This document shows positions 1 to 64,000 of a stretch of 64,000 nucleotides of DNA, piece after piece. The position numbers and the translations under genes are program-made. The DNA is from Bacteroidales bacterium (GTDB lineage Bacteria; Bacteroidota; Bacteroidia; Bacteroidales; Bacteroidaceae). Location: contig JAQXRG010000103.1 of the NCBI GenBank assembly GCA_029218405.1, positions 17,216 through 81,215 on the forward strand. Direction: 5' to 3'. The notes under the pieces were generated by a model. That model was not told the origin of the DNA. It was given only the letters and a program-made list of their open reading frames with translations, and searched no databases. Each line of letters opens with the position of its first letter. The first letter of the stretch is position 1.

Positions 1-213
1 GATACTTCGCGCCCAGCGCGTTGGCCGCCGCCGTGATGGCCTGCATCTCGGCATGGGCGGTCACATCGTTCAATGTCTCGGTCAGGTTGTGCGCACGGGC
101 AATGATGCGGTCACGGCAGACCACCACCGCCCCCACGGGCACTTCGCCCCTTTCGGCCGCCTTGGCCGCCTCCTGCAGCGCCTGCCGCATGTAATACAAA
201 TCGTCCGCCATCG
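1..213 (-). CDS. tRNA adenosine/cytidine deaminase family (TadA-like), truncated by window edge
   Basis: Reverse-strand translation MADDLYYMRQALQEAAKAAERGEVPVGAVVVCRDRIIARAHNLTETLNDVTAHAEMQAI; HAE zinc-binding deaminase motif. Confidence 0.85.
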
Positions 214-215
214 TC

Positions 216-448
216 TTACCTCCTCATATCATGCTCCTTGAAAAGCGTGGGATAATCCTCCTCCATGTTCTGGTGGATAAAGGACAATATCGTCTCCCGG
301 AACCAGCGCGCCTTGTTCGTTATCTGGTACTTCTCCAGGTAACGGTCCACAATCTGCACTTCTTCCTCACTCATCAGGCACACCAGCCGCTTCTTGCGGG
401 GCGGCACCGATGCTGGCACTTTCTTGCGTTTTTTTCCGTCGTTAATCA
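216..448 (-). CDS. small conserved hypothetical protein
   Basis: ORF; start at MINDGKKRKK preferred over the longer ORF-track start. Confidence 0.55.
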
Positions 449-493
449 TAAGTATCGGCAAAATTAATTGTAATTTTGCAAAAACGCAAGAGA

Positions 494-859
494 ATGGCAT
501 TACATAATCATTTGGGAAAAGAAGGAGAGGAGGCCGCCGTCCGTTTCTTGGAAGGGAAAGGCTATGTCATCCGCCACCGCAACTGGCGCTCCGGCCATAA
601 GGAACTGGACATCGTGGCGGTGGATGGGGATACGCTGGTCGTGGCGGAAGTGAAGACCCGCCGCGACACGGACTATGGCACGCCGGAAACCGCTGTGGAC
701 AACCGGAAGATCCGCCGGATTGTCTCGTCCACCGACGCTTACCTGCGCTGTTTCGAAGTGGACCTTCCCGTCCGCTTCGATATCGTGTCGGTAGTAGGAA
801 CGGAACCGCCTTTCCACATCACCCACATCGAGGACGCCTTCCTGCCGCCGATATGGTAA
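494..859 (+). CDS. YraN family protein (UPF0102, endonuclease-like)
   Basis: GKEGEEAAVRFLEGKGYVIRHRNWRSGHKELDIVAVDGDTLVVAEVKTR typical of YraN. Confidence 0.9.
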   Translation: MALHNHLGKEGEEAAVRFLEGKGYVIRHRNWRSGHKELDIVAVDGDTLVVAEVKTRRDTDYGTPETAVDNRKIRRIVSSTDAYLRCFEVDLPVRFDIVSVVGTEPPFHITHIEDAFLPPIW

Positions 860-901
860 CAACGAATACAGACCACAACATTCATTCTCATTCACAAAAC
901 C

Positions 902-1258
902 ATGGACATAGAGACCCTCAGAGAATACTGCCTCGCGAAAAAAGCCACGCACGAAGGCTTCCCGTTCGACCAGACCACCTTGGTCTTCAAGGTGGTGGAC
1001 CGCATGTTCGCCGTCATCGACCTGGAACAGCCCAACCACGTGACCCTAAAATGCGACCCCGACTATGCGCTGGAACTGCGCGACCGCTACCACGGCGTGG
1101 AAGGCGCTTTCCATTTCAACAAGAAGTACTGGAACCAGGTGGCCCTCGACGGCGACGTGCCCGATGAGCTGCTGCGGCGGCTCATCGACCATTCCTACGA
1201 AGAAGTGCTGAAAAAATTCACCCGCAAGCAGAAGGAGGCCTACCATGCATTGTCCTGA
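902..1258 (+). CDS. MmcQ/YjbR family protein
   Basis: 118 aa; FPFDQTTLVFKVVDRMFAVIDLE...LKCDPDYALELRD pattern. Confidence 0.9.
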   Translation: MDIETLREYCLAKKATHEGFPFDQTTLVFKVVDRMFAVIDLEQPNHVTLKCDPDYALELRDRYHGVEGAFHFNKKYWNQVALDGDVPDELLRRLIDHSYEEVLKKFTRKQKEAYHALS

Positions 1259-1991
1259 ACCGCTTTTCGTGGCCCGCACGGCCTCCACCAACTCGTTCCT
1301 TGACGAGCTGTGCAACCGACAACCGCTTCCCGAACTGACCTGCGTCTATACCGCCTTCCAGAGCGACGGACGGGGACAGCGGGGCAACTCCTGGGAATCG
1401 GAAGACGGCAAGAACCTGCTGTTCAGCTTTGTGGTCTTCCCGACCTTTCTGGAGGTACGCCGCCAGTTCCGCCTCTCGCAGGTCACCGCCCTGGCCCTGC
1501 AGGAAACCTTGTCGGACTATGCGGAAGGAATCCGCATCAAATGGCCCAATGACATCTACTGGCACGACCGGAAGCTGTGCGGCACGCTCATCGAGAACGA
1601 CTGGACGGGCAGCCGCGTGAGCCGTTCCATCTCGGGAACAGGAGTCAACCTGAATCAGGAACGGTTTGTGAGCGACGCGCCCAACCCGGTATCGCTGTAC
1701 CAGATTACCGGACAGACCTACGACCCTGCCGACGTACTGCGGGCGGTGATGGAACGGATCTGCCAGTACTACCGGTTGCTGCAGGCAGGCGACGAGGAAA
1801 CCATCGCCCGCCGTTACGAGGAGCGCCTCTACCGGAGGGAGGGATGGCATCCCTACCGCGACGAGGAAGGTACGTTCCTGGCCCGCTTCGTGGACGTGGA
1901 CCCCACGGGACGGCTGCTGCTCATGGACTCGCAACAGCGCGTACGGGCCTATTATTTCAAGGAAGTCACGTTCATACACCCCCAGCCATGA
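1245..1991 (+). CDS. birA: biotin--[acetyl-CoA-carboxylase] ligase
   Basis: SDGRGQRGNSWESEDGKNLLFSF and IKWPNDIYWHDRKLCGTLIE motifs. Confidence 0.9.
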   Translation: MHCPEPLFVARTASTNSFLDELCNRQPLPELTCVYTAFQSDGRGQRGNSWESEDGKNLLFSFVVFPTFLEVRRQFRLSQVTALALQETLSDYAEGIRIKWPNDIYWHDRKLCGTLIENDWTGSRVSRSISGTGVNLNQERFVSDAPNPVSLYQITGQTYDPADVLRAVMERICQYYRLLQAGDEETIARRYEERLYRREGWHPYRDEEGTFLARFVDVDPTGRLLLMDSQQRVRAYYFKEVTFIHPQP

Positions 1992-3310
1992 GCAACAGTA
2001 CCTCCTTCCACCGGCAGATTCTCGGCATCGCCTTGCCCGCCATCGTGTCAAACATCACCGTCCCCCTGCTGGGACTGGTGGACGTGGCCATCGTGGGTCA
2101 TCTCGGTGCCGCCTCCTACATCGGCGCAATTGCCGTAGGGGGCATGCTCTTCAACATGATATACTGGCTGTTCGGCTTTCTCCGCATGGGCACCAGCGGC
2201 CTGACTGCCCAAGCTTACGGACGGAAGGACCCGACAGAGGCGATGCGCCTCCTGCTCCGCTCCACCGGCATCGGCATGGCCATCGCCACCGTCCTCATCG
2301 TCCTGCAGGTCCCCCTTCGCTCCGCAGCCTTCCTGTTCGTGGATGCCAGCCCCGAAGTGCGGGAGCTGGCCACCCGCTATTTCCACATCTGCATCTGGGG
2401 CGCTCCCGCCACCTTGGGACTCTACAGCCTGACAGGCTGGTTCATCGGGATGCAGAACTCCCGTTACCCCATGCTGGTGGCCATCGCCCAGAACGTGGTG
2501 AACATCCTCGGCAGCCTGCTGTTCGTGTACGGCTGCGGCCTGAAGGTGGAAGGCGTGGCCCTCGGCACACTGATTGCCCAGTACGCCGGACTGCTGATGG
2601 CCGTCGCACTGTGGCGGCGGCGCTATGCCTCCCTGCCGTTCCCTCGGCAGGAGGTCTGGCAGCCAGCGGCCATGCGCCGCTTCTTCCAGGTGAACCGCGA
2701 CATCTTCCTCCGCACCGTCTGCTTGGTGTCCGTCATGACCTTCTTCACCGCCACCGGAGCCGCCTACGGCGATGACCTTCTGGCCGTGAACACCCTGTTG
2801 ATGCAGCTGTTCACGTTCTTCTCCTACGTGATGGATGGCTTTGCCTATGCCGGAGAGGCATTGGCGGGCAGATACACCGGTGCGGCCGACCGCGCTTCCT
2901 TCCGGCTCACCCTCCGCTCGCTGTTCCAGTGGGGCATCGGGCTGTCCGCCGCCTTCACCCTCACCTATGCGGTCGGTGGCCGTCCGTTCTTAGGACTGCT
3001 CACCGACAATGCCGAGGTACTGACCCTCGCCACCGCCTGGTTCCCCTGGGTGCTGGCCATCCCCTTTGCCGGCTTCACCGCCTTTCTCATGGATGGCATC
3101 TGCATCGGCGCCACCGCCACTCGCATCATGCTGTGGGGAGTGGCCGTCGCGTCCGTCTGCTTCTTCGCCCTCTACTTCGGGCTCCGTGCAGAATACGGCA
3201 ACCATGCTCTGTGGCTCGCGTTCATCGTCTATCTGGTTGTTCGGGGCGGTGTCAGCCTGTTCCTGACTCTCCGCAAGGAGCAGAAGAATACTCCCGTTTA
3301 TCTTTTATAG
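1988..3310 (+). CDS. MATE family efflux transporter
   Basis: MSNSTSFHRQILGIALPAIVSNITVPLLGLVDVAIVGHLG; 12-TM profile; start codon overlaps birA end. Confidence 0.9.
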   Translation: MSNSTSFHRQILGIALPAIVSNITVPLLGLVDVAIVGHLGAASYIGAIAVGGMLFNMIYWLFGFLRMGTSGLTAQAYGRKDPTEAMRLLLRSTGIGMAIATVLIVLQVPLRSAAFLFVDASPEVRELATRYFHICIWGAPATLGLYSLTGWFIGMQNSRYPMLVAIAQNVVNILGSLLFVYGCGLKVEGVALGTLIAQYAGLLMAVALWRRRYASLPFPRQEVWQPAAMRRFFQVNRDIFLRTVCLVSVMTFFTATGAAYGDDLLAVNTLLMQLFTFFSYVMDGFAYAGEALAGRYTGAADRASFRLTLRSLFQWGIGLSAAFTLTYAVGGRPFLGLLTDNAEVLTLATAWFPWVLAIPFAGFTAFLMDGICIGATATRIMLWGVAVASVCFFALYFGLRAEYGNHALWLAFIVYLVVRGGVSLFLTLRKEQKNTPVYLL

Positions 3311-4389
3311 AGGTGAACGAAGCTTTGCTGCGCACCGCCAACTCCGGTGGCTTCCAGCTGCTGGGCTTGGCAGACTTCCCAGGCCAGGGAAGCGCGTTCG
3401 TCGGTATCCTCGACGCCTTTTGGGAAAGCAAGGGATTGGTGACTCCCGAAAAGTTCCGCGAGTCGTGCGGACCGACCGTCCTGCTGGCCCGCCTTCCCAA
3501 GCGGACTTACGCGCCTGCCGAAACCTTTACAGCCCGGATGGACATCTACCACTTCGGTCCGCAGCGCATCAGCGGGCAACGCCTGGCATGGCGGTTGGAG
3601 GATGAGACCGGGCAGGTATTGGCCCAAGGAAAGCTGAAGGGTAAGAACGTGGAAACCGCCACGGTCGATTCGCTCGGTGAGATTTCGGTTCCGCTCTCCG
3701 CCGTCCATCGTCCCGGCAAATATACCTTGAAGGCCTGCCTGGGCGAAGTACGCAATGAATGGGACATTTGGGTCTATCCCGAAACGGACGAAGCGACCAC
3801 CGCCCCGGTCAACATCGCCCGCGAATGGAACGACCGGGTACGACAAGACCTGGAGGAAGGAAAGGACGTGCTGCTGATACCCGATGCAGCCCCCGGACGG
3901 AAAACAAAGTTCGCCAGCCACTTCTGGAACCCCATCATGTTCAACTGGAACCCCATGATTGTAGGCATCCTCATAGCCGCGGACCATCCGGCCTTCGCCG
4001 ACTTCCCCACCGATACGTACGCCGACTGGCAATGGTGGGACATCCTGAACCATGCCCGCGCGCTGGAGATGAACCGGCTGACCATGGTCACCCCGTTGGT
4101 GCAAAGCATCGACTCCTATGAGACCAACCACAAGTTAGGCATCGTGTTCGAGGCCCACGTCGGAAAAGGGCGGCTGCTGGTAGCGGCCATCGACAGGGAA
4201 AAAGACCTGGAACAACGTCCGGCGACCCGCCAGCCGTTCCGTTCTTTCATCCGTTACATGCAGTCCGACCGGTTCGCGCCTGCGGCCACTGTACCCTCCT
4301 ATCTGCTGGACGAACTGTTCAGTGCCGGTACGGATAATAAAGATGACAAGGCTCCCAACGCCGCCATGCTACAGCTGCTGAACAAATAG
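3304..4389 (+). pseudogene. C-terminal fragment of a glycoside hydrolase family 2-type protein, 5'-truncated
   Basis: EVNEALLRTANSGGFQLLGLADFPGQGSAFVGILDAFWESKGLVTPEKFRESCGP resembles the region after the catalytic barrel in GH2-type enzymes; no start codon or N-terminal domains; begins at the MATE stop codon. Confidence 0.7.
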
Positions 4390-4411
4390 TTTAATTAATT
4401 TTTTTAGATGT

Positions 4412-4443
4412 TATTGCAATATTAAATAATCTTCGTATTTTTG
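4412..4443 (+). promoter_or_regulatory. putative Bacteroidetes sigma-70 promoter (TTG...TATTTTTG)
   Basis: TAnnTTTG -7 element at 4436-4443 with upstream TTG, before susC. Confidence 0.6.
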
Positions 4444-4535
4444 CAAAAGTAAACTTGCGAACAGCCGGGGGAACCGCCAATGATTCTCCCGGTGGAAAGC
4501 AAGTCATAGTACTAACCCACCTAATTTACAACCGT

Positions 4536-7500
4536 ATGTTGAAACAATTCAAATCAGTAGGAACGGTGTTGTTAATGGGGGGGGGTATTCTACTGACCTC
4601 CTTCCCGTTGCATGTCTCCGCCGACACGTTGGCCTCGGCTGTAGTGCAGCAGAACAGCACTTGTAAAGGTATCGTTAAAGATGCCAAGGGCGAACCCGTG
4701 ATTGGAGCATCCATCGTCGTTAAGGGTACCACCAACGGTACCATTACCGGCATTGACGGTGATTTCACATTAACCAACGTTGCCAAAGGAAGTACCATCC
4801 AGATTTCGTACATCGGCTATGTGTCGCAGGAAATCAAGTTCAACGGACAGTCGCTGAACGTCGTGATGAAGGAAGACACGGAACTCCTGGACGAAGTCGT
4901 AGTAGTCGGTTACGGTGTGCAGAAGAAAGCCAACCTGACCGGTTCTGTGGCCAGCATCAATGCAGAGGCATTGGAATCACGTGCCGTGGCCAGCGTTTCC
5001 GCCGCATTGGCCGGTACCATGCCGGGTGTCACCAGTATCCAGACCTCGGGTGCTCCGGGCGCACAGACAGGCTCTATCACCATCCGTGGTAAGAACTCCA
5101 TCAATGCCGCAAGCCCACTGGTGATTGTTGACGGTGTGCCGGGCAGCATGAACAACATCGACCCGCAGGACATCGAATCCTTGTCTGTGCTGAAGGATGC
5201 CGCCTCATCGGCCATCTACGGTGTGCAGGCCGCCAACGGTGTCATTGTCATCACTACCAAGAAAGGAAAGAAGGGCAGCAAGGCCCAGATCAACTACTCG
5301 GGCACCGTATCGTGGTCCAGCCCGACGGCCACCCTTGACTTCCTCGGAGCGGCCGACTATGCCATCCTGTACAACGAAGCGACACTCAACGAGAACCCCA
5401 ACGCGGCGGTTCCCTATTCGGACGAAGACATCCGCCTGTTCCGCGACGGCACCGACCCCATCGGCCACCCCGACACCGACTGGTACAGCGAGGTGATGAA
5501 GAAAAGCGCCATGGAAACCCAGCACAGCCTGTCCATCAGCGGCGGTTCGGACAACACCACCTACATGGCATCTTTGGCTTACCTGTTCCAGGACGGTCTG
5601 TCACAAGAAAAGAACTATGAACGCTACAACGGACGTGTGAACATCGACTCAAAGATTGCTAAGTGGGTGAGCGTGGGAATCAACGCCTCTGCCTACCGTG
5701 GCATCAACAACGATGAATACGAGGGCTTCGGTTCGCTGCTACAGTACAGCAACCGTATCTCTCCGACGGCTCCCATCTACAAGGAAGACGGCGTGACCTA
5801 CAACTACAACGGCCTGCAGAACCCGGTGGCCCAGCAGGGAAAGACCGGTACTTACAAGCAAGTGGACCAGCAGCTGAACGCAACCGCCTACATCAACCTG
5901 ACTCCGCTGGACGGTCTGAGCATCAAGGGGGTCTATTCACTGCGCCACGACAACCAGGACCTGCGCAAGTTCAAACGCCACTATGCCTACGACAACTTCG
6001 ACTCGGGCCGTCGTGAAGGCTACCACAACTATTACAACTGGAACTGGTACACGGGCCAGCTGCTCATCAACTACAACAAGACCTTCGGCAGCCACTCCAT
6101 CGGCCTGCTGGCCGGTGCCGAATCGGTACGCTATACGTACCGCTACACCACTACCAGCCGTACGGGCGGCGGTAACGACGAACTGGGCGAATCTCTGAAC
6201 ACCCTCGACGCTTCTACGCAGAAGAACAGCGACGGTGGTTATGAGACCGCCCGCCAGTCCTACTTCGGCCGCGTGCAGTACGACTTCCAGAACAAGTACC
6301 TCTTCGAGGCCAACTTCCGTTCGGACGCTTCCTCCCGCTTCCCCAAAGACAACCGCTGGGGCTTCTTCCCCGCCTTCTCCGCCGGTTGGAGAATCTCGGA
6401 AGAATCGTTCGTGAAGGACAAGGCCGACTGGCTGAGCAACCTGAAGCTCCGTCTGGGCTGGGGTAAGACTGGTAACGAGGAGCTGAAATCAAGCGACATC
6501 TATCCTGCCGTATCTACCTACGCCTACGGCAACACCATGCTGGGCGGTGCCCTCTACTCGACCGCCTACGAGTCACGTTACGTCAACAACGCCTTGCAGT
6601 GGGCAACCGTGACCAACTACGAACTGGGTATCGAAGCCGGCTTCCTGAACAACATGCTGGGCTTCGAGCTGTCGCTCTATAAGAAAAAGACCAACGACAT
6701 GTTGCTGTACTTGCCTATCCAAGGTGTCATCGGTATGAGCGCACCAGCCCAGAACGCAGGTAGCGTGGAGAACAGAGGTTTCGACCTGAGCGTCTTCCAC
6801 AACAACCGCATCAACAAAGACTGGAGCTATGCCGTAAACCTAAACGTGGCTTATGTGAAAAATGAAATCACTGACATGTGCGGCACGGAAGGTGTGGACC
6901 CGGACAACAGCAAATACTGGCGCTTAGAAGGTTATCCCATCGGCTCGTTCTACGGCTATGTGGCCAACGGCTACTTCAACACCGAGGATGAACTGAAGAA
7001 CTATCCGAAGCGCACCGGCACCGAGAAGCTGGGTGACATCAAGTACGTGGACCGGAACGAAGACGGCAAGATTACCGCCGCCGACCGTGATGTCATCGGA
7101 AAGAACTTCCCGAGCTGGACAGGCGGTCTGAACATCAACGTGTACTACAAGGACTTCGACCTCTCCATGCTGTGGCAAGGTGCCTTCGACGTGGATGCCT
7201 ACTACACAGGCGAGGCTTCTTACGCCTTCTTCAACAGCGGAAAGGTGCTGAAGCGGCACCTTGACCGTTGGACACCTGAGCACCACGACGCTTCCTATCC
7301 GCGACTGACACGCAGCTCGCAGATTAACTTCCAGACCTCTTCGTTCTGGTTGGAGGACGCATCGTATGTACGCCTGAAGAACATCTCGTTGGGCTACAAC
7401 CTGCCGAAGTCGCTGTTGTCGAAAGTAGGCATCGAACGTGCCAAAGTCTATGTGGCCGGTGAAAACCTGCTGACTTTCTCCGGACTGGACGGACTCGATC

Positions 7501-7580
7501 CGGAATCTCCTTCCGACACCCGTGGCGCGTTCTACTCGAACGTGAAGAAAATCTCTTTAGGACTCAAAGTTACATTCTAA
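4536..7580 (+). CDS. SusC/RagA family TonB-linked outer membrane protein
   Basis: CarboxypepD_reg-like domain, plug (DEVVVVGYGVQKKANLTGSV), C-terminal ISLGLKVTF; start placed at MLKQFKSVG. Confidence 0.95.
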   Translation: MLKQFKSVGTVLLMGGGILLTSFPLHVSADTLASAVVQQNSTCKGIVKDAKGEPVIGASIVVKGTTNGTITGIDGDFTLTNVAKGSTIQISYIGYVSQEIKFNGQSLNVVMKEDTELLDEVVVVGYGVQKKANLTGSVASINAEALESRAVASVSAALAGTMPGVTSIQTSGAPGAQTGSITIRGKNSINAASPLVIVDGVPGSMNNIDPQDIESLSVLKDAASSAIYGVQAANGVIVITTKKGKKGSKAQINYSGTVSWSSPTATLDFLGAADYAILYNEATLNENPNAAVPYSDEDIRLFRDGTDPIGHPDTDWYSEVMKKSAMETQHSLSISGGSDNTTYMASLAYLFQDGLSQEKNYERYNGRVNIDSKIAKWVSVGINASAYRGINNDEYEGFGSLLQYSNRISPTAPIYKEDGVTYNYNGLQNPVAQQGKTGTYKQVDQQLNATAYINLTPLDGLSIKGVYSLRHDNQDLRKFKRHYAYDNFDSGRREGYHNYYNWNWYTGQLLINYNKTFGSHSIGLLAGAESVRYTYRYTTTSRTGGGNDELGESLNTLDASTQKNSDGGYETARQSYFGRVQYDFQNKYLFEANFRSDASSRFPKDNRWGFFPAFSAGWRISEESFVKDKADWLSNLKLRLGWGKTGNEELKSSDIYPAVSTYAYGNTMLGGALYSTAYESRYVNNALQWATVTNYELGIEAGFLNNMLGFELSLYKKKTNDMLLYLPIQGVIGMSAPAQNAGSVENRGFDLSVFHNNRINKDWSYAVNLNVAYVKNEITDMCGTEGVDPDNSKYWRLEGYPIGSFYGYVANGYFNTEDELKNYPKRTGTEKLGDIKYVDRNEDGKITAADRDVIGKNFPSWTGGLNINVYYKDFDLSMLWQGAFDVDAYYTGEASYAFFNSGKVLKRHLDRWTPEHHDASYPRLTRSSQINFQTSSFWLEDASYVRLKNISLGYNLPKSLLSKVGIERAKVYVAGENLLTFSGLDGLDPESPSDTRGAFYSNVKKISLGLKVTF
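4577..4585 (+). repeat. G9 homopolymer within the susC signal-peptide region
   Basis: gttaatGGGGGGGGGtattc; codes M-G-G-G-I in the current frame. Confidence 0.95.
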
Positions 7581-7603
7581 CACCTTATATAATATAACGC
7601 GAT

Positions 7604-9229
7604 ATGAAAAAATCAATCTTTATATTGGCTGCCGCCCTGCTGACAGGCTTCACCTCGTGCGTGGACCTGGACCGCTATCCGTTGGAAGAGCTCTCCGACG
7701 GCAGTTTCTGGAAAACCGGTAACGACGCCGAAATGGCGGTGTCCGACCTCTATAACTCACTTCCCTACTGGGATGTGGACGATGCCATCAACTCCGACGA
7801 TGCCGTACACGGCATCAAGTGGGCGGCCGGCAATATCTCGAAAGGTATCTACGACCCTCTGGACCAAGACTGGTCTTCCACCTACAGTGTCATCCGTCAG
7901 GCCAACCTCATCCTGAGCAAGATTGACGAGATTCCCGACTTCAACGAGGCGGAGAAGAAAAAGGTGCTGGGACAAACGTACTTCTTCCGTGCCTTCCACT
8001 ACTTCGACCTCATCCGTACCTTCGGCGATGTGCCTTACGTGGACAGACCGCTGGAACTGTCTGACCAGGAAGGTATCACCCGCACCTCGCGCGACGAGGT
8101 GTATAAGCACGTGATGGACGACTTTGACAAGGCCATCGAATACCTGCCCGTCAGCTGGCCGGCTTCCGACTACGGACGCATCACCAAAGGTGCCGCTCTG
8201 GCCATGAAAGCCCGTGCCGCCCTCTACTACGGCAACTGGCAAGTGGCTGCCGACAACGCCAAGGCGGTGATGAACCAAGGCACCTATGAGCTGTGGGACA
8301 AGGACAACACCGGCAAGTACGCCCAACTCTTTTGGGAAACTGCCGACGGCTGCGACGAGTTCATCCTGGTGCGCCAGTTCAATGCCGGCGACAACGGCTG
8401 GTACCTCATCGGCTGGGAAGCCTTCCCGACCTTGGGCTGGGGCGGTATTGACCCGACCCAGAGCTTGGTGGACGCATTTGAGGACATCGAGGGAGCACCG
8501 ATTGCCCAATCCAAGATTTACGAAGAAAAGAACCCGTTCGCCAACCGTGACCCGCGTCTGGAAGTGAATGTGCTCCATGACGGAGAGACCATGTACGGTG
8601 TGACCATCAAGGTAGCTCCGCTGAAGTCCTGCTATCCGACCGGTATCGGCCAGCACGGCGACGCCACCGCCACGGGTTACTACCAGCAGAAATGGCTCGA
8701 CCCGAGCATCGACCCGCAATCCACCGGTTGGGACATGGGCAAGGATGCAGTCGTCATCCGCTATGCCGAAGTGCTGCTGACCTATGCCGAGGCCAAGAAC
8801 GAGCTGGACGCGCTGAGCCAGGAAGCCTTCGATGCCGTCAACCAAGTGCGCAGACGGGTAGGTATGCCTGACCTGCAGAACACGGACCCGAGCAAGCCCA
8901 CCTATTGCGGCACGCAGGACGCCCTGCGCCAGCGCATCCGCAACGAATGGCGAGTAGAGTTCGCTCTCGAAGGCGGCAAGCGCCAATGGGACATCCGCCG
9001 TTGGGGTATCGCCAAGGAAGTGCTGAACAAGCCGCTCCTCGGACTGAAGTACAAGTTGGTGGATTCGCCTGACGCTGTGGAAGGTGACGGCGGCAAGATC
9101 TGCATCCTCTACGAAGGAGAGAACTACGTAGGAGGCACCACCCGCTACGAGGACCACAACTACCTCTACCCGATTCCGCAGAAGGAAATCGACCTGAACC
9201 CCGCTCTGACACAGAATACGGGCTATTGA
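7604..9229 (+). CDS. SusD/RagB family nutrient-binding outer membrane lipoprotein
   Basis: LTGFTSCVDLDRYP lipobox; C-terminal YLYPIPQKEIDLNPALTQNTGY. Confidence 0.95.
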   Translation: MKKSIFILAAALLTGFTSCVDLDRYPLEELSDGSFWKTGNDAEMAVSDLYNSLPYWDVDDAINSDDAVHGIKWAAGNISKGIYDPLDQDWSSTYSVIRQANLILSKIDEIPDFNEAEKKKVLGQTYFFRAFHYFDLIRTFGDVPYVDRPLELSDQEGITRTSRDEVYKHVMDDFDKAIEYLPVSWPASDYGRITKGAALAMKARAALYYGNWQVAADNAKAVMNQGTYELWDKDNTGKYAQLFWETADGCDEFILVRQFNAGDNGWYLIGWEAFPTLGWGGIDPTQSLVDAFEDIEGAPIAQSKIYEEKNPFANRDPRLEVNVLHDGETMYGVTIKVAPLKSCYPTGIGQHGDATATGYYQQKWLDPSIDPQSTGWDMGKDAVVIRYAEVLLTYAEAKNELDALSQEAFDAVNQVRRRVGMPDLQNTDPSKPTYCGTQDALRQRIRNEWRVEFALEGGKRQWDIRRWGIAKEVLNKPLLGLKYKLVDSPDAVEGDGGKICILYEGENYVGGTTRYEDHNYLYPIPQKEIDLNPALTQNTGY

Positions 9230-9306
9230 TACAAGGCTTTAACATAATACGATAACAGGAAGGGCTATTTGCCGCGAGGTAAGTAGTCCTTCATTTTCAT
9301 TGAACC

Positions 9307-10788
9307 ATGAACAGACTTATCTCCTACATCATCGGCACACTGCTGGCCGTCAGTTACTTCCTGAGCTACCGGGGTATCCTCTCGCACGTGATTGCCTATC
9401 ACGAGCAGCACCACCTGTTTCTCTACAGCGAAGCTTATCTCGCCCATCAGCTGGAGACCGAGGGACTGCTTCGTTACCTCACCGACTTCCTCATCCAATT
9501 CTTCTATTATCCTACAGCAGGCAGCGCGCTGCTGGCCTTGCTGCTGACCGCCAGCTATTTCCTGACACGACGCCTCGTGTTCCTCTTCACTGGCCTCACT
9601 GACGCGCTCCACCTGTCCGTACTGCCCTCCTTCGCTCTGTTCTTCTATACCCTTTCCGCCGAACATGAGCTGACCTGGGTGACCGGATGGACACTGGCCC
9701 TCTGTGGACTTTGCCTCATCGGGCATCTCCTGCGACCGTACCCTCTCTTACAACCCGTGTTCCGCCGACTGCACCTTCCCCGGCGTACAGGATGGCGCAT
9801 CACCTGCCTGCTGACAGTCCTGACGGCCTACACAGCGGGCGGCTACCTCTATTTCATCCATCACTACAACCGCAAGGAAGGCATCATGCTCAAGACCGAA
9901 CAGTTCGTCAGGCACAAAGACTGGCCGGCCGTACTCGACTATACTGAGCGTTACCTGAACTCCGGCAAGACCAACCCGCTGATGGCCTATTTCCACAGCC
10001 TCGCCCTCTACCACACCGGACAACTGCCTTACCGGCTGTTTGACTATCCGGCCACACTGGGCGTAAAGACCCTCTACCTGCCCTGGAACAGCAACAGCCG
10101 CGAAAGCGAGTACGGACATTTTGTCTATGAAGACCTGGGATACCTGAACGAAGCCCACCGCTGGGAGTTCGAGGCCATGGTGGTATGGGGAGAGACCGCC
10201 CCTCACCTGCTGAACCTGGCCCGCTACAACATCGCCAACCACCGTCCACGGGTGGCCCAACGCTTTCTGAACAAGCTGAAACAGTCCCTCTTCTACCGGT
10301 CTGAGGCCCTGCAACTGGAAAAACAACTGACGAGCGGCAACGTGGAAGGACTTCACAACGCCCTATCGGCGGCTCCTGACCGACCTGCCCGTTTCTCTAA
10401 CGTGCTTAACCTGGGGCCGGAACTGGAATACCTCTGCGACCAGGACCCGGAGAACCGGATGGCCTTCGAGTACCTGATGAGCTATCTGCTGCTCAGCAAC
10501 AACATCCAGCGGTTTGCGGACAACCTGCCCCGCATCCGCCGCTTCCACTACCCCTCCCTTCCTCCCGCCTACGAGGAAGCACTTTATGTGTACCGACTCA
10601 AGGTGGGTGAAGAGGCCTTCCGCGACCGCGGATTCCGTTTGTCGGACACCACCGAAGCACGGTTCCGGCGCTACTACCAGCTCCTGCAAGCCGGACAGAC
10701 AGCCGCCTTACGGTCGGAATTTGGCAACACCTATTGGTATTACCTCCACCACCTGAGCCCCTACGGCAACAAAGCCATCGATAACTAA
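9307..10788 (+). CDS. DUF6057-like membrane protein
   Basis: N-terminal TM segments, soluble C-terminal half; linked to susCD. Confidence 0.6.
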   Translation: MNRLISYIIGTLLAVSYFLSYRGILSHVIAYHEQHHLFLYSEAYLAHQLETEGLLRYLTDFLIQFFYYPTAGSALLALLLTASYFLTRRLVFLFTGLTDALHLSVLPSFALFFYTLSAEHELTWVTGWTLALCGLCLIGHLLRPYPLLQPVFRRLHLPRRTGWRITCLLTVLTAYTAGGYLYFIHHYNRKEGIMLKTEQFVRHKDWPAVLDYTERYLNSGKTNPLMAYFHSLALYHTGQLPYRLFDYPATLGVKTLYLPWNSNSRESEYGHFVYEDLGYLNEAHRWEFEAMVVWGETAPHLLNLARYNIANHRPRVAQRFLNKLKQSLFYRSEALQLEKQLTSGNVEGLHNALSAAPDRPARFSNVLNLGPELEYLCDQDPENRMAFEYLMSYLLLSNNIQRFADNLPRIRRFHYPSLPPAYEEALYVYRLKVGEEAFRDRGFRLSDTTEARFRRYYQLLQAGQTAALRSEFGNTYWYYLHHLSPYGNKAIDN

Positions 10789-10810
10789 CCCTTAACAACA
10801 AACGATGCCC

Positions 10811-12295
10811 ATGAGAACCTGTCTTATCCTCTCCTTTACCTTGTGGCTGGCATGCTGCGGCTGCAACCCCTATCACCCCGCCGACCGCGAAACCGCCGAG
10901 CAGCCCTCCCTCTCTCCCCATCCTGCGGAGGTCACTTTTCCCTGCAACATCGCGCCTCCCAACTTCACCATACAGACCCCTGGCGAGCGCTACCAGACCG
11001 AAATCGGCATAGAAGGGCAACCAGCCGCCTTTCACCTGAGTACCGCCACGCCCACCGTACAGATTCCGCCGAAAAAATGGCGGACACTGCTCGGGCAAGC
11101 AGCCGGCAAAGCCCTCTACTTCCGTATCAGCATCCAGCAGGGCCATCAATGGGTCCGTTATGCCGACATCCACTGCCGGGTGTCCACGCACCCCATCGAC
11201 CCCTTCCTGACCTACCGTCTGCTCTATCCGGGCTATGAGCTTTGGAACGAGATGGGTATCTACCAGCGCGACCTGACCTCGTACCAGGAAGAGGCCATCG
11301 TGGAGAACCGGCACTTCGGACATCAATGCGTGAACTGCCACTCCTTCAACCAGCACCGCCCCGACGAAATGATGCTGCACGTCCGGGGAGCGCAAGGAGG
11401 AACCTTGATTGCCCACAACGGCAAGGTGGAGAAGGTCAACCCCAAGGCACCGGGATTCAACTACGGCCCCACTTACCCTGCGTGGCACCCCTCCGGACGT
11501 TACCTTTTCTTCGCCACCAACGAAATCCAGCAGTTCTTCCATGCCAGCGGCTCCAAACCCATTGAGGTATCCGACTTGGGCGCTGACCTGATGGCCTACG
11601 ATGTGGACCAGCATATCGCCTACACCGACTCGCTCGTGTATGGTGACGACTGGCTGGAGACCTTCCCCGCCTGCGCCCCCAACGGCACAGACCTCTATTT
11701 CTGCCGGGCCAAAGGATACCGGAAAGGCATGGCCTTGGACAGCATCCGTTACGACCTCTGCCGCATCCGTTTCGACGCACAGACCCAGCGGTTCTCTGAC
11801 CTTCAGTGTGTCGTGCCAGCTTCCAAGCAGCAGAAATCCGTCTCCTTCCCGCGCGTGTCGCCCGACGGACGGTATGTCCTCTACGTCCTCTCCGATTATG
11901 GCAACTTCTCCATCTGGCACCCCGAAAGCGACCTGTATCTGCTGGACACTACGACAGGACAAAGCCGGTGCCTGACGGAAGTAAACAGCAACGATGTGGA
12001 CAGTTACCCCACCTGGAGCTCATCGGGCCGGTGGATTGTGTTCAGCAGCAAACGCATGGACGGATTGTGGGCACGGCCGTACATCGCTTCCTTCGACCCT
12101 GAAACCGGAAAAGCAGGACACCCCTTCGTCTTGCCTCAGAAAGAGCCCGACTTCTACGACCAATGTACCTACACCTTCAACCGGCCCGAACTTATCCTGT
12201 CTGCGGTGACCACCGGCAAGACCCTGGAACAAGCGGTCGCCCGACCCGCTATCCCCAGCACCCGACCGGAGCGGACCTTGCAAGATGAACAATAA
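10811..12295 (+). CDS. TolB/PD40 beta-propeller lipoprotein with a CxxCH heme-type motif
   Basis: Lipobox LWLACCGC; CVNCH at 11327-11341; PD40-like repeats FPRVSPDGRYVLYVLSDYG and YPTWSSSGRWIVFSSKRMDG. Confidence 0.75.
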   Translation: MRTCLILSFTLWLACCGCNPYHPADRETAEQPSLSPHPAEVTFPCNIAPPNFTIQTPGERYQTEIGIEGQPAAFHLSTATPTVQIPPKKWRTLLGQAAGKALYFRISIQQGHQWVRYADIHCRVSTHPIDPFLTYRLLYPGYELWNEMGIYQRDLTSYQEEAIVENRHFGHQCVNCHSFNQHRPDEMMLHVRGAQGGTLIAHNGKVEKVNPKAPGFNYGPTYPAWHPSGRYLFFATNEIQQFFHASGSKPIEVSDLGADLMAYDVDQHIAYTDSLVYGDDWLETFPACAPNGTDLYFCRAKGYRKGMALDSIRYDLCRIRFDAQTQRFSDLQCVVPASKQQKSVSFPRVSPDGRYVLYVLSDYGNFSIWHPESDLYLLDTTTGQSRCLTEVNSNDVDSYPTWSSSGRWIVFSSKRMDGLWARPYIASFDPETGKAGHPFVLPQKEPDFYDQCTYTFNRPELILSAVTTGKTLEQAVARPAIPSTRPERTLQDEQ

Positions 12296-12368
12296 AAAAG
12301 TCGTAAACATTTCTCGTTTAAGAAAAAATAAGTAACTTTGCTCCATATACCTTAAATTACGAGTAAAT

Positions 12369-13079
12369 ATGGCAAGATTCAAACGCATTCTGCTCAAGCT
12401 GAGCGGAGAAAGTCTGATGGGAGAAAAGAAATACGGGATTGACGAGAAGCGGCTGGGTGAATACGCACAGCAAATCAAGGAAATCCATGATATGGGTGTG
12501 CAGATAGGCATCGTCATCGGCGGAGGAAACATCTTCCGCGGACTGAGCGGTGCCGGCAAAGGTTTCGACCGCGTGAAGGGCGACCAGATGGGCATGCTCG
12601 CCACCGTCATCAACAGCCTGGGACTCAGCTCGGCCCTGACCGCCGCCGGGGTGAAGGCCCGTGTGCTGACCGCTATCCGTATGGAACCCATCGGCGAGTT
12701 CTATACCAAGTGGAAGGCCATTGAGGCGATGGAGAACGGCGAAGTGGTCATCATGTCCGCCGGTACCGGCAACCCCTTCTTCACCACCGACACCGGCTCG
12801 TCGCTGCGTGGCATCGAGATTGAGGCCGACGTGATGCTGAAAGGCACCCGCGTGGATGGCATCTATACCGCCGACCCGGAAAAAGACCCCACCGCCACCA
12901 AGTTCGACGACATCACCTACGATGAGGTGCTGGCCCGCGGCCTGAAGGTGATGGACCTGACCGCCACCTGCATGTGCAAGGAAAACAAGCTGCCTATCAT
13001 CGTGTTCGACATGGACACCGTGGGCAACCTGAAGAAAGTGATGGCCGGCGAGAACATCGGTACCCTGGTACACAATTAA
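12369..13079 (+). CDS. pyrH: UMP kinase
   Basis: RILLKLSGESLMGEKKYGID...GGGNIFRG...STGNPFFTTDT-like motifs. Confidence 0.97.
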   Translation: MARFKRILLKLSGESLMGEKKYGIDEKRLGEYAQQIKEIHDMGVQIGIVIGGGNIFRGLSGAGKGFDRVKGDQMGMLATVINSLGLSSALTAAGVKARVLTAIRMEPIGEFYTKWKAIEAMENGEVVIMSAGTGNPFFTTDTGSSLRGIEIEADVMLKGTRVDGIYTADPEKDPTATKFDDITYDEVLARGLKVMDLTATCMCKENKLPIIVFDMDTVGNLKKVMAGENIGTLVHN

Positions 13080-13143
13080 GGCTTCCGCACCGACGGAAAC
13101 GTGACACTACAACAGAATCATTAACCTATAAACATCAGCAACT

Positions 13144-14115
13144 ATGTATCCTTTGAAATTCCAACCCTTATTGAAGTCCACCATCTGGGGTGGCGAGAAA
13201 ATCATTCCGTTCAAGCACCTTGACCTGCAGCAGGAGAAGGTAGGCGAAAGCTGGGAAATCTCCGGTGTGCCCGGTGACGAGTCCATCGTGGCCAACGGCG
13301 CGGACGCTGGCAAGAACCTGCAGCAGATGATGGACGAATACAAGGGAGCACTGGTCGGCGAAGAGAACTACAAGCGCTTCGACGGCCAATTCCCCTTGCT
13401 CATCAAGTTCATTGACGCGCAGGACGACCTCTCCATCCAGGTACACCCCGACGACGAGCTGGCACAGCAGCGCCACAACTCACGCGGCAAGACGGAAATG
13501 TGGTACGTCATCGACAATGACGGCGGAAAGGCTCACCTCCGCTCCGGACTGAGCCGCGCAATCACCCCGCAGCAGTATGCCGACATGATTGCCGACAACA
13601 CCATCACTGACGCACTGAAGGAATATGCCGTACAGCCGGGCGACGTGTACTACCTCCCCGCCGGACGTATCCACAGCATCGGTGCCGGCTGCTTCATCGC
13701 CGAAATCCAGGAGACCTCGAACATCACATACCGCATCTATGACTTCAACCGGAAGGACAAGAACGGCAATACCCGCGAGCTGCACACCGAACTGTCGAAG
13801 GACGCCATCGACTACAGCGTGGAGGACGACTACCGCACCGCCTATACCCCGAAGCAGAACGAGCCGGTGGAACTGGTGGCCTGCCCGTACTTCACGACCA
13901 CTGTCTATGACCTGACCGAACCCATGAGCATGGACTACAGCGAGCTGGACTCGTTCGTCATCCTCATCGGCATGGAAGGTGCCTGCACCGTGACCGACAA
14001 CGAAGGCAACACCATCGACCTGCAGGCCGGTGAGTCCATCCTCTTCCCGGCCACGACCAAGGGACTGGAAGTGACCCCCAAGGGCAATGTGAAGTTCCTC
14101 GAAACCTACGTTTAA
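13144..14115 (+). CDS. manA: type I mannose-6-phosphate isomerase
   Basis: SIQVHPDDELA, GDVYYLPAGRIHSIGAGCFIAEIQETSNITYRIYDF. Confidence 0.93.
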   Translation: MYPLKFQPLLKSTIWGGEKIIPFKHLDLQQEKVGESWEISGVPGDESIVANGADAGKNLQQMMDEYKGALVGEENYKRFDGQFPLLIKFIDAQDDLSIQVHPDDELAQQRHNSRGKTEMWYVIDNDGGKAHLRSGLSRAITPQQYADMIADNTITDALKEYAVQPGDVYYLPAGRIHSIGAGCFIAEIQETSNITYRIYDFNRKDKNGNTRELHTELSKDAIDYSVEDDYRTAYTPKQNEPVELVACPYFTTTVYDLTEPMSMDYSELDSFVILIGMEGACTVTDNEGNTIDLQAGESILFPATTKGLEVTPKGNVKFLETYV

Positions 14116-14131
14116 TCCGATCCGTACCATC

Positions 14132-16339
14132 ATGAACAGACTCATCACCTTTGGTTGCGGACTGGCGCTCACGGCTTTCGCCGTGAGCTGCTCGTCCGCA
14201 GGACAGGACAAGGCGTCCATGGACTACACGCAGTACGTGAACCCCTTCATCGGTGCCGCCGACAACGGACACACCTTCCCCGGCGCCTGCACTCCCTTCG
14301 GCATGATTCAGACCAGCCCCGTAACGGGAGCTGTGGGATGGAGGTACTGCTCCGAATATGTCTATACCGACTCCCTCATCTGGGGCTTCTCGCAGACCCA
14401 CCTCAACGGTACGGGCTGCATGGACCTAGGCGACCTGCTGGTCATGCCGGTCACCGGCCAGCGCCAACGGGCATGGGATGACTACCGCAGTGCCTTCCGC
14501 AAGGATACGGAAGCTGCCACTCCGGGCTACTACACCGTCACCCTTGACCGTCCGGGTGTGAAGGTGGAACTCACTTCGACCACCCACACCGCCCTGCACC
14601 GCTATACCTACCAGCAGGCCGACTCTGCCTCGGTGCTCATTGACCTGCAGCACGGCCCCAGCTGGAACGAGAACCAGTACCACTCACAGGTACGCTTCTG
14701 CGAAACCAAGTGGGAAGACGGCAAGACCCTGACCGGCCATGTGAAGAACAGCGTATGGGTGAACCAGGACTACTTCTTCGTGCTTCAGTTCGACCATGAA
14801 GTGGCCTCCACCCTCCAGCTCCCCATGGGTGAGACGGAAAAAGGACAGCGCATCGTGGCCACCTTCGACGGCGTGAAGCCCGGCGAGGAGGTGCTGATGA
14901 AGCTTGCTCTCTCCACCACCAGCATCGAAGGCGCGAAGAAGAACCTCGCCGCTGAACTGCCGGGATGGGACTTCGAGGCTACTCGCCAGGCAGCGCATGA
15001 CACCTGGAACTCGTACCTGAGCCGCATTGAACTGGAAGGCACGGACGACCAGAAAACCAATTTCTATACCTCGTTCTACCATGCCCTCATCCAGCCCAAT
15101 GAAATCTCTGACGTGGATGGCATGTACCGCAACGCCGCCGATTCGATTGTACCTGCCACGGGCGGCAAGTTCTACTCCACCTTCTCGGCGTGGGACACCT
15201 ACCGTGCGGCCCATCCTTTCTACACCCTGATGGTGCCCGAACGGGTGGACGGACTGGTGAACTCCCTCGTTGACCAGGCGGACGTGCAGGGCTTCCTGCC
15301 CATCTGGGGCTTGTGGGGCAAGGAGAACTACTGCATGGTAGCCAACCACGCGGTGCCCATCGTGGCCGAAGCCTACGCCAAAGGCTTCCGAGGCTTTGAT
15401 GCCGAACGCGCCTTCCGGGCCATCAAGCGCACCCAGACCGAGTCGCACAAGCTGAAATCGGACTGGGAGACTTATATGAAGTACGGCTACCTGCCGACCG
15501 ACCTCATCGCCACCGAATCGGTGTCCTCCACCCTGGAAAGTGTGTACGATGACTACGCCGCCGCCGACATGGCCAAACGCATGGGCAAGGAAGACGAGGC
15601 TGCTTACTTCGGCCAACGCGCTGAGTTCTACAAGAACCTGTTCGACCCGACCACGAAGTTCATGCGTCCGCGCAAGAGCGACGGCTCGTGGAAATCGCCC
15701 TTCAACCCCAGCTTAGTGGGCCACTCCGAAAGTGTGGGCGGCGACTACACGGAAGGCAACGCCTGGCAATATACCTGGCACGTACAGCACGATGTGCCGG
15801 GCCTGATCGCACTGATGGGCGGCGAGGAAGCCTTCTGCAACAAGCTTGACTCCCTGTTCACGCTGAAGCTGGAAACCACCCAGGCCGACGTGACGGGTCT
15901 CATCGGACAGTACGCCCACGGCAACGAGCCGAGCCACCACGTGACTTACCTCTACGCTTTGGCGGGCAAGCCTGCCCGTACACAGGAACTGGTGCGCGAG
16001 ATTTTCGACACTCAGTACCGCCCACAGCCCGACGGCCTGTGCGGCAACGATGACTGCGGCCAGATGTCTGCCTGGTACATGCTTTCGGCCATGGGCTTCT
16101 ACCCTGTTGACCCCGTCAGCGCACAGTACGTCTTCGGTGCCCCGCAGATGCCCAAGTTCGTGCTGCACCTGGCCGGCGGCAAGACCTTCACCATCCTGGC
16201 AGAAGGTCTGAGTCCGGAGAACAAGTACGTGGAAAGCATCACCCTGAACGGTGAGCCATACACCCAGCGCACCATCGCCCACGAGGATATCGTGAAGGGC
16301 GGCACACTGGTCTATCAGATGACAGCTACCCCACAATAA
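14132..16339 (+). CDS. GH92 family alpha-mannosidase
   Basis: YVNPFIGAADNGHTFPGACTPFGMIQTSP, GFSQTHLNGTGC, GNDDCGQMSAWYMLSAMGFYPVDP. Confidence 0.95.
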   Translation: MNRLITFGCGLALTAFAVSCSSAGQDKASMDYTQYVNPFIGAADNGHTFPGACTPFGMIQTSPVTGAVGWRYCSEYVYTDSLIWGFSQTHLNGTGCMDLGDLLVMPVTGQRQRAWDDYRSAFRKDTEAATPGYYTVTLDRPGVKVELTSTTHTALHRYTYQQADSASVLIDLQHGPSWNENQYHSQVRFCETKWEDGKTLTGHVKNSVWVNQDYFFVLQFDHEVASTLQLPMGETEKGQRIVATFDGVKPGEEVLMKLALSTTSIEGAKKNLAAELPGWDFEATRQAAHDTWNSYLSRIELEGTDDQKTNFYTSFYHALIQPNEISDVDGMYRNAADSIVPATGGKFYSTFSAWDTYRAAHPFYTLMVPERVDGLVNSLVDQADVQGFLPIWGLWGKENYCMVANHAVPIVAEAYAKGFRGFDAERAFRAIKRTQTESHKLKSDWETYMKYGYLPTDLIATESVSSTLESVYDDYAAADMAKRMGKEDEAAYFGQRAEFYKNLFDPTTKFMRPRKSDGSWKSPFNPSLVGHSESVGGDYTEGNAWQYTWHVQHDVPGLIALMGGEEAFCNKLDSLFTLKLETTQADVTGLIGQYAHGNEPSHHVTYLYALAGKPARTQELVREIFDTQYRPQPDGLCGNDDCGQMSAWYMLSAMGFYPVDPVSAQYVFGAPQMPKFVLHLAGGKTFTILAEGLSPENKYVESITLNGEPYTQRTIAHEDIVKGGTLVYQMTATPQ

Positions 16340-16358
16340 GCACGCTGGACATCCTCGT

Positions 16359-16401
16359 AAAAAAATCCTGGGCTACCTCACCGGTGCCCAGGATTTTTTT
16401 T
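16359..16401. terminator. bidirectional intrinsic terminator
   Basis: AAAAAAATCCTGGGC-loop-GCCCAGGATTTTTTTT. Confidence 0.9.
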
Positions 16402-18205
16402 AACCCTGCAGGTCCTTTATCCACAAACGCAGCAGCTGGATACCCTGGTGGTTAATGTCCATGCCGCTCACCTCATCGAGATAACGTACGGCCTTTTGTT
16501 GTTCTCCCAATCCGAGGTAGCCAAAGGCCAGCATGTATTTGCAATGAATCTCGTTCTTGCGGTCGAGACTGTCTTCCCAAATGAGCAGGTCGGGCAGCGA
16601 GACAGCGAAATAGTCCATCACCTGCTTCTCGAAGATGTGCTGTTTGCCATAGCCTACGAGCCGGTAGAAACGGCCGTTGGCCTCGCCACGACGGCCGAGC
16701 TTCAGCAAAGCCAGTCCCTGATAGAAAATCTTGTCGGGCTTGGCATCATTGTAGTACATGGCAGCAGCCGGTTCCTGTGGACCCTGGGTGGCCAGTTCCC
16801 ACCACTTGCGTGCCTCGTCCAGCTGTCCGAGCCCCTCGTGACAACAGCCGAGGAAATAGTGGAAGTCATTCTCCTGAGCACCGAAGAGTTTACCCTCGCC
16901 GAGATGACGGGGATAGTCGAGGCACTGTTCGAGCAGCGGGATGGCGTCCTGGAAACGGCACTCAGTCATCGCCTGCATGGCCAGTCCGACACGGGCTGTC
17001 TGATACTGGGAACTCACCTTGCCTTCGCCTCCTTCCCAGGGATGGAACTGATGCGCGTCCAACTGCTGCTTCGCCTCCGCATACCGGCCGGTCTGGTTGA
17101 GCAGGGTAATCTCTTCGAGCACCAGGTCATCGCGTTGGGCCACCAGGTCAGGATAGTGACAGAGGAAAGCGAGACGTTCTTCGTGCGGTTTCTGCAGAGG
17201 CTTGTAGAGCTGGTCAAGCTCCATCAGCACGCGGGCATCGGTCTCGTCGAGACGGAAGGCACGCTCCATGCACTCCAACGCCTCCTGTTGTCGGTCCTGC
17301 TTGTTGAAGCGGGCCAAGGAGAGATTGCGCCATACAGTGGGGAACTGCGGGTCGAGCTGGGCCGACAGCTCCCAGTTCTCGATGGCGAGGTCATACTGGC
17401 GGGCGGCATAATACAGGCAACCCAGGTAATAAGGAGCCTTGGCTCCCTGAGGATGGGCCAGCTTGGCCGCTTCGAGTGCCATCACGTCTTCCGCACGGTT
17501 GGGGAAACAGTAGCGGGAGTCCGCCTGTTCGGCTTCCTCATAGCGTTGCAGGTAATAGTAGGTCATCGGCGTATCGGCCTTTTCGGCAATGGCCATCTCC
17601 CAGATAGCCTGCGCCTCCTCTAACCGTCCGGCCGCCTGATAGTCGAGCGCCAACTCATCATAGTTCTTGGCCAGTCCCTGCAGCAAGTGTTTCAGTTCGC
17701 CGAGAAGCGATGCATCGCCCGTCAGCAGATACTGCTCATAGCGGCAGCCATAGTTGAAGAGGTCGGTAGCGAGAGCCTCCTGACACACCTTCATCGCCTG
17801 TTCCTTTTGTCCCATGAGCCGCAGCACCGCCGCTTTGAGTGCCAACGTCTTCTGGTTGTGCGCGCCATAGACCAGTCCGCGATTCAGTTCGTCGAGGGCC
17901 TCATCCAGCCGCCCCTGGTATTTCAGTACGAGGGCGAGATGATAGATGGGCTCCCCGTCGTAAGGGTTGGGATTCCGCTTCTGCGAGAGGCGCACCGCCT
18001 TGCGCAAGTAGGTCTCCGCCTTAGCGAACCGCCCCTTGCGGATGAACCAGAGTCCCATGGCATTGAGACAACGGATGTCATTAGGGTCTCGGCGCAACGC
18101 CTCCTCATAGTAATCCACAGGGCTCCAGGTGGCGTGGCGGTATTGCTCTAAGTGCAGTCCGGTGAGATAGAGTTGCTCGTTGGTCTTCACCTGTTCAGGG
18201 AGCAA
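16400..18205 (-). pseudogene. TPR C-terminal part of a DUF5107-type protein, probably 5'-truncated
   Basis: TPR protein with TNEQLYLTGLHLEQYRHATWSPVDYYEEALRRDPNDIRCLNAMG; no N-terminal beta-rich domain; in-frame TGA just upstream (*PIPDSAEAALLPEQVKTNEQL). Confidence 0.65.
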
Positions 18206-18227
18206 CGCCGCCTCGGCACTGTCGGGG

Positions 18228-18512
18228 ATGGGTCAGAACCACATGGCCCTACAGCAGGTCCTCGACTATATCGGCTACTCACAGAGTCATTTCTGCGCGC
18301 TCTTCAAACGGCAGACGGGCATGAGTCCGCTCGCCTATTTCAACCGTCTGAAGATACAGCGAGCCTGCCTGCTGCTGAGAGAGACCGAACTGAAAATCAA
18401 CCAAATCTGCCACAAGCTGGGCATCAAGGACCAGTATTACTTCTCACGGCTGTTCTCCAAGACCATGGGGCAGTCGCCCACTGACTACCGTAAGCACCCA
18501 TCGTCCGCCTGA
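18228..18512 (+). pseudogene. C-terminal HTH of an AraC-family regulator, 5'-truncated
   Basis: LDYIGYSQSHFCALFKRQTGMSPLAYFNRLKIQRACLLLRETELKINQICHKLGIKDQYYFSRLFSKTMGQSPTDYR; no sensor domain. Confidence 0.8.
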
Positions 18513-18537
18513 CAGCCGGCCGTCCCTCCGCGCGCCG

Positions 18538-19710
18538 TCATTTCCGCTCAATGAGCGCGATGACCACCGGCTTCGGTGTCTGAATCCGCCGTCCGGTATC
18601 CGACAACAGTCCTGTTTCGGCGTTCCGTTCATAGATTTCGATCTCGTCCGTGTCGCGGCAGGCCACCAGCACAAACTTTCCGTTCGGGGTCAAGGCAAAG
18701 TTGCGCGGATGCGCCCCCGTGAGCTGGTAGCCCACCTTGGTCAGCGTACCGTCCTCCGCCTTCACGGCAAACACCGCCACCCCGTCCGCCTGCAGACGGT
18801 TGGAAGCATAGAGAAACTTCCCGTCGGGCGACAAGTGGATGTCCGCACTGCCCTTCGCCCCCACTGTATCGGCCTGGATGCTCTGCACCTGCCGCAGCGA
18901 GGCACCGTCGTAGTCCATCACCACCACGTCCCCCTTCAACTCATTGATGACATAGAGGTGTTTCCCGCTCCCGTCGAAGACCGCATGCCGCGGACCTGAA
19001 CCCGGCGCCAGCTGTACATCGAACGCCTCGGCCGCATTCAGCAACCCTTCGCCCGACGCGTCGATGGGGAACACGTGGATGCAGTCAGTCCCCAGGTCAT
19101 TGGCCAACAGGAACTTCCCGTCGGGCGAGAAGTACACACAGTGCAAATGCGGCTGCTCCTGCCGTTCCGCATCGGAGCCCTTCCCCTCAAAGCGGATGAC
19201 ATTGCCTTCGCCCAACGTCCCGTCCTCATCCACCGGAAACACGGTGATGCTCGCTCCGTTATAGTTCGCCGTCACCACATAATCCCTGCCCGGACTCAGC
19301 GTGATGTTGCACGGAGCCGCTCCATCAGTCGCACTTTCTCCCAAGAACGAAAGCTGTTTCGTCACCGGGTCCAGCAGCAGCGCGTTTGCGGTCGAGGTCT
19401 TCTCCTCGTTCTCGCCCACTGAATACACATGCTGTCCGTCGGGCGCGACCGTCAGGAACGAAGGGTTGCGGATTCCCTTCAGCCCACTGCAATAGACCCC
19501 TTCCCCCGTCTCCTGGTTCCATTCATATACCTTGATACCTTCCGCGTCCGCTTCCGCATAACTGCCCACCAGCATCAGCAGGGTATCTCCACTCATCTTG
19601 CCTTCGGCCTCAGCGGCTTTCCTGCCGCCGTTTCCCGAGCACGCCCCGAGCAAGGCTGCGCTCATACACATTGCCAACATCGATTTTCTCATACTTAATT
19701 GGTTAAACAA
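18538..19710 (-). CDS. lactonase family protein (6-phosphogluconolactonase-like beta-propeller)
   Basis: Lipoprotein signal LLGACSGN; ISPDGKFLYASNR-type repeats; GPRHAVF motif. Confidence 0.9.
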   Translation of the reverse strand: MFNQLSMRKSMLAMCMSAALLGACSGNGGRKAAEAEGKMSGDTLLMLVGSYAEADAEGIKVYEWNQETGEGVYCSGLKGIRNPSFLTVAPDGQHVYSVGENEEKTSTANALLLDPVTKQLSFLGESATDGAAPCNITLSPGRDYVVTANYNGASITVFPVDEDGTLGEGNVIRFEGKGSDAERQEQPHLHCVYFSPDGKFLLANDLGTDCIHVFPIDASGEGLLNAAEAFDVQLAPGSGPRHAVFDGSGKHLYVINELKGDVVVMDYDGASLRQVQSIQADTVGAKGSADIHLSPDGKFLYASNRLQADGVAVFAVKAEDGTLTKVGYQLTGAHPRNFALTPNGKFVLVACRDTDEIEIYERNAETGLLSDTGRRIQTPKPVVIALIERK

Positions 19711-19774
19711 ATTAAAATACGGCCCAAATATACGGATTTTCGGGGAAAAACTTGCACGATAAAGGAGAAAAGCC

Positions 19775-19782
19775 TACTTTTG
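19775..19782 (+). promoter_or_regulatory. putative -7 element (TACTTTTG) for ssrA
   Basis: TAnnTTTG about 26 bp before the mature tmRNA 5' end. Confidence 0.55.
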
Positions 19783-19807
19783 TACCCAAAATATGTACGA
19801 CATCAAT

Positions 19808-20200
19808 GGGGTTGTTTGGTTTTGACAGCGAGAGATGTGGTACGTAAGCATGCAGTGCGTGGTAGGTTGGCACTCTAATCCCAGTCTTCAAACAATTATC
19901 TGGCAACGAATCTTATGCTCTCGCTGCTTAATCGAAGTACAGTAGATTAGCTTTATTTCCGCCACAGTGGTGGAAACGAGACATCGCCCAAAAGCTCTTG
20001 TTCCGAAGCGTTTGAGAAGGCGGTGCAGCAAAATCGGGAATAGTTCCGGCTTCGTCCCGCAGTTGGAATGAGATACAGGGACTAAGGTGTAAGTGGGTGG
20101 CTCTGGTCTTGCTTGCACACGAAAACCGAAGGCAGAGATAAGCATGTAGAAAGCGTATGGCTTCCTTGTTTGGACGAGGGTTCGACTCCCTCCAGCTCCA
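19808..20200 (+). ncRNA. ssrA: tmRNA
   Basis: 7-bp acceptor stem GGGGTTG...CAGCTCC; T-arm GGGTTCGACTCCC; tag frame GGC AAC GAA TCT TAT GCT CTC GCT GCT TAA (GNESYALAA*) at 19902-19931. Confidence 0.96.
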
Positions 20201-20210
20201 CAAGTACATG

Positions 20211-20244
20211 AAAGAGCCCGTTGATGGTGTCAGCGGGCTCTTTT
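20211..20244 (+). terminator. intrinsic terminator of ssrA
   Basis: AAAGAGCCCG-loop-CGGGCTCTTTT. Confidence 0.9.
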
Positions 20245-20310
20245 CTTCTATCTAAACAACTTGAACTTATTCGTGATGTCCTTGTACGTCTTGACTGAAC
20301 CGGTGAGGCA

Positions 20311-20373
20311 TCTTGAACGGTGTTCGAATGCCGTTTGAACACTGTTCGAACCGCGTTTAAACGGCGTTTATAT
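20311..20373. repeat. 11-bp phased array of palindromic octamers (array A)
   Basis: TCTTGAAC ggt GTTCGAAT gcc GTTTGAAC act GTTCGAAC cgc GTTTAAAC ggc GTTTATAT; unit starts exactly 11 bp apart. Confidence 0.9.
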
Positions 20374-20513
20374 CCATAGCATCGGCAGCGTCTTCGCCTC
20401 CCAGCCACCGGTCATTCTCCTGCAAATTTTTCCACCCGATAAGGAGGTCTTTTGATAGAATGTTGTAACTTTGTCGCTATAAACTGTTTCAACACATCAT
20501 ACTATCAATTATC

Positions 20514-21692
20514 ATGAATAACTTCACATTCTACAGTCCCACGGAATTTGTCTTCGGCAGAGAGACAGAGACCCAGGTGGGCAGACTCTGCATACGCTAT
20601 GGTGCACGACGCGTCATGATAGTCTATGGAGGCGGCAGCGTGGTACGCTCCGGTCTTCTGGACCGTGTCAAAGACTCCCTCACGAGGGAGGGCATCGTAT
20701 GCTGCGAACTCTCAGGTGTGCAACCCAACCCTGTTGATACGAAAGTCCGCGAAGGACTGGCACTGGCCCAGGAGTTCCAGCCAGACTTCCTGCTTCCTGT
20801 CGGTGGCGGCTCGGTCATCGATACGGCCAAGGCCATTGCAGTGGGCTACTACTACGAAGGTGACTTTTGGGATTTCTACATCGGAAAGGCCAAACCCCAC
20901 CAAGCATTGCCCGTGGGTGTCGTACTCACCATCCCCGCCGCAGGCAGCGAAGGCAGTGGCAACACGGTCATAACGGACACCCGGACGAAGGTGAAGACCG
21001 GCCTGCGCGAGCCGATGCTCCTGCGCCCCCGATTCGCCGTCATGAACCCGGAGCTGACAATGACACTGCCCGCATGGCAGACTGCGAGCGGCATTAGCGA
21101 CATGATGGCGCACATCCTGGAACGCTACCTGAGCAATACGCCCGACGTACAAATCGGCGACCGTCTGGCGGAGGGAATGCTTCTGGCCATCATGGAGATG
21201 GCGGCACGCGTGATGAAAGATCCGCTGGACTATGAGGCTCGCGCCAACATCATGTGGTGTGGCACCATTGCCCACAACGACACTTGTTCGCTGGGACGGA
21301 AGGAGGACTGGTTCAGCCATGCCATGGAGCATGAGGTTTCGGCGGAATACGACGTGACACATGGTGCCGGACTGGCCGTCATCGTACCGGCCTTCCTCCT
21401 GTATGCATCCCGCCACAACCCTCACAAGGTGGCACAGCTGGCGCACAGAGTGCTCGGAATCGCTGATTCGGGCGACATGGAGGAGGATGCCCGGCAAGGG
21501 GCACTGGCCTTGAAGGCCTGGCTGCACGACGTGCTCAGGATGCCCGTCAACTTCTCTCAGCTCGGCATCCAAGCACCCGACCTGGAACTGATGAACACTC
21601 GCCTGCACAAGCTCAAGGGCGAGGTACTGCATGGATACATGGACCTGGACGCTGCAGCCACGATGGAGATTTATCGCATGGTCATGGAATGA
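20514..21692 (+). CDS. iron-containing alcohol dehydrogenase
   Basis: GGGSVIDTAKAIA; EHEVSAEYDVTHGAGLAVIVPAF. Confidence 0.95.
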   Translation: MNNFTFYSPTEFVFGRETETQVGRLCIRYGARRVMIVYGGGSVVRSGLLDRVKDSLTREGIVCCELSGVQPNPVDTKVREGLALAQEFQPDFLLPVGGGSVIDTAKAIAVGYYYEGDFWDFYIGKAKPHQALPVGVVLTIPAAGSEGSGNTVITDTRTKVKTGLREPMLLRPRFAVMNPELTMTLPAWQTASGISDMMAHILERYLSNTPDVQIGDRLAEGMLLAIMEMAARVMKDPLDYEARANIMWCGTIAHNDTCSLGRKEDWFSHAMEHEVSAEYDVTHGAGLAVIVPAFLLYASRHNPHKVAQLAHRVLGIADSGDMEEDARQGALALKAWLHDVLRMPVNFSQLGIQAPDLELMNTRLHKLKGEVLHGYMDLDAAATMEIYRMVME

Positions 21693-21710
21693 AAACAATG
21701 ACAACCCAGT

Positions 21711-21753
21711 AAAAAGTGGTCCGCCCTGACAAGAACAGGACGGACCACTTTTC
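21711..21753 (+). terminator. intrinsic terminator
   Basis: AAAAAGTGGTCCGCCCTG...CAGGACGGACCACTTTTCT. Confidence 0.85.
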
Positions 21754-21845
21754 TGTATCGGAAACACATACCGTCCGTACTGCCCTTCTGCCCGTTGTCG
21801 TAGAGACCGTATTAGGTGAAAGGGACAACCGGGCGGCTACAGAAA

Positions 21846-21867
21846 AGGCGGACCCGAAAGTCCGCCT
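21846..21867 (-). terminator. hairpin terminator of the DASS gene
   Basis: AGGCGGAC-CCGAAA-GTCCGCCT; minus strand continues TTTTCTG. Confidence 0.7.
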
Positions 21868-21906
21868 CTCCAGAAAGGGCCCGTCCATGCAGGTCCAATA
21901 AGATGT

Positions 21907-23421
21907 TTACAGCAGTCCGGCCGAACCGAGCGCAATGAGCATGGAATAGCCCAACACGAGACCGATAAGACCCATGATGATGCCGACACGCTCCATGTCC
22001 TTCTGCTGAATCATACCCGTAGCATGCGCCAAGGCATTGGGAGGGGTACTGATGGGCAGCACCATGGCCAACGAAGAACCGATAGCGACACCGATGAGCA
22101 GGGTGCTCACGCCACCCACTACCTCCAGGTTCTCGCGGGCACTCATACCAGCAATGGCGAGGATGGGCACCAGCAAGGCAGCGGTTGCCGTGTGCGAGAT
22201 GAAGTTGGCCATCATGTAGCAGATGAGGCCGGAGCCGATAATCATCGCTACAGGCGACCAGGTATTGAACGGAATGGACTCAATCAGGTGCTGCGCCAGA
22301 CCGGTCTCGTTGAGGGCGACACCGAGGGCGAAGCCACCGGCTACCATCCACAGCACAGACCAGCTGATTTCTTCCAGGTCACGCTTGGTGATGACACCCG
22401 TGATACAGAAGATACCGACCGGAATCATGGCTACAACATTAGAATTGACACCGGTGAACTTGTCGGTCATCCACAACAGGACGGTGACAGCGAAGGTGAT
22501 ATAGACGACTACAGAACGCCAGTCGCGCTTGGCCTCTCCCTCAATGTTCAAGTGGATGGTCTTCTGCTTGAAGGGGAACATCTTGAGCAGCAGCAGCCAT
22601 GCGATGAACAGCACCACAAGGGTGAAAGGCAACATGAAGGCCATCCATTCACCGAAGCCCAGGTTCAGGTTCAGTCCTTCGGGATCGTTGAGGTACTTCA
22701 GGGCAATGGCGTTGGGAGGTGTGCCGATGGGGGTCGCCATACCGCCCACATTGGCCGCTACCGGAATGGCAAGGGCCAGACCAATCTTTCCTTTACCGTC
22801 GGCCGGCAAGGCCTTGAGCACCGGAGTGAGGAAGGTCAGCATCATGGCGGCGGTCGCAGTATTGCTGAGGAACATGGAGAAGACGGCGGTAACGAGGATG
22901 AAGCCCAACAGCACGAAGCGGCTCTGGGTGCCGAACGGCTTGAGCATGGTGCGGGCGAGCATCAGGTCAAGGCCGCTCTTGGTAGCGGAGATAGCGAGGA
23001 TGAAGCCACCGATGAACAGCATGATGATGGGGTCAGCGAAGCAGTGAAGGATGGACTTGTACTTCACCGACTGGCCCAATGCCTCGGGAGCGTAACCCTG
23101 GACAAAGAACCAGAAACTGCTGTCGGACACGGACAAGAGCAGGAGCACCACCACCATCATGGACGTGGTCCAGGCAGGCACAGCCTCGAACACCCACATC
23201 AGGGTGGCGAAGACAAAGATGGAAATCAATCGCTGTTCGATAACGGTCAGTCCGGCAATGCCGAACGCCTCAATAGGCAACAGCCACAATACTAATGCCG
23301 TAAGGATGGCAATCGACAGCTTGACAATGCGTCCCGGCAACTTGTTTTCCGACAATCTCCGGGCCTTCTTCAACTCATGATAGGATTCGACCAATTGGAA
23401 TCCATGGAACAGTTTAAACAT
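21907..23421 (-). CDS. SLC13/DASS family sodium:anion symporter
   Basis: NTATAAMMLTFLTP, IGTPPNAIALKYL, SNA-type and ISTPPNALAHATG motifs; multi-TM. Confidence 0.92.
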   Translation of the reverse strand: MFKLFHGFQLVESYHELKKARRLSENKLPGRIVKLSIAILTALVLWLLPIEAFGIAGLTVIEQRLISIFVFATLMWVFEAVPAWTTSMMVVVLLLLSVSDSSFWFFVQGYAPEALGQSVKYKSILHCFADPIIMLFIGGFILAISATKSGLDLMLARTMLKPFGTQSRFVLLGFILVTAVFSMFLSNTATAAMMLTFLTPVLKALPADGKGKIGLALAIPVAANVGGMATPIGTPPNAIALKYLNDPEGLNLNLGFGEWMAFMLPFTLVVLFIAWLLLLKMFPFKQKTIHLNIEGEAKRDWRSVVVYITFAVTVLLWMTDKFTGVNSNVVAMIPVGIFCITGVITKRDLEEISWSVLWMVAGGFALGVALNETGLAQHLIESIPFNTWSPVAMIIGSGLICYMMANFISHTATAALLVPILAIAGMSARENLEVVGGVSTLLIGVAIGSSLAMVLPISTPPNALAHATGMIQQKDMERVGIIMGLIGLVLGYSMLIALGSAGLL

Positions 23422-23533
23422 AAGGTAAGATTAGAATAAATAAGTAGTAATGTTTATAGCTCTCAAAAACGCGATAAAGATACACTATTATTTTGATTCT
23501 ACCTAATTTTCCGGAATTAAGTTGAAAGAAAGT

Positions 23534-25456
23534 TTACTTGAACATTTTCTCTATGTCCTCTTCCTGAATGACCGACAGCACCAGCTTGCCATCGGGTGTA
23601 TAGTTGGGCGTAGGCAGCTCAAAGAGACTGTCCACCAAGCTGTTCATCTCTTCATTGGTCAGTACCTGACCGGGCACAATGGCCGCAGAACGAGCCAAAG
23701 AGAGTGCCAGCAGGTGCTGGATCTCTTCTTTCACCTTGCAACCTTTCTCCAGGGCGGTCTGCACCATACCGGTCACCAACGACTCAGGGTTCAGGCCTTC
23801 GATGCCGGCCGGCACTCCGTTGATGGCGTAGGAGCCGCCTCCCAGCGGGCTGAGGTCGAAGCCCAGTGCGGAAAGGTCGTCGAGGATGCTCTCCAGCACG
23901 GGCACTTCGGCCGGTGAGAAATGCACCATGTCGGGGAAGAGCATCCGCTGTGAGGCGTTCCTGCGGCTGTCCATCTGCCGGCGGTACTGCTCGTAGAGGA
24001 TGGTGGTGTGCGCCCGCTGCTGGTCGATGATCATCAGTCCGGACTTGACGGAGGTCAGGATGTAGCTGCCCTTGTATTGGAAATGCTGGGTCAACGATGA
24101 GGCGGACGCGGCAGACGGTCCCTCACCGAACACATCGCCCACGGCCTGCGGATGGCTCCCCTCGGTGTCGGAAACGGCGGGCATCTCTTCCTCAAACGCC
24201 GGAGGTTCGAGGAGGTCCGTTGAACGAGAGGAGGACGCATGCTCCAGTCCATGGAACAAGGGCTCCCACTCGGTACGGGCAGGGGAAGGCGAACCTGCCG
24301 AAGAGTAGGAAGAAGGCGGCGCTACCGTGGCATTGGCGGCAAACGGATTGTACGTGGGGTCAATGGAAGTGACCGGTGGCCGGGAAGGCCCCGACTGGTA
24401 AGTGGCCAGGTCAAGGGCAGGAATATCGGGCATCCCTTCGGTGTCGAAGTCGATGGAAGGGACCGCGTTGAAGCGTCCTAAGGTCTCTTTGACTGCCGCA
24501 GAGAGAATCTGCCAGATGGCCTGCTCGTTCTCGAACTTGATTTCCGTCTTGGTGGGATGGATATTGACATCAATTTGCGCAGGGTCCACTTCAAAATACA
24601 GGAAATAGGACATCTGCTCCCCTGCGGGAATGAGATGCTCGTAGGCATCCGCCACAGCCCGGTGGAAATAGGGATGACGCATGTAGCGCCCGTTGACGAA
24701 GAAGTACTGACGGGCTCCCTTCTTGCGGGCCGACTCGGGCTTCCCAAGAAAGCCGTGGATGTGGACCATGGTGGTGGTCAGGTCGAGCGATAGCAGTTCC
24801 TGGTTGAGTTTCTTTCCGAACACCCCCATGATGCGCTGCCGCAACTGGATGGCGGGCAAGTGAAGCAGCTCGGTGTCGTTGTGGCGCAGCGTGAACGTGA
24901 TGTCGGGATTGACCAAGGCGATGCGCTCGAACTCAGCCAGGATATTGCTCAGTTCGGTCTGGTTGGACTTCAGGAACTTACGACGGGCCGGGACATTGAA
25001 GAACAGGTTCTTCACGCAGAAGTTGCTGCCTTTGGGGCATGCCACTGCCTCCTGGCTCTCGACTTTGGAGCCGGCGATAGAAAGGGACGTACCCAACTGT
25101 CCTGCTTCCTGACAGGTGCGCAGTTCCACCTGGGCCACCGCCGCGATGGAGGCCAGTGCCTCGCCACGGAACCCCATGGTACGGAGTGCAAAGAGGTCGG
25201 CCGCCTCGCGTATCTTCGAGGTGGCATGCCGCTCAAACGCCAAGCGGGCGTCAGTCTCAGACATTCCCTTCCCATCATCAATGACCTGGATGCAGGTCTT
25301 CCCAGCATCGGTGACCGACACGTCGATACGAGTGGCGCCCGCGTCAATGGCGTTCTCCACCAGCTCCTTCACCACAGAAGCTGGCCGTTGGATGACTTCG
25401 CCCGCCGCTATCTGGTTGGCCACCGCATCGGGCAACAGACGGATGATATCGCTCAT
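23534..25456 (-). CDS. mutL: DNA mismatch repair protein MutL
   Basis: [54 protein letters not shown]. Confidence 0.98.
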
Positions 25457-25472
25457 GGCTCTCCTCCTTTCC

Positions 25473-25769
25473 TTACAGCGTGAACTCGCCGGTGACGAGG
25501 TAATGCAAGATGTACATCAGCACCAGAATGGCCACGAAGAGGGTGCCGTAGGTCAATGGCTTGCGCCCGCTCTCTTTCCGTCGCTTGAGGTAGGTGGTAC
25601 CTTCCACAAACTTGCCACGGATATCTTCAGGAGTGAATTCCTTCGGCGGCAACATGCCAAGGTCACGCCGGGCGGTCTCTTCAATCTTCTGCAGTTTCTC
25701 TTTCCGCTCGTCCACGTAGATGTACTCATGATGGTACGCGCGGGGCTTTCTCATGGTAAACATTCCCAT
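25473..25769 (-). CDS. small conserved membrane protein
   Basis: 98 aa with C-terminal TM; between mutL and the OstA-like gene. Confidence 0.65.
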
Positions 25770-25788
25770 AGCTGTATTCTCCTTCTAT

Positions 25789-27552
25789 TTATTCGTTAGT
25801 TTCTAATGCTTGTCTCACATTGACGGTCACCGTATCGGCCGGCACCGTCACGCGGACCGAGTCGGGCGTTACGGACACGGCCGGCTTCGGACGGCTGTCG
25901 AACAGGTGCTGGTTGGGCAGTTCGATGGGGCCCCGCACATTCTTCTTCAGCATGTCGCCGGCTTTCTTGTCCTGCCAGCTGAACACGTCGGCCTTGCTCC
26001 GGGGACGCAGGTAGTCGAACCAGACAAAGTTGCTCAGTTTCCGCTTATCCTTGGGAATCTGCGTCAACGGATAGAGGGTACCGGTTGATTTGGGGAACAT
26101 CACCATCTTCTCGATTTTCTGGTTCTCCAAATACACGTCGAGCTGGCTGGTCTCAGACACGTTCATGCCGATGAGGGTACTGTCGGAATCCATCGGATAA
26201 TAGACCACCCGTACGGAACCGACCACCTCGGTCTTCCGCATCTGTCCGTCACGGAAATACGCCTTCATTTCCTTGCCGGTGACCTGGTTGTACATGACGC
26301 TGTCAATCTGTTCGACCGATAGGGCCTGGTTGATGATGTGGGCCCAGTCGATGGTACTGTCGTTCATGTAGAGCAGGATACGCTCGCCCAACAGCTGCTG
26401 CTTCTGGTTCCACACCACAGGGTCGTGGTAAAGGGTCAGGCAACTGTCGGCGGACGAGAAGACCAACGAATCGGACACTCCCTGCACGTCGGTGCGGTAG
26501 AAACGGACCTTGTGGAAGGCCCGCATCTCGCGGTACATGGAGTCGGTACCAAGGTGGAAGGTCTCCATCAGCAAGGTGTCACCGTGCAGGAACAGGCTGT
26601 CGCCCTGCGAGTAGTCCACCGCCAAGGCCCGGCGGGTAGCGAACGCGTACTTGCGGAACTCATTGTAGTAACCATACTCACCACTCAAGAGATTCTTGTG
26701 AAGCGTGTCGGTCAGCAACATGTCGGTGAACGCTTCTCCTACGCCCCGGTTGCGGTCGTAGAACAAGGTGTCGCCCACGAGCTGCCGCCCGTCGCTTGTA
26801 AGGACGGAGCGCTGGTAAAGCCAGGCTTTCCCCGCCTGTGTGTCGTACGTGCCCAGCTCGGAATAGATGTGGTTGGCATCGCTGACAATGTCCGACGGAC
26901 CCACGATATCCGCCACCTTCGTAGCGGTATTGTAGTGCAGGGTGTCGGAAGTCAGGGTAAACTGCGGATTGACCAGCTTGACGTTGTAGTTGAAGACGGC
27001 CTGCTTGGTGGAAGGACTGTACTCGCCCCAGTCGGAGGTCAGCACATTCTCTTCGTCCATCAACGTCCCGCCATCGAAATAGTAGCCCAGGTTGAAGAGC
27101 CGGTCGTAATTGAGACTGTCGGTCAGCAGGGTAGTGTTGCGGTTCTCCATGCGCACGTTGCCCCGCATCTCGGCAATCTGTGTGTTGCCGTCGTAATACA
27201 AGTGGTCTCCATAAAGGAAGAGGGTGTCGCCCTGCTCCATCCGCACGTTGCTGAACGCCTCGAACGAGCTGATCTGGTCGTAATAGTAGGCGCTGTCGCA
27301 ATACATGTAGATGCTGTCGTGGCGAAAACGCACATTGCCCACCACCACCTGCGCATCGGGGCGACGGGCGTCCTTCCGCAACACATCCGAATGCAGCAGA
27401 TACACCTTACTCTTGGGCTGCTGCCGCGAACCGGACGGGCCGTTCTTCCGGGCCGTCTGAGCCAGCAGACAAAAGCCGAACAGGCACAGGACCCCCATCA
27501 GCAGTGTCCTATGCCCGTTGCCTGTTTGCTTTCGCTTCGTTATTTCCTTCAT
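25789..27552 (-). CDS. OstA-like protein (LPS transport-related)
   Basis: VYLLHSDVLRKDARRPDAQVVVGNVRFRHDSIYMYCDSAYYYDQISSFEAFSNVRMEQGDTLFLYGDHLYYDGN. Confidence 0.88.
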   Translation of the reverse strand: MKEITKRKQTGNGHRTLLMGVLCLFGFCLLAQTARKNGPSGSRQQPKSKVYLLHSDVLRKDARRPDAQVVVGNVRFRHDSIYMYCDSAYYYDQISSFEAFSNVRMEQGDTLFLYGDHLYYDGNTQIAEMRGNVRMENRNTTLLTDSLNYDRLFNLGYYFDGGTLMDEENVLTSDWGEYSPSTKQAVFNYNVKLVNPQFTLTSDTLHYNTATKVADIVGPSDIVSDANHIYSELGTYDTQAGKAWLYQRSVLTSDGRQLVGDTLFYDRNRGVGEAFTDMLLTDTLHKNLLSGEYGYYNEFRKYAFATRRALAVDYSQGDSLFLHGDTLLMETFHLGTDSMYREMRAFHKVRFYRTDVQGVSDSLVFSSADSCLTLYHDPVVWNQKQQLLGERILLYMNDSTIDWAHIINQALSVEQIDSVMYNQVTGKEMKAYFRDGQMRKTEVVGSVRVVYYPMDSDSTLIGMNVSETSQLDVYLENQKIEKMVMFPKSTGTLYPLTQIPKDKRKLSNFVWFDYLRPRSKADVFSWQDKKAGDMLKKNVRGPIELPNQHLFDSRPKPAVSVTPDSVRVTVPADTVTVNVRQALETNE

Positions 27553-27564
27553 AGCGGCTCGGGG

Positions 27565-28944
27565 TTATTGCTTGATCCATCCCGGATACTTGAACTCGCA
27601 CTTGCGCCAGTTGGGACTGATGCGCACGTAGGTATTCTTCTGCTTGTCCAGAATCCATTTCTGCAGCTTCTCCTCGCCACGCTTCTCGGTGACGATGGCC
27701 TTCAGGCGCTGGTAGTCTTCGGTGATGGTCGCCTTGTGGCCATCAATACGGTTCTTGAGCTTGACAATGGCACAGACTTCCTTGCCCTTGGCGTTGATCA
27801 TGGAGAAAGGTTTCGACACCTCTCCGATTTCCATATCCGCCACCACCTTGGCCAGTTCCTGCGACACCATACCGGCCAGCGCGTCCATTTCGAAACGGGA
27901 GGTACTGGTCTGCGGGTTGGCCAGCAGACCGTGGTTGTTGCGCGTATCCTTGTCCTGGGATATCCACGTAGCGGCATCGTCGAAAGTGAACTTGCCCTTG
28001 CGGATGTCGTTGGCGATGGAGTCAAGACGGTTCAGGGCCACCTCTACGTCCTGCTCATCCACCTTGGGCTTGATGAGAATGTGCCGGTAGCTGACACGGT
28101 CGCCGCGCCGCTCAATGAGCTGGGCAATGTGGTAGCCGTACTCGGTCTCGAAGACCTTCGAGATTTTCTTCGGGTCGGTCAGGTTGAACACCACATTGGC
28201 GAACTCCGGCGTGAGCTGTCCGCGTCCGGTGAAGCCGTACTCACCGCCGTTGCGGGCGGAACCCGGGTCTTCGGAATAGAAACGCGCCAGAGTAGAGAAG
28301 GAAGTCTCGCCCTTGTTGACACGGTCGGTGAACTCGCGCAGCTGTTTCTTGACCCGCTCAATCTCTTCTTCGGTAATCTTGGGTTCCTGGGTGATGATCT
28401 GCACCTCCACTTGGGTAGGCACGAACGGGATACTGTCCTGTGGCAACCGGTTGAAGTAATTGCGCACCTCGGCCGGCGTGAGCTTGATGTCACCGATAAT
28501 CTTGCGCTGCATGGCCCGGACGGTCTCCCCGTCGCGGACATTGTCGCGCACCATCTCGCGTATCTGCGTATAGGTCATGTTGTAGTATTCCTCCAGTTTC
28601 TCTCGCGAGCCGATCTGGTCCTGCAGCCAGGACAGACGGGTCTCCACCTGCTGCAACACCTCCTGGTCGCCCACGATCACACTGTCCAGTTCTGCCTGGT
28701 GAAGAAACAGCTTCTGCACGGCCAGCTCCTCGGGAATGACGCAATAGGGGTCGCCGTTGAAGCGGCGGTTCTCGTACTGGGCGTTCATCCGTTCGTTCTC
28801 TACATCCGACTTGAGGATGGCCTCATCGCCCACTACCCATACCACTTCGTCGATGACATTGTCCTGCGCCCCAACGGTCAGTCCGCACACACACAGCAGC
28901 AGGCTCACAATAACTCTCACAACGTTCTGTTTATTCATTTTCAA
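27565..28944 (-). CDS. surA: SurA-like peptidylprolyl isomerase
   Basis: NVIDEVVWVVGDEAILKSDVE; two PPIC-like segments. Confidence 0.88.
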   Translation of the reverse strand: MKMNKQNVVRVIVSLLLCVCGLTVGAQDNVIDEVVWVVGDEAILKSDVENERMNAQYENRRFNGDPYCVIPEELAVQKLFLHQAELDSVIVGDQEVLQQVETRLSWLQDQIGSREKLEEYYNMTYTQIREMVRDNVRDGETVRAMQRKIIGDIKLTPAEVRNYFNRLPQDSIPFVPTQVEVQIITQEPKITEEEIERVKKQLREFTDRVNKGETSFSTLARFYSEDPGSARNGGEYGFTGRGQLTPEFANVVFNLTDPKKISKVFETEYGYHIAQLIERRGDRVSYRHILIKPKVDEQDVEVALNRLDSIANDIRKGKFTFDDAATWISQDKDTRNNHGLLANPQTSTSRFEMDALAGMVSQELAKVVADMEIGEVSKPFSMINAKGKEVCAIVKLKNRIDGHKATITEDYQRLKAIVTEKRGEEKLQKWILDKQKNTYVRISPNWRKCEFKYPGWIKQ

Positions 28945-29795
28945 TAGTAAATAATATCATTCTCTTCTGAAGCCTCCCGGTACAGGTCCTCCTTGACTTT
29001 CCGGAGGAAATCGACCCGCTTCAGATTCACCAATATGTTTTTTATCTCACTCTTCGCATATTCAATGGGCAGCTGTTCCCCTTTGGCCAGAAAGTGCTCC
29101 ACGTGCAGGAGGTAACAATAAGCCGTGTCCTTCACCTCTACATTGTGGTTCCGCTGCAGGTAGCCGACCTCCGTTTCCAGCGCCTTCAAGGGAATCTTGG
29201 CAGACAGTTCGGAGACAGGCACCCACCTGTCGTAGAAATAGTCGAACGCTACCGCCCCACTGATGCTGAACTTCTCGAGCTGGTCGAGCGCCTCTTCCGT
29301 GTTCTTGCGGTACCAGACACGGGCCTGCGACAACTGTCGGGCGTTGAGCGGCGCCTTAAGGAACAGTCCCTTGACATACGGCTGCTCCGCACGGAACAGG
29401 TCGGGATGGGCCGTATAATACTGCTCCACCTCAGTGTCGGTCACTTCGTTGCCCAACTTCTGGTTCACCAGCTCTTCCTGATAGGCATGCAGGATGAGCG
29501 AACGGCGGTAGGAAGCCACCCGTTCCTCCAGCTTCAGGTTGTCGGGGATATTTCCCTCGGCCTTCTCGTAGAGCAACACATCCTCTACCCAGTTACGGAT
29601 ATACTTCTCGACAAAGGCCAGGCTGTCCTTTCCCTTGAGCCCTGCCGGCAAGGCGGACAGGACATCCTCCTTGTACAGATAGGTACGCCCCACCTCGACC
29701 AGCGGTGTCTTGCCCCGATGATCGACTTTCTGGCCACAGCCGGCACACAGTGCCGCCAGCAGCAGTCCCATACCTATTTTCACGTTCTGTCTCAT
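28941..29795 (-). CDS. periplasmic peptidylprolyl isomerase-like lipoprotein
   Basis: Lipobox ALCAGCGQ; operonic ATGA overlap with surA. Confidence 0.7.
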   Translation of the reverse strand: MRQNVKIGMGLLLAALCAGCGQKVDHRGKTPLVEVGRTYLYKEDVLSALPAGLKGKDSLAFVEKYIRNWVEDVLLYEKAEGNIPDNLKLEERVASYRRSLILHAYQEELVNQKLGNEVTDTEVEQYYTAHPDLFRAEQPYVKGLFLKAPLNARQLSQARVWYRKNTEEALDQLEKFSISGAVAFDYFYDRWVPVSELSAKIPLKALETEVGYLQRNHNVEVKDTAYCYLLHVEHFLAKGEQLPIEYAKSEIKNILVNLKRVDFLRKVKEDLYREASEENDIIYY

Positions 29796-29842
29796 GCCGT
29801 AAAAGAATTAGCGAACGAAGATACATATTAATTGCTTACGAA

Positions 29843-31207
29843 TCATTTCTCCCCTTCACAATTAACGGTTTTTAAAATGTCTTCGTGGATTTCAACCTTG
29901 TATTTTGCCTTCAGCCGCTGCAAGCGGGTGGAAGCGTACCACTGACAATAATCGCTCCGCAAGAGCGGCAACACATCCCGATAGTCTTCCGGTCCTTCTT
30001 TCAACCGTTTCCCAAGGAGGAAGGTGTAGCGGGAATCAGACGAGGCAGGCAACTCGCCACAACGGAACGCCAGCTTGTCCACATATGCGTTCTGCCCGAT
30101 GCGGAACAGGCCGCAAATCATCTCCGCCTCCCACTCCGGATGCTCCGCCTGCACTTTCCGGAGCGCCGCGGTCCATTCGGAAACCGGCAGCTTCTTCAGC
30201 CGTTTGCGGATTTTTGAAGCCGCTTTCTTGTCGGCACAGCGCACCACCGCCCCTTTGTAATGGGGCAGCTCCCAGCCATAGTCCTGCCGATGACGGTCGA
30301 AATAGTCGGCCAGCTGCCGATCGTCCACCTCAGCGGACAATTCGGTGATGTCCGCATGACGCAGGTCCCAGTAGGTAGCCAGCAAACCGTCGCGTGCCTC
30401 ATCCAGCTGCCGTCGCAGGGCAAGGTCCGTCAGGCTACGGGTCTGCCAGCCGCTGAAACGTTGATCGTCCAGTGCCGGATGACGGTCGCCCTCCGCTTCC
30501 CAACGCCGCTGCCAGAACTGGGCGGCGGCTTCGGCACTGACTCCTTCCCGTCGGCCATCCACCCTCATGACATGGACACCCAACGGCGAAAAGAACGGCG
30601 CCACCATCTCTCCGTCTTCCAGTCGTTCCAACCGGGTGGCGAACTCCTTCAGCAAACCCCGCAGGGGCCGCCAGACCTTCTCCTCCACCTGAATGCCTTC
30701 GAGCGACGAGGGCGTACCGCCTGCCGACAAGGTGGCGTACAGGGACTGCATACGCTCCTCCGCTGTCCGTTCCATCTGCTTCGGGTCGTGCTGTCGCAAA
30801 GGGATGGTCCAGCACGTCAGGCAGACCCACGTGTCGGACAACAAACGCTCGGAACGCTGGCGGTACATCTCACCGCACGCCTGTTCCATACGTGCCGGAC
30901 TGATGAGGTACTTCTTCAGCACCTCGCCTTGCAGGACAGCACACTGTTGCCGGAACTGCGGCAAGGTGTCCAACCGTTCTGCCAAGGCATCCTCCACCTT
31001 CACCCTGAAATCCACATACCGGTTCAGGCAATGGTTCACCGACTCCTCTCCCACCGACCTCGCCTGGCGGTAATAGCGGTGGAAGTCATCGACGGTCACA
31101 GACCGGCCGTTGACAGAGAACAAGGCCGCCGGAGGGTTGTCGGCCATGGAACGGCCTCCTCCCCCTACCGCCACAACGAGGCATAGCAATAACTTAAGTT
31201 TTCGCAT
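29843..31207 (-). CDS. peptidylprolyl isomerase (PPIC-type) family protein
   Basis: Signal peptide; SurA-like architecture; third in the PPIase run. Confidence 0.75.
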   Translation of the reverse strand: MRKLKLLLCLVVAVGGGGRSMADNPPAALFSVNGRSVTVDDFHRYYRQARSVGEESVNHCLNRYVDFRVKVEDALAERLDTLPQFRQQCAVLQGEVLKKYLISPARMEQACGEMYRQRSERLLSDTWVCLTCWTIPLRQHDPKQMERTAEERMQSLYATLSAGGTPSSLEGIQVEEKVWRPLRGLLKEFATRLERLEDGEMVAPFFSPLGVHVMRVDGRREGVSAEAAAQFWQRRWEAEGDRHPALDDQRFSGWQTRSLTDLALRRQLDEARDGLLATYWDLRHADITELSAEVDDRQLADYFDRHRQDYGWELPHYKGAVVRCADKKAASKIRKRLKKLPVSEWTAALRKVQAEHPEWEAEMICGLFRIGQNAYVDKLAFRCGELPASSDSRYTFLLGKRLKEGPEDYRDVLPLLRSDYCQWYASTRLQRLKAKYKVEIHEDILKTVNCEGEK

Positions 31208-31277
31208 ACTACTATATTATAAAGAAAGGGTGGACGCGAATCCACCCATCCTTATTATCTGTCTGTCCTTCCCGTCA

Positions 31278-32762
<1,485 letters not shown>

Positions 32763-32881
32763 TTATGCTTTAGATTTTATTGCGTGCAAAATTAGCGTTT
32801 TTCTTTGAAACAGGAAAGTGGATATCCCTAAATTTTTCTTAAAAGCCATGTACTTTCCCCGTGCGGCCCCAACAAGCAACA

Positions 32882-32924
32882 GGACCCCCGGAAACAAAGA
32901 AAGTGTCTTCGTTTCCGGGGGTCC
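32882..32924. terminator. strong hairpin between recQ and guaB
   Basis: GGACCCCCGGAAAC...GTTTCCGGGGGTCC. Confidence 0.7.
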
Positions 32925-32961
32925 CTGTTCTGTCCGCCCTCCCTGCAAGGGGAAGGCCGTA

Positions 32962-35148
32962 TCAGTTCGCCATTTCCGAGATGAACTTGATGCGTACGAG
33001 CCGGATCTCATCTTCCGTGTAGTCGGAACCCAACTCGTCCATCGCGTCATCAATCTTGTCGGTGGTCGATTCCTTGAAGTAATCGTAGATATCCTCCAGG
33101 TGGTCTTCGTCCATAATCTCGTCGAGGAAGTAGTCGATGTTGAGCTTCGTGCCCGAATAGACAATGGCCTCAATCTCGTCGAGCAGTTCCTGGAAGTCGA
33201 TGCCCTTGGCGTTGGCGATGTCATCAAGCGCCACCTTACGGTCGATGCTCTGGATGATGGACACCTTCAGCTTCGACTTGTTGGCCACGGTACGCACGCG
33301 CATGTCCTCCGGACGGTCAATCTCGTTCTCCTCGCAGTGCTTCTTGATCAGTTCGCAGAACTCCTTACCATAGCGTTTGGCCTTTCCGGCACCCACGCCA
33401 GGGATGTTTTGCAGCTCTTCCAGGGTGACCGGATAGATGGTCGCCATCGCCTCCAGCGACGGATCCTGGAAAATCACATACGGCGGGACATCGAGCTTTT
33501 TCGACATCTTCTTCCGCAAATCCTTCAGCATGGAGAACAGACCCGGGTCAACCGCGCATGACGCGCCACTGCGCATCGGCATGTCTTCCACCTCTTCCTC
33601 ATCGAAATCAGTGTCTTCCACAATCTTGAAAGACTGGGGAGACTTGAGGAACTTCTTTCCCGCCGCGGTCACTCTCAGCAGGCCGCAGTCGTTGACATCC
33701 TTGGTCAGATAGCCAGCGATTAGCGCCTGGCGAATCACGGCGTTCCACCAACGCTCGTCCTCCCCTTGTCCGGAACCGAACACATCCAGGTTCTCATGGC
33801 GGTGAGCCAATATCTCCGAGGTTTCTTTTCCCAACAATATATCAATAATGTAATCTTGCTTGAAATTTTCTTTTATCGCAATGACCGCTTCGATCACTGC
33901 ACACAATGAATCCTGAGCCTCCACTTGTTTTTTAGGATTTAAACAGTTATCACAATTACCGCAGTTGTCTTCGGTAAAATCCTCGTTGAAATAGTGAAGC
34001 AACATCTTGCGGCGGCAGACGGACGATTCGGCATACGCCTTCACCTCGCCCAGCAGCAAATCGCCGATCTCGCGTTCCAGTCCCTGCTTGCCCTTGATGA
34101 ACTTGTCGAGCTTCTGCACATCCTTGTTCGAGTAGAACAGGACGCACTGTCCCTCTCCCCCATCTCGTCCGGCACGTCCCGTCTCCTGGTAATAGCCTTC
34201 CAGGCTCTTGGGTACGTCGAAATGAATCACGAACCGCACATCGGGCTTGTCGATACCCATTCCGAAGGCGATGGTGGCGACAATCACATCCACGTCCTCC
34301 TTCAGGAACTTATCCTGGTTCTCCACCCGCGTAGCGGCATCCATGCCGGCGTGGTAGGGCAACGCCTTGATGCCGTTCGCCTGAAGCACGGCGGCCAGTT
34401 CCTCCACCTGCTTGCGGCTGAGGCAATAGATAATGCCCGACTTGCCGTCATTCTGCTTGATGAAGCGGACAATGTCCTTCTCCACCGTATTCTCGTTCTT
34501 CGAACGTACCTCATAATAGAGGTTCGGACGGTTGAAGGATGTCTTGAAGCAAGTGGCGTCGGTAATCTCCAATGTCTTGAGGATATCGGTGATGACCTTG
34601 CCGGTAGCCGTGGCAGTCAGCGCGATGATGGGCGCGCTCCCGATTGAATTGATGATGGGACGGATACGCCGGTATTCAGGACGGAAGTCATGTCCCCATT
34701 CCGAGATACAATGCGCCTCATCCACGGCATAGAAGGAAATCTTCACCTGCCGCAGGAACTCCACGTTCTCTTCCTTGGTCAATGACTCGGGTGCCACATA
34801 CAGCAGCTTCGTCTTGCCATGCACGATGTCCGACTTCACCTGGTCGATGGCTGACTTCGAGAGCGAGGAGTTGATGAAGTGCGCCACGCCGTCCTCTTCA
34901 CTATAGTTGCGGATAGCGTCCACTTGGTTCTTCATGAGCGCAATGAGCGGAGAAATGACAATCGCCGTACCTTCCATCAGCAAGGAAGGCAACTGATAGC
35001 ACAAGGATTTACCACCTCCGGTAGGCATCAGCACAAACGTGTCCTTGCCCTCCAACAGGTTACGAATGATAGCTTCCTGATCTCCTTTAAAAGTGTCAAA
35101 ACCGAAGTATTTCTTCAGTTCTTCCGTCAAATTGATGTTTTCCGTCAT
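32962..35148 (-). CDS. recQ: ATP-dependent DNA helicase RecQ
   Basis: LMPTGGGKSLCYQLP; DEAHCISEWGHDFRPEY; HRDC domain; start at MTENINL. Confidence 0.96.
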   Translation of the reverse strand: MTENINLTEELKKYFGFDTFKGDQEAIIRNLLEGKDTFVLMPTGGGKSLCYQLPSLLMEGTAIVISPLIALMKNQVDAIRNYSEEDGVAHFINSSLSKSAIDQVKSDIVHGKTKLLYVAPESLTKEENVEFLRQVKISFYAVDEAHCISEWGHDFRPEYRRIRPIINSIGSAPIIALTATATGKVITDILKTLEITDATCFKTSFNRPNLYYEVRSKNENTVEKDIVRFIKQNDGKSGIIYCLSRKQVEELAAVLQANGIKALPYHAGMDAATRVENQDKFLKEDVDVIVATIAFGMGIDKPDVRFVIHFDVPKSLEGYYQETGRAGRDGGEGQCVLFYSNKDVQKLDKFIKGKQGLEREIGDLLLGEVKAYAESSVCRRKMLLHYFNEDFTEDNCGNCDNCLNPKKQVEAQDSLCAVIEAVIAIKENFKQDYIIDILLGKETSEILAHRHENLDVFGSGQGEDERWWNAVIRQALIAGYLTKDVNDCGLLRVTAAGKKFLKSPQSFKIVEDTDFDEEEVEDMPMRSGASCAVDPGLFSMLKDLRKKMSKKLDVPPYVIFQDPSLEAMATIYPVTLEELQNIPGVGAGKAKRYGKEFCELIKKHCEENEIDRPEDMRVRTVANKSKLKVSIIQSIDRKVALDDIANAKGIDFQELLDEIEAIVYSGTKLNIDYFLDEIMDEDHLEDIYDYFKESTTDKIDDAMDELGSDYTEDEIRLVRIKFISEMAN

Positions 35149-35287
35149 TGTCCTCAAAATTTAAGTGAATTCCAAGATTAGCTTGTCGCCTCTCCACAAT
35201 AACAAAGTTATAAACAACTTTCGAAATTACCCAACTATTTCCGAGATTATTTTACCAAAAACGCGATTTTTCTTCACTTTTACAGTT

Positions 35288-36523
35288 TCAGGCCGTCTGC
35301 AGCCTCGAAAGGTTGGCTTTAGCCATCTGCTGTTTGGCATAATCAAGGGTGACGATGAAGGATTCGGCCTTCTGCGAAGGAATCTCGAACATGGTATCCA
35401 TCATGATGGACTCAACGATGGAACGCAGTCCGCGGGCTCCCAACTTGTACTCGATGGCCTTGTCCACAATGTAGTCGAACACCTCGGGCTCGAACTCCAG
35501 CTTCACGCCATCCATCTCGAACAACTTGATGTACTGCTTGACAATCGAGTTCTTCGGTTCGGTGAGGATGTTGCGCAACGCCGTCCGGTCCAACGGATTC
35601 AGGTAGGTGAGCACCGGCAGACGGCCGATGATTTCCGGAATCAGTCCGAACGACTTCAGGTCCTGGGGAGCGATGTACTGCATCAGGTTGCCACGGTCTA
35701 TCTGCACCGTCTGCTTGACGGCGCCATATCCCACCACGTGCGTGTTGAGCCGCTGGGCAATCTTCCGCTCAATACCATCGAAGGCACCCCCGCAGATAAA
35801 CAGGATGTTCTGCGTGTTCACCTGGATGAACTTCTGCTCGGGATGCTTGCGTCCTCCCTGAGGCGGCACGTTCACCACCGATCCTTCCAGCAGCTTGAGC
35901 AACCCCTGCTGCACCCCCTCGCCGCTCACGTCGCGGGTGATGGAAGGATTGTCACCCTTGCGGGCAATCTTGTCAATCTCGTCGATGAACACAATTCCCC
36001 GTTCGGCCTGCTCCACATCGTAATCGGCCACTTGCAACAGGCGCGACAAGATGCTCTCGATGTCCTCGCCCACATATCCCGCCTGTGTCAGGACCGTGGC
36101 GTCAACAATGGTAAAGGGCACCTTCAGCAGCTTGGCGATGCTGCGGGCCAGCAACGTCTTGCCCGTTCCGGTGCTGCCCACCATAATGATGTTCGACTTT
36201 TCAATCTCCACATCATCCGCGCTTCTGGGCTGCATCAGCCGCTTGTAGTGGTTGTACACCGCCACCGACAGGTAACGCTTGGCGTCGTCCTGCCCGATGA
36301 CATACTGGTCGAGGAATTCCTTGATTTCCTTCGGTCGGGGCAGCTCGTCCCATTTCAGGTCCGGTACTCCCGCTCCCGCCTTCTTCATGGACTCCTTCAC
36401 TATCTCATTGGCCTGTGCGGCACACTCGTTACAGATGCAGCCGTTCATGCCCGTAATCAGCAGCCCCACCTCGTCTTCCGCACGGCCGCAGAAGCTGCAA
36501 CGTCTTTTTCTCCTATCGTCCAA
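35288..36523 (-). CDS. clpX: ATP-dependent Clp protease ATP-binding subunit ClpX
   Basis: N-terminal C4 zinc finger; [16 protein letters not shown]. Confidence 0.97.
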
Positions 36524-36545
36524 GGTCGTATTATCTATTAATCAG

Positions 36546-37232
36546 TTACACATTCGGTTTGCGCGACAGCACTTCGTCAATCATGCCATAGTCCTTGGCT
36601 TCCTGTGCCGTCATCCAGTAATCACGGTCGGAATCGGCCCACACCTTGTCGAACTCGGTATGCGAGTGGTCGGCGATGATGGTGTAGAGTTCCTTCTTCA
36701 GCTTCTGGATTTCACGGGCGGTAATCTCGATGTCCGAGGCCTGTCCCTGCGCGCCGCCCATCGGCTGGTGAATCTTGACACGCGAGTGAGTCAGCGCCGA
36801 GCGCTTGCCTTCCTGGCCGGCCACCAGCAGGACAGCCGCCATGGAAGCGGCCATACCGGTACAAATCGTGGCCACATCACTGGAGATGAACTGCATCGTG
36901 TCATAGATGCCCAGACCGGCATACACCGATCCGCCCGGCGAGTTGATGTAAATGGAAATGTCTTTCCCCGAATCCACCGAATCCAGGTACAGGAGCTGTG
37001 CCTGCAGGGTATTGGCGGTATAGTCATTGATTTCCGTTCCGAGGAAGATGATGCGGTCCATCATCAGACGGGAGAACACATCCAGCTGGGTCACGTTGAG
37101 CTGGCGCTCTTCCAGGATGTACGGATTCAGGTAGCCCTGCGACTTGATGACATCGTCGAGCACCATGCTGTTCATCCCTAAATGCTTGGTAGCATATTTT
37201 CTAAAATCATCCATCATAATTACTTTCTTCAT
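36546..37232 (-). CDS. clpP: Clp protease proteolytic subunit
   Basis: [42 protein letters not shown]. Confidence 0.97.
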
Positions 37233-37371
37233 CTATTTGTTGTTAATCCCAATTGTCAGAAAAGGCTTCTGACCGTTTTCTTCCCGCGGACAAAAGTACA
37301 AAAATCTGTCCAAACAAGAAAAAAATCGGGTCAAAAGCCTTTTCTTTTTTTCAGGCTTGGCCGCAAAGGGC

Positions 37372-38721
37372 TTATTCCTGGAACATCTTGTTGAAGTCTT
37401 CCACAGAGATGGACTTGTGGTTCAGGTTCACCTGACCCTTCAGGGCCTCAGACAGCTTGGCCTCTACCACACGGTTCACCAGTGCCTCCACGCTTTCGCG
37501 CTTCTTCAGCATTTCCTTCGAATAGTTGTCGAGCAGTTCGTCGGGCACGTTGATCATGCCGTACTGAGCGAACTGTGCACGGGTAGCTTCCTTCGCCATG
37601 GCAGTGATGTCATCCTGTTCCACCTTGATATCGTTGGCCTTCACCAGTTTTTCCTTGATCAGGTGCCAGGTCAGCTCCTCAATGCTCTTGTCGTAGTTCT
37701 CCGAAACGAACTCTTCGCCTTTTTCCTTGTTGTTCTCCAGCATGATGCGCTTCATCAGGTCATCCGCGAACTCCAGCTTGCCAACCTTGCCCATCACGTA
37801 GTCTCGCACATCAACGAGGAACTTGTAGTCGCTGTCGGCCGCATACTGTCCGGCGATGGTCTCTCTCAGCTTGCCACGGAACTCCTCTTCGCTGTGAGCC
37901 ACGCCTTCGCCCAGCACCTGGTCGAACAGCTCCTGGTTCAGCTCGCCCGGAGTCATACGGGTGATTTCCTCAATCTGGAAGCTGAAGTTGCCCTTATAGT
38001 TGGCCACTTCTTCCTTCTTCACCTTCAGCAAGGTAGCCAGCTCAGCCTCGTTGTTGTCGAAGGCCACGGAGGGGTTGAACACCAAGACAGTGTTTACCTT
38101 GGCGCCGTTGAAGATAGCCTTCTGGTCATCGTTCTTCATGTAAGTGGGCATCATCACCGCACCTTCCACCTGAAGGCCGCCTTCCTGGGTGTTGCCGCTT
38201 TCGTCGAGCTCAGCCAACAGACCCTTCATCATGTCGTTGTCCTGGTAGTCTTCTACCTTCTCGTACTTGCCGTTACGCTGCGCGTACATCTTCACCTGCT
38301 GTTCCACCATCTCGTCGGTCACTTCAATATCGTAGTAATCTACGGTATCGTTGTTCGACAGTTCCACATTGAACTGGGGAGCCAATGCGATGTCGAAAGA
38401 GAATTCGAAGTTTTCGTCCGTATCAAAGTTGGCATTGTTTTCCTTCGGCAGCGGAGCGCCCAGCATGTCCACGTTGTTTTCCTGGATATAGGCACCCACC
38501 TTTTCCTGCAGCAACTTGTCGATTTCCTCCACCTTGACCGAGGTGCCGTACTGCTTTTTCACCAGCCCCATGGGCACCATGCCCTTCCGGAAGCCCGGCA
38601 TATTGACCTTCTGACGGATGGTCTTCAAGGCCTTTTCCACTTTTTCCTGATAATCAGCTTTTTCAATCTGAGCTGTAAGCACTGCGCTTACATTGTTTAC
38701 GTTTTGCAATGAAATATTCAT
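37372..38721 (-). CDS. tig: trigger factor
   Basis: N-terminal ribosome-binding domain MPGFRKGMVPMGLVKKQYG; upstream of clpP. Confidence 0.93.
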   Translation of the reverse strand: MNISLQNVNNVSAVLTAQIEKADYQEKVEKALKTIRQKVNMPGFRKGMVPMGLVKKQYGTSVKVEEIDKLLQEKVGAYIQENNVDMLGAPLPKENNANFDTDENFEFSFDIALAPQFNVELSNNDTVDYYDIEVTDEMVEQQVKMYAQRNGKYEKVEDYQDNDMMKGLLAELDESGNTQEGGLQVEGAVMMPTYMKNDDQKAIFNGAKVNTVLVFNPSVAFDNNEAELATLLKVKKEEVANYKGNFSFQIEEITRMTPGELNQELFDQVLGEGVAHSEEEFRGKLRETIAGQYAADSDYKFLVDVRDYVMGKVGKLEFADDLMKRIMLENNKEKGEEFVSENYDKSIEELTWHLIKEKLVKANDIKVEQDDITAMAKEATRAQFAQYGMINVPDELLDNYSKEMLKKRESVEALVNRVVEAKLSEALKGQVNLNHKSISVEDFNKMFQE

Positions 38722-38855
38722 TTCCAGCTTACTTTATTAATTATTATTATATTATTCATTCAAGGTCTGCGTACAGACACACTGCTCCCATATTGAGAAA
38801 TGAGTTCGCAAAAGTAATGTTTCTTCCGCCAACTACCAAACGCAGAGGCAAAAAA

Positions 38856-39659
38856 TTACAATTGAAATTCCTTTCGACGCAATACAAAGGTACTTCCGAG
38901 GTACTTTTCACGAACCACAGGGTTCTCCGCCAGCTCTTCGGGCGTTCCCTGGAACAGAATCTTGCCCTCGAACAAGAGGTAAGCCCGGTCGGTCAGCCGC
39001 AAGGTCTCCAACGCATTGTGGTCGGTGATGAGGATGCCGATATTCTTGTCCTTCAACTTCCACACGATGTGCTGGATGTCCTCCACCGCGATGGGGTCCA
39101 CGCCGGCGAAGGGTTCGTCGAGCATGATGAACTTCGGGTCAATGGCCAGGCAGCGCGCAATCTCGGTACGCCGCCGCTCGCCGCCCGAAAGCTGGTCGCC
39201 CAGGTTCTTCCGCACCTTCTGCAGGCGGAACTCCGCAATCAGGCTCTCCAGCTTCTCTTTCTGGTACTCCGGGCTCTTGTCCGTCAGTTCCAGCACCGAG
39301 GCGATGTTGTCCTCCACGCTCATCTTGCGGAACACCGAGGCCTCCTGCGCCAGGTAGCCGATGCCGTTCTGCGCCCGTTTATAGACCGGGTAGCCGGTAA
39401 TATCAAGGTCGTCCAGGTAGATGTGCCCTTCATTGGGCACAATCAGCCCCGTGGTCATGTAGAACGAAGTGGTCTTGCCGGCCCCGTTCGGACCCAGCAA
39501 GCCGACAATCTCCCCCTGCTTCACGTCGAACGACACATGGCTCACGACCGTCCGCTTGCCATATTTCTTCACGAGGTTCTCCGTACGCAGCACCATTTTC
39601 CCTTGCGGGGCCGCCGCGCTGCCGCGCAAGTCCGGCTGTTCCTTTTCCTGCTCTGCCAT
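38856..39659 (-). CDS. lptB: LPS export ABC transporter ATP-binding protein
   Basis: GLLGPNGAGKTTSFYMTTGLI; LSGGERRRTEIARCLA; FAGVDPIAVEDIQ. Confidence 0.96.
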   Translation of the reverse strand: MAEQEKEQPDLRGSAAAPQGKMVLRTENLVKKYGKRTVVSHVSFDVKQGEIVGLLGPNGAGKTTSFYMTTGLIVPNEGHIYLDDLDITGYPVYKRAQNGIGYLAQEASVFRKMSVEDNIASVLELTDKSPEYQKEKLESLIAEFRLQKVRKNLGDQLSGGERRRTEIARCLAIDPKFIMLDEPFAGVDPIAVEDIQHIVWKLKDKNIGILITDHNALETLRLTDRAYLLFEGKILFQGTPEELAENPVVREKYLGSTFVLRRKEFQL

Positions 39660-39841
39660 ATTGTATGCGTCTTAATGATTTCTAAATTCGCGTCTCGATG
39701 CTGTCCTTTCATCGATTGGCGGTGCAAAAGTAGTAAAAATCTTGGGTTCTGTGGTCATCCGCATCAAATTCCTCCCACCTTTTATTATAGATTAGCCAAA
39801 AAAACACTACTTTTGTGGCATCAAACCATAAGAGAAAGCGT

Positions 39842-40594
39842 ATGATTACACCCATAACCCCCATCATGACCTTCGGCAAGTACCTCCGGCTGATGGGCAA
39901 AGTATTCTCCCGTCCGGAGCGGGTCCGCATGTACTTCAAGCAGTACATCAACGAGATGGTCAAGTTAGGCTACGACTCCATCGGCATCGTCCTGCTCATC
40001 TCGTTCTTCATCGGCGCGGTCATCTGCATCCAGATCAAGCTGAACATCCAGAGTCCTTGGATGCCCCGCATGGTGGTGGGCTACACCACCCGCGAAATCA
40101 TGCTGCTGGAGTTCTCGTCGTCCATCATGTGTCTCATCCTCTCGGGCAAGGTGGGCTCCAACATTGCCTCCGAAATCGGCACGATGCGCGTCACCCAGCA
40201 GATTGACGCCCTCGACATCATGGGCGTGAATTCGGCCTCCTACCTCATCCTGCCCAAGATACTGGGACTGATGACCATGATTCCGCTGCTGGTCACCTTC
40301 AGCATCGGCGCGGGCATCTTCGGCGCCTTCTGCACGGCGTGGTTCGGTGGCATCATGACAGCCAGCGACCTGGAATACGGCCTGCAGTACAGTTTCGTGG
40401 AATGGTACATCTGGTGCGGCTTCATCAAGTCGCTCTTCTTCGCCTTCATCATCGCCAGCGTGTCGGCCTACTTCGGCTATACGGTGGAAGGTGGCTCCAT
40501 CGCGGTGGGCAAGGCCAGCACTGACTCGGTGGTCAGCAGCAGCGTACTGATTCTTTTCTCCGACTTAATACTTACTCAACTGTTAATGGGATGA
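39842..40594 (+). CDS. MlaE-family ABC transporter permease
   Basis: MlaE core: EIGTMRVTQQIDALDIMGVNSASYLILPKILG. Confidence 0.93.
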   Translation: MITPITPIMTFGKYLRLMGKVFSRPERVRMYFKQYINEMVKLGYDSIGIVLLISFFIGAVICIQIKLNIQSPWMPRMVVGYTTREIMLLEFSSSIMCLILSGKVGSNIASEIGTMRVTQQIDALDIMGVNSASYLILPKILGLMTMIPLLVTFSIGAGIFGAFCTAWFGGIMTASDLEYGLQYSFVEWYIWCGFIKSLFFAFIIASVSAYFGYTVEGGSIAVGKASTDSVVSSSVLILFSDLILTQLLMG

Positions 40595-41349
40595 TACAGA
40601 TTAATGCTCTCCATAAGTCGTTCGAGGGACGCACCGTCCTGAACGACATCAATTTCACGTTCGACAACGGAAAGACCAACCTCATCATCGGCCAGAGCGG
40701 ATCCGGCAAGACAGTGCTGATGAAATGCCTCGTGGGCCTGTTCACGCCCGAACAGGGCGAAGTGCTCTACGACGACCGCAACCTCATCAGCATGGGCAAG
40801 AAGGAAAAGCAGGCGTTGCGCCGCGAGATGGGCATGATCTTCCAAAGTGCCGCGCTCTTCGACTCGCTCACGGTGCTGGAGAACGTGATGTTTCCCTTGG
40901 ACATGTTCTCGAACATGACCAACCGCGAACGCATCCGGCGGGCACAGTTCTGTCTGGACCGTGTCAACCTGACCGACGCGCAGGACAAGTATCCCGGCGA
41001 AATCAGCGGCGGCATGCAGAAGCGCGTGGCCATCGCCCGCGCCATCGTGCTGCAACCCAAGTATCTCTTCTGCGACGAGCCCAACTCGGGACTGGACCCG
41101 AAGACTTCCTTGGTGATTGACGAGCTGATTCACGACATCACCACCGAGTACAACATGACCACGGTCATCAACACCCACGACATGAACTCTGTGCTGGGCA
41201 TTGGCGACAGCATCCTCTACATCTACCAGGGGCACAAGGAGTGGGAAGGCACGAAGAACGACGTGTTCAGTGCCACCAACCAGCGGCTCACCGACTTCAT
41301 CTTCGCGTCCGACCTGCTGAAGGAGGTGAAGTCTATCAAGTCTTGTTAA
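40591..41349 (+). CDS. MlaF-like ABC transporter ATP-binding protein
   Basis: IIGQSGSGKTVLMKCLVGL; ISGGMQKRVAIARAI; DEPNSGLDPKTS. Confidence 0.94.
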   Translation: MIQINALHKSFEGRTVLNDINFTFDNGKTNLIIGQSGSGKTVLMKCLVGLFTPEQGEVLYDDRNLISMGKKEKQALRREMGMIFQSAALFDSLTVLENVMFPLDMFSNMTNRERIRRAQFCLDRVNLTDAQDKYPGEISGGMQKRVAIARAIVLQPKYLFCDEPNSGLDPKTSLVIDELIHDITTEYNMTTVINTHDMNSVLGIGDSILYIYQGHKEWEGTKNDVFSATNQRLTDFIFASDLLKEVKSIKSC

Positions 41350-41547
41350 GCGGTCCTCTGGTGGAACCCGACCTTCTGCACACTGTGATACAGCCCTTGC
41401 GTAGAGCCAAGTGTAATAAGATGCAACGTGTCGGTTCCTCCAGGCTCAACAACCGCTACTTATTCTTCAGAATAAGTTCGTAAGCAGTCAACTTGAACGA
41501 TTGTCGCATTATTCTTCTGTCAACAATGCAACAATCTGCTTTTTCAG

Positions 41548-41634
41548 TCCAAACAACCATGCCTTGCTAACAGGCTACGTAGCAAAATAGTGCTGGATGG
41601 TTGGTATAATAGTATCTTTTGTCACATTGTTCAT
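41548..41634 (-). pseudogene. relic of an MNT-type nucleotidyltransferase
   Basis: Minus strand reads MNNVTKDTIIPTIQHYFAT*PVSKAWLFG; in-frame TAG at 41575-41577; homology stops before the GSxxRG catalytic segment; upstream TATTTTTG-like promoter. Confidence 0.7.
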
Positions 41635-41765
41635 AACTATAAACTATCGGATTCTATGCAAAAATAACAATTTCATATGATGTTCTGTTTTACGATTTAT
41701 TTTTATAGTTACTGTGTGAAATGATTCGACAAGCCGTATCGAGTGAATAGTGACGAGACAGTGAT

Positions 41766-42497
41766 TTACTTATACAGCAAGAAAATGCAAGGAATCTTCG
41801 ATAGGTCGGGCAGATGGCCCTTCCACTCCCGGATGGTCTTCGTGCGGATGTACTCCCCCTCACAGGTCAGGTTGGCAGCGATGCACAGCTTGGTCTGCGG
41901 ACGGCAGGTACGCAGCAACTCCTCCAGCAGCTTGTTGTTGCGGTAAGGCGTCTCTATGAACAGCTGTGTCTGGTGCTCGGCATAGACGCGCTGCTCCAGT
42001 TCCTTCAGCCGACGGACCCGCTCGCCCTGCTCGATGGGCAGGTAGCCGTGGAAGGCGAAACTCTGTCCGTTGAACCCGGAGCCCATGACGGACAGCAGGA
42101 TGGACGACGGTCCCACCAAGGGCACCACCTTCAGCCCCTTGCGCTGGGCAATGGCCACCACGTCCGCTCCCGGGTCGGCCACGGCCGGACAGCCGGCCTC
42201 CGAAATCACGCCCATGGCTTCTCCCGCCTCTAACGGCTGCAGATAACCGGCGATCGCGTCGGGCGACGTATGCTTGTTCAACGGATAAAAGGTCAGTCCG
42301 TCAATCTGGATGGAAGGATCCACCCTCTTCAGGAACCGGCGGGCGGAACGGACATCCTCGACAATGAAATGACGGATACCCAGGATAATCTCACGGTTGT
42401 AGGCCGGAAGGACCCGGTCGATGGCGGTGTCGCCCAGCGTGACGGGCAACAGGTAAATGGCTGCTTCCATATCAGGCACAATCAGATGTTTCTTCAA
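41766..42497 (-). CDS. RsmI-like SAM-dependent methyltransferase (tetrapyrrole methylase fold)
   Basis: GVISEAGCPAVADPGADVVAIAQRKGLKVVPLVGPSSILLSVMGSGFNGQSFAFHGYLP. Confidence 0.9.
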   Translation of the reverse strand: MKKHLIVPDMEAAIYLLPVTLGDTAIDRVLPAYNREIILGIRHFIVEDVRSARRFLKRVDPSIQIDGLTFYPLNKHTSPDAIAGYLQPLEAGEAMGVISEAGCPAVADPGADVVAIAQRKGLKVVPLVGPSSILLSVMGSGFNGQSFAFHGYLPIEQGERVRRLKELEQRVYAEHQTQLFIETPYRNNKLLEELLRTCRPQTKLCIAANLTCEGEYIRTKTIREWKGHLPDLSKIPCIFLLYK

Positions 42498-42516
42498 TCA
42501 GTCAGTAAGGAGTCGA

Positions 42517-43512
42517 TTAATAAGGAGTCAATAAGGTAGGGTCGCCGAAGTCACTCCGTCCGAGCAGTTCTTCCACACTGGTCTCGGGATGCTGCTTCAG
42601 GTAGGCTTTGACCAGCTGGATGCCTATCCAGGTGCCAGCCATCGGCGGTACAGGTTTTCCCTCCAACTGGGGAGAAGAGGCGGGATAAGTGAACGCCCGC
42701 ACCAGCATCGGGTCGGTGCTGTACAGGTAACCGTTGCCCTTCATTTCTTCCCACAGCCTCCGGCCGTTCTCCTTACACCAAGCCTTCTCTTCCGGCGTGT
42801 AGCCCAGCAGGTCCTCTTCCGACATGCCGTCCACTAACCGGCTGACCACCCAGAAGATTTTCCCCCGGTACATCAGCTGGTCGAGCAGGGTACGGTGGCC
42901 CGGATGCCACCCGAAGGGATAGCGTCCCATAAGGAAGAACAGGAAACAGTCGGGTACGATGTGCCTGCGTTCCATCGAGCGGTACTGATTGGGATAGTAA
43001 TACTTCGGGTAGAGGGGATAGTCGGCCCCCATGTACTTGTCGAGGCTGATGCCGAGCAGGCTGTCGGTCACCACGACCGACTGGTTGAGGGCGGACACTT
43101 GGGCATAGACCCGCGGCACCACCAGATCGGGCACCGACTTGCGCAGACGGCGGAAACCGTCCGTCAGTCCCTGTTCGATGTCGGACAGGTCGTGGAACTC
43201 CTCCTGCACATCGTCCATCAGCCGCAACAGGGTGGTGTCGGCGTAATAGGCGCACAGACGGTTGATGATGGCCGGTTCGCCCACCGTGCCCAGCTCCAGC
43301 ACGTCCTCTATCAACAATTTGGTCGCCTGGGGAAACTCCAGGCTCATCTTCTGGAGGGCGGTGACACTGTTCAGCGTCACCGCCTCGTACTGCAGGCGGT
43401 CGTAACGGGCCACCTTCACCTCCCCGTCGGACACAGACTTCTCCTCCCACCTGACGAGATGGCAGGCGGAAAAGGCGAAAAGCCCTACCAGCAGGAACAG
43501 GAAGCGGCCCAT
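42517..43512 (-). CDS. GldB-like gliding motility lipoprotein family
   Basis: Lipoprotein signal FAFSACH; KYMGADYPLYPKYYYPNQYRSMERRHIVPDC. Confidence 0.75.
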   Translation of the reverse strand: MGRFLFLLVGLFAFSACHLVRWEEKSVSDGEVKVARYDRLQYEAVTLNSVTALQKMSLEFPQATKLLIEDVLELGTVGEPAIINRLCAYYADTTLLRLMDDVQEEFHDLSDIEQGLTDGFRRLRKSVPDLVVPRVYAQVSALNQSVVVTDSLLGISLDKYMGADYPLYPKYYYPNQYRSMERRHIVPDCFLFFLMGRYPFGWHPGHRTLLDQLMYRGKIFWVVSRLVDGMSEEDLLGYTPEEKAWCKENGRRLWEEMKGNGYLYSTDPMLVRAFTYPASSPQLEGKPVPPMAGTWIGIQLVKAYLKQHPETSVEELLGRSDFGDPTLLTPY

Positions 43513-43524
43513 CCTCGCGCGCGG

Positions 43525-44382
43525 TTAACCGTAAATAATGTTACCGTTCTCGTCCTTGTACTCATCCAGCCCCTTCTCGTAAGTGGCCATGGCACGCAGA
43601 CTCATGCCCACGCTGGAGAATCCACCGTCGTGGAACAGGTTCTGCATGGTCACCTTCCGGGTCAGGTCAGAGAACATCACGATGGCATAGTCGGCACACT
43701 CATCGGCCGACGCGTTGCCCAGGGGCGACATGCGGTTGGCGAAATCGAACAGCTTGTCCATGCCCTTCACGCCCGAACCGGCGGTGGTCATCGTGGGCGA
43801 CTGCGAGATGGTATTGATGCGCACGTGGTGCTCACGTCCGTAGATGTAGCCGAAGCTGCGGGCGATGGACTCCAGCAGGGCCTTGGCGTCGGCCATGTCG
43901 TTGTAACCGTAGAAGGTACGCTGCGCGGCCACATAGCTCAGGGCCAGGATAGAGCCGTACTCGTTGATGGCGTTCAGCTTCTTGGCCGACTGAATCATCT
44001 TGTGGAACGAGACAGCGGAAATATCGAGTGTCTTTTCCAGCATGTCATAGTCCAGGTCATCGTAGGTACGCTTCTTGCGCACGTTGGGCGACATGCCGAT
44101 GGAGTGGAGCACGAAGTCAATTTTTCCACCCAGCACTTCCATAGAACGCCGGAAGACATTCTCCAAGTCCTCCACGCTCGTAGCGTCAGCGGGGATCACC
44201 TCACAGCCCAGCTTCTCCGACAAAGCGGAGACCTGCCCCATGCGCACGGCCACCGGGGTGTTCGACAATGTGATGACAGCACCTTCCTCAACGGCTCTCT
44301 CAGCCACTTTCCAAGCAATCGACTGCTCGTTCAAGGCACCGAAGATAATCCCTCTTTTTCCTTTCAGTAAGTTATAACTCAT
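43525..44382 (-). CDS. fabI: enoyl-[acyl-carrier-protein] reductase
   Basis: NLLKGKRGIIFGALNEQSIAWKVAERAVEEGA; YNDMADAKALLESIARSFGYIYG. Confidence 0.95.
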   Translation of the reverse strand: MSYNLLKGKRGIIFGALNEQSIAWKVAERAVEEGAVITLSNTPVAVRMGQVSALSEKLGCEVIPADATSVEDLENVFRRSMEVLGGKIDFVLHSIGMSPNVRKKRTYDDLDYDMLEKTLDISAVSFHKMIQSAKKLNAINEYGSILALSYVAAQRTFYGYNDMADAKALLESIARSFGYIYGREHHVRINTISQSPTMTTAGSGVKGMDKLFDFANRMSPLGNASADECADYAIVMFSDLTRKVTMQNLFHDGGFSSVGMSLRAMATYEKGLDEYKDENGNIIYG

Positions 44383-44652
44383 AGTTTCTTCTATTTAGTA
44401 ATTCGGCGGCAAAGATACAAACTTATCTTCATTTATCTGTGTTTTTGAACATATAAATGACGAAAAACAACAATTCTTCCCCCATTTCAGGACAAATCTC
44501 CCCCTTACCGCTACCGGCAGAAAGACGGAAATCCCAGTTTTTTCACGCATTCGGTCAAAATCTTCACATCCGTTTCCTCCCGGTTACGTACCTTTGCAAC
44601 CGTTATCAAGAGGTTTTTCATAATATTTATTTAAGGTTAGAATTAGGTTAAA

Positions 44653-44808
44653 ATGCAACGTCAATCCTTCCTGAAGTCCTCTGTGAAGAGCGCTTCAGCC
44701 AAGGATTGTCTTTCTGCCACCTCCCCTGCCCTACGGGGTCCTCGACACCGGCCGCAGGGAGTGGAAAAAACACCAGTGACTAATATTATTAAAAAACATA
44801 TAGAATAA
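44653..44808 (+). CDS. putative 51-aa leader ORF, stop overlapping the GH28 start (TAATG)
   Basis: MQRQSFLKSSVKSASAKDCLSATSPALRGPRHRPQGVEKTPVTNIIKKHIE*; below ORF-track cutoff. Confidence 0.35.
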   Translation: MQRQSFLKSSVKSASAKDCLSATSPALRGPRHRPQGVEKTPVTNIIKKHIE

Positions 44809-46409
44809 TGATGAACGTACATTCCTTCAAAAAATGGAGCCTGTCAGTGGGACTGACGACACTGCTCCTCGGTGCCGCAGGATGCGCGCCGGCCACACAG
44901 CCGGACAAAGCACCTGCCGACGACCTGTATGCTACCCTCCCCTTTGAAATGGAGGCCGTGCAACGGCCTGTGTTCCCTGCGCTCACCCGTTCCATCGTGG
45001 AATACGGTGCCGTGGCCGATGGGACCACCCTCAATACGGAAGCCATCAACTGTGCCATCAGCGAAGTCTCCGCACAGGGCGGAGGCACGGTGGACATCCC
45101 CGCCGGTTTGTGGCTGACGGGACCCATTGTCCTGCAGGACAATGTGTGCCTGCACCTCGCGGCGAACGCGCTGGTGCTCTTCTCTGACGACCACAGCCTC
45201 TACCCCATCATCAACACCTCGTTCGAGGGACTGGAGACCCGCCGCTGCCAGTCGCCCATCTCCGCACTGGGGGCGCGGAACATCGCCATCACCGGACAAG
45301 GCGTGATGGACGGCAACGGCGACAGCTGGCGGCCGGTGAAGAAAAGCAAGCTCACGGACGCGCAGTGGAAGAAACTGATCGCACAAGGCGGCATCGTGGA
45401 GAAAGATGTATGGTATCCCAGCGAAGGCTCGTTCAAGGGATTCAGCGCCTGCAAGAACTTCAACGTGCCCGAAGGCATCACCACGCCGGAGGAATGGAAC
45501 AGCATCCGCGACTGGCTGCGCCCGGTGCTGCTCAGCTTCGTCGGCTGCAAGAAGGTGCTGCTCGAAGGAGTCACCTTCAAGAACTCGCCGAGCTGGTGCC
45601 TGCACCCGCTGTCGTGCGAGGACATCACCCTCGACCGCGTCACGGTGTCGAACCCGTGGTACTCGCAGAACGGCGACGCACTCGACTTAGAGTCGTGCAA
45701 CCGTGCCCTCATCCAGAACTGCAGCTTCGACGCGGGCGATGACGGCATCTGCATCAAGTCGGGCAAGGACGAGGACGGACGCCGCCGGGGCGAGCCCTGC
45801 CAGAACGTCATCATCCGCAACAATGTCGTCCTCCACGGCCACGGCGGATTCGTGGTAGGCAGCGAGATGTCGGGCGGCGTGAAGAACGTGTACGTGGACA
45901 ACTGCACCTTCCTCGGGACGGACGTAGGTCTGCGCTTCAAGAGTACCCGCGGACGGGGTGGCGTGGTGGAGAACATCCACATCAGCCGCATCAACATGAT
46001 TGACATTCCGAACGAGGCCCTTATCTTCAACCTGTTCTACGGCGGAAAGGGTCCCGGCGAGGAGGACAAGTCGAACATCCAGGTGACCGAGATTCCGGCA
46101 GTGACCGAGGAGACACCGGCCTTCCGCGACATCTTCATCAAGGACGTAACGGCCCGCAAGGTAGGGCGCGCCATCCTCTTCAACGGACTGCCGGAGATGC
46201 CCATCCGCAACGTGCACATGGAGAACCTGACCATCACGGGCGCCAAGGACGGGGTCATCCTGAACCGGACGGAAGGCGCGGTGCTGAAGAATGTCAAGGT
46301 GGAAACCCTGAAGGGAGGCGATAACCTCCGGATGCAGGAGGTCCGCAACGTGACCATCGGCGACAAGGTCTATGAACAAGTGGAACAATCCGTTTCTGTA
46401 GCATTCTGA
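44808..46409 (+). CDS. GH28 family glycosidase (polygalacturonase-like)
   Basis: Lipobox LLGAAGCAP; NGDALDLESCNRALIQNCSFDAGDDGICIKSGKDEDG; GFVVGSEMSGGV. Confidence 0.93.
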   Translation: MMNVHSFKKWSLSVGLTTLLLGAAGCAPATQPDKAPADDLYATLPFEMEAVQRPVFPALTRSIVEYGAVADGTTLNTEAINCAISEVSAQGGGTVDIPAGLWLTGPIVLQDNVCLHLAANALVLFSDDHSLYPIINTSFEGLETRRCQSPISALGARNIAITGQGVMDGNGDSWRPVKKSKLTDAQWKKLIAQGGIVEKDVWYPSEGSFKGFSACKNFNVPEGITTPEEWNSIRDWLRPVLLSFVGCKKVLLEGVTFKNSPSWCLHPLSCEDITLDRVTVSNPWYSQNGDALDLESCNRALIQNCSFDAGDDGICIKSGKDEDGRRRGEPCQNVIIRNNVVLHGHGGFVVGSEMSGGVKNVYVDNCTFLGTDVGLRFKSTRGRGGVVENIHISRINMIDIPNEALIFNLFYGGKGPGEEDKSNIQVTEIPAVTEETPAFRDIFIKDVTARKVGRAILFNGLPEMPIRNVHMENLTITGAKDGVILNRTEGAVLKNVKVETLKGGDNLRMQEVRNVTIGDKVYEQVEQSVSVAF

Positions 46410-46455
46410 GGATACGGGCCCGTGCGGGAGCTTCTCCTCCCGTACGGACGTATCC
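46410..46455 (+). other. intercistronic hairpin
   Basis: GGATACGggCCCGTGCGGGAG-CTTCTC-CTCCCGTACGGACGTATCC; no U-tract. Confidence 0.75.
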
Positions 46456-46465
46456 GGTTCCAGCC

Positions 46466-46506
46466 GTTCAAACACTGCTCAAACGGTGTTTGAACGGCGT
46501 TTTATC
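46466..46506. repeat. 11-bp phased array of palindromic octamers (array B)
   Basis: GTTCAAAC act GCTCAAAC ggt GTTTGAAC ggc GTTTTATC; same spacing and end motif as array A. Confidence 0.9.
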
Positions 46507-46527
46507 CTTTTCAAATCCCTTTTATCC

Positions 46528-47754
46528 ATGAAAACAATCTCCCTCATTGCCCTGGCCGCGCTCCTTTTCGCCGGAACGGCGGCCGCCCAGCCCTCCACGA
46601 AAACCCTCCAGCTGGAAGTGGCCAATCCCTGGCCCGAAGCGAAAACCGACGAGCCGGTCGTGCTGCGCCTGGCCGACGTGCGTCCCGGCTTCACCGTCCG
46701 CTCGGCGGTCGTCCGGACAGCGACGGAGGAAATCCCCTCGCAGCTCGATGATTTCGACGAGGACCTGCGGGCCGACGAGCTGGCCTTTGTCCTCCACCTG
46801 CCCGCCCGGAGCGTCACACGCCTCCAGATTACCCTTTCCTCCGAGAAGACCACCCGCACCTACCCGCCCCGTGTCTATGCCCAGCTATTGTTGCGCACCT
46901 CCAAGAAGGGGCGGTACGCCAAGGGGGTGTCCGTGGCCGCCAAAGGGTCGGCCGACACCTACTCGGTGCTCCACCACCACGGGGTCGCATTCGAAAGCGA
47001 ACTGAATGCCTGGCGCATCTATTTCAACGAGAAACAGACCACCGACCTCTACGGCAAGTTCCGCAAGGGACTGGAACTGGAGGAAAGTCTGTTCTACCCC
47101 ACCGATGAACAGCTGCAGCGTGGGTTTGGCGATGATGTCATCCGCGTGGGCAACAGCTGTGGGGCCGGCACGCTGAAGGGCTGGAACGGTACAAAGGCCA
47201 CCCACGTGTCGCCCGTAGCTATTCGGGGACAACGTGTCATCGCCTCCGGTCCGGTGCGGGCCATCGTGGAAGCATCGGTCAAAGGCTGGCAGTACCAGGG
47301 CAGCGAGCTGAACATGGTGAACCGCTACACCCTCTACGCCGGCCACCGCGACGCGCAGGTGGACGTCTGGTTCGACCGTCCTTTGGGAAAGGAAGTGTTC
47401 GCCACCGGCGTACAGCGCATCGCCGGACCGGATGCCGACGTGTATTCCGACCACGAGGGACTGGTGGCCAGCTGGGGCACTGACTGGCCCGTGAACGACA
47501 CCGTGAAGTACGCCAAGGAGACCGTGGGGCTGGGCACCTTCCTCCCGCGCCGCCAGGTCGTGCAGGAGACTGCCGACCCCGACAACTATCTCTACCTGCT
47601 GCAGGCGCCGGGTGAAAGCGGCTTCCGCTACTGGACCACCTTCACCTCGCGCAAGGAGACGTTCGGCTTCCCCGACGCGGCCTCCTGGTTCGCCTACCTG
47701 CGCGACTGGCGGAAACAGCTGGAACAGCCCATCGAAGTCCGGGTGATTGAGTAA
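46528..47754 (+). CDS. DUF4861 family protein
   Basis: Signal peptide MKTISLIALAALLFAGTAAAQ; LHHHGVAFESELNAWRIYFNEKQTTDLYGK; GTLKGWNG. Confidence 0.85.
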   Translation: MKTISLIALAALLFAGTAAAQPSTKTLQLEVANPWPEAKTDEPVVLRLADVRPGFTVRSAVVRTATEEIPSQLDDFDEDLRADELAFVLHLPARSVTRLQITLSSEKTTRTYPPRVYAQLLLRTSKKGRYAKGVSVAAKGSADTYSVLHHHGVAFESELNAWRIYFNEKQTTDLYGKFRKGLELEESLFYPTDEQLQRGFGDDVIRVGNSCGAGTLKGWNGTKATHVSPVAIRGQRVIASGPVRAIVEASVKGWQYQGSELNMVNRYTLYAGHRDAQVDVWFDRPLGKEVFATGVQRIAGPDADVYSDHEGLVASWGTDWPVNDTVKYAKETVGLGTFLPRRQVVQETADPDNYLYLLQAPGESGFRYWTTFTSRKETFGFPDAASWFAYLRDWRKQLEQPIEVRVIE

Positions 47755-47810
47755 TCCGCGCGCTTCCTACGTAGTAAAACGACAAATCATCTCAAACAAA
47801 CCGATAACGT

Positions 47811-49481
47811 ATGAAAACATTCGTCATGACCCTGCTGGCAGGCTGCGCCCTGACCGCGCACCTGCCGGCACAAGACCACCCGGTATCGAAGGTCTGGGTG
47901 GCCGACCAAGGCAACGGGACCTACAAGAACCCGGTCCTCTACGCCGACTACTCCGACCCCGACGTGTGCCGTGTGGGCGACGACTTCTACCTCACCTCCT
48001 CCAGCTTCGGCAACCTGCCGGGGCTGCAGCTGCTGCACTCCAAGGACCTGGTCAACTGGCGCATCGTGAGTGCCGCCATCCCCTGGTCGCTGGCGCCGCA
48101 TACCGATACCCGTCCCCAGCACGGCAACCGGGTGTGGGCTCCCTGCATCCGTCACCACGACGGACAGTTCTACATCTTCTGGGGCGACCCCGACCAGGGT
48201 GTGTTCATGACCCGGGCGGCCGACGTGAAAGGTCCCTGGAGCGAGCCGAAGCTGCTGCTGGCCACCAAGGGAGTCATCGACACCACCCCGCTGTGGGACG
48301 AGGACGGACGGGTCTATCTGGCCCACGCCTTTGCGGGCAGCCGCGCCGGACTGAAGAGCGTCATCGCCGTCTGCGAGCTGAACGCCACCGCCGATGAGGT
48401 CATCACCCAGTCGCGCATCGTCTTCGACGGACACGAGGCCCACGAGACCTGCGAAGGGCCGAAGTTCTACAAGCGCAACGGCTATTACTACATCTTCCAT
48501 CCCGCCGGCGGGGTGCCCACCGGCTGGCAGGTAGTGCTCCGATCGAAAAACGTGTACGGACCCTACGAATGGCGCACGGTGATGGCACAGGGCAACAGCC
48601 CCGTGAACGGCCCTCACCAAGGCGGATGGGTAGATACGCCTACCGGCGAAGACTGGTTCCTGCACTTCCAGGACGTGGGAGCGGCGGGTCGTCTGGTGCA
48701 CCTGCAGCCGATGCGGTGGGTGGACGACTGGCCGGTCATCGGCGTGGACAAGGACGGCGATGGCTGCGGCGAACCCGTACTGACCTACCGCAAGCCCAAC
48801 GTGGGCAAGACCTGGCCCGTCTGCACGCCCCAGGAGAGCGACGAGTTCGACAGCAACCAGCTGGGCCTGCAGTGGCAATGGAACGCCAACAGCAACCCCA
48901 AATGGTATTTCTGCGACGCGGAACGCGGCGTGCTCCGGCTCTACTCCTACCCCGTCAGCGAGGACTGCAAGAGCCTGTGGGACGTGCCCAACCTCCTGCT
49001 GCAGAAGTTCCCCGCCCCCAGCTTCAGCGCGACCCTGAAGCTGAAGTTCGCCCCCATCGCCAAGTACAAGGGCGAGCGGACCGGATTGGTGGTGTTCGGA
49101 CTCGACTATGCCGCCTTGGTACTGGAGAACACCGCCGATGGCCTCGTGCTCTCGCAGGTGGAATGCCGCAAGGCAGACAAGGGCAATCCGGAGACCGTCC
49201 ATGCCACCCTGCCGATAGCGGGCGGTGACATCTACCTCCGTGCCCGCATCACCGACACGAGCCAGCGGCTGAAAGCCAGCGAAGGCGGCCACGACCACTT
49301 GGTGAAATGCCGGCTCAGCTACAGCCTCGACGGCAAGAAGTTCGTACCCTTCGGCCAGGAGTTCCAGGTGAAGGAAGGAAAATGGATCGGTGCCAAGGTA
49401 GGTACCTTCTGCACCCGTCCCGCATTAGTCAGCAACGACGGCGGCTGGGCGGACATCGACTGGTTCCGCATTGAGCCGTGA
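47811..49481 (+). CDS. GH43 family glycosidase (beta-xylosidase/alpha-L-arabinofuranosidase-like)
   Basis: NPVLYADYSDPDVCRVGDDFYLTSSSF; WAPCIRHHDGQFYIFWGDPD; concanavalin-like C-terminus. Confidence 0.93.
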   Translation: MKTFVMTLLAGCALTAHLPAQDHPVSKVWVADQGNGTYKNPVLYADYSDPDVCRVGDDFYLTSSSFGNLPGLQLLHSKDLVNWRIVSAAIPWSLAPHTDTRPQHGNRVWAPCIRHHDGQFYIFWGDPDQGVFMTRAADVKGPWSEPKLLLATKGVIDTTPLWDEDGRVYLAHAFAGSRAGLKSVIAVCELNATADEVITQSRIVFDGHEAHETCEGPKFYKRNGYYYIFHPAGGVPTGWQVVLRSKNVYGPYEWRTVMAQGNSPVNGPHQGGWVDTPTGEDWFLHFQDVGAAGRLVHLQPMRWVDDWPVIGVDKDGDGCGEPVLTYRKPNVGKTWPVCTPQESDEFDSNQLGLQWQWNANSNPKWYFCDAERGVLRLYSYPVSEDCKSLWDVPNLLLQKFPAPSFSATLKLKFAPIAKYKGERTGLVVFGLDYAALVLENTADGLVLSQVECRKADKGNPETVHATLPIAGGDIYLRARITDTSQRLKASEGGHDHLVKCRLSYSLDGKKFVPFGQEFQVKEGKWIGAKVGTFCTRPALVSNDGGWADIDWFRIEP

Positions 49482-49516
49482 CAAGTACCGGGGGTACTTG
49501 GCAGCCCCCCAAGAGA

Positions 49517-49560
49517 AAAGGCACAAAGGGCGAGGAATCACCTCCTCCCTTTGTGCCTTT
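49517..49560. terminator. bidirectional terminator-like hairpin
   Basis: AAAGGCACAAAGGGCGAGG-AATCA-CCTCCTCCCTTTGTGCCTTT. Confidence 0.8.
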
Positions 49561-49584
49561 GTCTTATCGACGGGCTCTCCCGTA

Positions 49585-50565
49585 TCAGATAGTCACCTCA
49601 CGTACTTCCCAACCCAATGCGCTGGCGCCAAGAACGGCAGCATCCGCATCCTTCAGCTGAGAGAGCAACAATTTGGTCTTTCCGGCGTAGATCTTCAGGA
49701 TGTTCTCGTCCAAGGCCTTCTGGATGGGCTTCATGATGTAGTCGCCCGACTTGGCCAGACCACCGAACAGCACGATAGCTTCGGGGCTCGAGAACGCGAT
49801 GAAGTTGGCCAACGCCTTGCCCAACACTTCACCCGTGAACGCGAAGATGTCCAATGCCAACTGGTCGCCCTTCACGGCAGCGTCGTACACATCCTTCGAC
49901 TGGATTTCCTCAGCCGGAATGTCGCGCAGCAAGCTCGGTTCAGAACGCTTTACGAGGAACTCACGAGCCGTGCGGGCCACACCGGTAGCCGAGCAGTACG
50001 TCTCCAGACAGCCCTTGCGGCCGCAGCCGCACTGACGGCCTTCGGGATCTACGACAACGTGGCCCAACTCGCCGGCGAAACCATCGTGACCATACACCAA
50101 CTGGCCGTTGATGACGATACCACTGCCCACACCGGTACCCAACGTAATCATGATGAAATCCTTCAGACCACGGGCAGCACCATAGGTCATCTCACCGATA
50201 GCGGCGGCGTTGGCGTCGTTGGTGAGCGCTGTGGGAATGCCCAGCTTCTCCTCGAACAGGGCGGCCAAGGGAATGACACCCTTCCACGGCAAGTTGGGAG
50301 CAAACTCAATGGTACCGTTGTAATAGTTGCCATTGGGAGCACCCACACCCATACCTTTAATCTTGTCGGCACCGCCAACCTGCTGTACCAAGGGGAGGAG
50401 CTTCTTGCACACGGCATCCACATAATCCTCAATCTTGTCGTATTGCTGGGTCTTCACTGAGTCGGTTGCCAACACGTTACCTCTTGAATCTACTACACCG
50501 AACACGGTATTTGTACCGCCGATGTCCATGCCCACTACATAGGGCTTTTCCATGTTTATAGTCAT
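49585..50565 (-). CDS. ROK family protein (glucokinase-like)
   Basis: VGMDIGGTNTVFGVVD; GTGVGSGIVINGQLVYG; CGCGRKGCLETYCS. Confidence 0.93.
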   Translation of the reverse strand: MTINMEKPYVVGMDIGGTNTVFGVVDSRGNVLATDSVKTQQYDKIEDYVDAVCKKLLPLVQQVGGADKIKGMGVGAPNGNYYNGTIEFAPNLPWKGVIPLAALFEEKLGIPTALTNDANAAAIGEMTYGAARGLKDFIMITLGTGVGSGIVINGQLVYGHDGFAGELGHVVVDPEGRQCGCGRKGCLETYCSATGVARTAREFLVKRSEPSLLRDIPAEEIQSKDVYDAAVKGDQLALDIFAFTGEVLGKALANFIAFSSPEAIVLFGGLAKSGDYIMKPIQKALDENILKIYAGKTKLLLSQLKDADAAVLGASALGWEVREVTI

Positions 50566-50743
50566 GATATTACACTTATAGGGTTAATTGTAGCAACAAA
50601 AGTAAGCAATACGGAAATAACAGACAAATTTTTTCGGCATTATTTCACGTCCGATTGTAACTTTTCTTACCTTCGCACCATCTAACCAAGCAAAGAGAAC
50701 AATAATCGGGGCAGCGGAAGGGCTGTCCGCAATAGAAACGAAT

Positions 50744-51463
50744 ATGATAGAACTGAAGAACATCCACAAAACCTACCACAACGGGGCACCGCTGCACGTG
50801 CTGAAAGGCATCGACCTGCACATCGCGAAGGGCGAGTTCGTCTCCATCATGGGAGCGTCGGGGTCGGGAAAGTCCACCTTATTAAATATATTGGGCATCC
50901 TCGACAACTACGACGAGGGAGACTACCACTTGAACGGGGTGCTCATCAAAGACCTCAGCGAAACCAAGGGGGCGGAGCTGCGCAACCGCATGATCGGGTT
51001 CATCTTCCAGTCGTTCAACCTCATCTCCTTCAAGAACGCCATGGAGAACGTGGCGCTCCCCCTCTTCTACCAGGGAGTGGGACGGAAGAAGCGCAACGAG
51101 CTGGCCTTGGAGTACCTCGACAAGCTGGGACTGAAGGAATGGGCGCACCACATGCCCAACGAGCTGTCCGGCGGACAGAAGCAACGAGTGGCCATCGCCC
51201 GCGCGCTCATCTCGAAGCCGCAGATTATCCTGGCCGATGAGCCCACCGGCGCACTGGACAGCAAGACCTCGGTGGAGGTGATGAACATCCTCAAAGAACT
51301 GCACGACAAGGAGGGACTGACCATCGTGGTGGTGACCCACGAAAGCGGGGTGGCCAACCAGACCAACAAAATCATCCACATCAAGGACGGAATCATCGAG
51401 CGCATCGAGGACAACATCGACCACAATGCCTCGCCCTTCGGCAAGAACGGATACATGAAATAA
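50744..51463 (+). CDS. ABC transporter ATP-binding protein (MacB/LolD type)
   Basis: MGASGSGKSTLLNILGILD; LSGGQKQRVAIARALI; DEPTGALDSKTS. Confidence 0.95.
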   Translation: MIELKNIHKTYHNGAPLHVLKGIDLHIAKGEFVSIMGASGSGKSTLLNILGILDNYDEGDYHLNGVLIKDLSETKGAELRNRMIGFIFQSFNLISFKNAMENVALPLFYQGVGRKKRNELALEYLDKLGLKEWAHHMPNELSGGQKQRVAIARALISKPQIILADEPTGALDSKTSVEVMNILKELHDKEGLTIVVVTHESGVANQTNKIIHIKDGIIERIEDNIDHNASPFGKNGYMK

Positions 51464-51486
51464 AACCACCCAAAAACCACCACCGT

Positions 51487-52737
51487 ATGATTGACTTATT
51501 CCAAGAACTTTACGGCACCATCCTGCGCAACAAACTGCGCACCGCCCTGACGGGCTTCGCCGTGGCGTGGGGCATCTTCATGCTCATCGTGCTGCTGGGA
51601 GCGGGCAACGGACTCATCCACGCCTTCGAACAACGGTCGAGCGCCATGGTGATGAACTCCATGAAAATCTTCCCGGGGTGGACCAGCAAGGCGTACAACG
51701 GGCTGCGGGAGGGACGCTACATCGCCCTCAACGATGCCGACCGCCGCGCCACCGCTACGGCCTTCCCCGAGCACGTGCTCACCACTGGCGCCACCGTGAG
51801 CCAGAGCGGGGTCTCCCTCGCCAACGGCAAGGAACGGGTGAGCATCAGCATCAACGGCGTGTTCCCCAACTATCCGGAGCTGGACGCAGTGAAGCTGAAG
51901 CGCGGCCGCTTCATCAACGACCGTGACCTGCGGGAGCGGCGGAAAGTCCTCGTGCTCCACGAGAAGACCGCCGACATCCTCTTCCCGAACACCGACCCCA
52001 TCGGCAAGCACGTGCGGACAGCGAACGTGTCCTACCTCGTGGTGGGCATCTACTCCGACCAGAACAGCTTCCAGCCGTCGGCGCTCGCCCCCTTCTCCAC
52101 CATCCAGCTGGTCTATCACAAGGGAGACAGCATCGAGAACTTCATCTTCACCACCGCCGGACTGACCGACGAGGTGTCCAACGCCCGCTTCGAGCAGGAC
52201 CTGCGCCGCCTGATGGGCAGCCGCAAGCAGTTCGACGCCACCGACAGCAACGCCATCTGGATATGGAACCGCTTCACGCAGTACCTACAGCAGCTCACCG
52301 CCAACCGCATCCTGCACATCGCCATCTGGGTCATCGGTATCTTCACCCTGCTCAGCGGCATCGTGGGCGTGAGCAACATCATGCTCATCACCGTGCGCGA
52401 GCGCACCCACGAGTTCGGCATCCGCAAGGCCCTCGGTGCCAAGCCGGCCTCCATCCTGCGGCTCATCGTGGCCGAGAGCGTGGCCATCACCACCTTCTTC
52501 GGCTATGTGGGCATGGTGGCGGGCATCGCCGTCACCGAGTACATGAACCAGGTGGCGGGCGAGAAGGTGGTGGACTCCGGCATGTTCCAGATGACCGTCT
52601 TCGAGAATCCCACCGTGGACCTCTCCGTCGCCATACAGGCCACCGTTACCCTGATTATCGCCGGCACGCTGGCAGGCTTGTTCCCTGCCCTCAAGGCCGT
52701 GCGCATCCGACCCATTGAAGCACTTAGAGCAGACTGA
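51487..52737 (+). CDS. ABC transporter permease (MacB/FtsX type)
   Basis: MacB periplasmic core plus FtsX-like C-terminus (TVRERTHEFGIRKALGAKPASILRLI). Confidence 0.93.
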   Translation: MIDLFQELYGTILRNKLRTALTGFAVAWGIFMLIVLLGAGNGLIHAFEQRSSAMVMNSMKIFPGWTSKAYNGLREGRYIALNDADRRATATAFPEHVLTTGATVSQSGVSLANGKERVSISINGVFPNYPELDAVKLKRGRFINDRDLRERRKVLVLHEKTADILFPNTDPIGKHVRTANVSYLVVGIYSDQNSFQPSALAPFSTIQLVYHKGDSIENFIFTTAGLTDEVSNARFEQDLRRLMGSRKQFDATDSNAIWIWNRFTQYLQQLTANRILHIAIWVIGIFTLLSGIVGVSNIMLITVRERTHEFGIRKALGAKPASILRLIVAESVAITTFFGYVGMVAGIAVTEYMNQVAGEKVVDSGMFQMTVFENPTVDLSVAIQATVTLIIAGTLAGLFPALKAVRIRPIEALRAD

Positions 52738-52742
52738 CCATT

Positions 52743-53975
52743 ATGAAATACTTCGACATCGACACTTGGGAAGAGATTCTCGTCACCATTACCCGCAACC
52801 GCACCCGGAGCCTGCTGACGGCCTTCGGCGTGTTCTGGGGCATCTTCATGCTCATCGCCCTCATGGGAGGCGCGCAGGGCGTACAGGACCTCATGTCCGC
52901 CAACTTCAAAGGTTTCGCCAGCAACTCGGGCTTCCTCGGCGCCGAAAACACCAGCAAGCCCTACAAGGGATTCCAGCAGGGACGCTCCTGGGACCTGGAG
53001 AACGCCGACGTGGACCGCATCCGCAAGGCCGTGCCCGGCGTGGACATCGTCACCCCCACCCTGGCCCACTGGGGCGTCAGCGCGGTCTTCGAGGAGAACA
53101 GCATCAGCGGCACCCTGAAGGGACTGTATCCCGAATACGTGGGGATAGAGGAGCCGAAGCTGAGCTACGGCCGCTTCATCAACAACATCGACGTGCGCGA
53201 CCGCCGCAAGGTGTGCGTCATCGGCAAGCAAATCTACGAGTCGCTCTTCCCCGAGGGGGGCAACCCCTGCGGAAAGTCCATCAAGGTGGACGGCATCTAC
53301 TACCAGGTCATCGGCGTGAACGTGGGCACCGCCAACATCTCCATCAACGGCAACGCCGAGACCTCGGTCACCATCCCCTTCTCCACCCTGCAGTACAGCT
53401 ACAACTTCGGCAAGACGGTGCAGCTCATCTGCTACACCGCCCGTCCGGGATACAGCATCAGCTCGTTGGAGAAGGACATCGCGCGCACCGTGAAGGAGGC
53501 GCACCTCATCCATCCCGACGACAAGCAGGCACTGATACAGCTGAACGCCGAAGCGATGTTCAACCTGATGGACGACCTCTTCTCGGGCATCCGCACGCTG
53601 GGCTGGTTGGTCGGACTGGGCACGCTGCTCGCCGGCGCCATCGGGGTGAGCAACATCATGATGGTGACCGTCCGTGAGCGGACCACCGAAATCGGCATCC
53701 GCCGCGCCATCGGGGCGAAGCCGAAGGACATCCTCGGACAAATCCTCTCGGAGAGCATGGTGCTCACCATCCTCGCCGGACTGGGCGGCATCAGCTTCGG
53801 CGTGTTCCTGCTCAACATCGTGGAGCAGACGGTGGACGACGCGCAGTTCCAGATCAGCTTCTGGAACGCCATCGGCGCCTGTGTCATCCTCACCCTGCTG
53901 GGACTGCTCGCCGGACTGGCCCCTGCCTTCCGCGCCATGGCCATCAAACCCATCGACGCCATGCGCGACGAATGA
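52743..53975 (+). CDS. ABC transporter permease (MacB/FtsX type)
   Basis: MVTVRERTTEIGIRRAIGAKPKDILGQIL; paralogous to upstream gene. Confidence 0.93.
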   Translation: MKYFDIDTWEEILVTITRNRTRSLLTAFGVFWGIFMLIALMGGAQGVQDLMSANFKGFASNSGFLGAENTSKPYKGFQQGRSWDLENADVDRIRKAVPGVDIVTPTLAHWGVSAVFEENSISGTLKGLYPEYVGIEEPKLSYGRFINNIDVRDRRKVCVIGKQIYESLFPEGGNPCGKSIKVDGIYYQVIGVNVGTANISINGNAETSVTIPFSTLQYSYNFGKTVQLICYTARPGYSISSLEKDIARTVKEAHLIHPDDKQALIQLNAEAMFNLMDDLFSGIRTLGWLVGLGTLLAGAIGVSNIMMVTVRERTTEIGIRRAIGAKPKDILGQILSESMVLTILAGLGGISFGVFLLNIVEQTVDDAQFQISFWNAIGACVILTLLGLLAGLAPAFRAMAIKPIDAMRDE

Positions 53976-54035
53976 CGGGCCGGCCTTCTGATACATACCT
54001 ATAACAACAAGAAAAAACAGCAATACATACCTGAT

Positions 54036-55133
54036 ATGAAAAAGTACGTTAGAATCGGAGTATTGGCGCTCATCGCGCTGATCTTCATCGGAACCTTTGT
54101 CTTCTTGTACCAGAAATCGCAACCCAAGGAGACCGTTTACAACCTCGAGACCGCTACCCTCACCGACCTGCGGCAGACCACCATCGCCACGGGCAAGATA
54201 GAGCCGCGCGACGAAATCCAAATCAAGCCACAGATTTCCGGCATCATCGCCGAAGTCTATAAGGAAGCCGGACAACAGGTGAAGAAGGGCGAGATCATCG
54301 CCAAGGTAAAGGTCATCCCCGAACTGGGCAGCCTCAACTCGGCCGAGAGCCGCGTGCGCCTGGCCGAACTGAACGGACGACAGAGCGAGACCGACCTCGC
54401 CCGGATGGAGCAGCTCCACAAGAGCCGCCTTGTGAGCGACGAGGAATACGAGAAGTGCCTGCTCGCCGCCCGTCAGGCCCGCGAGGAGCTGCAGGCCGCC
54501 AAGGACAACCTGGAAATCGTGAAGGAGGGCATCACCAAGAGCAGCGCCTCGTTCAGCAGCACCCTCATCCGCTCCACCATCGACGGCCTCATCCTCGACG
54601 TGCCCATCAAGGTGGGCAACTCCGTCATCATGAGCAACACCTTTAACGACGGCACCACCATCGCCACCGTGGCCGACATGGGCGACCTCATCTTCCGGGG
54701 CAACGTCGATGAGACCGAGGTGGGCCGCATCCGTGAGGGCATCCCCGTGAAGATTACGCTGGGGGCCCTGCAGGACAAGACCTTCGATGCCCAGCTGGAA
54801 TACATCTCGCCCAAGAGCGTGCAGAACAACGGCGCCAACCAGTTCGAGATAAAGGCTGCCATCCAGGTGCCCGACAGTGTGACCATCCGCTCGGGCTACA
54901 GCGCGAACGCCGAGATGGTGCTGCAGCGTGCCGACGGCGTGGTGGCCGTGCCGGAGAGTGCGGTCGAGTTCAGCGGTGACTCCGCCTTCGTGCACGTGCT
55001 CACCGACAGCGTGCCCGCCCAGCGGTTCGACCGCCGCTACGTGACCACCGGCATCAGCAACGGCCTGTTAGTGGAAATCAAGAACGGAGTGAAGGCAGGC
55101 GAGCGCGTGCGCGGCCTGCAGAAAGACAACTAA
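54036..55133 (+). CDS. efflux periplasmic adaptor subunit (HlyD/MacA type)
   Basis: N-terminal TM, lipoyl-like IKPQISGIIAEVYKEAGQQVKKGEIIAKV. Confidence 0.93.
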   Translation: MKKYVRIGVLALIALIFIGTFVFLYQKSQPKETVYNLETATLTDLRQTTIATGKIEPRDEIQIKPQISGIIAEVYKEAGQQVKKGEIIAKVKVIPELGSLNSAESRVRLAELNGRQSETDLARMEQLHKSRLVSDEEYEKCLLAARQAREELQAAKDNLEIVKEGITKSSASFSSTLIRSTIDGLILDVPIKVGNSVIMSNTFNDGTTIATVADMGDLIFRGNVDETEVGRIREGIPVKITLGALQDKTFDAQLEYISPKSVQNNGANQFEIKAAIQVPDSVTIRSGYSANAEMVLQRADGVVAVPESAVEFSGDSAFVHVLTDSVPAQRFDRRYVTTGISNGLLVEIKNGVKAGERVRGLQKDN

Positions 55134-55155
55134 CCTCAACCCTACCGATAACGAC

Positions 55156-56475
55156 ATGAGAACCATCGCTTATATCCTGACCGCACTGACCGTCCTGCCC
55201 ACTGCCTACGCGCAGCAGCCCTGGGACTTGCGGCAGTGCATCGAACACGCCATCGGGCACAACCTCACCATCAAGCAGCAGGAGGAGGCCCGGCGGCAGA
55301 GTGAAGTGGACCTGAACACGGCGCAGTGGAGCCGCCTGCCCAACCTGAACGGCAGCGCCTCCCACTCGTTCAACTTCGGACGCAGCCTACAGGCCGACAA
55401 TACGTACCAGAGCATCAACACGCAGAACACCAACCTGTCGCTCAGCACCAACGTGCCCCTGTTCACCGGGCTGCAGATTCCCCACAACATCGCCCTTCAG
55501 AAACTGAACCTGAAGGCCGCCACCGAGGACCTGCAGAAGGCGAAGGACGACATCAGCGTGCAGGTGGCCTCGCTCTACCTGCAGGTGCTCTACAACCAGG
55601 AGCTGGCCGAGGTGGCCCGCCAGCAGGTCCGCCTGAGCCAGGAGCTCCTGGCCCAGAAGAAGGCGTTCTTCGACAACGGGAAGGCCTCGGAAGCCGAATG
55701 GCAGGAAGCCCGGTCGCGCGTGGCGCAGGACGAGCTGTCCGCCGTACAGGCCGAGAACAACTGCCGCCTCGCCCTGCTCGACCTCAGCCAGCTGCTGGAA
55801 CTGCCCTCGCCCGAGGGCTTCGGCATCGTGTCGCCCGACATCGACGAGCGCCTGCTGTCCGCCTCCGTCACGGTACCGGACGCCATCTACCAGGAAGCGG
55901 TGCTCACGCGGCCCGGCATCAAGGCCGCCCAGTACCGGTTGGAGGGTGCGGCCCACAGCGTCCGCATCGCGCAGAGCGCCTACTACCCGCAGCTCAGCTT
56001 CGGGGCAGGCATCGGCACCAATTACTATAAGGTGAACGGCGTACGGAACAACGGCTTCGGCTCGCAGCTCAAGGACAACTTCAGCCAGTACTTCGGGTTC
56101 TCGCTGAGCGTGCCCCTGTTCAACCGCTTCGCCACGCGCAACCAGGTGCGCGGCGCCCGTATCCGCCAGAACACCCTGGGCTGGCAGTTGGAGGAAGCCA
56201 AGAAGTCGCTCTTCAAGGAAATCCAGCAGGCCTACTACAACGCCGTCAACGCCGAGAGCCAGCTGCGGAGCAGCGTCACCGCCGAGGAGGCCGCCGCGGC
56301 CTCGTTCCGGCTCACGCAGGAGAAGCACGCCCAGGGCAAGGCCACGGCCACGGAATACAACGAGGCCCGCACCTTCTGGATGAAGGCCGTCTCCACCCGC
56401 CTCCAGGCCAAGTACGACTTCGTGTTCCGCACCAAGATACTCGATTTCTACCGGGGCGTGCCGCTGTCCATCTGA
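55156..56475 (+). CDS. TolC family outer membrane protein
   Basis: Signal peptide; WDLRQCIEHAIGHNLTIKQQEEARRQSEVDLNTAQWSRLPNL. Confidence 0.93.
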   Translation: MRTIAYILTALTVLPTAYAQQPWDLRQCIEHAIGHNLTIKQQEEARRQSEVDLNTAQWSRLPNLNGSASHSFNFGRSLQADNTYQSINTQNTNLSLSTNVPLFTGLQIPHNIALQKLNLKAATEDLQKAKDDISVQVASLYLQVLYNQELAEVARQQVRLSQELLAQKKAFFDNGKASEAEWQEARSRVAQDELSAVQAENNCRLALLDLSQLLELPSPEGFGIVSPDIDERLLSASVTVPDAIYQEAVLTRPGIKAAQYRLEGAAHSVRIAQSAYYPQLSFGAGIGTNYYKVNGVRNNGFGSQLKDNFSQYFGFSLSVPLFNRFATRNQVRGARIRQNTLGWQLEEAKKSLFKEIQQAYYNAVNAESQLRSSVTAEEAAAASFRLTQEKHAQGKATATEYNEARTFWMKAVSTRLQAKYDFVFRTKILDFYRGVPLSI

Positions 56476-56515
56476 CCGGCGCCCCCCCGGGTCACGTGTC
56501 CGCCCCGTCCGGACA

Positions 56516-56569
56516 CAGAAAAAGGAAGAAGCCAGCGAGCGGCTTACGCTCTTGGCTTCTTCCTTTTTT
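56516..56569. terminator. intrinsic terminator
   Basis: AAAAAGGAAGAAGCCA...TTGGCTTCTTCCTTTTTT. Confidence 0.9.
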
Positions 56570-56596
56570 AGGCGCTTTCAGCGAGGCCCGCCCCTA

Positions 56597-57508
56597 TCAG
56601 AACAGGTGTTCGGGATATTCGCCGGCATCCACCAATGCCTTGATCTTGTCCACCACGCTCTGGCGGTCTTCCGGATAAGTCACACCGAACCACTTGCTGG
56701 TTGTGTCGAGCACCTTCACAGTCGCCGTTCCGTCGTGAATCAGCTTGTCCACCATCAACGGGATGAAGAACTCGCTCTTCAGGTTCTCCATGTTCTTCGG
56801 GTCGCTCAGGAAGCTCTTGAAGAACTCTACGCTGTAGCCGAAATAGTCGGGGGTGAAGCCCCAGAAGTTCATGCTCACCGGAGTAGTGTCGGCGGTGGCA
56901 GTCCAGCTGCCATCATCGTCCACATACTTCACCTCGCCGTCGATGCGCTGGATTTTCGTGCGCTCCACCACCGAAGTCAGCATACGGTTCTCGTCCGTGC
57001 CGCAGATGCCGCGCGACACCGTACCACTCTCGCTCAACGTGTTGCCCACGCGGAAGCCCACCATGGCATAGGTGTTCTCAGCACCTTCCGGCAGGTTGGC
57101 CAGGAACTCGCCCATCACGCGGAAGGAGTCCTGTCCGTAGAAATCGTCGCAGTTGATGACAGCGAACGGCTCCTTGATGACATCGGCACCCATCATCACG
57201 GCATGGTTCGTGCCCCACGGTTTCACACGGCCTTCCGGGCAGGTGAAGCCTTCCGGCAGGTTGTCGAGGGCCTGGAACACCAGCTCACAGGGGATGTGGC
57301 CTTCGTACTTCGAGATAATCTTGTCGCGGAATTCCTGTTCGAAATCCTTGCGGATGACAAACACCAGCTTGCCGAATCCGGCGCGGATGGCGTCGTAGAT
57401 AGAATAGTCCATGATGGTCTCGCCGTTCGGGCCCAGACCGTCCAACTGCTTCAAGCCTCCGTAGCGGCTGCCCATACCGGCGGCCAAGAGAAATAATGTA
57501 GGTTTCAT
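56597..57508 (-). CDS. sugar-nucleotide nucleotidyltransferase
   Basis: TLFLLAAGMGSRYGGLKQLDGLGPNGETIMDYSIYDAIRAGF. Confidence 0.88.
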   Translation of the reverse strand: MKPTLFLLAAGMGSRYGGLKQLDGLGPNGETIMDYSIYDAIRAGFGKLVFVIRKDFEQEFRDKIISKYEGHIPCELVFQALDNLPEGFTCPEGRVKPWGTNHAVMMGADVIKEPFAVINCDDFYGQDSFRVMGEFLANLPEGAENTYAMVGFRVGNTLSESGTVSRGICGTDENRMLTSVVERTKIQRIDGEVKYVDDDGSWTATADTTPVSMNFWGFTPDYFGYSVEFFKSFLSDPKNMENLKSEFFIPLMVDKLIHDGTATVKVLDTTSKWFGVTYPEDRQSVVDKIKALVDAGEYPEHLF

Positions 57509-57666
57509 ACTATAAAATCAGGTTTAAAATTAAACTAGGGCAAATATAGCAATAATCTGCGGTTTTCCACCATTCCGGCCCTGTTTTTTTCCCTCGGCCA
57601 GCGATTATGCCGAATTATTACCGCAATTTGACGGAATTGTATAAGAAACGGCCGGAAACTATTCCG

Positions 57667-57674
57667 TACCTTTG
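57667..57674 (+). promoter_or_regulatory. putative -7 element (TACCTTTG) for the GH35 gene
   Basis: TAnnTTTG; overlaps the ORF-track start, so 57699 is a better start. Confidence 0.6.
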
Positions 57675-57698
57675 CCCGAAACTAATCGCAATGTGACT

Positions 57699-60098
57699 AT
57701 GATGAAACGACTCTACCTGCGGGCAGCCCTGCTGCTCGCCCTCGGAACCGGCACCGCCTGCGGCCTGCAGGCCGCCGCACCCGCCGCAACGGACGGCCTG
57801 CAAGCCCGTCCCGCCGGCACCCCCTCCTTCACCGCCGGCAAGGGCACCTTCCTGCTCAACGGGAAGCCCTTCGTGGTGAAGGCCGCCGAACTCCACTACC
57901 CCCGCATCCCGAAAGCGTATTGGGAGCACCGCATCCAGCTCTGCAAGGCACTGGGCATGAACACCATCTGCCTCTACGTGTTCTGGAACGCCCACGAGCC
58001 GCAGCCGGGGGTCTATGACTTCACCGGCCAGAACGACCTGGCCGAGTTCTGCCGCCTCTGCCAGCAGAACGGCCTGTACGTCATCCTCCGTCCCGGCCCC
58101 TATGTGTGCGCCGAATGGGAAATGGGCGGCCTGCCCTGGTGGCTCCTGAAGAAGAAGGACATCCGCCTGCGCGAGGACGACCCCTACTTCCTGGAGCGGG
58201 TGGCCCTCTTCGAGGAGCAGGTGGCCCGGCAGGTGGCCGGACTGACTATCCAGCACGGCGGCCCCATCATCATGGTGCAGGTGGAGAACGAGTACGGCTC
58301 CTACGGCACCAACAAGGCCTACGTGAGCCAGGTGCGCGACATCGTGCGCCGCCACTTCGGCGATGTCACCCTCTTCCAGTGCGACTGGGCCTCCAACTTC
58401 ACCCAGAACGGGCTGGACGACCTCCTCTGGACCATGAACTTCGGCACCGGCGCCAACATCGACCAGCAGTTCGAGCGGCTCAGGCAGCTCCGTCCCGACA
58501 GCCCCCTCATGTGCAGTGAGTTCTGGAGCGGCTGGTTCGACAAGTGGGGCGCCAACCACGAGACCCGTCCTGCCGCCGACATGATTGCCGGCATCGACGA
58601 GATGCTCTCGAAAGGCATCTCCTTCAGCCTCTACATGACCCACGGCGGCACCAACTGGGGCCACTGGGCCGGCGCCAACTCCCCCGGCTTCGCCCCCGAC
58701 GTGACCTCCTACGACTACGACGCGCCCATCAGCGAGTCGGGACAGACCACGCCCAAGTACTGGGAGCTGCGCAAGACCCTCGCGCGCTACATGTACGGCG
58801 AGCGGCAGGCCAAGGTGCCCGCCGCCCTGCCCGTCACCGCCGTGCCCGCCTTCCGCTTCACCGAGGTGGCCCCGCTCTTCGACAACCTGCCCGCCGCCCG
58901 CCAGAGCCGCGACATCCACTGCATGGAGGACTACGACCAGGGCTACGGCAGCATCCTCTACCGCACCACCCTGCCCGCGCTGGCCAAGAACGCCGTGCTC
59001 ACGGTGAGCGAGGCGCACGACTACGCGCAGGTGTTCCTCGACGGCCGCTTCGTGGGCAAGCTCGACCGCCGCAACAACGAGAAGCAGCTCGTGCTGCCCG
59101 CCTGCCGCAAGGGAGCGCGGCTCGACATCCTGGTGGAGGCCATGGGCCGCGTCAATTTCGGACGCGCCATCAAGGACTACAAGGGCATCACCGACAAGGT
59201 GGAGCTGACTGTTGACACCGACGGTTATCCCTTCGTCTGCAACCTGAAGAACTGGGAGGTCTTCAACCTGCACGACACCTACGAGGCCTACCGCGACCTG
59301 CGTTTCCAGCCGCTACCCGAGACAGCCCCCGACGGCGGCCGCCACGTGCCGGGCGTTTACCGCGCCACGTTCCAGGTGAAGCGTCCCGCCGACACCTTCC
59401 TCAACTTTGAGACCTGGGGCAAGGGACTGGTGTATGTGAACGGCCATGCCCTGGGCCGCATCTGGGAAATCGGTCCGCAGCAGACCCTCTACGTGCCCGG
59501 CTGCTGGCTCAAGAAGGGTGCGAATGAACTCCTGGTGTTCGACATCATCGGCCCGAAGGACGCCCGCAGCGAGGGACTCCGCCAGCCCCTGCTCGACCAG
59601 CTGCAGGTACAGCAGCCGCCCGTCCACCGCGCGGAGGGAGAATCGATCGACCTCAGCGCCGAGCGTCCCGTGGCCGCCGGCAGCTTCGCGCCCGGCAACG
59701 GCTGGCAGGAGGTGAAGTTCGACGCGCCCGTACGTGGCCGCTACATCTGCCTCGAAGCCCTCAGCGCGCACGACGGCAAGGACCGCACGTGCATCGCCGA
59801 GCTCTACGTGCTCGACGAGTTCGGCGAGCGCCTCTCCCGCGAGCCGTGGAAGGTGACGTACGCCGACAGCGAGGAGGTGCGGCAGGGCAACCGCTCCGCC
59901 GACAAGCTGTTCGACCTGCAGGAATCCACCTACTGGAGCACGGTGAAGGGCACGCCCCATCCGCATGCCGTGGTCATCGACCTGGGCGACACCTACAACG
60001 TCACCACCCTGCAGTACCTGCCGCGCATGGAAAGCCACGTGCCCGGCGGCGTGAAGGACTACCGCATCTACGTGAAGGAGGAAGCGTTCAAAAAGTGA
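57699..60098 (+). CDS. GH35 beta-galactosidase with C-terminal F5/8 type C-like domain
   Basis: AELHYPRIPKAYWEHRIQLCKALGMNTICLYVFWNAHEP; VQVENEYGSYG; SEFWSGWFDKWG. Confidence 0.95.
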   Translation: MMKRLYLRAALLLALGTGTACGLQAAAPAATDGLQARPAGTPSFTAGKGTFLLNGKPFVVKAAELHYPRIPKAYWEHRIQLCKALGMNTICLYVFWNAHEPQPGVYDFTGQNDLAEFCRLCQQNGLYVILRPGPYVCAEWEMGGLPWWLLKKKDIRLREDDPYFLERVALFEEQVARQVAGLTIQHGGPIIMVQVENEYGSYGTNKAYVSQVRDIVRRHFGDVTLFQCDWASNFTQNGLDDLLWTMNFGTGANIDQQFERLRQLRPDSPLMCSEFWSGWFDKWGANHETRPAADMIAGIDEMLSKGISFSLYMTHGGTNWGHWAGANSPGFAPDVTSYDYDAPISESGQTTPKYWELRKTLARYMYGERQAKVPAALPVTAVPAFRFTEVAPLFDNLPAARQSRDIHCMEDYDQGYGSILYRTTLPALAKNAVLTVSEAHDYAQVFLDGRFVGKLDRRNNEKQLVLPACRKGARLDILVEAMGRVNFGRAIKDYKGITDKVELTVDTDGYPFVCNLKNWEVFNLHDTYEAYRDLRFQPLPETAPDGGRHVPGVYRATFQVKRPADTFLNFETWGKGLVYVNGHALGRIWEIGPQQTLYVPGCWLKKGANELLVFDIIGPKDARSEGLRQPLLDQLQVQQPPVHRAEGESIDLSAERPVAAGSFAPGNGWQEVKFDAPVRGRYICLEALSAHDGKDRTCIAELYVLDEFGERLSREPWKVTYADSEEVRQGNRSADKLFDLQESTYWSTVKGTPHPHAVVIDLGDTYNVTTLQYLPRMESHVPGGVKDYRIYVKEEAFKK

Positions 60099-60225
60099 CG
60101 CTCCGTAACAAAAAAATGTTAAATTGACCAGTTTATCGAAGAAAAAGGCCTTGCAGATTTGTTGTAAATGTATGAACTTTGCCACAGACCAAAGTTCAAC
60201 CAAATAACAACTAACTAATAGGCTT

Positions 60226-60429
60226 ATGTTCAACACACAACTCGTCAAGCAAAACAGTCTCCGCGTCTATCACCGGATGAAAGAAATGTATAGATATACA
60301 TTCAGTGAGCTGGAGAAACTCAGTTCACTGACCAGTACCGAACTCTGTCTCGCCCTGCTGGAACTGCAGCGGGAGGGCATGCTGGCTTACGGGAAAGACG
60401 ACAACGGTGTCTATTACAGACGGACCTGA
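60226..60429 (+). CDS. small winged-helix-like protein (67 aa)
   Basis: YTFSELEKLSSLTSTELCLALLELQREGMLAYGKDDNGVYYRRT. Confidence 0.6.
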   Translation: MFNTQLVKQNSLRVYHRMKEMYRYTFSELEKLSSLTSTELCLALLELQREGMLAYGKDDNGVYYRRT

Positions 60430-60455
60430 AGACACCCGAAGGAAAATAGAAAGGA

Positions 60456-60494
60456 AAGGACAGGGAGGGACATTCACTCTCCTTGTCCTTTTTT
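60456..60494 (+). terminator. intrinsic terminator
   Basis: AAGGACAGGGAG...CTCTCCTTGTCCTTTTTT. Confidence 0.75.
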
Positions 60495-60514
60495 GCTGAA
60501 AACGGGCCGTCTGC

Positions 60515-60545
60515 TTGCACAATCCACGCAGAATGATTACCTTTG
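60515..60545 (+). promoter_or_regulatory. putative Bacteroidetes promoter TTG-N20-TACCTTTG upstream of the 22-bp array
   Basis: TTG at 60515-60517 and TACCTTTG at 60538-60545. Confidence 0.65.
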
Positions 60546-60565
60546 TAGGGGCATCGTTGCAACTC

Positions 60566-60675
60566 GTGACCTACGTCGGAGATACTTCTGACCTACGTCA
60601 GAGATACTTCCGACCTACGTCGGAGATACTTTTGACCTTGGTCGGAGGTATTTGCGACCTTGGTCGAAAGTTGTA
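60566..60675 (+). repeat. five tandem 22-bp units with short inverted repeats
   Basis: GTGACCTACGTCGGAGATACTT / CTGACCTACGTCAGAGATACTT / CCGACCTACGTCGGAGATACTT / TTGACCTTGGTCGGAGGTATTT / GCGACCTTGGTCGAAAGTTGTA. Confidence 0.95.
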
Positions 60676-60731
60676 CGGATGACCTTCCAAGCAGAGAAAG
60701 CCCGCCTATTGTATCACTAAAACCACTGACT

Positions 60732-61361
60732 ATGAGCATCAACTACGACTGGTACCCCAGCCCCAAGAAATCCGCCGACGAACCGACCACCCTCCACGTG
60801 CGTCCCGTGTTCAACGGCTCCGTATCGACCGACGACCTCGCCGAGAGCCTGCAGACCGCCACCTCCCTGACCATGGCCGATGTGAAAGCCGTCCTCCAGG
60901 CCCTGAACCGCGAGGTGGGCCGCCAGTTGGCCAGCGGCTGCCGGGTCCACTTAGAAGGGCTGGGCTACCTCACTCCCCGTCTCCGGGTGGAGGGCGAGGT
61001 GACCGAGGACATCCCGCTGCGCGACCGCAACCGAAAGGTCCGCTTCAGCGGCGTGAACTTCCAGGCCGACAAGCGGCTGACCGAAGCCATCGGGGCCGTC
61101 CGCCTGAGCCATGCCCCGAAGGCGACACACTCGCGGGAGCTGGACGAGGCCCTCGTGGAGGAGCGGCTGGCCGACTACTTCATCACGCACGACATCCTGA
61201 CTCGTCCGATTCTGCAACACCTGCTGCACCTCACGTCCTACAAGGCCGCCGCGCTGCTCCGCCGCCTCTGCGAGGAAGGGAAGCTGCGGAACGCAGGCAC
61301 CGACTTCCGTCCGGTCTATGTCCCTGCCGAAGGACTGAACGTATCACGAAACCCAACATAA
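60732..61361 (+). CDS. HU-like DNA-binding protein with C-terminal winged-helix-like extension
   Basis: MSINYDWYPSPKK...SLTMADVKAVLQALNREVGRQLASGCRVHLEGLGYLTPRLRVEG typical of HU-related Bacteroidales proteins. Confidence 0.8.
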   Translation: MSINYDWYPSPKKSADEPTTLHVRPVFNGSVSTDDLAESLQTATSLTMADVKAVLQALNREVGRQLASGCRVHLEGLGYLTPRLRVEGEVTEDIPLRDRNRKVRFSGVNFQADKRLTEAIGAVRLSHAPKATHSRELDEALVEERLADYFITHDILTRPILQHLLHLTSYKAAALLRRLCEEGKLRNAGTDFRPVYVPAEGLNVSRNPT

Positions 61362-61363
61362 AC

Positions 61364-62488
61364 ATGAAACAAACACTTTTGCCCCTGAGACTTGCCGTTG
61401 CGACTGGGAGGACAACGCCCCTCTCGTCCTGCTCAGACAACGCCAAGACTGCCGCCGGCGGAGACCAACGTACCATCACCGACGAACAGCTGGCGCGGCT
61501 GGACTGCTACACCGACCTGCACCTTCATCTCGACGGCTCGCTCTCCCTACCGACCGTCCGACAGTTGGCGAGGCTGCAGGACATCCCCCTCGACCTGAGC
61601 GACGAGGAACTGCGGGAGCGGCTGCAGGTGAACGAGGGCTGCCAGGACCTGAACCAGTACCTGCAGAAGTTCGACTTCCCCCTTACCCTGCTCCAGACCC
61701 CCAAGGGAATTACCGAAGGCATCCAGCTGCTGGCCCAGGAGCTGAAGGACGAGGGCCACATCTACGCCGAGATCCGCTATGCGCCACAGCTGCACTGCCA
61801 GCAAGGACTGACGCAGCGCGAGGTGATTGAAGCCTCCATCGAAGGACGGCGGCAGGCAGCCCTTCCGGTATCGCTCATCCTCTGCTGCATGCGTGGCAAT
61901 GACAACCACGAGCAGAACCTGGAGACGGTCCGCTTGGCCGCCGAGTATGTCGGCCAGGGGGTGGCGGCCATCGACCTGGCCGGTGCCGAGGCGCTCTATC
62001 CCACGTCCGGTTTCGCCGACCTCTTCCAGTTGGCGAAGGGCAACGGCGTGCCCTACACCCTCCATGCCGGCGAGGCGGACGGTCCCGAGAGTGTGAAGGC
62101 CGCCCTCAGCTACGGCACCCGGCGCATCGGTCACGGCGTGCGTTCGGCCGAGGACCCTGCCTTGGTGCAGCAACTGTCCGCCGAGAAAATCACGCTGGAA
62201 TGTTGTCCCACCAGCAACCTCAACACCGCCATCTTCCCCTCCATCGGGCACTATCCCTTGCGCCTGTTCCTGGAGCAGGGCGTGCGGATGACCGTCAATT
62301 CCGACAACCGGATGGTGTCCGCCACGAACGTCATCCGCGAGTTCCAACTGCTCAACGGTGCCTTCCACCTCACAGTAGGCGAGGTGCGGCAGCTCCTACA
62401 GAACAGCATCGACGCGTCGTTCGCCCCGGAACCGCTGAAAGAGGAGCTGCTGGCGAAAGTAAATGAAGCCATCGCCCGCCTGCGATGA
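61364..62488 (+). CDS. add: adenosine deaminase
   Basis: DLHLHLDGSLSLPTVRQLA; TLHAGEADGPESVKAAL; RIGHGVRS; NSDNR. Confidence 0.93.
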   Translation: MKQTLLPLRLAVATGRTTPLSSCSDNAKTAAGGDQRTITDEQLARLDCYTDLHLHLDGSLSLPTVRQLARLQDIPLDLSDEELRERLQVNEGCQDLNQYLQKFDFPLTLLQTPKGITEGIQLLAQELKDEGHIYAEIRYAPQLHCQQGLTQREVIEASIEGRRQAALPVSLILCCMRGNDNHEQNLETVRLAAEYVGQGVAAIDLAGAEALYPTSGFADLFQLAKGNGVPYTLHAGEADGPESVKAALSYGTRRIGHGVRSAEDPALVQQLSAEKITLECCPTSNLNTAIFPSIGHYPLRLFLEQGVRMTVNSDNRMVSATNVIREFQLLNGAFHLTVGEVRQLLQNSIDASFAPEPLKEELLAKVNEAIARLR

Positions 62489-62535
62489 GCGGGAAAGCCG
62501 ATGGTCATCCATTGCCTCCCGCCAATCAGGTCAAT

Positions 62536-62630
62536 GGGTCAGAGGGACAGGTACATTGATTCACGCGAGTCATAGAGGGTCAGTGGTACCTGTCCCTATG
62601 ACCCTCGGTAGTACCTGTCCCTATGCCCTC
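62536..62630. repeat. 19-bp inverted repeat plus third direct copy (REP-like cluster)
   Basis: GGGTCAGAGGGACAGGTAC (62536-62554) vs GTACCTGTCCCTATGACCC (62586-62604), 18/19 complementary; third copy GTACCTGTCCCTATGCCCTC 62611-62630. Confidence 0.9.
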
Positions 62631-62762
62631 AACGGAAACCATAGCCTTATTGAAAGAGATTCACATTGTCCTTATGTTAAAGATTAGTTAATCGACAGGA
62701 CTTTATGGAATTTTCCCACACAATTCACTACATTCGTAAAAAATATGAAAAGGAAATGAGTC

Positions 62763-63752
62763 ATGAGACAGACAGAAGAACGCTACATCAGTTTGCTGAC
62801 CGACTTCGGCTTCAAGCGCATTTTCGGGACGGCACCCAACAAGGAGCTGCTGATCAACTTCCTCAACTACCTCTTCAACGGCAGAAAGGTGGTCAAGGAC
62901 CTGAGCTACGGAAACTCAGAGCATGTAGGTGACCTCTACACGGAACGGAAGGCCATCTTCGATGTCTATTGTGAGGGAGCGGACGGCGAGAAGTTCATCG
63001 TAGAGATGCAAAACGCATCGCAGAAGTACTTCAAGGACAGATCCATCTTCTACGCCACATTTCCCATACGGGAACAGGCGCCCAAGGTGAAGCACTGGGA
63101 CTACCACCTCAGCCCCGTCTATACCGTAGCACTGCTGAACTACGAAATGAGGGAGACCGCGTTCGACGCCAAGAAGCTCAGACACCACGTGAAGCTCTGC
63201 GACACGGGCACACGGCGCGTCTTCTACGACAAGCTGGAGTTCATCTACGTGGAGATCGCCAAGTTCGACAAGAAGGAGGAAGAGCTGGTCACCCTCTACG
63301 ACAAGTGGCTCTTCGCCCTGAAGAACCTGTCACGGCTGGAACGACGACCTGACGCACTGCGAGACCAGGTCTTCGACCGGCTGTTCCAGGTGGCGGATGT
63401 CTCGAAGTTCACCCCTGCCGAACTGCACGAGTACGAGGACAGCCTGAAGCATTACCGAGACCTGAAGAACTGCATTGACTCGGCGGAAGAAAAAGGATTG
63501 GCTAAGGGACTGGCCAAAGGAAGAGAAGAAGGACTGGCCAAAGGAAGAGAAGAAGGACTGGCCAAGGGAAGAGAAGAAGGACTGGCCAAAGGACGGGAAG
63601 AAGGACTGGCCAAAGGACGGGAAGAAGGCGGCAAAAAGAAGGCGTATGAGATTGCCCTCAACCTCCTGTCACTGGGCGTACCGATGGAAACCATCGCACA
63701 AGCCTCCGGACTGACCTTTCAAGAGATTCAAGTGTTAAAAAAGGATATGTGA
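62763..63752 (+). CDS. Rpn family recombination-promoting nuclease / PD-(D/E)XK nuclease family transposase
   Basis: RYISLLTDFGFKRIFGTAPNKELLINFLNYLFNGRKVVKDLSYGNSEHVGD...FDVYCEGADGEKFIVEMQNASQKYFKDRSIFYATFPI. Confidence 0.93.
   Translation: MRQTEERYISLLTDFGFKRIFGTAPNKELLINFLNYLFNGRKVVKDLSYGNSEHVGDLYTERKAIFDVYCEGADGEKFIVEMQNASQKYFKDRSIFYATFPIREQAPKVKHWDYHLSPVYTVALLNYEMRETAFDAKKLRHHVKLCDTGTRRVFYDKLEFIYVEIAKFDKKEEELVTLYDKWLFALKNLSRLERRPDALRDQVFDRLFQVADVSKFTPAELHEYEDSLKHYRDLKNCIDSAEEKGLAKGLAKGREEGLAKGREEGLAKGREEGLAKGREEGLAKGREEGGKKKAYEIALNLLSLGVPMETIAQASGLTFQEIQVLKKDM
63507..63626 (+). repeat. five 24-bp in-frame tandem repeats encoding GLAKGREE
   Basis: GGACTGGCCAAAGGAAGAGAAGAA units starting at 63507, 63531, 63555, 63579, 63603. 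Confidence 0.95.
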
Positions 63753-63767
63753 CCCTGAAGATACAAC

Positions 63768-63784
63768 CAGGTACGCCTGACCCT
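63768..63784 (-). repeat. inverted copy of the motif found upstream of the Rpn gene
   Basis: Minus strand AGGGTCAGGCGTACCTG vs plus strand AGGGTCAGTGGTACCTG at 62576-62592 (15/17). Confidence 0.75.
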
Positions 63785-63843
63785 ACGCATCCGACGGAAC
63801 AAGAACACCCGGTAGAACAAGAAAACATCCCCTGACACTATGA

Positions 63844-64000
63844 CAAGATGCCCGGGCGGAAGATGCCCGGGCGGACTATCCCGACTCGTCATTGGCCGAC
63901 CTTTACGACGAGGTGCTGATGCCTCCCGAACTGCGCCGTGCCCATCAGGACAACGACCGGGCCGTCAAGGCGGCCTACGGCTTCCCTTCAGGTCCCGACT
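63844..64000 (+). pseudogene. C-terminal fragment of an MmeI-like N6 DNA methyltransferase, 5'-truncated and cut by window edge
   Basis: Frame reads *QDARAEDARADYPDSSLADLYDEVLMPPELRRAHQDNDRAVKAAYGFPSGPD; SLADLYD..MPPELRxAHQxNDxAV is typical of this family's C-terminus. Confidence 0.75.

Follow-up and report, generated by a model that had tools for sequence, protein, structure and literature searches.

HU proteins are usually seen as weakly sequence-specific nucleoid proteins. In ParB-parS systems, the gene of a DNA-binding protein lies beside palindromic sites of its own, and more copies of these sites are found elsewhere on the chromosome. Among described repeats, the closest relative in form of the array considered here is BrickBuilt of Porphyromonas gingivalis, which consists of gapless 23-nt units and occupies 19 intergenic sites (Klein et al. 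2015, PMC4596501). Its shortest copy, BrickBuilt_14 (84 nt), lies between PGN_0871 (-) and PGN_0872 (+), has no TIR-bearing ends and is followed downstream by PGN_0872, which encodes a PF00216 DNA-binding protein (PMC4596501). The element is described as a MITE, and its description is not known to name a cognate binding protein (PMC4596501). REP/BIME and other interspersed palindromic repeats are likewise short and intergenic, and occur in many copies (e.g. PMC3733652). As for the protein family HU-HIG (PF18291), its Pfam entry mentions domain fusions only, and no literature on HU-HIG with operator arrays or paralogue-specific DNA codes was found among open-licence papers.

The present array was found in a 64-kb window (the whole stretch of DNA analysed), upstream of an HU-HIG gene. 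As far as the published description of BrickBuilt goes, the two share short gapless units, dispersed intergenic copies (about seven further loci in the window's genome), imperfect units with one conserved and one variable half, and shared ends. They differ in the unit, which is 22 bp here (21 bp in one HU-HIG subclade) rather than 23 nt, in that BrickBuilt extends to as many as 22.8 units, and probably in their ends, which are a long leader and tail with IS5-type terminal repeats in BrickBuilt and short shared flanks with inverted ends here. The array thus appears to be its own kind of operator array, similar to BrickBuilt in form as far as published descriptions show; the statement of an earlier note on this DNA that no described system matches it needs to be qualified for BrickBuilt. 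The arrangement also recalls ParB-parS, where a regulator gene adjoins copies of its own site and further copies lie on the chromosome, but that system has a ParB-type protein with a ParA partner, whereas the protein here is HU-HIG by Pfam, each site comprises four to five phased palindromes, and several paralogues each have a code of their own. With REP/BIME the arrays have in common that they are short, palindromic and intergenic with many copies, about 30% of them between convergent genes; they differ in their fixed 22-bp phasing, nearly fixed unit number and link to HU-HIG genes. We consider it fairly probable, on the comparative sequence evidence set out below, that the array is a double-stranded DNA operator of the downstream HU-HIG protein, and that this same protein represses itself and binds the dispersed copies.

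Architecture and position of the array

At 60566-60675, five exact 22-bp units follow one another without gaps, with GAC-NNNN-GTC cores at a step of exactly 22 bp (Table 1). The five contiguous units claimed in the earlier note were confirmed by direct reading, by a tandem-repeat finder (score 123-137) and by a peak in dyad score at period 11, where the array reaches 24 against a shuffle maximum of 20-22 for the 64-kb window and is the sole place in the window above that chance maximum; dyad scores at periods 9, 10, 12 and 13 in the window were at most 21. Units 1-3 are near-identical. The linkers are also partly palindromic; in arrays of this build, 10-bp and 12-bp palindromes alternate and one dyad falls in every 11 bp. 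The covariation proposed for the two pairs outside GAC/GTC is present in units 2 (CT/AG) and 3 (CC/GG), but is wobble-only in unit 4 (TT/GG) and poor in units 1 and 5. Elsewhere in the window, at 20313-20370, there is a further inverted-repeat array of 22-bp period (TTGAACGGTGTTCGAATGCCGT ...) with about three units and the core GAAC-N3-GTTC; what look like a tRNA end and a terminator lie upstream of it, and it is possibly an array with another code.

Table 1. Features of the array locus, in window coordinates
Feature	Position	Strand	Remarks
Predicted Bacteroidetes-type promoter, TTG (60515-60517) N20 TACCTTTG (60538-60545)	60515..60545	+	Sequence motif
Left flank GGCATCGTTGCAACTCGT	60550..60567	+	Also present at dispersed copies within this genome; matches right flank in inverted orientation
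Core 1 GACCTACGTC	60568..60577	.	Read directly
Core 2 GACCTACGTC	60590..60599	.	Read directly
Core 3 GACCTACGTC	60612..60621	.	Read directly
Core 4 GACCTTGGTC	60634..60643	.	Read directly
Core 5 GACCTTGGTC	60656..60665	.	Read directly
Whole array, 5 x 22 bp	60566..60675	.	Second half of the code lies in the 12-nt linkers, consensus GGAGATACTTCC
Right flank (GAAAGTTGTACGGATGACC...)	60666..60700	+	Common to dispersed copies
HU-HIG gene, 209 aa	60732..61361	+	ATG 60732, stop 61359-61361; Pfam PF18291
C-terminal winged-helix-like domain, residues ~134-200	61131..61331	+	Putative; profile of 16 homologues
Putative recognition helix, residues 166-180	61227-61271	+	Helix boundaries inferred

The promoter-like TTG-N20-TACCTTTG and the start codon of the HU-like gene are both placed as the earlier note had placed them, and transcription is predicted to start near 60550. 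An autoregulatory operator overlaps or directly follows the promoter of its regulator's own gene, and this array directly follows a predicted promoter, core 1 beginning 22 bp after TACCTTTG. Across genomes, 18 of 35 HU-linked arrays have TAnnTTTG in the 80 bp before them, as against 5 of 122 flanks of dispersed arrays.

The HU-HIG gene and its surroundings

The downstream gene is a clear member of HU-HIG: residues 1-124 match PF18291 with E = 9.7e-26 and 90.7 bits (curated cut-off 26.2), giving the protein a domain of the HU DNA-binding type. Its last ~75 residues resemble a winged helix, an assignment that draws on sub-threshold profile matches and on the Pfam family name; the best matches of a tail profile built from 16 homologues were mostly winged-helix proteins, all of them sub-threshold, and an AlphaFold model of the protein had a pLDDT of 41. 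Since the sole match to this protein in the genome collection came from a P. plebeius MAG (90% protein identity), the host is taken to be Phocaeicola. In that MAG (G013/L042), an array stands at the same place before the orthologous gene, with four units and different linkers.

Several neighbouring features were also recorded. The adenosine deaminase gene at 61364-62488 is probably co-transcribed with the HU-HIG gene under the same operator, because it begins 2 bp past the HU-HIG stop codon. Upstream of the array, a 67-aa ORF (60226-60429), whose product resembles a winged-helix family (DUF2582) below threshold, is kept in G013/L042. Further downstream lies a PDDEXK_2 family transposase gene (62763-63752), in which a 24-bp tandem repeat (63507-63628) encodes GLAKGREE repeats. 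The window's genome holds a second wHTH-type HU-HIG gene, L256 (G000:C22:1673-2026), which apparently lacks the N-terminal part and is perhaps a pseudogene.

Linkage of arrays to HU-HIG genes

Genomes carry some 3-17 PF18291 genes each. About 49 GAC-type arrays were counted in the 13 Phocaeicola genomes with arrays; 8 of them, representing about 5 independent loci, immediately precede an HU-HIG gene, where chance would give about 0.3 by our own estimate (about 2,800 genes per genome). In a core-free dyad scan with a threshold score of at least 22, 32 of 112 HU-HIG upstream regions reached the threshold at period 11 but only 0-2 did so at periods 8, 9, 10, 12, 13 and 14; the same score at period 11 was attained by 0.09% of shuffled upstreams and by 6 of 287 controls, where 5 of the 6 are in fact HU-HIG upstream regions seen from a divergent gene. 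The first dyad is mostly found 100-165 bp before the HU-HIG ATG, and a subclade marked by YDFLPVP has its arrays in a 21-bp version. Several lower-scoring upstreams also hold arrays that could be made out by eye only, so within the array-bearing clade the actual proportion exceeds that given by the score.

In a tree of 115 HU-HIG proteins, array-bearers are confined to one half, and the other half (50 rows) has none. Arrays accompany 41 of 63 HU-HIG proteins with the C-terminal domain (35 by score and 6 added by eye) and 0 of 52 without it (p = 2e-15). In G370, from a second Bacteroidales family, HU-HIG genes also carry arrays, and no clear array was seen upstream of the HU-HIG genes of G363 and G380. 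The link between array and HU-like gene is well supported and draws on many loci, and so is the idea, likewise put forward in the earlier note, that these are helically phased operators of an autoregulating HU-like protein. Of the refuting condition named in that note, repeats scattered through the genome with no HU linkage, one half holds: they are scattered, but the linkage is strong.

Paralogue-specific codes

The code of an array, i.e., its core together with the 12-nt linker, differs by HU-HIG paralogue. The window's genome combines GAC..GTC cores with the GGAGATACTTCC linker, G071 combines GACACGTGTC/GACAGCTGTC with AAAC..GTTT, G048 has the same GACACGTGTC/GACAGCTGTC cores with GGCA..TGCT, and other genomes have CACG..CGTG cores with several linkers. 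G013 has two such pairs side by side: array C73 goes with the window-type gene, and array C9 with another HU-HIG gene. Dispersed arrays follow the code of their own genome: 28 of 48 are best matched by an HU-linked array from it, whereas permutation gave a mean of 9.6 and a maximum of 18, with 0 of 2000 as high as 28, although similarity within a genome could also come from spread by copying. G071 and G048 both have arrays at two orthologous loci, one next to a recO-like gene and the other L085/L093; there the place and most of the cores are kept and the linkers have switched along with each species' HU-HIG array, which is what selection of the sites by a trans-acting protein would lead one to expect.

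Some arrays are out of step with this pattern (G042:C31, G071:C30 and G048:C52, and G000:C159 of the window's genome, which carries the G013-type code), and the arrays of G043 had no matching HU-linked array among those fetched. On the protein side, the window protein and its G013 orthologue, which has different linkers, show 20 differences, of which 4 fall in the putative recognition helix (residues 166-180); among four orthologues with the CATC code this stretch is almost unchanged. The association of change in the putative helix with code (p = 0.04) comes from few, non-independent pairs and from a region picked post hoc.

Dispersed arrays

The further loci in the window's genome mostly hold four or five units of the same array family, and these copies share a flank of about 20-30 bp with inverted ends. 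Pattern searches, which miss arrays with other cores, found three GAC-N4-GTC at 22-bp spacing in 13 of 61 Phocaeicola and 24 of 301 Bacteroidaceae genomes (reversed-pattern control: zero in Phocaeicola, a handful in the Bacteroidaceae set), and CAC-N4-GTG at the same spacing in 33 of 61 Phocaeicola genomes, with up to 103 matches per genome and zero in controls. Nearly all fetched arrays have four cores, and in the one-contig genome G011 they are distributed round the chromosome. Among 53 dispersed arrays, 26 lie between co-directional, 16 between convergent and 11 between divergent genes, and the genes beside them showed no shared functional theme. Isolated GACCTACGTC matches elsewhere in the genome (C72, C103:63136, C167, C187) are mostly coding-like and at about chance frequency, and were left uncounted. 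A second array, with the core AACATACTTNGCC and a 22-bp period, adjoins the GAC array at L032 1-105 and at the end of L034 (G000:C127, C35); among the HU-HIG genes none with this code was identified.

Alternative explanations

The earlier note had left open a string of RNA hairpins, and an RNA leader element, whose hairpin or hairpins would control translation or stability and might be bound as RNA by the HU-like protein, is consistent with the location of the array in the predicted 5' UTR and with a leader fold far better than that of shuffles (-73.4 kcal/mol, z = -6.1). This best fold is one long hairpin and the linkers are themselves partly palindromic, which argues against the five separate mini-hairpins envisaged earlier. 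Any array of like palindromes would fold well, and the long hairpin looks like a by-product, given that symmetric partners across the element pair no better than units that are not partners (cores p = 0.75, linkers p = 0.65); the same comparison leaves selection for it unsupported. Furthermore, the supposed 4-nt loop is itself part of the self-complementary cores, whose innermost positions pair Watson-Crick in 54-66% of cases (25% expected), and G-U, at 2-4% in cores, is no commoner there than A-C; over all positions of the sense strand, G-U (96) slightly exceeds A-C (72), an excess that comes from the linkers and not from the cores. An RNA would not obviously need a spacing kept rigidly at 21-22 bp, most copies elsewhere lie outside leaders, including the 16 of 53 between convergent genes, and an Rfam covariance-model scan returned sub-threshold chance matches only. 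As direct repeats the linkers agree better (0.66) than as inverted ones (0.55), which gives the arrays a certain polarity. Taken from these patterns, double-stranded DNA sites appear to fit better than RNA hairpins, and an RNA leader element is judged very unlikely.

A functionless chance duplication would account for the near-identity of units 1-3, which is like that of a young tandem repeat, but many genomes show this architecture again at loci independent of one another, reversed-pattern controls gave zero or close to it, and the orthologous array before the same gene in G013/L042 has kept it with changed linkers; this retention of architecture under changing sequence refutes the explanation, to which we give practically no credence. 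More can be said for a MITE-type mobile element, BrickBuilt-like, whose copies would spread by transposition and whose proximity to HU-HIG genes would reflect insertion preference: the copies in the window's genome share flanks with inverted ends, several copies lie near contig ends, and BrickBuilt itself carries that description in its source. Copies outside the window's genome are, however, mutually diverged with exact spacing, arrays persist at orthologous loci across species while codes change in place, and insertion preference leaves unexplained the paralogue codes, the confinement to those HU-HIG proteins that carry the C-terminal domain and the similar placement before the ATG, which together make a mobile element improbable. 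An ordinary regulon, in which HU-HIG is a transcription factor and every dispersed array a promoter operator, agrees with the promoter location of HU-linked arrays and with the dispersed arrays between co-directional (26 of 53) or divergent (11 of 53) genes. Against it stand the 16 between convergent genes, the rarity of promoter motifs beside dispersed arrays (5 of 122 flanks) and the absence of a common theme among neighbouring genes; the 26/16/11 spread over co-directional, convergent and divergent genes makes a purely promoter-based regulon unlikely, and pure operator function fails for dispersed arrays because many have no gene downstream of them. We rate the regulon explanation as rather doubtful, and for the dispersed sites a structural role, in nucleoid or domain organisation, seems more likely than that of ordinary promoter operators.

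Proposed mechanism and implications

From the architecture, the HU-HIG linkage, the paralogue-specific code, the within-genome matching of codes and the persistence at orthologous loci, we infer binding, cooperativity, repression and a role of the dispersed sites, returning to the array as a DNA operator of the HU-HIG protein. Binding of HU-wHTH dimers to the phased palindromes would be cooperative, with roughly one dimer to every 21-22 bp (about two helical turns), and all bound dimers would then sit on one face of the helix; the winged helix would recognise core and linker, and the HU domain would bend the DNA. Since the array directly follows the predicted promoter, its occupancy would block transcription, resulting in negative autoregulation of the HU-HIG gene. 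Each HU-HIG paralogue would have its own core-plus-linker code, and dispersed arrays of the same code, including those in convergent regions, would be further binding sites of the same protein. A bolder proposal, which we advance tentatively and hold to be somewhat less than an even chance, is that Phocaeicola and some other Bacteroidales run several parallel, mutually insulated chromosome-marking systems, in which each HU-wHTH protein would have about 5-50 four-palindrome arrays to itself, most of them serving as architectural sites or domain boundaries and not as promoters, and would keep its level in check through the array of its own gene.

The HU-HIG pattern suggests a hitherto undescribed group of DNA-binding proteins in which every member would have a DNA code to itself. 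According to the family-wide genomic pattern, the branch of HU proteins fused to a winged-helix-like domain would have strong, paralogue-specific DNA sites, both at its own genes and chromosome-wide. The function of a common, little-studied Bacteroidetes family thereby becomes testable in gut commensals, BrickBuilt repeats may gain a binding partner, and natural pairs of protein and DNA code would provide material for studying the evolution and insulation of recognition codes.
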